From the IMG/VR virus record IMGVR_UViG_3300034102_001402, positions 1 to 26,411 of that record: a DNA stretch of 26,411 nt; one strand, 5' to 3'. The position numbers and the translations under genes are program-made. The notes under the pieces were generated by a model. It did not search any database. It was not told where the DNA came from and was given only the letters and a program-made list of their open reading frames with translations. This DNA comes from a virus. Below, in pieces: positions 1-26,411 of this stretch (positions are counted from its first letter, which is position 1; each line of letters starts with the position of its first letter).

Positions 1-1
1 G

Positions 2-676
2 AACGAAAAGGGTGCATCAAAGAAAGAAAAGTCGAAATGGGGTAAAATGGCCAAAGAATTTTCAGATAAAACAAAATATGACGAAATACCAGATAAAGCG
101 GGAGAAAAAGAAGTAGACGAGATTGTAGATAAAAATGGTAACGTTGCTAGAGGTAAGAAACCAACAAATTTTAACACAAAAGGAATAACACAAAATAAAA
201 CAACTGATGAAGTTGTTAAAAGTGCTAGTGGTCAAACATCACTATCACCTAGTCTTGGTTTTGGGTATAGAAGATATTGGGCAGAATCCGATATGAGTAA
301 ATCTTTAGGGTATGATGATACTTTAGGTCAAGATGCTGATTATGATGACGCAAAGGACCATTTTGAGGATGATTTAGGTTTAACAGATGATGAGGCCGAA
401 GAAAGGTTGGCTAAAATGGGATATGATGAAAAACTAAAAAATACCGATAAAGTTAGATTAGTTGAAAATCCTAAAAAGTTCATGGAGGAATACATTGAAA
501 GTATCTTAGCTAAGAAATCTAAAGATAGTGAGATTGTTTCTAACGATGGTGACCAAATGGAAGAAAAGGAAATAAATCCAATTGTTGCAAAACAATTAAA
601 ATCTCTTAAAAATAGTTTAAAAAGTCATAATTTATCAATTAATGATATTATGAAACATTTAAAAGACAATGAATAA
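2..676 (+). CDS. Hypothetical acidic phage protein, 5' end cut by window
   Basis: The frame is open back to the window edge, so the true start is probably upstream; an in-frame ATG at 47 is the first internal candidate and would give 209 residues. The protein is hydrophilic, with many Lys, Asp and Glu. A middle section (about residues 68-105 counted from that ATG) is rich in Gly, Tyr and Asp, with LGFGYRRYW. An acidic stretch DDLGLTDDEAEERLAKMGY follows. The C-terminal 40 residues look helical (KQLKSLKNSLKSHNLSIND). No catalytic motif or membrane segment was seen. The stop overlaps the next gene by 8 nt, which suggests a co-transcribed run with the four genes after it. I do not recognise the family; a virion-associated role is inferred only from the neighbourhood. 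Confidence 0.7.
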   Translation, partial: NEKGASKKEKSKWGKMAKEFSDKTKYDEIPDKAGEKEVDEIVDKNGNVARGKKPTNFNTKGITQNKTTDEVVKSASGQTSLSPSLGFGYRRYWAESDMSKSLGYDDTLGQDADYDDAKDHFEDDLGLTDDEAEERLAKMGYDEKLKNTDKVRLVENPKKFMEEYIESILAKKSKDSEIVSNDGDQMEEKEINPIVAKQLKSLKNSLKSHNLSINDIMKHLKDNE

Positions 677-1166
677 CGATTTAAAAGATAGGGTATTTAA
701 CATTCCACAAAACATACTGCATAAAATCAGTCAAACTGTTATGCATTTAAATGGGCAACACGCTGACGGGAAAGAAAGGGCAGAAAAGTTACTTAAAGAC
801 GGAACAGTAAAGTATGGTCAATTAAAGAAAATTATCCACGAATTAACATATATGGATAAAGTTAAAGATAAATTGAAATTTGAATTAGCGGGTGGGGACC
901 TAATGAATAATTGGTCAAAAACGCATTTACAAGGTGAAAGAGATATGGTGAGTAATAAAAAAGATTCAAGAAAAAGAGCAGATGAAATAGGTGCAATTAG
1001 TGGTGAGCGTTCAAATAGTCACCTTAAAACACACTCAAAAAAATCAAGTACATTTCCGTCATTGAATATGATGAAAAGTAATTCACATAAAAACACAATA
1101 AGTCCAATTGTTTCTTTGGGTTTATTTGAACAAATTGAAAAATTTAAAAAATTAATACGTTATTAA
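669..1166 (+). CDS. Hypothetical basic phage protein
   Basis: 165 residues, Lys- and Ser-rich and basic. The N-terminal half is predicted helical, with a block KERAEKLLKDGTVKYGQLKKI near residues 36-56. A low-complexity Ser/Lys/His section follows (about 110-140). The last 14 residues, from L152, read as an amphipathic basic helix ending in KKLIRY. That tail resembles the C-terminus of the gene two positions downstream (ending KRLMFY), so it may be a shared targeting or interaction peptide. The start overlaps the previous gene by 8 nt and the stop lies 1 nt before the next ATG, consistent with one operon. No known domain recognised. Confidence 0.75.
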   Translation: MNNDLKDRVFNIPQNILHKISQTVMHLNGQHADGKERAEKLLKDGTVKYGQLKKIIHELTYMDKVKDKLKFELAGGDLMNNWSKTHLQGERDMVSNKKDSRKRADEIGAISGERSNSHLKTHSKKSSTFPSLNMMKSNSHKNTISPIVSLGLFEQIEKFKKLIRY

Positions 1167-1167
1167 T

Positions 1168-1545
1168 ATGGCAACACAATTAGAAATCTTAGCACAGAAG
1201 TTTAGAACTGAAATTTTAGGACCGAACATCTATAACGAACAAAAATTCTATTCTTCCACAAATAAAAATGCGTTATCTGATGGTGACGTTAAAGGTAAGG
1301 GTGAACTAGATAATTCAATAGGGTCATCTGTTGATGTCCAAAATAGAATTGATAATGTTGGGAGAAACAGATTTAATAAAGAAAATAATTACTCTTCAAT
1401 AAACAAAGATGCACTATCTGATGGTGACGAAAAGGGTAAGGGTGAATTAGATGGTAAAGTTGGTTCATTGACAGATATTAAATCAAGAACTGATGTTGTT
1501 GCAAGAAACAAATACAATCCATCAAAAGGATACCCCGATTTTTAA
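1168..1545 (+). CDS. Hypothetical protein with two 44-residue tandem repeats
   Basis: 125 residues. Residues 27-70 and 74-117 are two copies of one unit, aligned without gaps and identical at 27 of 44 positions. The core of each unit is ALSDGD, then one variable residue, then KGKGELD. Each unit continues through a GS pair and a D...R.D.V.RN stretch and ends in Phe/Tyr-Asn. The first 26 residues form a separate N-terminal helix-like segment (LEILAQKFRTEILG). The Gly/Asp/Lys-rich composition and absence of hydrophobic segments suggest an extended, possibly virion-surface or disordered protein. It sits 1 nt after the upstream stop and 3 nt before the next start. Function unknown. Confidence 0.75.
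   Translation: MATQLEILAQKFRTEILGPNIYNEQKFYSSTNKNALSDGDVKGKGELDNSIGSSVDVQNRIDNVGRNRFNKENNYSSINKDALSDGDEKGKGELDGKVGSLTDIKSRTDVVARNKYNPSKGYPDF
1246..1518 (+). repeat. In-frame tandem duplication (2 x 132 nt, 9-nt spacer)
   Basis: The two units lie at 1246-1377 and 1387-1518 and encode the 44-residue repeats described for the surrounding gene. The protein units are 61% identical (27/44), so the duplication is old or under divergent selection. The core SDGD...KGKGELD is the best conserved part. Confidence 0.8.
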
Positions 1546-1548
1546 TTT

Positions 1549-2394
1549 ATGAACATAAATAAAATATTCTTCAATGTAATTGAAGAACAAAACATATTAA
1601 AGACAACAAAAACCAAACCTATAGTTGATGCAATCAAAAATAGGAATATGATTACATTTTACTATTCGGGTCCTCAAAAACCTAAAAAAGATAGTGTAAA
1701 AAATGGTTACAGAGTAAAGGCTGAGGCGGTTGCTTTGGGTCTTTCTAAAAAGGGTAATTTAATTGTTAGAGCTTGGGTACAACCTCCTTCCGTTTCTAAA
1801 AAAGGATTTGCGAAACACGGGTGGAGAACTTTTATTATTGGTAGAATGAGTAATGTTGAAATTACTGATGAAGTTTTTAACGGAAAGAGACCAGAGTATA
1901 AAGAAGGTTCCGATAATTCAATGACAACAACATATGTCACAACAAATTGGGGTACAACTTCGGATACTAAAAAAATGGAAAAACCATCACCAACGGTTAC
2001 TAAACCTGAACCAACAAAACCTCCTGTTAGTAAGGTTTCCGATAAACCAACCGAAGTCACTCCAACAGAACCTGTTAAACCTGAAGAATTACCTCAACCA
2101 AAACCTGAGGAAAAACCAAGTGAACTACCACAAGGCGGTGATAATCAGGATTATGAAGTTAAACAAAAAGAATTATATAAAACTAAACAGACCGATTGGA
2201 TTAACAAACAAAAAGAAATTGGCGGCAATATAAAGCCTGGTCAAGGTACGAGAGAAAGGTTTAAAAAAGAAGTAGAAAAGGAATTACCTCAACCAGAAAC
2301 AGAAAAGAAACCAGAAGTTAACCCTGAAGAAGATGTAGAAGGAAAAAATCTACAGGAAAGTTTAAAAAGAATTAAACGTTTAATGTTTTATTAA
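1549..2394 (+). CDS. WYL-like domain protein with Pro-rich linker
   Basis: 281 residues. Residues about 22-108 resemble a WYL domain: IVDAIKNRNMITFYYSG at the start, then GYRVKAEAVAL, KKGNLIVRAW and a final beta strand TFIIGRMSNVEI. This is the order of strands and the R/G positions usual for that ligand- or nucleic-acid-sensing fold. The call is by eye and moderate. A Pro/Glu/Lys/Thr-rich low-complexity linker follows (about 143-200), then a Lys-rich section. The last 14 residues, from L268, form a basic amphipathic helix ending RIKRLMFY. WYL domains usually sit in bacterial regulators; here no helix-turn-helix precedes it, and the context (run of small phage proteins) points instead to a virion or assembly role. 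The function is inference. Confidence 0.65.
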   Translation: MNINKIFFNVIEEQNILKTTKTKPIVDAIKNRNMITFYYSGPQKPKKDSVKNGYRVKAEAVALGLSKKGNLIVRAWVQPPSVSKKGFAKHGWRTFIIGRMSNVEITDEVFNGKRPEYKEGSDNSMTTTYVTTNWGTTSDTKKMEKPSPTVTKPEPTKPPVSKVSDKPTEVTPTEPVKPEELPQPKPEEKPSELPQGGDNQDYEVKQKELYKTKQTDWINKQKEIGGNIKPGQGTRERFKKEVEKELPQPETEKKPEVNPEEDVEGKNLQESLKRIKRLMFY

Positions 2395-2421
2395 AAAAGG
2401 TTATTATTTAAAATATAAAAA

Positions 2422-2430
2422 TATTTATTA
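2422..2430 (+). promoter_or_regulatory. Directional TATTTATTA motif (candidate late promoter)
   Basis: TATTTATTA ends 2 nt before the ATG at 2433. The same motif, in the same orientation relative to the gene, precedes seven other genes in the window on both strands. It may be a gp55-type late promoter element or a start-site element. With 2-nt spacing a -10-like role would give a nearly leaderless message. Confidence 0.45.
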
Positions 2431-2432
2431 GT

Positions 2433-3008
2433 ATGTCACAACAAGGAGTAATATCACAAAATGATTTGATGCATAAATTGGTTCAAGCTAAAAAAGTTAT
2501 GAACAAGGTAGATGGTGGTAACTATCAGAGAGGTCAAATAGATGAGAGTATCTTAAGGTCCGCACCGGAAGATGTGATGAACAATACACAAATGCAATCA
2601 AATCCATCTACACAAAGACAAACAGGAACCCCTAACATTAGTCAAATTCAAAATTCTAAATTACCTGAAGCAATTAAAAGAGCAATGATTGAGAATCCAA
2701 TCCCTCAAATATCTTTAAATGATACGTTGGACATGGATTTTGTTAAAGGAGCAAAACGTTTAATGGAACAAGAGGGTGTTAGTACAAAACCTTCACAATC
2801 AAAACAAACGACCAATAACAACGGAGGTAGTATCGATATGAATGCTATTGCGGTTCTTATTGAAAACACCGTTCGTAAAGTTATGGATGAAAAATTAAAT
2901 CAAATTCTCACTGCCTCACAAACCTCAACTATTAATGAAAATTTAGTCCTAAAGGTTGGAGATTCAATATTCAAAGGAAAAATTACTGGCGTAAATAAGG
3001 CTAAGTAA
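2433..3008 (+). CDS. Hypothetical Gln/Asn-rich phage protein
   Basis: 191 residues. The first 110 residues are Gln/Asn-rich and largely disordered-looking, with scattered helices (MHKLVQAKKVMNKV; KLPEAIKRAMIENP). Residues 106-112 carry KGAKRLM, one of several short basic motifs of this type in the window. A Ser/Gln/Thr/Asn linker (about 117-132) precedes a compact C-terminal domain with a helix AIAVLIENTVRKVMDEKLNQIL and a short beta section LVLKVGDSIFKGKITGV. That final fold looks like a small beta hairpin or barrel. It is preceded by the candidate late motif and followed by a poly-T-rich intergenic region. A structural or assembly protein is a reasonable guess, but the family is not recognised. 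Confidence 0.7.
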   Translation: MSQQGVISQNDLMHKLVQAKKVMNKVDGGNYQRGQIDESILRSAPEDVMNNTQMQSNPSTQRQTGTPNISQIQNSKLPEAIKRAMIENPIPQISLNDTLDMDFVKGAKRLMEQEGVSTKPSQSKQTTNNNGGSIDMNAIAVLIENTVRKVMDEKLNQILTASQTSTINENLVLKVGDSIFKGKITGVNKAK

Positions 3009-3039
3009 TTTGTTTTTTCATTTTTTTTTCGTATATTTT
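3009..3039 (+). promoter_or_regulatory. Candidate host-type (-33/-7) promoter
   Basis: TTTG at 3009-3012 and TATATTTT at 3032-3039 are separated by 19 nt. This matches the Bacteroidota primary-sigma layout TTTG...TAnnTTTG, with one mismatch in the last base of the -7 box. Transcription would start near 3046, 13 nt ahead of the glycosyltransferase ATG at 3059. The sequence between the boxes is a T-run. Confidence 0.5.
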
Positions 3040-3058
3040 AGACATATAAAGTAATATA

Positions 3059-4285
3059 ATGTCAAAAATTAAAATTTTAGTAGTACCTCCCGATAGATAC
3101 GGGGTCGGTAAATTTAGAATGTTAGACCCATTTAAATACATCGGGGAGAATCATTCAGAAGATGTCCACGTCGATTTAGTTTTCAATTTAGAAAATAGAG
3201 ACGAATTATTCGATGGGTACGATATCGTTATTTTCCATTCATTTATACATCAAACAACACATAAAGAAAATGTAGATCGTATTAATTGGTTAAAATCAAA
3301 AGGAGTCAAGGTTATTATGGACATTGACGATATGTGGTTTGTTGACCAACGACACCCAATGTACTACCAAATTAAACAAAGTGGTATGGGTGAAATGAAA
3401 ATTGAAATGTTAAAGTTAGTTGATTATGTTTCAACAACGACACCAATTTTCGCAAATACAATTAAAGAAAGATTAAGAGTAAAAAATGTTGAAGTATTTC
3501 CAAACGCAGTTAACGATGAGGAAATACAATTTCAATCAAATACGAATAAATCAGATAAAGTTAGGTTTGGATGGTTGGGTGGGTCATCCCATTTACACGA
3601 TTTAGAATTACTAACTAATGGTATATCAACAACATTTAATTCATTTAAAGACAAAGTACAATTTGTATTGTGTGGATTCGATTTAAGGGGTAATGTTACT
3701 GAAGTTGATATGAAAACAGGGGAAAAAAGAGAAAGACCAATTGAACCATTTGAAACAGTTTGGTATAAGTATGAAAAAATATTTACAGATAATTTTAAAG
3801 TATTAAATCCAGAATATAAATCATTTTTAAGTACATTTACCCAAGGTGATTATAACGACATTAATGAACCATATAGAAGAAGATGGACACAAGACGTTTC
3901 AAAATATGCTTTGAATTACAATACTTTTGACGTATCTTTAGCTCCGTTATTTGAGTCGGTGTTTAACGCAAATAAATCACAATTAAAGGTTATCGAAGCG
4001 GGATTCCATAAAAAGGCATTAATTGCTAGTGAGACTAATCCATATACTTTGGATTTAATCTCCGCAGTTGATAATGGAGTTATAAACAATAAAGGAAATG
4101 CTTTATTAGTAAACCCTAAAAGAAACCATAAAGATTGGGCTAAACATATGAAACGATTAGTTGAGAATCCAAACTTAATTGAAGATTTAGGTAATCGTTT
4201 ATATGAAACAGTAAAAGATACATATTCATTAAGAAAAGTATGTAAAGATAGAGTAGAGTTTTTCAAATCAATTATAAACAAATAA
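3059..4285 (+). CDS. GT-B fold glycosyltransferase (GT4-like)
   Basis: 408 residues, the usual size for a GT-B enzyme that transfers a sugar from an activated donor to an acceptor in the cytoplasm. The N-terminal Rossmann-like half starts KIKILVVPPDRYGVGKFR and contains VIFHSFIH and VIMDIDDMWF. The C-terminal half begins near residue 168 with VRFGWLGGSSHLHDL, a typical second-domain strand and donor loop. It continues with VQFVLCGFD, VSLAPLFESVFNANKSQLKVIEAGFHKKALIAS, where the E of the K-E-A-G segment corresponds to the donor-binding EX7E region. The acceptor is unknown; phage enzymes of this type modify DNA, virion proteins or host surface sugars. The gene has its own host-like promoter. 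Confident on fold, not on substrate. Confidence 0.85.
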   Translation: MSKIKILVVPPDRYGVGKFRMLDPFKYIGENHSEDVHVDLVFNLENRDELFDGYDIVIFHSFIHQTTHKENVDRINWLKSKGVKVIMDIDDMWFVDQRHPMYYQIKQSGMGEMKIEMLKLVDYVSTTTPIFANTIKERLRVKNVEVFPNAVNDEEIQFQSNTNKSDKVRFGWLGGSSHLHDLELLTNGISTTFNSFKDKVQFVLCGFDLRGNVTEVDMKTGEKRERPIEPFETVWYKYEKIFTDNFKVLNPEYKSFLSTFTQGDYNDINEPYRRRWTQDVSKYALNYNTFDVSLAPLFESVFNANKSQLKVIEAGFHKKALIASETNPYTLDLISAVDNGVINNKGNALLVNPKRNHKDWAKHMKRLVENPNLIEDLGNRLYETVKDTYSLRKVCKDRVEFFKSIINK

Positions 4286-4296
4286 AAAAAACAATT

Positions 4297-4527
4297 ATGC
4301 ATTACACAGTAACAGTAGGATATGAATCCGAACAATTAGACAGAGAGGGTAACCCACGTTTAACAAAATCAACAATTATTGTCCAAGCCGAATCAAACGC
4401 AGAAGCAAATATTACAGCTTCTAAATTTTTAGCTGGAGATATTCGTACAAGTCAAATTATCGATGTTAAGAAATTAAAGATCGATTGCGTCATTGACGAA
4501 AAGAACACACCTGAGTATTATAGATAA
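4297..4527 (+). CDS. Small hypothetical protein
   Basis: 76 residues, with alternating beta and helix pattern: MHYTVTVGYES as a first strand, STIIVQAESNAEANITASKFLAGD as strand plus helix, then IIDVKKLKIDCVID. This is the look of a small alpha/beta protein seen as an uncharacterised family in Bacteroidota and their phages; I do not assign a function. It lies 11 nt after the glycosyltransferase stop and 22 nt before the next gene, in the same presumed transcript. No signal peptide or metal-binding pattern. Confidence 0.65.
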   Translation: MHYTVTVGYESEQLDREGNPRLTKSTIIVQAESNAEANITASKFLAGDIRTSQIIDVKKLKIDCVIDEKNTPEYYR

Positions 4528-4549
4528 TAACAATTAAACACCAACTGAA

Positions 4550-4771
4550 ATGGATTTCTACGGAAGAGATATACAAATTATGCGTCAATCGCAAAGTAAA
4601 ATGGCTTTAGAATACCTAAATTCAGTTGGTGTTCAAGTTACATTTGAAGAACTACAAAGGGTAACTGACGTGTTTGTTGAGTGTTGTTTACGACCTCAAG
4701 ATAACGACTTAAAGGAAAGAGTTAAGAAGTTAGATAAATGGATTATAGACAAAAAAGAAAAAAATGGATAA
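4550..4771 (+). CDS. Small hypothetical helical protein
   Basis: 73 residues, mostly helical. A segment MALEYLNSVGVQVTFEELQRVTDVFVECCLRP is followed by a charged C-terminal helix KERVKKLDKWIIDKKEKNG. Two adjacent Cys (CC) are the only notable residues. The last 8 nt overlap the dUTPase start, suggesting translational coupling. Function unknown. Confidence 0.65.
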   Translation: MDFYGRDIQIMRQSQSKMALEYLNSVGVQVTFEELQRVTDVFVECCLRPQDNDLKERVKKLDKWIIDKKEKNG

Positions 4772-5363
4772 AGATAGTCTTGAAGAATATTTAAAAAAAT
4801 TAAAAGAATTTGAATCTGACTTAAGTTCAGATGATGAAGTTGACGATGAATTTTTTACCCAAATAAACAAAGTTTTAGGTAATTTAATGGACGATGTATC
4901 AAAAGATAAAATTGTACCAAATCCATCTTCATTTGAAATTCCTGTAAAGGTAAAAAAACTACATGAGAGCGCAGTGATACCATCATACTCAAAAGATGGT
5001 GATGCGGGAATGGATTTAACAATAACAAGAGAAATTGAAAATACTACCTTTAGTGTATCGTATGGTTTTGGACTTGCGTTTGAAATACCAAAAGGATACG
5101 TCGGTTTAGTGTTTCCTCGTTCATCTATTCGTAATCAAGAGTTACTATTGTCAAACTCTGTTGGGGTTATAGATAGTGGTTATAGGGGTGAAATACAAGC
5201 TACTTTTGTAAAAACAAACGGATTAGATTCTATTAAATATAAGGTAGGTGAAAGGGGTGCTCAAATGATAATTATTCCTTTTCCTAAAGTAACAATCTTT
5301 GAAAGTGACGAACTATCCAATACCGAAAGGGGTGGTGGTGGTTTCGGAAGTACAGGTAAATAG
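4764..5363 (+). CDS. dut: dUTPase (dUTP diphosphatase)
   Basis: Hydrolyses dUTP to dUMP and pyrophosphate, keeping uracil out of phage DNA and feeding thymidylate synthesis. All five motifs of the trimeric dUTPase family are visible: I at 80-85 (DAGMDL), II at 118-121 (PRSS), III at 134-143 (GVIDSGYRGE, with the catalytic Asp and the sugar-stacking Tyr), IV at 162-167 (GERGAQ) and V at 189-198 (Gly-rich, RGGGGFGSTG). Residues 1-58 are an acidic helical extension not found in minimal dUTPases of about 140-150 residues. The start overlaps the previous gene by 8 nt. It probably works with the dCMP deaminase at 17515-17955, which makes the same product. Confidence 0.95.
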   Translation: MDKDSLEEYLKKLKEFESDLSSDDEVDDEFFTQINKVLGNLMDDVSKDKIVPNPSSFEIPVKVKKLHESAVIPSYSKDGDAGMDLTITREIENTTFSVSYGFGLAFEIPKGYVGLVFPRSSIRNQELLLSNSVGVIDSGYRGEIQATFVKTNGLDSIKYKVGERGAQMIIIPFPKVTIFESDELSNTERGGGGFGSTGK

Positions 5364-5366
5364 AGA

Positions 5367-5375
5367 TATTTATTA
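5367..5375 (+). promoter_or_regulatory. Directional TATTTATTA motif (candidate late promoter)
   Basis: TATTTATTA lies 4 nt after the dUTPase stop and 29 nt before the TTG start of the PhoH-like gene. Here the spacing would allow a normal untranslated leader. Confidence 0.4.
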
Positions 5376-5404
5376 AAAATAAAGAACAATTAAAAACATA
5401 TATT

Positions 5405-6133
5405 TTGGCAGTAAAACCTAGAACCAGTAGAACCCAACCACCTGTATTAGTGGAAGATAGAAAAATCATACATAAGGATAGAATTAGACAAATCATAAAA
5501 AAACCAAAAGAAAAGTTCTTAACTAAAAATCAAGAAACATATTGGAACATATTGGGAGATAATCAAATTACCCTTTGTTTTGGGCCAGCAGGTGTTGGTA
5601 AATCATATATCGCAATGAAAAGAGCAGTAGATTTGTTACATGACGATTCCAATAAATATGAGAAAATAATCATTGTTAGACCGGCAGTTGAGGCAGAAGA
5701 AAAATTAGGTTCATTACCAGGTGGTTTAGAAGAAAAGTTGGACCCATACATTTACCCGTCTTATTATCTATTAAATAAAATTATAGGTAAAGAGGCAAGA
5801 GAACAACTTAAAGACGAAGGTTACATTGAAGTTGCGGCACTTGCATATATGAGAGGATGGAATGTTGATAATACGATATTAGTATTTGAAGAGGCTCAAA
5901 ATGCAACTCCCGCACAAGTAAAATTATTACTAACTCGTATTGGTTATAATTCTAAATTTTTCCTATCAGGAGATTTAGAACAATCAGATAAATTTAAAGA
6001 TAAAACTAAATCTGGTTTATATGATGCGAAGAAAAGATTAGGTGATGTAAAAGGAATCGGTGTTTTTGAATTTGGAATGGAGGATATTGTTAGAAACCCA
6101 ATTATATCTGAAATTCTTAACAGATACGATTAA
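5405..6133 (+). CDS. phoH: PhoH-like ATPase
   Basis: 242 residues. A P-loop ATPase of the PhoH family, related to the N-terminal part of superfamily 1 helicases; the family is common in phages but its role is unsettled (RNA metabolism or phosphate response has been proposed). Walker A is GPAGVGKS at 60-67. RPAVEAEEKLGSLPGG at 92-107 is the PhoH signature following strand 2. Walker B is ILVFEEAQN at 158-166. FFLSGDLEQSD is the sensor region. The start is TTG at 5405; no in-frame ATG lies between the upstream stop and the conserved region. The first 40 residues are a basic extension. A 12-bp stem-loop follows the stop. Confidence 0.92.
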   Translation: MAVKPRTSRTQPPVLVEDRKIIHKDRIRQIIKKPKEKFLTKNQETYWNILGDNQITLCFGPAGVGKSYIAMKRAVDLLHDDSNKYEKIIIVRPAVEAEEKLGSLPGGLEEKLDPYIYPSYYLLNKIIGKEAREQLKDEGYIEVAALAYMRGWNVDNTILVFEEAQNATPAQVKLLLTRIGYNSKFFLSGDLEQSDKFKDKTKSGLYDAKKRLGDVKGIGVFEFGMEDIVRNPIISEILNRYD

Positions 6134-6153
6134 CAATAAATGTAATTTTGCAC

Positions 6154-6193
6154 AATAAACCCACATCGTTTATCATAATGGTGTGGGTTTATT
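6154..6193 (+). terminator. 12-bp stem-loop, probable terminator after phoH
   Basis: AATAAACCCACA (6154-6165) pairs perfectly with TGTGGGTTTATT (6182-6193) around a 16-nt loop. It lies 20 nt after the phoH stop. The T content after the stem is moderate (ATTTAC), so it could also be a processing or RNA-protecting hairpin in a message reaching the next gene. Confidence 0.55.
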
Positions 6194-6229
6194 ATTTACT
6201 TATAACATATTTGATGGTATATTTACCCA

Positions 6230-6883
6230 ATGGAAGTATACATTAGTATTGATGGTGTTTTAAGAAACACAATACAAAAATTTGAATATCATTACAACGA
6301 ATCATTTTTAGTGGATGATGTTGTGATTGAAGATAATACATTTGACTATGGTGTAACTGAGCCAATAGAAAACGATAATTTAATGAACTCGTACAGATTC
6401 CAATCAAAGGAAGAGTATGAGTTTTTTACATTTATGGAATACCCAATTGAAATATTTGGACATGCTGGATTAAGTTACTCAACAACATTTACAGATTTAC
6501 ATAAAATGATTTATGATAATCAAGAACACAATTTTACATTAATTGGGTTGGATGAATTAGGTAAATCAAAACCAGCAACATTATTCTTCCTATCAAAAAA
6601 CGGATTTTTAGGTAATAACATAAAATTCGACAAAAGTGATAACATTAAAGAGCTGTGGAACAAATGTGATATTTGGATTACAGATAAAAAACTTGTGTTA
6701 GATGAATGTCCAGAAGATAAAGTTGCCATCAAATTTAATACCAAATATAATGGACACTTTACTTATAAAAAAGAAATAACTAAATTAACTGAAATACAAG
6801 AACCATGGTTGAACTATTCGGAAAAAACTACTACATTGATATCGATGGAATCACAGACAAATGTAGAACAAACAAAACAGTAG
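6230..6883 (+). CDS. HAD-like protein, probable inactive nucleotidase
   Basis: 217 residues. The start VYISIDGVLRN matches motif I of phage 5'(3')-deoxyribonucleotidase-like HAD proteins (usual form hhhDxDGVL), but the first Asp, the phosphorylated nucleophile, is Ser5; the second Asp is present (D7). Later segments fit the HAD order: HNFTLIGLDELGKSKPATLFFLSKNG (about 103-128) for motifs II-III and CDIWITDKKLVLDECPEDKVAI (about 145-166) for motif IV. I infer a fold without phosphatase activity, perhaps nucleotide binding. The last 79 nt overlap the next gene in another frame, so the C-terminal 26 residues or so may be a late extension. It follows the phoH hairpin; a weak TATATTTA box lies at 6218-6225. 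Confidence 0.65.
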   Translation: MEVYISIDGVLRNTIQKFEYHYNESFLVDDVVIEDNTFDYGVTEPIENDNLMNSYRFQSKEEYEFFTFMEYPIEIFGHAGLSYSTTFTDLHKMIYDNQEHNFTLIGLDELGKSKPATLFFLSKNGFLGNNIKFDKSDNIKELWNKCDIWITDKKLVLDECPEDKVAIKFNTKYNGHFTYKKEITKLTEIQEPWLNYSEKTTTLISMESQTNVEQTKQ

Positions 6884-7098
6884 AAGATGATGAAGATGAA
6901 GGTGCTACCGAAATCAACATTTTCAAATACGAAATAATAAAAATGTGTTTAGAAAGAGTGTTAGGTGAAATTGACGATGTTGACGAAGAAATGGGAATGT
7001 TCGCAAAAAACACCACAACCACATCTTTTAAAATAGCATTTAACACCTTAATAAAATATAAAATCTTAATTGAAGAATTAAACGAAGACGATGAGTAA
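6805..7098 (+). CDS. Hypothetical acidic protein
   Basis: 97 residues, strongly acidic at both ends. It starts MVELFGKNYYIDIDGITDKC, runs through an Asp/Glu stretch (VEDDEDEGATEIN), then a helical core FKYEIIKMCLERVLGEIDDVDEEMG and a second helix SFKIAFNTLIKYKILIEEL. The start lies inside the upstream gene (79-nt overlap in a different frame), and the last 8 nt overlap the next gene. The protein-like periodicity and the tight coupling downstream support it being real. Its N-terminal beta strand with IDIDG is not enough to assign a function. Confidence 0.7.
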   Translation: MVELFGKNYYIDIDGITDKCRTNKTVEDDEDEGATEINIFKYEIIKMCLERVLGEIDDVDEEMGMFAKNTTTTSFKIAFNTLIKYKILIEELNEDDE

Positions 7099-8152
7099 AC
7101 AAGAAAACATAGAAAAATTAGAAGAAGCGTTAGGTAGGTTACATTCAAAAGAAAATAACATTTATTTTCTAACTTATGACACAAGAAATAACGCAAGAGC
7201 GTCCATAAAACACATTTATGATATGGCGTTGACTTTAAAACAAAATGGTCATAAATCAAATATTTTAGTGGAGGACAAAACATACACAGGAGTCGAATCT
7301 TGGTTAGGTGATACGTACAAAGAACTACCAGTCGTGTCCATCAAAGAAGATAAGATTGAATTAAAAATTGATGATGTTTTAGTTGTTCCTGAATATTTTT
7401 CAAACGCTCTTGAGCAATTAACTAATATCAAGTGTATTAAAGTAATGTTAGTACAACAAAAAGATTTTATGTTTGAAACACTATCAATTGGTAGTAGATG
7501 GTCGGACTATGGATTTGATAGAATCATCACCACAACAGAAAGTGCAAAAAAATACATTTCAGATATTTTTCCTGAAAGTTTAGTCTTTGTAATCCCTCCA
7601 ATTATTGGTGATAATTTTAAACCTATTGAACTACCATTAAAACCATATGTTGCGATTAGTTGTAGAGATAGAGTTGTACATAGAAGATTAATTTCACAAT
7701 TTTATTTAAAGTTTCCTCAGTTACGTTGGATTACTTTTAAAGATATGGTTCAGATGAGTTACGATGAATTTGCAACTAATTTAAAAGAATGTATGGTTTC
7801 TGTTTGGGTTGATAATGAATCAACATTTGGTACATTTCCTTTAGAGTCTATGAAATGTGGTGTTCCCGTTATTGGTAAGATTCCTGAAACAGAACCTGAT
7901 TGGTTGGATGAGAATGGAATGTGGACCTATGACACAAATAAAGTTGTTGAAATTTTAGGTTCATATATCTTAGCATGGATTGAGGGAGTTGAGTTACAAG
8001 AAGAGGTGACTACTAAAATGAAAGATACTTTATTACCATATGAAACATCAATTACTCAAAATAGTATCAATTCAATTTTCGGGTCATTAATTAATAAAAG
8101 AATCGAATCTATCGAGAACGCATTAGAAAAATTAAAACAAGAACAAGAATAA
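7091..8152 (+). CDS. GT-B-like glycosyltransferase
   Basis: 353 residues. A short coiled N-terminus (to about 20) precedes NNIYFLTYDTRNNARASIKHIYDMALTLKQNGH, which is the first Rossmann strand and acceptor-side helix of a GT-B enzyme. IKCIKVMLVQQ and DRIITTTESAKKYI close the first domain. The second domain starts near 190 (KPYVAISCRD) and holds VSVWVDNESTFGTFPLESMKCGVPVIG, the classical donor-site strand-loop-helix with the Glu of the EX7E-type region. Sugar and acceptor are unknown. A C-terminal basic helix (about 325-353) may oligomerise. Overlaps the preceding gene by 8 nt and stands 5 nt before the next glycosyltransferase, so the two probably act in one pathway. Confidence 0.8.
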   Translation: MSKQENIEKLEEALGRLHSKENNIYFLTYDTRNNARASIKHIYDMALTLKQNGHKSNILVEDKTYTGVESWLGDTYKELPVVSIKEDKIELKIDDVLVVPEYFSNALEQLTNIKCIKVMLVQQKDFMFETLSIGSRWSDYGFDRIITTTESAKKYISDIFPESLVFVIPPIIGDNFKPIELPLKPYVAISCRDRVVHRRLISQFYLKFPQLRWITFKDMVQMSYDEFATNLKECMVSVWVDNESTFGTFPLESMKCGVPVIGKIPETEPDWLDENGMWTYDTNKVVEILGSYILAWIEGVELQEEVTTKMKDTLLPYETSITQNSINSIFGSLINKRIESIENALEKLKQEQE

Positions 8153-8157
8153 TCAAT

Positions 8158-8937
8158 ATGAAAAATATAACAGTATTAATACCTATTCACAAAATTAGTG
8201 AAGATTATAAGGAAATGTTAAATAAAGCTTTAGAGTCTGTTGAAGATTTTCACAACGACGTAAAAGTATCGTTGGTATGTCCCGCGGAAGTAAAAAAAGA
8301 GTTAACTAACTTATCTGATAAATTAGAAATTAATTTCGTAGTTAATAATGGTAAAACTGACTTTTGCTCCCAAGTAAATTTAGGTATCGAGAAATGTGAC
8401 ACAGAATGGTTTACTATTTTAGAAGTTGATGACCAATTTAAATCAATTTGGTTAAAATCAATTAACGATTATAGAAAAATTTATAGTGATGTTGATGTAT
8501 TCTTACCAATAGTAAAAGATATAAACTCAGAGGGAACCTTTGTTAGTTTTACTAACGAATCCGCTTGGGCTTATGGATTTACTGATATGCAGGGATTTAT
8601 TGATAATGAGGTATTATTAGAATATCAAAACTATCAAATTAGTGGTGGACTTTATCGCACACAAAAAATTAAAGATAATGGTTTATTAAAAGAAAACATT
8701 AAATTGACTTTTGGATACGAGTTTTTATTAAGATTAACTCACAATGGAGTTAGGGTGATGATAGTACCGAGAGTTGGTTACCAACACGTTAATCTTAGAG
8801 AGGATTCATTATTCTGGTTATACAAAAACGATGAGAATAGTTTATTATCCGAAAAAGAAGTTAAATTTTGGTTAGACTCAGCAAAAAAAGAATTTTTCTT
8901 TAAAAATAAACGAGATGTAAATTATATAGAAGCTTAA
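8158..8937 (+). CDS. GT2-like (GT-A fold) glycosyltransferase
   Basis: 259 residues. ITVLIPIHKISEDYKEMLNKALESV is the first strand and helix of the GT2 nucleotide-binding domain. INFVVNNGKTDFCSQVNLGIEKC fits the second conserved block, where the free-loop N.G of the family sits. WFTILEVDDQF (about 82-92) contains the Asp pair corresponding to the metal-binding DxD. SGGLYRTQKI and LTFGYEFLLRLTHNG correspond to the acceptor part, with an E.L.R pattern in the last helix. No transmembrane segments, so it is a soluble enzyme. Its stop shares an A with the start of the sigma factor gene (TAATG), so the two are translationally coupled. Confidence 0.8.
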   Translation: MKNITVLIPIHKISEDYKEMLNKALESVEDFHNDVKVSLVCPAEVKKELTNLSDKLEINFVVNNGKTDFCSQVNLGIEKCDTEWFTILEVDDQFKSIWLKSINDYRKIYSDVDVFLPIVKDINSEGTFVSFTNESAWAYGFTDMQGFIDNEVLLEYQNYQISGGLYRTQKIKDNGLLKENIKLTFGYEFLLRLTHNGVRVMIVPRVGYQHVNLREDSLFWLYKNDENSLLSEKEVKFWLDSAKKEFFFKNKRDVNYIEA

Positions 8938-9635
8938 TGCCAAGACCAAGAACCCAAAAAATTTATTTTGGGGAGGATCAAGAGAAGGCGGTAGTTAGTT
9001 ACTTAGAAAGCACTGACGAAGCAGAAAGAAATAAGATATTCAACGAATATTTACGTGAACCCCTAATTATAATGGTCGAATCAATTATTCGACGTTATAA
9101 ACTTTACAGAAAAGATATGGAATTTGAAGAAATTCATACAGACACAATGTCCTTTCTTATTACCAAGATTAATAAATTTGACCACACAAAAAATACCAAA
9201 GCGTATTCTTACTTTGGTACAATCTGTAAAAACTACCTTATGGGAGCAATACAGAAGGATACAAAGGAACAAAATAGACAAGTATCATATGACGACATAT
9301 CATCAGATATTGAGGGTAGATCTGACCTATCATATGTGATAGATGAACATATTATAGACTATAGAGATATCATTATAAAAATGAGTATAGACTTAGAACT
9401 TTTTGTTGAAAATGAAGATTTAACCGAAAATGAACAAAAATTAGGGTATGCGTTACTAGAGATTTTTAACAATTTTGATATGATATTTCAAGTTGGAGAT
9501 GGTAACAAATTCAATAAAAACCTTATATTACTCTCTTTAAGAGAAATGACTTCATTGTCAACCAAAGAAATTAGAATATCCCTCAAAAGATTTAAAAAGT
9601 TGTATGATGGAATTTTAGGTGGATTTTTAGAATAA
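8937..9635 (+). CDS. Late-transcription sigma factor, T4 gp55-like
   Basis: 232 residues; T4 gp55 is a short sigma-70 relative that directs RNA polymerase to late promoters. Residues about 36-110 resemble sigma region 2 in gp55-type proteins: a helix FNEYLREPLIIMVESIIRRYKLY, then FEEIHTDTMSFLITKINKFDHTKNTKAYSYFGTICKNYLMGAIQK. The F-D...N..AY.YF..I...Y.....K pattern is the RNA polymerase and -10 binding core. The C-terminal half has a helical section LREMTSLSTKEIRISLKRFKKL, which could be a region-4 or clamp-contact remnant. It is the likely reader of the TATTTATT(A/G) motif. Coupled to the upstream glycosyltransferase by TAATG. Confidence 0.8.
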   Translation: MPRPRTQKIYFGEDQEKAVVSYLESTDEAERNKIFNEYLREPLIIMVESIIRRYKLYRKDMEFEEIHTDTMSFLITKINKFDHTKNTKAYSYFGTICKNYLMGAIQKDTKEQNRQVSYDDISSDIEGRSDLSYVIDEHIIDYRDIIIKMSIDLELFVENEDLTENEQKLGYALLEIFNNFDMIFQVGDGNKFNKNLILLSLREMTSLSTKEIRISLKRFKKLYDGILGGFLE

Positions 9636-9638
9636 ACC

Positions 9639-9647
9639 TATTTATTG
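9639..9647 (+). promoter_or_regulatory. Directional TATTTATTG motif (candidate late promoter)
   Basis: TATTTATTG starts 4 nt after the sigma factor stop and ends 2 nt before the ATG at 9650. The 2-nt spacing is identical to that at three other genes. Confidence 0.45.
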
Positions 9648-9649
9648 GT

Positions 9650-10030
9650 ATGAGAACACAAAGAAATTTAATCTCCTTAGAGGTTGATTCTGCATTAGCT
9701 TTAATGCAGGAAATCTACAATGACATTGTGGAACAAAAGAATACAGCATCAATGATAACAAAGAAAATGTTAACATTTATGAAAGATGCTGAGGACATGA
9801 GTGTAATAGGTCCCGTCATCAAAGAACAACAAAAAATCCTAAACGATTGTACTGAGAAAAAAATCTCCTTAGTTAAACTACAAGGTGTTTTATTAAAACA
9901 AACACAATCTACAGGTAAGGCCGGTGGACCTATGGGTAAATTAACCTTATCTGATGAAGATAGAGAAATATTGGACAAATTAATGGAAACTGGTTCTGAT
10001 AATAAAGGTAAGTCAAACTACACACTATAA
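9650..10030 (+). CDS. Hypothetical coiled-coil protein, possible tail/baseplate
   Basis: 126 residues, almost wholly helical in appearance: ISLEVDSALALMQEIYNDIVEQ, a Met/Lys-rich stretch, then PVIKEQQKILNDCTEKKISLVKLQGVLLKQT. A Gly-rich turn (GKAGGPMGK) and an acidic helix (LSDEDREILDKLMETG) end it. It opens the presumed tail/baseplate run and shares its last base with the start of the next gene, suggesting co-translation. No known family recognised; chaperone or small structural subunit are both possible. Confidence 0.65.
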   Translation: MRTQRNLISLEVDSALALMQEIYNDIVEQKNTASMITKKMLTFMKDAEDMSVIGPVIKEQQKILNDCTEKKISLVKLQGVLLKQTQSTGKAGGPMGKLTLSDEDREILDKLMETGSDNKGKSNYTL

Positions 10031-11943
10031 TGTCCAACAAAATAAAAGAAACAAGAAAAAAGATTAGGCAAAAAATTGATGCCATTAAAAGGGCAAAAGA
10101 TAATGCTAAGGATAAGGCTAACAAATTTGTTGATGGTTATGAAAACAAAGCATTAAAAGGTGCCGATGACCTATCAAAAACTCTATCAGATTTTTCCGCA
10201 AAAAAACTAAAAAAGTTAGAGGGTGGGATAAATCGAGCTAGTGACGTATTCTCTGATTTATTAGAAACGGTAGAAAAATTTGTAAGTGCGAAAAATATAA
10301 AAGTTGAATCTTCGGATAAGTTATTCTCAAAACAAAGGTTAAGACAACTTACAAACGAATCGGCTATCGAAACTTTAAAATCGTCACAACAAATTATTTT
10401 AGAAGCGGTACAAAAAATATTATTTGCAGGAGACGGTATATGTGGTTCCAACAAAACATTTGGTTCAACTGACACTGTAACATTAAAACCACAAGAATTT
10501 GATTTTATGAACGTATTAACCGTTGACCCAACATCAAACGTTGGTCAAATTGTTTATGAAAAAGAATCTCCAGATTTAGGTAAACGTAAAATGAATAGAA
10601 ATTTATATAATGCTTTTAATAGTCCATATACTTTTACATCTCTAAATGGTAATAATTTATTTTCATTATCGTGGGACACATCGAACCAAAGATATGATGT
10701 TGCAGGTTTACAAGGTAAAAATATAAAAACATTTTTTACTGATTATTATTCAAGTATTGAACCCGTAGATTTTAGTGGAGTTACTAAAACCGCAATATAC
10801 ATGACATTACATGGTGATGGTAGTGAACCTCCTTTATTTGATAAGGGGTTTAATGATTTAAATAGATTATTGGCGAAACTATGTGCAATGTGTGGAAACC
10901 CCAAAAATGGTAAAATTCCTAACGCAACCACAGAATTTAACGAAAATGACGAAGACATCCAATCTTATTTTGACTTTGATGATGTAGAGGGAGTTGACTT
11001 AGATGATGAAAAAGATAGGTTAGATAAAGTACTAAAGTTTAGAGATTGTAATAATTTTAAAATACCCATAAACCCAACACATTTCGAAGATTTTGTTTAT
11101 GATGACGGTAATTTAAATGATTCAGTAAATGATGCTTTATTTAATGCTGCGTCCGATGCTCATAATCAGTCTGAAGGTTCAATACCTCCAGATAATTTTC
11201 ATTTGTCAATTTTAAATACTTTCATACTTAGTTTACCCAAGGCACTTATCGGTTCTTTATTAACCCCAAAATATTTTTTACCATTCATAATAGTTTATAA
11301 AGTTTTAGTTACAGGTGTTGGTGGGGTAATAAAAACCGCTAAACAAATGATGAAAATTTTATATAAATTATTTAATGAAATTATTACAAAATTATTATGG
11401 AAATTTATTAATGAATTTTGGAGAAGAGTTAAAAAAGATTTATTGGTATTTTTAGTTGACATTGCTGCAACAATATTAAAAAAGAAAGGTAAAAGATATC
11501 GATTAATTTTATTATCATTAATTGCAATTTTAACAAAAATACTTGAAAGTGGTTTTGATACTTGTAAAGACTTATATGGTTTAATAAATAAAGCAATTGA
11601 TTTAGCTTTATCAGGTTTTGGTGGTGGGTTCGCAACTGCCGGAATTAGTACCTTTTTATTACCATTTTTCTTACAAAAACCTGGATATAGTGAAGATGGT
11701 GCGGTGATTCGTGCAATTGAAAAATTGGAAGAATCTGGTGTTTCAACCTCACCCATATTTGGTGAGGATAATAAAATAATTGATTTAGTAAAATCAGTAA
11801 TAAGTGGTCACGTGGAAGAACAAGATACAAATGGATTCATAGCCGCAAGTAATACTTCGGTTATTATACCACACCCAAGTCCATTCGTTGGTGCGGTATT
11901 TATTCCACCGGGATTATTAACAGTAGGAGGAGGTACATTTTAA
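10030..11943 (+). CDS. Large structural protein with hydrophobic segments
   Basis: 637 residues. The first 100 residues are Lys-rich coiled coil. The middle (about 140-390) is a soluble, Asn/Asp/Phe-rich domain with a C..C pair (LCAMCGN). Three hydrophobic stretches follow: about 392-440 (LPKALIGSLL, YFLPFIIVYKVLV), 472-505 (VFLVDIAATIL, RLILLSLIAIL) and 528-550 (Gly-rich, GISTFLLPFFL). The tail is Pro/Gly/Ile-rich and ends GGGTF. Position, size and the downstream gp5-like gene suggest a baseplate, hub or pilot role. The hydrophobic segments raise the possibility of membrane contact during genome entry. No T4 counterpart is recognised; this is context-based inference. Confidence 0.7.
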   Translation: MSNKIKETRKKIRQKIDAIKRAKDNAKDKANKFVDGYENKALKGADDLSKTLSDFSAKKLKKLEGGINRASDVFSDLLETVEKFVSAKNIKVESSDKLFSKQRLRQLTNESAIETLKSSQQIILEAVQKILFAGDGICGSNKTFGSTDTVTLKPQEFDFMNVLTVDPTSNVGQIVYEKESPDLGKRKMNRNLYNAFNSPYTFTSLNGNNLFSLSWDTSNQRYDVAGLQGKNIKTFFTDYYSSIEPVDFSGVTKTAIYMTLHGDGSEPPLFDKGFNDLNRLLAKLCAMCGNPKNGKIPNATTEFNENDEDIQSYFDFDDVEGVDLDDEKDRLDKVLKFRDCNNFKIPINPTHFEDFVYDDGNLNDSVNDALFNAASDAHNQSEGSIPPDNFHLSILNTFILSLPKALIGSLLTPKYFLPFIIVYKVLVTGVGGVIKTAKQMMKILYKLFNEIITKLLWKFINEFWRRVKKDLLVFLVDIAATILKKKGKRYRLILLSLIAILTKILESGFDTCKDLYGLINKAIDLALSGFGGGFATAGISTFLLPFFLQKPGYSEDGAVIRAIEKLEESGVSTSPIFGEDNKIIDLVKSVISGHVEEQDTNGFIAASNTSVIIPHPSPFVGAVFIPPGLLTVGGGTF

Positions 11944-11944
11944 T

Positions 11945-12145
11945 ATGGATAAAGAAAAAATTATTGAAGTTATTAGCGATGTTAAAAATAAATCAAATAA
12001 AGATTTATTTCTTGCAATAAATGAATTGAATGATGAATTTGAAAAAACAAAAACATTAATCATTGATTTAACAAGACATCTTGATAGTGTTGAAGAATTG
12101 TTCAATGAAATAAACGATGAAATAGAAAAAAGAATTAAGAAATGA
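11945..12145 (+). CDS. Small coiled-coil protein
   Basis: 66 residues. A charged helix throughout, with heptad-like Leu/Ile spacing in LFLAINELNDEFEKTKTLII and LDSVEELFNEINDEIEKRIKK. The start is 1 nt after the 637-residue gene and the end overlaps the gp5-like gene by 4 nt, so it is translated between two putative baseplate genes. It could be an assembly chaperone or a small linker subunit; function unknown. Confidence 0.7.
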   Translation: MDKEKIIEVISDVKNKSNKDLFLAINELNDEFEKTKTLIIDLTRHLDSVEELFNEINDEIEKRIKK

Positions 12146-13701
12146 GTGATGTGAGCACTAGAATTATTGAACTGGGTCTATGTTCAGATAATAGAGACCC
12201 GTTGGGGTTAGGTAGAATACGTATCCAAACATTTGGTAACGGTTCTGGACCTTCTGCTGGTGCTTTAAAATATGAACCATGGGACGACAAAGACCCTTTT
12301 ATTGCTATTCCATTTTTACCCGCTAATATAAACTATGTACCCTTAATCGGACAATCAATTAAAATCATCAATTATGACCCGATTAAAGACACAGTAAATA
12401 GAGAATATATTTCTGGACCATTTACCACAACACATGATTTTAACACACAAGTATATGCGTCCCAAGTTAAAAACACAACATACGGAGGTGCCGATTCAGA
12501 ATTACCCAAAATCGTTAATCAAAAAGATGGCCAAATTATTGATACCTTTGCAAAATCGTCAATTGCAAAATATGAAGATTATGCCGTATATGGTAAAAAT
12601 GGTTCAGACGTTTTGTTTACAGAAAACGGACTATCTTTAAGAGGAGGTAAGTTTGTACCAAAAACGATGGTTGCTCAAGAACCAAACATGTTTAATAAGC
12701 CATACATGTCAAATAAAATGGCAACACTTCACCTTAAAAAATATACTAATAAATTAGAATATTATGATGAGACCACAACTGAACTTATTACTGAGTCTAA
12801 AAATTTAAAATCTATAATAGAATATAGTATTGATAAATTTGATGGTAGTAACGCAATTATTAGTTTCTATGTATATCTAATTAAAGATTTTGATAATGCT
12901 AAACAGACAGTCTATGGTAACATATATAACACAAATAATCCAAAATTAGAAAATTCACCAATTATTACGGGTAGTACTCAATTAATAACAACGGGAACAA
13001 CAGAACCAACATTTACTGTATTCGTATCGGATATTTTGTCTAATGGAGTAAATGGTATCTATAAAAAAATTAGACATACCTTAAAGAAAATACACAATAA
13101 AACAAGTCTTTTTCATATAGATCCAACACTACCATTTTCAAGTGTTGATTTACATCCATTTTATTTTAGACCAACATTATCTTGTGTAAATTCTATATTG
13201 ACAACTCAAGATGAAATAAACAACAGGGTAATCATATTCAATAATATTATTTTAGCGTCTGGAATTGGTCCTAAAAGTGGGTTAGTTTATGATAAAACAA
13301 AAATGTCACCAGCAACCAAACCTATAACTAAAACTGTTACAAAATTAAGAGACACACCAAGTTCCGAACAAACTTTCTCATCTTTGAAATCGGATAAAAT
13401 ATTTTTGTTATCTCCAGAGTCTAATCCCCCTGAAAAACAAATTGCGATAGATTTTTCTAAATTGGAAAAATATGAATTAAGTCAGGAAAATTACATGAAT
13501 GACATTTTACCTCACACATATTCGTCAGTTAGAGGTGAAACCCTTATTAGACTTATTGAGTCCATAATTAATTTAATATTCAGTCACCAACACAATTTAG
13601 TCGGTCCTCCAGTACCGAGTGACCCAAATTATATTAATTTAATGAAGTTAATGGAAACAATGAAACAAGATATTTTAAATAATTCAATTAGAATCAACTA
13701 A
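12142..13701 (+). CDS. gp5-like OB-fold baseplate/spike protein
   Basis: 519 residues. Residues about 8-105 resemble the N-terminal OB fold of T4 gp5/VgrG-type tail spike hubs: LGLCSDNRDPLGLGRIRIQTFG parallels the D.MDPL.LGRVRV strand of gp5. FIAIPFLPANINYVPLIGQSIKI and the Tyr/Gly-rich closing strand follow. The middle section (about 150-400) is beta-rich and does not resemble the gp5 lysozyme; no E-D-T lysozyme active site was seen, nor a repetitive beta-helix. The end is helical (LIRLIESIINLIFSHQHNLVG, then LMKLMETMKQDILNN). I infer a hub or spike-adjacent baseplate component. It shares 4 nt with the coiled-coil gene before it. Confidence 0.7.
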   Translation: MSDVSTRIIELGLCSDNRDPLGLGRIRIQTFGNGSGPSAGALKYEPWDDKDPFIAIPFLPANINYVPLIGQSIKIINYDPIKDTVNREYISGPFTTTHDFNTQVYASQVKNTTYGGADSELPKIVNQKDGQIIDTFAKSSIAKYEDYAVYGKNGSDVLFTENGLSLRGGKFVPKTMVAQEPNMFNKPYMSNKMATLHLKKYTNKLEYYDETTTELITESKNLKSIIEYSIDKFDGSNAIISFYVYLIKDFDNAKQTVYGNIYNTNNPKLENSPIITGSTQLITTGTTEPTFTVFVSDILSNGVNGIYKKIRHTLKKIHNKTSLFHIDPTLPFSSVDLHPFYFRPTLSCVNSILTTQDEINNRVIIFNNIILASGIGPKSGLVYDKTKMSPATKPITKTVTKLRDTPSSEQTFSSLKSDKIFLLSPESNPPEKQIAIDFSKLEKYELSQENYMNDILPHTYSSVRGETLIRLIESIINLIFSHQHNLVGPPVPSDPNYINLMKLMETMKQDILNNSIRIN

Positions 13702-13706
13702 TTTGA

Positions 13707-13715
13707 TATTTATTA
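13707..13715 (+). promoter_or_regulatory. Directional TATTTATTA motif (candidate late promoter)
   Basis: TATTTATTA, 5 nt after the gp5-like stop and 9 nt before the ATG at 13725. Confidence 0.42.
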
Positions 13716-13724
13716 ATAAAGAAG

Positions 13725-15098
13725 ATGTCATATTTCCGTTCATATTTTGAAAAAAACAACACGATAATCAAGAATTCTCAGGTAAACACGGCTAAAAACC
13801 CAACTACTGAGATTTTCTATGGTTCAGGATTTTCTAAATTTTTATTTAAAGTTAATCTTACAGATTTACAAGGTAAAATAAATAATGGTGATTTGGTTAT
13901 TGACCAAAATACTAAACATTATTTAAAAATGACCAATACCATATTTGGTGACGAGGGATTAAAGGGTCAGAATAGAACCACTGGTAGAAATCGTGCAACT
14001 TCATTTAATCTAATAGTTTTTAAAATAAGTGAGTTTTGGGACGAAGGTTTAGGTTTTGATTACCAAGATAGTGAATATGACTTTACTGCAGGTAATAGTA
14101 CATTTGATGAGAGACCATCTAACTGGTTTAATAAAACCACATTGAATCAATGGTCAAGTCAGGGTGTTTATAGTACCGACCCTGTTATTGTTACCACCGC
14201 CCATTTTGATAATGGTAATGAAAATTTAGATGTTGATATTACAAGTTATATAAATGGTATAATTTTATCGGGGAATACAAATCACGGGTTAGGAATTGCT
14301 TTTGAAGTAATATATCAAAATATCACACCTGAAATTGACCAATCTGTGGCGTTTTTTACAAAATACACACAAACATTCTTTGAACCGTTTGTTGAATCTG
14401 TGTTTCAAGATAGAATAGAAGATAATAGACATAATTTTATTGAAAAACAAACACAGAATTTATACCTACATGTTACAAAGGGAACTAATTACTATGATTT
14501 AGATTCATTACCAACAGTTGACATTACTGATAATAGTGGAACACCAATTAGTGGATTAACAGGACTTACAACAAATAAAATACGAAAAGGAATATATAAG
14601 GTTACATTTGGTTTACAAGGTGTCTTGTGTGACGGAAAAAGGTTCTATATTGATAAATGGAAAGGACTACTCCTTAATGGGGTGTCAATAAGTAACGTTA
14701 GTCAAAAATTTGTACCAAAACCTTATACTGCCGGATTTACAATTGGTGAAAATCAAACAGAATTACAAAGATACGTTATTCAATTTTTCGGATTGAAACA
14801 AAATGAAAAAATATTAAGGGGAGAAAAAAGAAAAGTGGTTGTTACATTTAGGTCAATAAATGAACCAAAATCAGTTTTATTTGATGAAGTATTCTATAGA
14901 ATTTTCATTAAAGAAGGTAGAACCGATGTTGTTGTTTACGACTGGACACAACTTGATGTAACAAACGAAAACTCATTTGTGTTTGACACTTCATTTATGA
15001 TACCGAGAGAATATATGGTCGAAATAAAGGGAAAAACTCATACAGAGGAGATATTCTATAACGAAACAATAAAATTTGAGATAGTATCTGAAAAATAA
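13725..15098 (+). CDS. Beta-rich structural protein, DNRLRE-like N-terminus
   Basis: 457 residues, mostly beta. The first 230 residues resemble a DNRLRE/CBM-like beta sandwich: TIIKNSQVNTAKNPTTEIFYG, FLFKVNLTDL, a W.E segment (ISEFWDEGLGFDY), then LDVDITSYINGIILSG and NHGLGIAFEV, which match the closing strands of that fold. The second half has Ig-like features (LYLHVTKGTNYYDLDSLPTVDITD; KRKVVVTFRSINEP; YMVEIKGKTHTEEIFYNETIKF). No catalytic motif. The fold and position suggest a baseplate, collar or fibre-attachment protein; the resemblance is by eye and the exact role is unknown. The start follows AAAGAAG, the nearest thing to a purine-rich ribosome site in this part of the window. Confidence 0.65.
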   Translation: MSYFRSYFEKNNTIIKNSQVNTAKNPTTEIFYGSGFSKFLFKVNLTDLQGKINNGDLVIDQNTKHYLKMTNTIFGDEGLKGQNRTTGRNRATSFNLIVFKISEFWDEGLGFDYQDSEYDFTAGNSTFDERPSNWFNKTTLNQWSSQGVYSTDPVIVTTAHFDNGNENLDVDITSYINGIILSGNTNHGLGIAFEVIYQNITPEIDQSVAFFTKYTQTFFEPFVESVFQDRIEDNRHNFIEKQTQNLYLHVTKGTNYYDLDSLPTVDITDNSGTPISGLTGLTTNKIRKGIYKVTFGLQGVLCDGKRFYIDKWKGLLLNGVSISNVSQKFVPKPYTAGFTIGENQTELQRYVIQFFGLKQNEKILRGEKRKVVVTFRSINEPKSVLFDEVFYRIFIKEGRTDVVVYDWTQLDVTNENSFVFDTSFMIPREYMVEIKGKTHTEEIFYNETIKFEIVSEK

Positions 15099-15101
15099 AA
15101 C

Positions 15102-15110
15102 TATTTATTA
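15102..15110 (+). promoter_or_regulatory. Directional TATTTATTA motif (candidate late promoter)
   Basis: TATTTATTA, 3 nt after the previous stop and 2 nt before the ATG at 15113. Confidence 0.45.
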
Positions 15111-15112
15111 TT

Positions 15113-15568
15113 ATGAATATAACTGAATTAATTAAGAAACATTTAAAAAAAGTGGTAAAGGAACAAGAATCACACATATCTGAAGACGGAACTTACATGG
15201 TTTTATCCAACTTAGTTCAAATTAAGAATGATATCGAAAAGATATTGTCCTATAAACACCAATCTGATTTTCCAAAATTAGTTACGGGTGAACACGCGTG
15301 GGCGGGTGACCATATAACTACATCTAAAGATGATATTGAAGAAGTGGCTAACTTTATTGATGGTTACTTTGAACAAAAGAATTTGTCAGAAGCGGAAAAA
15401 AAGAGTAATAAACTTTGTTCAAGAGGTTTATCTGCTGCAAAATCTAAATTTAAAGTTTATCCATCGGCATATGCGAATGGTTATGCTGTACAAGTTTGTA
15501 AAGGTAAAATAAAAGGATTAGATGGTAAAAAAAAATGTTCGGGTTCATATTGTAGCGGTAAAAAGTAA
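15113..15568 (+). CDS. Phage protein with PSAYAN/Cys C-terminal module
   Basis: 151 residues. The N-terminus is a basic helix (ITELIKKHLKKVVKEQE). Residues about 26-90 are a helical, soluble section. From 102 a compact C-terminal module begins: CSRGLSAAKSKFKVYPSAYAN, then GYAVQVCKG and a final CSGSYC. The AAK.KF.VYPSAYAN pattern recurs in small proteins of many T4-like phages. Four Cys (102, 129, 142, 147) could bind a metal or form a redox pair, but the spacing is not a standard zinc finger. It is 3 nt upstream of the next gene, which has the related CGR...YPKCRPS pattern, so the two may form a virion pair. Function unknown. Confidence 0.7.
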   Translation: MNITELIKKHLKKVVKEQESHISEDGTYMVLSNLVQIKNDIEKILSYKHQSDFPKLVTGEHAWAGDHITTSKDDIEEVANFIDGYFEQKNLSEAEKKSNKLCSRGLSAAKSKFKVYPSAYANGYAVQVCKGKIKGLDGKKKCSGSYCSGKK

Positions 15569-15571
15569 ATC

Positions 15572-16453
15572 ATGAAAATACACATAAACGAAGAAGATCT
15601 ACAATACATTAAATTATCCATCAATAATGGTGAGGTATTACAAGAAGATTTAGGTAGGTGGTTTAAAGAAAAATGGGTAGATGTAAGTAAAAAAGTTAAT
15701 GGTAAACATCCACCTTGTGGACGTAGTGATGCTGATGGTGAAAAAGGAAGGAAAGGATATCCAAAATGTAGACCATCAAAAAAAGTGTCAAAAGATACTC
15801 CTAAAGTTGCCTCTTCATATGATAAAAAGGAAAAGAAGGCGATGACATCTCAAAAAAGAAGTGCAGAAAGAAAGGACCCTAAAATTGGAAAAGGTAATAA
15901 ACCAACAATGACAAAATTTGACGAACAACAAAATGTTGATGAAAGAAGTAGAAGTTTTGCGTTTACAAGAAAAAAAAGATTGTTTAGTCAACCAGAAAGA
16001 ATGTCTAATCCTTTTAGATATAAAGAATTTGATAGATTATCTGAAGGTGTAGAAAAAAGAACAATTATTCAAATATCTGAAGAACAATTTCAAAGACTTT
16101 TTGAATATAACGAAGATACGCCAGTTTTAATTTATGAAGATGAATCGGGTTCCGTTCAAAACACAAATTTTGAGTCGACCAATATGTTAAATGAGGCTGA
16201 ATATCAAGGACGTAAAGTTCAACTTGGAAAAATCATGCAAGGTGATATTAAAAAGTTTAAAGTGTATGTCAAGAACGACAAGGGTAAGGTTGTTAAGGTA
16301 AATTTCGGTTTTGGTGGTAAATCCGCTAAAGGTAAACGAATGGTTATCAAAAAGAATAACCCCGCAAGACGTAAGTCATTTAGAGCTCGTATGAATTGTG
16401 ATAATCCAGGTCCTCGTTGGAAACCAAGATATTGGGCTTGTCGTACTTGGTAA
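15572..16453 (+). CDS. Two-module phage protein (DUF5872-like plus RYWxCRxW module)
   Basis: 293 residues, basic. Residues about 30-95 have WFKEKWVDVSKKVNGKHPPCGR followed by a G.KGYPKCRPS segment and SYDKKEKKAMTSQKRSAERK, the pattern I associate with DUF5872-like phage proteins. A disordered basic linker follows. Residues 78-90 from the end to the C-terminus form a second module: VQLGKIMQGDIKKFKVYVKN, KVVKVNFGFGG, NPARRKSFRARMNCDNPGPR and RYWACRTW at the very end. This second module is widespread in T4-like phages as an uncharacterised, probably virion-associated domain. Having both in one chain is notable. No enzyme motif. Domain names are from memory of the patterns, not a search. Confidence 0.7.
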   Translation: MKIHINEEDLQYIKLSINNGEVLQEDLGRWFKEKWVDVSKKVNGKHPPCGRSDADGEKGRKGYPKCRPSKKVSKDTPKVASSYDKKEKKAMTSQKRSAERKDPKIGKGNKPTMTKFDEQQNVDERSRSFAFTRKKRLFSQPERMSNPFRYKEFDRLSEGVEKRTIIQISEEQFQRLFEYNEDTPVLIYEDESGSVQNTNFESTNMLNEAEYQGRKVQLGKIMQGDIKKFKVYVKNDKGKVVKVNFGFGGKSAKGKRMVIKKNNPARRKSFRARMNCDNPGPRWKPRYWACRTW

Positions 16454-16464
16454 AATTTTAACTT

Positions 16465-16740
16465 ATGAAATACATTATAACCGAGGAACAGAAAAGAACG
16501 ATTATAAATAAAAGTGATTGGAAAGAGGGTAATAATAAACTTACCAAAACATATCACTTCAAAAACTACAAAGAAGTTATACCATTTGTTAATTCAGTTA
16601 TGAAAATCGCAGATAAACAAAATCATCATCCTGATATAATCGTTCATTACGATAATGTGAAATTATCTATTACTGACCACGATAAAGGTGGTGTATCTGA
16701 AAAATGTCATAAATTCACAGGTGCCGTAGATAAAATATAA
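16465..16740 (+). CDS. Pterin-4a-carbinolamine dehydratase-like protein
   Basis: 91 residues, full length for this family, which dehydrates 4a-hydroxytetrahydropterin during pterin cofactor recycling. The usual N-terminus (ITEEQ then a Trp, W19) is present. It continues TYHFKNYKEVIPFVNSVMKIAD, NHHPDIIVHYDNVKLSI and DHDKGGVSEKC. The catalytic His residues are kept: H54 and H55 in HHP and H72 in DHD. Two departures from the consensus are Asp50 for the usual Glu before HHP, and Cys81 for the usual Asp after the GG turn. Activity is plausible but untested. It stands 7 nt before the flavoprotein gene, so the two may act together. Confidence 0.88.
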   Translation: MKYIITEEQKRTIINKSDWKEGNNKLTKTYHFKNYKEVIPFVNSVMKIADKQNHHPDIIVHYDNVKLSITDHDKGGVSEKCHKFTGAVDKI

Positions 16741-16747
16741 AATTTTA

Positions 16748-17521
16748 ATGAACTTACAAGAGAACATACAAAGGATTAGAGAAATGATGATTTCGGAAGA
16801 GATGGTACAATCTGATGCTTGGAAATCTTTAAAGAAAACATTGGATGTTCTTAAAAATAAGAAAAAAGTTTTACTATTAAGTTGTTCTAATAGACATAAT
16901 TGGGACAAAAATAATATTGATATACCAAAATCTAAAATGATTGCAATGTATCTTAATGATGAATTGGGTGATAAGTCAACATTAATAGACGTACCTGAAC
17001 TTAAGATATTTCCATGTGAAGGTAACGTATCAAGAAAAGACGGAGATTCATGTGGAGTATTAAAATCCAAACTTGAAGACAAGGATAAAAATCCTTCAGG
17101 TCATCACAGATGTTGGGCGAGTATCAATAACAAATCAGATGAACTTTGGAAAATATCCAAAGAACTATTTGAATCAGATTCGGTTATATTTTTTAGTTCA
17201 ATAAGGTGGGGACAAACAAATATGTATTATCAAAATCTAATTGAAAGACTTAATTGGGTTGAAAATAGACATACGGTACATAATGAGTCTAACATAGTAA
17301 AAGATATCGAATCTGGATACATTTGTACTGGACATAATTGGAATGGAAGTAACGTTGTTGATTTACAAAAACAAGTTCATTCATTTTATGGTTTCAAACC
17401 AAACGATGATATATATTGGAACTGGCAGTATACTAAAGATATTAACGATGAAAGTCAAAAATCATATAAAGATTCTTACAAAAAATTTATAAAGGATACT
17501 AAAATACCTGATTCTCAATAA
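16748..17521 (+). CDS. Flavodoxin-fold NAD(P)H-dependent FMN reductase-like protein
   Basis: 257 residues. From residue 39, KKVLLLSCSNR is the first strand and phosphate-binding loop of the flavodoxin fold. DSVIFFSSIRWGQTNMYYQNLIERLNW (144-170) is the conserved strand-loop-helix that shapes the FMN site in FMN reductases, where the usual P.Y is replaced by SIRWG. Cys90, Cys102 and Cys122 sit where related flavoproteins carry a Cys cluster before DD...I..., possibly a metal or redox site. Residues 1-38 are an extension starting LQENIQRIREMM, resembling a peptide in other proteins of the window. Its end overlaps the opposing deaminase gene by 7 nt. Likely substrate unknown; supplying electrons to a pterin is one option. 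Confidence 0.78.
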   Translation: MNLQENIQRIREMMISEEMVQSDAWKSLKKTLDVLKNKKKVLLLSCSNRHNWDKNNIDIPKSKMIAMYLNDELGDKSTLIDVPELKIFPCEGNVSRKDGDSCGVLKSKLEDKDKNPSGHHRCWASINNKSDELWKISKELFESDSVIFFSSIRWGQTNMYYQNLIERLNWVENRHTVHNESNIVKDIESGYICTGHNWNGSNVVDLQKQVHSFYGFKPNDDIYWNWQYTKDINDESQKSYKDSYKKFIKDTKIPDSQ

Positions 17522-17955
17522 TAAATAAGATTAACCCCACACTCATTTAAAAGTTGTTTAGCCTTACTTTGGGATTCATCCCACTTTTCTTTATTTTTAG
17601 TAGTACAGACTTCCTTACAATATACCGTCTTTATACCGGAATTAACAATTCCTCTGGCACAATCCATACAAGGTAATCCCGATGTTAAGTAGATTGTTGA
17701 GTTTTTCAACGATACACCTTCTAATGCCGCATTATAAATTGCATTACGTTCGGCATGTTCCATCCAGAAGTATTTTTCGGGTCTTTCCTGACGTTCTTGT
17801 AATGAATCGTCTAAACCCCTTGGGAATGAATTATAACCCGTAGAAAGGACGTTATTACCCTCACCGACTACAACGGCACCTATCTGTGTAGATTGGTCCT
17901 TAGATTTGAGTTTTACCACCTCAGCAATCTGTAAAAAATACTCTATCCAATTCAT
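17515..17955 (-). CDS. cd: dCMP deaminase
   Basis: 146 residues. Converts dCMP to dUMP, the substrate of thymidylate synthase, in the cytoplasm. Zinc site: H67-A-E69 (HAERNAI) with the catalytic Glu, and PCMDC at 95-99 with Cys96 and Cys99. Upstream, QIGAVVVGEGNNVLSTGYNSFPRG is the family's nucleotide-binding start and substrate loop. The length matches single-domain dCMP deaminases. The gene is convergent with the flavoprotein gene, overlapping by 7 nt, and lies 1 nt after the SAP-like gene, whose promoter it probably shares. Works in the same pathway as the dUTPase at 4764-5363. Confidence 0.95.
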   Translation of the reverse strand: MNWIEYFLQIAEVVKLKSKDQSTQIGAVVVGEGNNVLSTGYNSFPRGLDDSLQERQERPEKYFWMEHAERNAIYNAALEGVSLKNSTIYLTSGLPCMDCARGIVNSGIKTVYCKEVCTTKNKEKWDESQSKAKQLLNECGVNLIYY

Positions 17956-17956
17956 A

Positions 17957-18271
17957 TTAAATTAATTTTTGTTTCACCCAATAATATAACATACCGGTTG
18001 CGTACCTGTGTAAGTTTTTTGCTTCTTTCTTTAAAATTAAGTTCCCAAGTTGTATTAAATGTGAACGATTATATAAATCTACACTAACAATAAACCCTCC
18101 ATCGGATTTTTCATACGTTGTCTCTTTCATTGGTGGAATATACTTTCCCTCATCGTCGAGTTTCAACGTCCTAATCATTTCGGTCTTATTCATCTTACAT
18201 TCTATACCTCTAGAATGTATCATTTTTTCTAAGACATCTAACCTTAATTTAGTGTAGTCCACTTCACTCAT
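17957..18271 (-). CDS. SAP-like small protein upstream of dCMP deaminase
   Basis: 104 residues from the ATG at 18271. I prefer this start to an in-frame ATG at 18349, because the extra codons would run through the promoter and the capsid terminator, and YTKLRLDVLEK follows naturally. Residues about 6-40 (KLRLDVLEKMIHSRGIECK, then KTEMIRTLKLDD) fit a SAP-type helix-extended loop-helix, a motif often used to bind nucleic acid. The C-terminal part (VDLYNRSHLIQLGNLILKKEAK) looks like a helix-rich tail with no known match. A perfect -7 box and palindrome lie just upstream. A nucleic-acid-binding role is inferred, weakly. Confidence 0.7.
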   Translation of the reverse strand: MSEVDYTKLRLDVLEKMIHSRGIECKMNKTEMIRTLKLDDEGKYIPPMKETTYEKSDGGFIVSVDLYNRSHLIQLGNLILKKEAKNLHRYATGMLYYWVKQKLI

Positions 18272-18275
18272 AATG

Positions 18276-18306
18276 CAAATATAACTAATTTTTTGGAATA
18301 TTCCAA
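18276..18306 (-). promoter_or_regulatory. Host-type -33/-7 promoter for the SAP/deaminase pair
   Basis: On the minus strand, TTG (18306-18304) is followed after 20 nt by TATATTTG (18283-18276), a perfect TAnnTTTG -7 box. The end of the box is 4 nt from the ATG at 18271, giving a very short or absent leader. The -33 TTG lies in the palindrome described next. Confidence 0.65.
18293..18306. other. 14-bp perfect palindrome over the -33 element (possible operator)
   Basis: TTGGAATATTCCAA reads the same on both strands and includes the -33 TTG of the minus-strand promoter. It is well placed to bind a dimeric repressor that would block the -33 contact. It is too short to be a terminator and has no T-run. 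Confidence 0.45.
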
Positions 18307-18310
18307 TAAC

Positions 18311-18341
18311 AAAAAACCCCCGAATTTCTTCGAGGGTTTTT
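18311..18341 (-). terminator. Rho-independent terminator after major capsid gene
   Basis: In the minus-strand RNA the stem CCCUCGAA / UUCGGGGG (one U-G pair) closes a GAAA tetraloop, flanked by an A-run before and a six-U run after. It lies about 20 nt past the capsid stop at 18361. This is the clearest terminator for the head gene transcript, and it separates it from the next minus-strand promoter. Confidence 0.85.
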
Positions 18342-18360
18342 ATATTCAATCCTATTAAGA

Positions 18361-20091
18361 TTATCTTAATGTATCCAAAGAGAATGTAGTGATACCTTTC
18401 ACGTCGATTACACCAAAGTAACGGTTGTTTACCATTTTCTTTGCGTAACGTGTCATGATTCCTTTGATAGGAGTCATTGTGAACGGATTGTACATTGTTG
18501 GAGTTAATTGTAAAGGTACATATGGAGCGTAGATGTAACCAGCGTCCAATAGTGATTTACCTTTGTGACCAATTAAGATCTTGCTAGCTGGGAAGTAAGG
18601 ATCACGATATACTTGATATCTTCCAGCAAGAGAACCGATTTTCTCGATACCCATGTTGTATGAATCTTGCTCAGGAGCTGCGTTAGATACGTGGAAATAT
18701 TCTAAATCATCGAATACTGCAGAAACTTCTGAAGAAACAACGATCCAGTTAGCACCACCTCTTAATGTAGTCTTATGGATTTGAGCTGAAATTTGGTTAA
18801 CCTTAGTTACCAAAGTTTGGTTCCAATCTTTTTGAGTGTAACCTTGTAATGTAGCACCTGATGCTCCACCGTATTTCCACTCATTGTAATCCCACTTAGC
18901 TTTCCAAGCTGCACCTTTACGTAAATCACGTAAAATTTCACGGTCAACTTCTGCTGCAATTTGCTCAGATAATAAAGCTGTTAATTCAGCTTCAGCATCG
19001 ATGTTGTGGAATGCACTAACGTCTTGAGCCAATTCAGGAGACCATGTAGCTCTTAATTTTCTTTCAGTTACAGAAACTGTTACTGATTGTAAATCGAAAG
19101 AAACTTCACCAATTTGATCTTCAAATTCTAAAGTATCATAAGTTCTGAAAGTTAATGTGAAATCACCGATAGTTGTACCTGTAGGTAATGTGATGTTAGA
19201 GAAACCAGATGTTGCACTGTAGTTCTGCATATCAACACTTACGTAGATAACTCCATCAGCATCACAGATATCATTGTAGTTACCTGAAGGGTAGTTAGTA
19301 GAAGATGCAGTTGAACCATATTCAACAATACCTTTACCATACTTCTGAGTAACAACGTTGAAGTTCTTAGAGTCAGTTAAGTATTTAACTTCAGCTGATG
19401 CTAAAAATTCTTCAGTATCCATTGCGTTACCATTTGGTCCGATTAATTTACCTTGACCATCTTTTGCAAATCCTGTAAATTTCAAGATTAAAGATGATTG
19501 TGCGTTTGATGAACCAGTAACACCAGAAACTGCAATTGCAGAAACTGAACCATTACTGAAAGTAACAGCAGAAACAGCGGTTAAAGTTACAGCTGAATAT
19601 TGACCTTTTGAGTAATCAAAAAGACCTGTATCAGGACTGTTACCATCACCTGCTTCGTAGAATCTGTCATATAAGTTACCACCTGTGTAACCAGTTGCGG
19701 CGCTTCCACCAGCACCTGGCATACCATATGGAGAATAGTGACCTGCTCCGTTTCTTTCCTGAATTTTAGGAATGAAGAAGAATAATTTACCAATTGGTAA
19801 GTTCATAGCTTGTACTGACACGATGTCGTTAGCTAATAATTTAGAGAATACACGACGAATGATTGGGAAAACCACAGTCTCGAATGAACCAGACGCATCA
19901 GCTACTGCTGCTTCGTTGATTAAATAAGACGCTTGGTTTTCATATAATTGCGCGATGTTATCTTTTTGGTGACCGTCAAGACCTTCTAAAAAGCCTAAGT
20001 CATCCCATTTTCTGATGGTATCTTCTTTGATAACACGAAGGTGCTTAAGACCGATGTTACCTACCATACCTGATTCTAATAATGCTCCCAT
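18361..20091 (-). CDS. gp23: Major capsid protein, T4 gp23-like
   Basis: 576 residues; forms the shell of the head (HK97-type fold in T4-like phages). The N-terminus has RKWDDLGFLEGLDGHQKDNIAQLYENQ, similar in style to the gp23 propeptide. SYLINE|AAVADASG gives a probable protease site after E60 (T4 gp23 is cut after E65 in FLTE|A). After it come FPIIRRVFSKLLANDIVSVQAMNLPIGKLFFF and, towards the end, RATWSPELAQDVSAFHNIDAEAELTALLSEQIAAEVDREIL and MNNP-like structural stretches. An Ala/Ser/Val/Thr-rich segment (about 168-200) looks like an inserted surface loop. Last gene of the head transcript, ended by a strong terminator. No TATTTATT motif was found directly before it, so it probably relies on the upstream gene's transcript. 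Confidence 0.93.
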   Translation of the reverse strand: MGALLESGMVGNIGLKHLRVIKEDTIRKWDDLGFLEGLDGHQKDNIAQLYENQASYLINEAAVADASGSFETVVFPIIRRVFSKLLANDIVSVQAMNLPIGKLFFFIPKIQERNGAGHYSPYGMPGAGGSAATGYTGGNLYDRFYEAGDGNSPDTGLFDYSKGQYSAVTLTAVSAVTFSNGSVSAIAVSGVTGSSNAQSSLILKFTGFAKDGQGKLIGPNGNAMDTEEFLASAEVKYLTDSKNFNVVTQKYGKGIVEYGSTASSTNYPSGNYNDICDADGVIYVSVDMQNYSATSGFSNITLPTGTTIGDFTLTFRTYDTLEFEDQIGEVSFDLQSVTVSVTERKLRATWSPELAQDVSAFHNIDAEAELTALLSEQIAAEVDREILRDLRKGAAWKAKWDYNEWKYGGASGATLQGYTQKDWNQTLVTKVNQISAQIHKTTLRGGANWIVVSSEVSAVFDDLEYFHVSNAAPEQDSYNMGIEKIGSLAGRYQVYRDPYFPASKILIGHKGKSLLDAGYIYAPYVPLQLTPTMYNPFTMTPIKGIMTRYAKKMVNNRYFGVIDVKGITTFSLDTLR

Positions 20092-20122
20092 TTTGTATGT
20101 TTTTGTTTTTTTGTTTAATTTA

Positions 20123-21298
20123 TTATTTTATTTTTCCCATTAAATCTTTCATTCTTCTGAATTGTGGATTCTCATAAGCTTTAGCTTCTGATAACACTTC
20201 TTGAGATGATGATGTAGATGGGGTGTTAGAGATTTTTCCAACTACTGACTCGGTAACTGTTGTTTTTGTACCTAATTCAGATTTGATTGTGTTGAATAAA
20301 CCTTTAGATTCATTCATCGTTGAAACTGAATCAAATCTCTTTAATATGTTCAATTTCTCTTGTTTAGTAGTAGAGTGTTCAGTAAATAAACGTGTAGCGT
20401 AAGCTAAGTTTGCATTAAACACAGCAACTTCGTTAAGTTTGTCTTTGAATAAAACTAAAGCCTTCTTGTATTCAGAATTTTGTTTCTTTAACTTTTCAAC
20501 TTCTTCGTTCATTTCGTGACGACCAGTCTTGTATTTTGTTTTTTGAGATGGTCCCCTAACTCCCGTTCCAAATGTTCTTGCTGCTTCAGTAGCTTCGATT
20601 TCCATCTCATCACCTTCAGCAACTTCTTCTTCATCTTCTTCTTCATCAATCTCAATTTCGTAAATTGTTTCTTCCTCATCAGTTTCCATATCATCACCCA
20701 TCATATCCATTTCTGAAAATTCATCTTCTTCAGTACCGAATTCGGGTTCAGCATTAAACTCAGAGTCAGATTCCATTTCATCATCAAGTTTGATAATATA
20801 ATCGTCTTCTCCGTCACCAAACTCAATGTTATTTCCGTCTTTCTTAACTACAATACCATCTTCTGGTTTCATCGCTTTGAAAACTTTTAATACTTCATCA
20901 TCTGAAGCACCGGTCATATCCATTACGTCCTCATCTTCAGAACCTTCTTCTGCTGGTGGTAAAGCGAGATCTTCATCTCCTTCTTCATCATCTTCAGAAT
21001 CTAATCCTTCAATGTCTTTGTTTGGTTCGTTATCGAGGTCTGTATCATTTTCAGAGTCGTCTGCTGTTGCATCGTCATCTGACATATCGTCTTCCTCTTC
21101 TTCAGGATCAACTTCATCCTCAGGTTGTTCACCCATCGGCATTTTAGTTTCATCCTCTTCTTCCAATGATTCTTTAAGCAAGTCATTCAGTTCTTGTTTC
21201 ATGGTTGAAGCAAGTATACCCTTTGCATTTTGCTTTACTGCTTCTTCAAGTGTTTGTACTTGAAGTAACGCTTGTTCTAAAATTGATTTTTCAGTCAT
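20123..21298 (-). CDS. gp22: Prohead scaffold protein, T4 gp22-like by position
   Basis: 391 residues. Scaffold proteins form the core around which the capsid assembles and are later degraded by the prohead protease. Residues about 45-240 are extremely acidic (long Asp/Glu runs such as EEEEDDMSDDD), a feature that fits an expelled core protein. The N-terminal 45 residues are helical (LLQVQTLEEAVKQNAKGIL), and the C-terminal third is coiled coil (VEKLKKQNSEYKKALVLFKDKL). The tail ends FRRMKDLMGKIK, similar to short basic motifs in other proteins here. Sequence identity to T4 gp22 is not obvious; the call rests on composition and on lying exactly between protease and capsid genes. Its start follows the TATTTATTA motif by 22 nt. 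Confidence 0.82.
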   Translation of the reverse strand: MTEKSILEQALLQVQTLEEAVKQNAKGILASTMKQELNDLLKESLEEEDETKMPMGEQPEDEVDPEEEEDDMSDDDATADDSENDTDLDNEPNKDIEGLDSEDDEEGDEDLALPPAEEGSEDEDVMDMTGASDDEVLKVFKAMKPEDGIVVKKDGNNIEFGDGEDDYIIKLDDEMESDSEFNAEPEFGTEEDEFSEMDMMGDDMETDEEETIYEIEIDEEEDEEEVAEGDEMEIEATEAARTFGTGVRGPSQKTKYKTGRHEMNEEVEKLKKQNSEYKKALVLFKDKLNEVAVFNANLAYATRLFTEHSTTKQEKLNILKRFDSVSTMNESKGLFNTIKSELGTKTTVTESVVGKISNTPSTSSSQEVLSEAKAYENPQFRRMKDLMGKIK

Positions 21299-21320
21299 TG
21301 TGAAATTTTGTTTTATTATC

Positions 21321-21329
21321 TAATAAATA
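21321..21329 (-). promoter_or_regulatory. Directional TATTTATTA motif before scaffold gene
   Basis: The minus strand reads TATTTATTA, then G, 22 nt ahead of the ATG at 21298. Orientation matches the plus-strand copies. Confidence 0.42.
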
Positions 21330-21383
21330 GTACGACTTTAATAAAAAGTCTTATTTTTAATATTTGTATCCCTATAAAATTGG

Positions 21384-22067
21384 TTATTTACTCAAAAAAG
21401 TATCTAATTTTCCCATAAGTTTGGACATTCTATCATCAACCGCGGGTTTTTTAATTTCTGATTCTTGATATTGGTCCCTATCTGAGGGGTCACTAAAAAT
21501 GTATGCACCTGGAGTTGATGGGGATGACACTAAATCAAAACATACCAATTCAAAGTCATCCTGAACAATGTTTTGACCTTTAATGTTTTTTAAGGAACCA
21601 ACACCACGAGAGGATATACCCAAAGTAGCTCCGTTCATAATTAACATAGCCGCTTGGTCACCCTTAGTGGATACAATACCCATCTTCTTCCATCCTGGCG
21701 AAGTGAATAATTTTATTTTACCCATAAGGATTTTTCCGTCCCAATAAGTTTCAAGAATTGAATGAGAAACTCTATCTAAATCGATAAGAGATGATGAAGG
21801 GTGATTAAGTTCGTTTAATGCTCCTCCCTTCTTAATAAGTGATTGGTATTTTTCGTTTTCTCTTTTAAGTAACATCTCAGGATAAATCCTTCCGTTCTTA
21901 TTTGGAGTGTCGTATTTTTGTAAAACGGCATAAAGGATAAGGTCTTGTGAAAAGTCCATATCCCTCATTTCCGAAATAATTTTCTTGTTTTGTTCGGGAG
22001 AAACATGACCTGCGTCATATTCTATTAAAATTCCTCTACCCGTTTCGTTTGGTCCTAATATCTTCAT
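21384..22067 (-). CDS. gp21: Prohead core protease, T4 gp21-like
   Basis: 227 residues. A serine protease of the herpesvirus-assemblin-like fold that matures the prohead by cleaving the scaffold and capsid propeptide. The probable catalytic His is H89 in NELNHP. The probable nucleophile is Ser152 or Ser153 in LGISSRGVGS, the loop typical of gp21-type enzymes. The N-terminal strand GRGILIEYDAG and a C-terminal FELVCFDLVSSPSTPGAYIF strand complete the usual core. Length is close to T4 gp21. The order portal-core-protease-scaffold-capsid supports it. Transcribed with the scaffold gene downstream; a candidate late motif precedes the start by 15 nt. Confidence 0.92.
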   Translation of the reverse strand: MKILGPNETGRGILIEYDAGHVSPEQNKKIISEMRDMDFSQDLILYAVLQKYDTPNKNGRIYPEMLLKRENEKYQSLIKKGGALNELNHPSSSLIDLDRVSHSILETYWDGKILMGKIKLFTSPGWKKMGIVSTKGDQAAMLIMNGATLGISSRGVGSLKNIKGQNIVQDDFELVCFDLVSSPSTPGAYIFSDPSDRDQYQESEIKKPAVDDRMSKLMGKLDTFLSK

Positions 22068-22082
22068 TTATAGATTTTATTA

Positions 22083-22091
22083 CTATAAATA
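22083..22091 (-). promoter_or_regulatory. Directional TATTTATAG motif before protease gene
   Basis: The minus strand reads TATTTATAG, 15 nt ahead of the ATG at 22067. It is the variant form also found before the portal gene. Confidence 0.4.
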
Positions 22092-22105
22092 CATCAATAC
22101 CAAGG

Positions 22106-22531
22106 TTATTTCTTGCTTTTGTAAAAATTGAATAGTTTTTTATCAATTAAACCATCCTCAACAACGGATTCGGTCAAATCTGTGATAAATGTTTTTATTT
22201 CCTTTGATCTAATATCGAATTGCTTTTCAACATATAAAGTTATTTCTAAATTCATAAAAGACTTTTTTTCAATCTTAATTCCTTTGGTTCTTATATCTAA
22301 ATCAACAATTGATTGTTGTTTAAAACTTGAATTGTTTAAATTATAAATTAATTCTTTTATTTTTCTTCTTGATTTTGAAATTAGATAGTCATAATCGTCA
22401 GTTTCATTTTCTGGTTGCAACCAAGAATTTAATTTTACATAAATAGTTTTAAGATTTTTAAAGTCTACTGTACCATAACCATACTTTACATTGTTGTAAG
22501 TCCCTAATGGGATATACTTACCTGTTTTCAT
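22106..22531 (-). CDS. Hypothetical protein between rpsU and prohead protease
   Basis: 141 residues, no cysteine, Lys-rich. It starts MKTGKYIPLGTYNNVKYGYGTVDFKNLKTIYVKLNSWLQP, continues with a helical DYLISKSRRKIKELIYNL segment, and has beta-like strands SFMNLEITLYVEKQFDIRSKEIKTFI towards the end. The N-terminal Gly/Tyr/Asn section suggests a small beta sheet. The alpha/beta alternation suggests a compact domain. It lies where T4 has gene 68 between portal and protease, but no sequence likeness is claimed. Its start is 101 nt from the divergent rpsU ATG; I see no clear minus-strand promoter in that gap. Confidence 0.72.
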   Translation of the reverse strand: MKTGKYIPLGTYNNVKYGYGTVDFKNLKTIYVKLNSWLQPENETDDYDYLISKSRRKIKELIYNLNNSSFKQQSIVDLDIRTKGIKIEKKSFMNLEITLYVEKQFDIRSKEIKTFITDLTESVVEDGLIDKKLFNFYKSKK

Positions 22532-22586
22532 TAATTTTATTCATTATCTTTATTTTATGGTGTTATTAAAATATATGAAAAAAATG

Positions 22587-22615
22587 TTGTAAATCCAAAA
22601 TATTTTATATATTTG
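22587..22615 (+). promoter_or_regulatory. Host-type -33/-7 promoter for rpsU
   Basis: TTG (22587-22589), 18-nt spacer and a perfect -7 box TATATTTG (22608-22615). This is the expected Bacteroidota/Flavobacterium sigma layout. Transcription should start around 22621, leaving an 11-12 nt leader with no Shine-Dalgarno sequence before the ATG at 22633. Confidence 0.75.
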
Positions 22616-22632
22616 TGGTATAATTATATATT

Positions 22633-22824
22633 ATGATAATAATTGACGTAACAAAAGAACGTAGTATCGAAACAGCATTAAGAACCTATAAGAATAGAGT
22701 TCAAAAAACTAAGCAAATTCAAAAATTGAGGGAAAGGAAGGAATTTGTTAAACCTTCAGTCACTAAAAGGAAGGAAGTTTTAAAAGCGGTATATGTTCAA
22801 CAAATAAAAAATGGTCTTAATTAA
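22633..22824 (+). CDS. rpsU: Ribosomal protein bS21, phage-encoded
   Basis: 63 residues, the full length of Bacteroidota bS21. IIIDVTKERSIETALRTYKNR gives the start and first helix, KQIQKLRERKEFVKPSVTKR the KPS(V)TKR core and second helix, and KAVYVQQIKNGLN the end. In host ribosomes bS21 sits on the small-subunit platform near the 3' end of 16S RNA. In Flavobacteriia it is reported to help occlude the anti-Shine-Dalgarno sequence. This copy has its own host-like promoter and runs opposite to every surrounding head gene. Its last codons lie inside a perfect palindrome shared with the convergent gene. The leader has no Shine-Dalgarno sequence, unlike the strong one reported for host rpsU in that group. 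Confidence 0.9.
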   Translation: MIIIDVTKERSIETALRTYKNRVQKTKQIQKLRERKEFVKPSVTKRKEVLKAVYVQQIKNGLN

Positions 22825-22835
22825 GACCATTTTTT
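22806..22835. terminator. 30-bp perfect palindrome, bidirectional terminator spanning both stop codons
   Basis: Bases 22806-22820 are the exact reverse complement of 22821-22835. The arms start with six A and end with six T, with GGTC/GACC as the GC part, and the centre is TTAATTAA (22817-22824). Both convergent genes (rpsU on plus, 248-residue gene on minus) use the centre for their stops, and because the sequence is its own complement both proteins end KNGLN. The A-run/stem/T-run layout is that of a bidirectional intrinsic terminator. Confidence 0.88.
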
Positions 22836-23563
22836 AATTCTGTTAATCTGTAGTAGTTGTACTTAGATGTTGTCATTTGACTAACTTCATCTTTTACTTT
22901 ATTTAGTTTAGTGGTTAAATCGGGGTCGTTCGATTCACTTAAAAGTGTAGATACCTGATTAATGATTGATTCTTGTAATTCATTGCTCTTAGTAATTAAA
23001 TCATCATAAGAAATTGATAAAATATTTTTTAATTCTTCTTTTTGTGATTCTGATAATGTGTTAGAATATAATACGTTAAAATTGTTTGCTAATACCGCTT
23101 GTAGTAATGTTTCGTTAGGAACAACAGTCGAATCTTTAGATTCTTTAATTTCCTTTTTAGTTGTTAAATGTTCTACTAATTTCTTTTTTGCAATAACTTT
23201 CTTTTCAATATTTGATAATGAATCTTTTTCTGATAACATATCTAAAGATTCATATAATTCTTTAGTTTCGATTTCAACCTCACCTAATTTAGTATTTAAA
23301 GATTCACAAAACATATTTAAACTATCCCAATTACCTATTGGTTGACCAAAATATGTATTTAATCCCTCAACATATAATTTTGCTGTTTCTTTATCCTCAA
23401 TATATTTGTTTTCAATTTCTTCGTAAAACAAGTACATTTCTTTAAAGTCTTTGTTTTCTTTGATTGTGGCTAATATATTCTTAATTTCTGTCTTATTTTC
23501 ATTTGCATAAGATTCAGTCAATTTGTTTAATAATTTAGATTTAAGTGCCCCAAATTTGTTCAT
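22817..23563 (-). CDS. Probable prohead core protein (gp67/68 position)
   Basis: 248 residues, mostly coiled-coil helix: long Lys/Glu/Ser/Leu stretches with no Trp-rich or catalytic segment. An N-terminal NKLTESYANE puts L-T-E before Ser at residues 15-18, which fits the T4 gp21 cleavage rule (hydrophobic-x-Glu). C-terminal sections (ELQESIINQVSTLLSES; LTTKLNKVKDEVSQM) are strongly helical. It lies directly after the portal gene, where T4 has core genes 67 and 68, which are also cut by the protease. The assignment is by position and composition; sequence likeness is not claimed. Its end is embedded in the palindrome shared with rpsU, so its C-terminal KNGLN equals that of bS21. Confidence 0.7.
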   Translation of the reverse strand: MNKFGALKSKLLNKLTESYANENKTEIKNILATIKENKDFKEMYLFYEEIENKYIEDKETAKLYVEGLNTYFGQPIGNWDSLNMFCESLNTKLGEVEIETKELYESLDMLSEKDSLSNIEKKVIAKKKLVEHLTTKKEIKESKDSTVVPNETLLQAVLANNFNVLYSNTLSESQKEELKNILSISYDDLITKSNELQESIINQVSTLLSESNDPDLTTKLNKVKDEVSQMTTSKYNYYRLTELKNGLN

Positions 23564-23565
23564 TT

Positions 23566-25377
23566 TTAGTCGTTTAAAATATCGTTCAATTTATTTTCTA
23601 TTTCATAAATATTCTGTTGTGCCTTTTCCATGTCAAACAAAACATTAAAATCTTCTTTTTCTTCACCTAACATACCTAATATTTTTGATTTTTTAGATGT
23701 TGCTTCACTTAAAGGAGCTTCTCCTCCTCCACCCGCCGCTGGAGGTGGTGGTATTCCTCCCATGTCTCCACCAGCACCCTCACCTCCGGATGCTGCTGCT
23801 TCTGCTGCCGCTCTCTCCTCTTCAGGAATTCCATATTTCTTATCAACCTCATCAAATACACCAGAACGTTTAATAATAAGTTGACTATTTTGTAATTCAA
23901 AACCTACCGCTCTTTCTAAACGTTGTTGTTGTAAATCAAGTAATACCTCACTATCACTCATACCTAAGATATTTTTCTTAGCCCATGTATGTGATACTGG
24001 TAAGATACCTACTTGAGATTGATCAGATGTCGCATCTTTGTAAAGAGTAATCTTTTCCTTCCATGTTTCAATCTTTAATAAATCTGATTGCTGTGATGGG
24101 TTAGTTAACGATAATGAAAAACTATTTAAATCATCTTCTAATCCTAATAAATAAAGATGCATTAATGCAATTTTATTTAATTCTTGAATTAACGATTTTT
24201 GTATTTTATTGATTGTTCTTGCAAAACGAATATCCATCAATGCAAGATTCTTACCATCACCAACAACTTCTTCAAAACCTAAGAAAGCTTTAGGGATACG
24301 TAAAGCCGCCAATAATTTCTTTTGAATATATTCAATATCTGCAATTTCGCCCAAGTTCTGAGCTCCTGGTAATGTTTCGATTGGATTTGTTTGTGACGGG
24401 TCACGAACAGGTATGAAATAATCTTGGTCTACAGCCATTTGATTGTATCTCATATCCACGTTACCATTACGTGGGTCTTGTATTTGGTCTCTTTTAAATT
24501 TATTGGCAACACGTTGTACATATGGTTCAATATCTTTATCGTCCATATTACCAACAAACACCTTGAACACACGTCTTTCAGGTGCTCTTGATGTTCTATA
24601 AATTAACATTGCATCTTCAGCAAGTAAAAGTTGTTTCCAAATTCTTCTAATCTTATCTAACATAGAAGTACCATATGGTAACTTTCTATCGTCACCCAAT
24701 AATCTAAAGTGAGCAACTTCCCAAGCTTGGAATTCCATATCTTTGTTCTTCCAAGTAAATCTTAATTCTCTTGTTGGTAGTTTTAAATCAGAACTTTGAT
24801 TTGGACTTTTTCCTGTTGCACCCTCTAACCTCTCTATTTCAATATTCGGTAATTGTTGGCAACCAATAATACCCTTTTCTGGATCAATTTTTAAATAAAC
24901 AAAATCGTCACCATACTTACAAAGACCTCTTGCCCACATTTGTAAATTGGTATTTATATCTAACTTATTATTAAATAAGTCCACTAAAATACTTTTAACT
25001 CTATCTGATTCTGAATATATGGTTAATATTTCACCCTTTTCGGACATTGTTGTAGATTCTTCAGCGTATATGTCTAACGACGCTGAAATTTCAGGAGTAA
25101 ACTCCATAGACTCGTAGTCATAATATGCTGCCAATCTATTTGGTTCGTAATAAACAGATTGATTATAAACCGATTGGTCTAACTTGGTCCATTTATCTGC
25201 AATGTATTGCGATTGTTGTGCTTGCAACATCGCCTTTTCGTAGTCTTCTCTACTATCTGTTTTTAATAACTCATCTTTGTTAAAATTAAAAGATGGTGTT
25301 TTATCCTTAATCGATTGACCCGGATAACCAAACATTCTTGTTAGTTTCTGAAAGACGGTGTAATTCTGTTCTGCCAT
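23566..25377 (-). CDS. gp20: Portal protein, T4 gp20-like
   Basis: 603 residues; a ring of twelve subunits at the special vertex, nucleating head assembly and serving as the DNA channel. Matching features: FTPEISASLDIYAEESTT, a region that in T4-like portals follows the N-terminal arm; WARGLCKYGDDFVYLKIDPEKGI and CQQLPNIEIERLEG; WEVAHFRLLGDDRKLPYGTSMLDKIRRIWKQLLLAEDAMLIYRTSRAPERRVFKV, a very conserved portal stretch; and DYFIPVRDPSQTNPIETLPGAQNLGEIADIEYIQKKLLAALRIPKAFLGFEE. The C-terminal 90 residues contain a Gly/Pro/Ala low-complexity insert followed by a helical end, which I do not recall from T4. The gene lies directly after the terminase, with 53 nt between. A TATTTATAG motif ends 2 nt before the ATG. 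Confidence 0.95.
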   Translation of the reverse strand: MAEQNYTVFQKLTRMFGYPGQSIKDKTPSFNFNKDELLKTDSREDYEKAMLQAQQSQYIADKWTKLDQSVYNQSVYYEPNRLAAYYDYESMEFTPEISASLDIYAEESTTMSEKGEILTIYSESDRVKSILVDLFNNKLDINTNLQMWARGLCKYGDDFVYLKIDPEKGIIGCQQLPNIEIERLEGATGKSPNQSSDLKLPTRELRFTWKNKDMEFQAWEVAHFRLLGDDRKLPYGTSMLDKIRRIWKQLLLAEDAMLIYRTSRAPERRVFKVFVGNMDDKDIEPYVQRVANKFKRDQIQDPRNGNVDMRYNQMAVDQDYFIPVRDPSQTNPIETLPGAQNLGEIADIEYIQKKLLAALRIPKAFLGFEEVVGDGKNLALMDIRFARTINKIQKSLIQELNKIALMHLYLLGLEDDLNSFSLSLTNPSQQSDLLKIETWKEKITLYKDATSDQSQVGILPVSHTWAKKNILGMSDSEVLLDLQQQRLERAVGFELQNSQLIIKRSGVFDEVDKKYGIPEEERAAAEAAASGGEGAGGDMGGIPPPPAAGGGGEAPLSEATSKKSKILGMLGEEKEDFNVLFDMEKAQQNIYEIENKLNDILND

Positions 25378-25379
25378 AT

Positions 25380-25388
25380 CTATAAATA
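25380..25388 (-). promoter_or_regulatory. Directional TATTTATAG motif before portal gene
   Basis: The minus strand reads TATTTATAG, then AT, then the ATG at 25377, so the spacing of 2 nt equals that of three plus-strand copies. Confidence 0.45.
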
Positions 25389-25430
25389 CTTTTCTTTATA
25401 ATATAAACTAAATTATTAGTAATTGGAACA

Positions 25431-26411
25431 TTATTTTGATCTTCCAAATAACCAATTATATTCTTGATATTGGTTCTTACCGGGTACGTTACGTATATCT
25501 TTAAATGCTGGATTATCGTCAAACCCCATTGATCCTATTTGGTCGAAAGCGGTCCCATATGAGTAAAAAGACTTATTTGGTTCGTATGTACGTTCACTCA
25601 TTGTCCAAGAATCTAACATTGCTTTGTTAGCATTTTCATTCTTTTGTAATAAGTTAAAAGATACGTCTGCAGCGTATAATGCCATTGACATACCCATAAT
25701 GGCATCATCGTGTGAACCTTTCATATGGTCAGGTCTTCCATTCATGTAAACAAACGTATTGAGTTCGTTTAATAATCTTGCAGATCTAACAATAAATCCC
25801 TTCCTAAGTTGCTCTTCAAATGCGGCAACAATTTGAGTTCTTTTATTATTGAAGTTAAGTCCTGGTATTTTCTCCATCGCTTTGGCGTTATAGTCCCAAA
25901 TGTTTTGAGTATTAACTCCTTCAATGTAAACATTCTTATAGTTTAACTCAGTTAATTTTCTTGATGTGGCAACACCCATACCACCTGTAATATCCGTAAC
26001 AATAAACGCATTACCATATAAAATAGCCCATTTATATGCAACGGCAGCTAAATCATCAGGAGGTATTTTACCAATATATTCCGCAACCTGTTCTCTATCA
26101 TCAAAATCAATAATTGATATTGCTGAAAAATCCTCACTATCTCCTCTACTCACATCCACCCCCATAATATAACGATGACCGATGATTGGTTCTTTCCATT
26201 GCCAAAATGTGGCTTGCATGTATTTTTCAATTGGTTCTCTTATCATGTTCTTAGCAATATTCTCTTGAATATCGCCAGGAATAACACCATCTCCCGAACC
26301 TAAGAAATCACATTCCAACTCCTGAGCTATCTTACGTCTATCATATTTAAATTTCTTAGACATTGACTCAAACCAAGATGAAAATGGTTTATAACCGTCT
26401 TCTAAAAGTTT
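25431..26411 (-). CDS. gp17: Large terminase subunit, T4 gp17-like, 5' part outside window
   Basis: The frame is open to the window edge; an internal ATG at 26363 is not the real start, because the 16 codons before it (ending KPFSSWFES) continue the conserved sequence. What is visible is the end of the ATPase part and the nuclease domain. KIAQELECDFLGSGD is the gp17 segment just before the nuclease. Counting from the internal ATG, acidic residues D70 (YIMGVDVSRGD), D124 (FIVTDITGGMG) and D219/D220 (SHDDAIMGMSMAL) sit where the RNase H-like nuclease has its metal ligands. The enzyme packages DNA through the portal and cuts the concatemer. It ends 53 nt before the portal gene. Confidence 0.95.
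   Translation of the reverse strand, partial: KLLEDGYKPFSSWFESMSKKFKYDRRKIAQELECDFLGSGDGVIPGDIQENIAKNMIREPIEKYMQATFWQWKEPIIGHRYIMGVDVSRGDSEDFSAISIIDFDDREQVAEYIGKIPPDDLAAVAYKWAILYGNAFIVTDITGGMGVATSRKLTELNYKNVYIEGVNTQNIWDYNAKAMEKIPGLNFNNKRTQIVAAFEEQLRKGFIVRSARLLNELNTFVYMNGRPDHMKGSHDDAIMGMSMALYAADVSFNLLQKNENANKAMLDSWTMSERTYEPNKSFYSYGTAFDQIGSMGFDDNPAFKDIRNVPGKNQYQEYNWLFGRSK

Follow-up and report, generated by a model that had tools for sequence, protein, structure and literature searches.

Of the ribosomal proteins that phages encode, bS21 is the commonest (PMC9723584, PMC9976891). The closest described phages are those of Chen et al. (2022), whose paper, in its passages available to us, reports 47 Bacteroidetes phage genomes carrying a reverse-strand bS21 gene among those for TerL, portal, protease and MCP, with an opposite-strand hypothetical neighbour (bS21_CN) and with Tyr54 or another aromatic residue in the protein. 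The bS21-encoding Bacteroidetes myoviruses were divided there into clades a to e, a TerL clade representing about 70% similarity (PMC9723584). The Pelagibacter phage HTVC008M also encodes its own bS21, for which incorporation into E. coli ribosomes was demonstrated (Mizuno et al., 2019, PMC6375957, as cited in PMC9723584). On the host side, the circuit has been worked out experimentally in F. johnsoniae, where rpsU is autoregulated via an extended Shine-Dalgarno (SD) sequence used by bS21-lacking ribosomes; the available passages of that paper also discuss phage bS21 (McNutt et al., 2023, PMC9976891).

Identity and position of the phage bS21 gene

We analyzed one stretch of DNA of 26,411 bases, hereafter the window, whose source record is a T4-like phage with Flavobacteriia-type bacteria as its probable hosts. 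Its head gene region is arranged as follows.

18361 to 20091, minus strand: major capsid protein (MCP), gp23-like
20123 to 21298, minus strand: scaffold-like acidic protein
21384 to 22067, minus strand: prohead protease, gp21-like, with TATTTATAG at -24
22106 to 22531, minus strand: divergent neighbour, 141 aa, no assigned function, sharing a 101-bp intergenic region with bS21
22633 to 22824, plus strand: bS21 gene, 63 aa, Tyr54 present
22817 to 23563, minus strand: convergent neighbour, 248 aa, directly 3' of portal, in the position of bS21_CN (Chen et al.)
23566 to 25377, minus strand: portal, gp20-like, with TATTTATAG at -11

A partial TerL gene, cut by the window end, also lies on the minus strand, and bS21 is encoded opposite to all these flanking genes. 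We fetched 80 related loci, which together with the window make a set of 81, and the head genes, where present, were on the strand opposite to bS21 in 81/81. A previous sequence-only reading of this DNA had placed a bS21 gene antisense among head genes, and both the placement and the identity are confirmed. The product of 22633-22824 (+) matched the Pfam profile PF01165 at 39 bits against a cut-off of 27, and its top match among solved structures was the F. johnsoniae bS21 in PDB 7JIL (E=5.9e-12). In the alignment, the conserved core of ribosomal bS21 is retained and Tyr54, in Bacteroidia the anti-SD-stacking residue that stacks on A1534, is common to the phage protein and to all aligned phage and host sequences. 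For the comparison of residues near the anti-SD contact proposed by the same reading, the alignment shows the following: Tyr54 is the same in phage and host, but identity to Flavobacterium bS21 is 38-41% and positions 21, 23, 24, 27, 28 and 30 differ, in the helix near the mRNA. Searching genome contigs with the phage profile revealed no close bacterial source of the gene, so that no recent acquisition is visible, and a cultured bS21-carrying relative was not found among the phage records searched. As a separate observation, the window carries at 16465-16740 (+) a pterin-4a-carbinolamine dehydratase-like gene (PF01329, 71.7 bits).

For Bacteroidetes phages, the literature already describes bS21 in this position and orientation and beside a neighbour on the opposite strand, and the arrangement is not new. 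Like the phages in the passages of Chen et al. (PMC9723584), this one carries a Flavobacteriia-like bS21 with Tyr54 antisense in the TerL-portal-protease-MCP region, an opposite-strand hypothetical gene beside it, and genes for PhoH and dUTPase; since the layout is the same, the locus belongs to the type already described there. What goes beyond those passages is the leader and SD comparison, the promoter, the late-type element and the overlapping terminator. The constant place among head genes is also what a virion-linked or extraribosomal role would lead one to expect, for example bS21 packaged in the capsid, a possibility raised in the same paper (PMC9723584, passages). We regard such a role as very improbable, given that the antisense unit has a promoter and a terminator to itself and that the protein retains Tyr54 and the ribosomal core.

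Promoter, leader and the host feedback circuit

Upstream of the gene, the elements are the following.

22587 to 22589, plus strand: TTG, -33-like, 18 nt 5' of the -7 box; relatives do not keep this TTG
22608 to 22615, plus strand: Bacteroidetes-type -7 box TATATTTG, 25 nt 5' of the ATG, kept at -25/-26 in most relatives
22620 to 22632, plus strand: predicted 13-nt leader, A/T-only, without Shine-Dalgarno

The box TATATTTG fits the Bacteroidetes sigma-A -7 consensus TAHHTTTG (PMC6847099). On its own, TAnnTTTG is no more frequent in the AT-rich window than chance predicts (46 occurrences against 44.6 expected), and the box is notable for its conservation at -25/-26 in relatives with diverged surroundings, not for its frequency. 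Among 19 sequences of less than 90% identity, anchored on TATATTT[GA], its G was kept in 84%, and the box is missing altogether in L031, L057 and L067. Of the host-like promoter claimed by the sequence-only reading, the box is thus conserved in most relatives, but the TTG of the -33 TTTG/TTG element is not, an element which is weak in F. johnsoniae too; the term promoter therefore rests here on the -7 box. From the box position and the published offset of -12 to -5 (PMC9723704), we predict the transcription start at about 22620 and hence a 13-nt leader, for which the description as AT-only is right. The combination CCAAA-N8-12-TATATTTG was considered as a class of phage promoter but rejected as not general: genome-wide, it occurred at 18 sites spread over 12 records, and bS21 itself accounts for many of these. 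The CCAAAA block may belong to the promoter of the divergent gene instead. A second TATATTTG box was observed at 18276-18283 (-); a TTG precedes it by 20 nt, and 4 nt separate it from an ATG near 18270. This box sits behind a strong terminator-like hairpin (18312-18341) 3' of the MCP gene.

To quantify SD pairing, we computed how strongly the 16S tail UCACCUCCUUUCU, which we take to be the F. johnsoniae sequence, pairs with the last 25 nt 5' of each start; the energies obtained for hosts agree with the published range. The leader of the window bS21 reached -2.9 kcal/mol, whereas 69 distinct rpsU leaders of Flavobacterium, a genus which may not be the phage's host, ranged from -18.4 to -21.6 kcal/mol. 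The published range for host rpsU is -14 to -21 (PMC9976891, passages). In the phage group to which the window belongs, 34 distinct bS21 leaders gave -3.7 to +2.9 kcal/mol, and the energies of the host and phage-group leaders do not overlap at all. At -2.9 kcal/mol, the window leader lacks the extended SD of autoregulated Flavobacteriales rpsU, defined by pairing below -13 kcal/mol, and the start region of bS21 is predicted to be unstructured. The absence of an SD before the phage gene, and a strong host SD allowing feedback, had both been put forward from the sequence; the first is borne out by these energies and the second by the 69 leaders together with the F. johnsoniae work (PMC9976891, passages). 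The other viral bS21 leaders examined mostly paired weakly too; that of one 735-kb phage, however, contains an SD (-12.1), and SD absence is therefore not universal in viral bS21. The phage gene resembles Flavobacterium rpsU, as described in passages of McNutt et al. (PMC9976891), in its Tyr54, its monocistronic organization and its TAnnTTTG -7 box; the host gene differs in that its leader is 25 nt long and carries an extended SD of about -20 kcal/mol, whereas the phage leader, at a predicted ~13 nt, has none. A comparison of phage leaders is absent from the passages of PMC9723584 and PMC9976891, and the contrast in pairing energies between host rpsU and phage bS21 leaders is added here.

Because the pairing energies are fully separated and the circuit is experimentally established in F. 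johnsoniae (PMC9976891, passages), it is well motivated to propose from the sequence that the phage bS21 mRNA would escape the SD-dependent autoregulation of the host. On balance, we favour a mechanism in which phage bS21 enters the host 30S subunit, its short SD-less leader escapes the host feedback and host rpsU stays repressed. Ribosomes lacking bS21 are the ones that translate host rpsU best, since the extended SD has to reach a freed anti-SD. As the phage leader is short and SD-less, ordinary ribosomes, which contain bS21, should be able to translate phage bS21; with a messenger that lacks the strong pairing signal of the host gene, the protein should be made whatever the state of the host feedback. 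The phage protein would most likely enter host 30S subunits during infection and, since Tyr54 is kept, the incorporated copy should keep the anti-SD hidden and host rpsU repressed. Under such repression, phage bS21 would more readily take the place of the host protein. A further step, that host bS21 autoregulation is turned into a one-way switch by which phage bS21 displaces its host counterpart with no need of a dedicated protease, we put forward as a tentative and rather doubtful extension.

Incorporation has a precedent in the HTVC008M bS21 (via PMC9723584, passages), although the host of that phage, unlike the bacteria considered here, belongs to another phylum, not known to hide the anti-SD in the Bacteroidia manner. 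The 38-41% identity and the differences in the mRNA-near helix count against our mechanism. Moreover, SD-less leaders are normal in Bacteroidetes and the absence of an SD needs no special selection; what the contrast shows is that the control element of the host gene is missing, not that an SD has been positively selected against. Since the host circuit is known and the host and phage leaders are fully separated, a simple reporter test is possible.

Late-type element and timing of expression

Candidate elements for late transcription were located at the following positions.

8937 to 9635, plus strand: gp55-like late sigma factor, weak but consistent matches
22621 to 22629, plus strand: degenerate late-type copy TAATTATAT, at -12 before bS21
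2422, 5367, 9639, 13707, 15102, plus strand, and 25388, 22091, 21329, minus strand: TATTTATWR sites before genes

Late transcription in T4 depends on gp55 and TATAAATA. The window resembles it in encoding a gp55-like protein and in placing a short AT-only element, TATTTATWR, near upstream of structural genes; it differs in the sequence of the element, known here from sequence alone, and in its closeness to the start codon, with which leaders would be very short. The gp55-like protein matched phrog_234 (E=1.4e-4) and T4 gp55 in PDB 7D7C (E=8.6e-4), and Sigma70_r2 at E=1.3e-3, below the Pfam cut-off. The window contains 13 copies of TATTTATWR, and for 8 of these a gene start follows within 45 nt, the portal, protease and scaffold-like genes being among those concerned; as the motif was derived from upstream sites, a p-value for enrichment in the window would be circular. 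In nine related records, which provide the better test, TATTTATWR-N1-4-ATG gave 75 matches against 10 with the reversed control. The 75 are not independent, since some records nearly duplicate the window or one another and three of the matches are bS21 itself. The sites precede a gp25-like baseplate gene and genes for long tail-fibre-like proteins, although at least one site lies before an exonuclease gene instead. Together, TATTTATWR and the gp55-like sigma factor represent a testable late promoter in a poorly studied phage group. In an exonuclease gene at L162:75-112, the start is preceded by TATTTATTA as well as by a TATATTTG box, as in some bS21 genes. The cultured Flavobacterium phage immuto (L182) has (T)ATTTAT(A/T) before its portal gene, the portal-adjacent gene, PhoH and others; no bS21 was found in it.

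Before bS21 itself, the window copy TAATTATAT scored 0.28 of 11.3 (p=0.37) and does not match the TATTTATWR consensus. Among 22 distinct relatives, most have a copy at -11 to -13, intact or degenerate; the combined p of 1.6e-5 overstates the case, the 22 sequences being related. The element is intact at -11/-12 in L016, L061, L067 and L070, and in L015, L016, L031 and L067 the G of the -7 box or the whole box is lost while the late-type element is intact or near-intact. A second viral bS21 group (L269-L288) has TATTTATTA upstream, and most of its members have a strong intrinsic terminator straight 3' of the gene.

The sequence-only reading had bS21 expressed early from a host-type promoter, so that the ribosome pool would be maintained or reshaped before the late genes. 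The perfect and conserved TATATTTG box of the host sigma-A class is in its favour, but a host-type -7 box alone does not say early. In active relatives, bS21 transcripts are high together with those of the capsid genes (PMC9723584, passages), and these published data point to late bS21 expression. Such co-transcription and the upstream late-type copies in the relatives argue against an early-only reading, as do the four lineages with a lost box or box G, and we consider it improbable. A dual promoter is plausible for bS21: the short SD-less leader would lie behind a host-type -7 promoter, which a late-type element may join in some lineages.

The published model has bS21 made late with the structural genes and substituting into ribosomes, where it would putatively favour phage transcripts, the missing SD being a default without regulatory meaning. 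The metatranscriptome of related phages (PMC9723584, passages) is in line with it, as are the gp55-like sigma factor, the intact TATTTATWR copies of four relatives, the TATTTATTA of the second group and the differing phage residues near the mRNA path. Set against it are the degenerate late-type element of the window and the perfect host-type box beside it, and we hold this model possible but not the probable one.

The convergent gene and the shared terminator

We likened the convergent gene to bS21_CN (fam498, Chen et al., passages) by its position. A homologue is present in 81/81 loci. Its predicted structure is all-helical, with a mean pLDDT of 60, too poor for a fold search. Among 80 immuto-like loci, bS21 was found in none (0/80) and a portal-adjacent 284-aa family in nearly all. 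An hhalign comparison of the convergent protein with the immuto-like portal-adjacent gene gave a weak collinear match (p=0.00085, 117 columns, probability 24%), and the C-termini of the two families follow similar patterns, with YY and EL. This match and pattern suggest that the convergent gene may be a head gene rather than a partner of bS21, which we give as a lead only and do not claim.

The 3' ends of the two genes overlap within one element.

22805 to 22836, both strands: palindromic bidirectional intrinsic terminator AAAAAATGGTCTTAATTAAGACCATTTTTT, within the overlapping 3' ends of bS21 and its convergent neighbour

The region singled out by the earlier reading ends on its right at 22835, in this terminator, which was absent from its description. 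The coding regions overlap in 81/81 loci, by 8 bp in 71 of them and by 4 bp in the other 10. Compared with shuffled sequences, the hairpin gave z of -4.8 and -7.1 on the two strands. Across the aligned loci, whose rows are related, 97.3% of cells were paired, and 4 pairs and 8 cells had changed two-sidedly; the covariation score was reached by 0/500 shuffles, and sliding the structure by 1-3 columns left no two-sided changes. The terminator would isolate the antisense bS21 unit from the late head transcripts.

With the overlap lying inside one terminator, both proteins end alike. bS21 ends in NGL(N/S/D) in all 81 loci except L069 (DGLND), and the convergent protein in NGL, NGL(N/S/D) or EGLN; in the window it ends in KNGLN, like bS21. 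As Leu62 is near-conserved in the alignment of host bS21 too, only part of the C-terminal conservation can be attributed to the terminator. The embedded terminator thus provides a DNA-level reason for part of a C-terminal conservation formerly read as ribosomal function.
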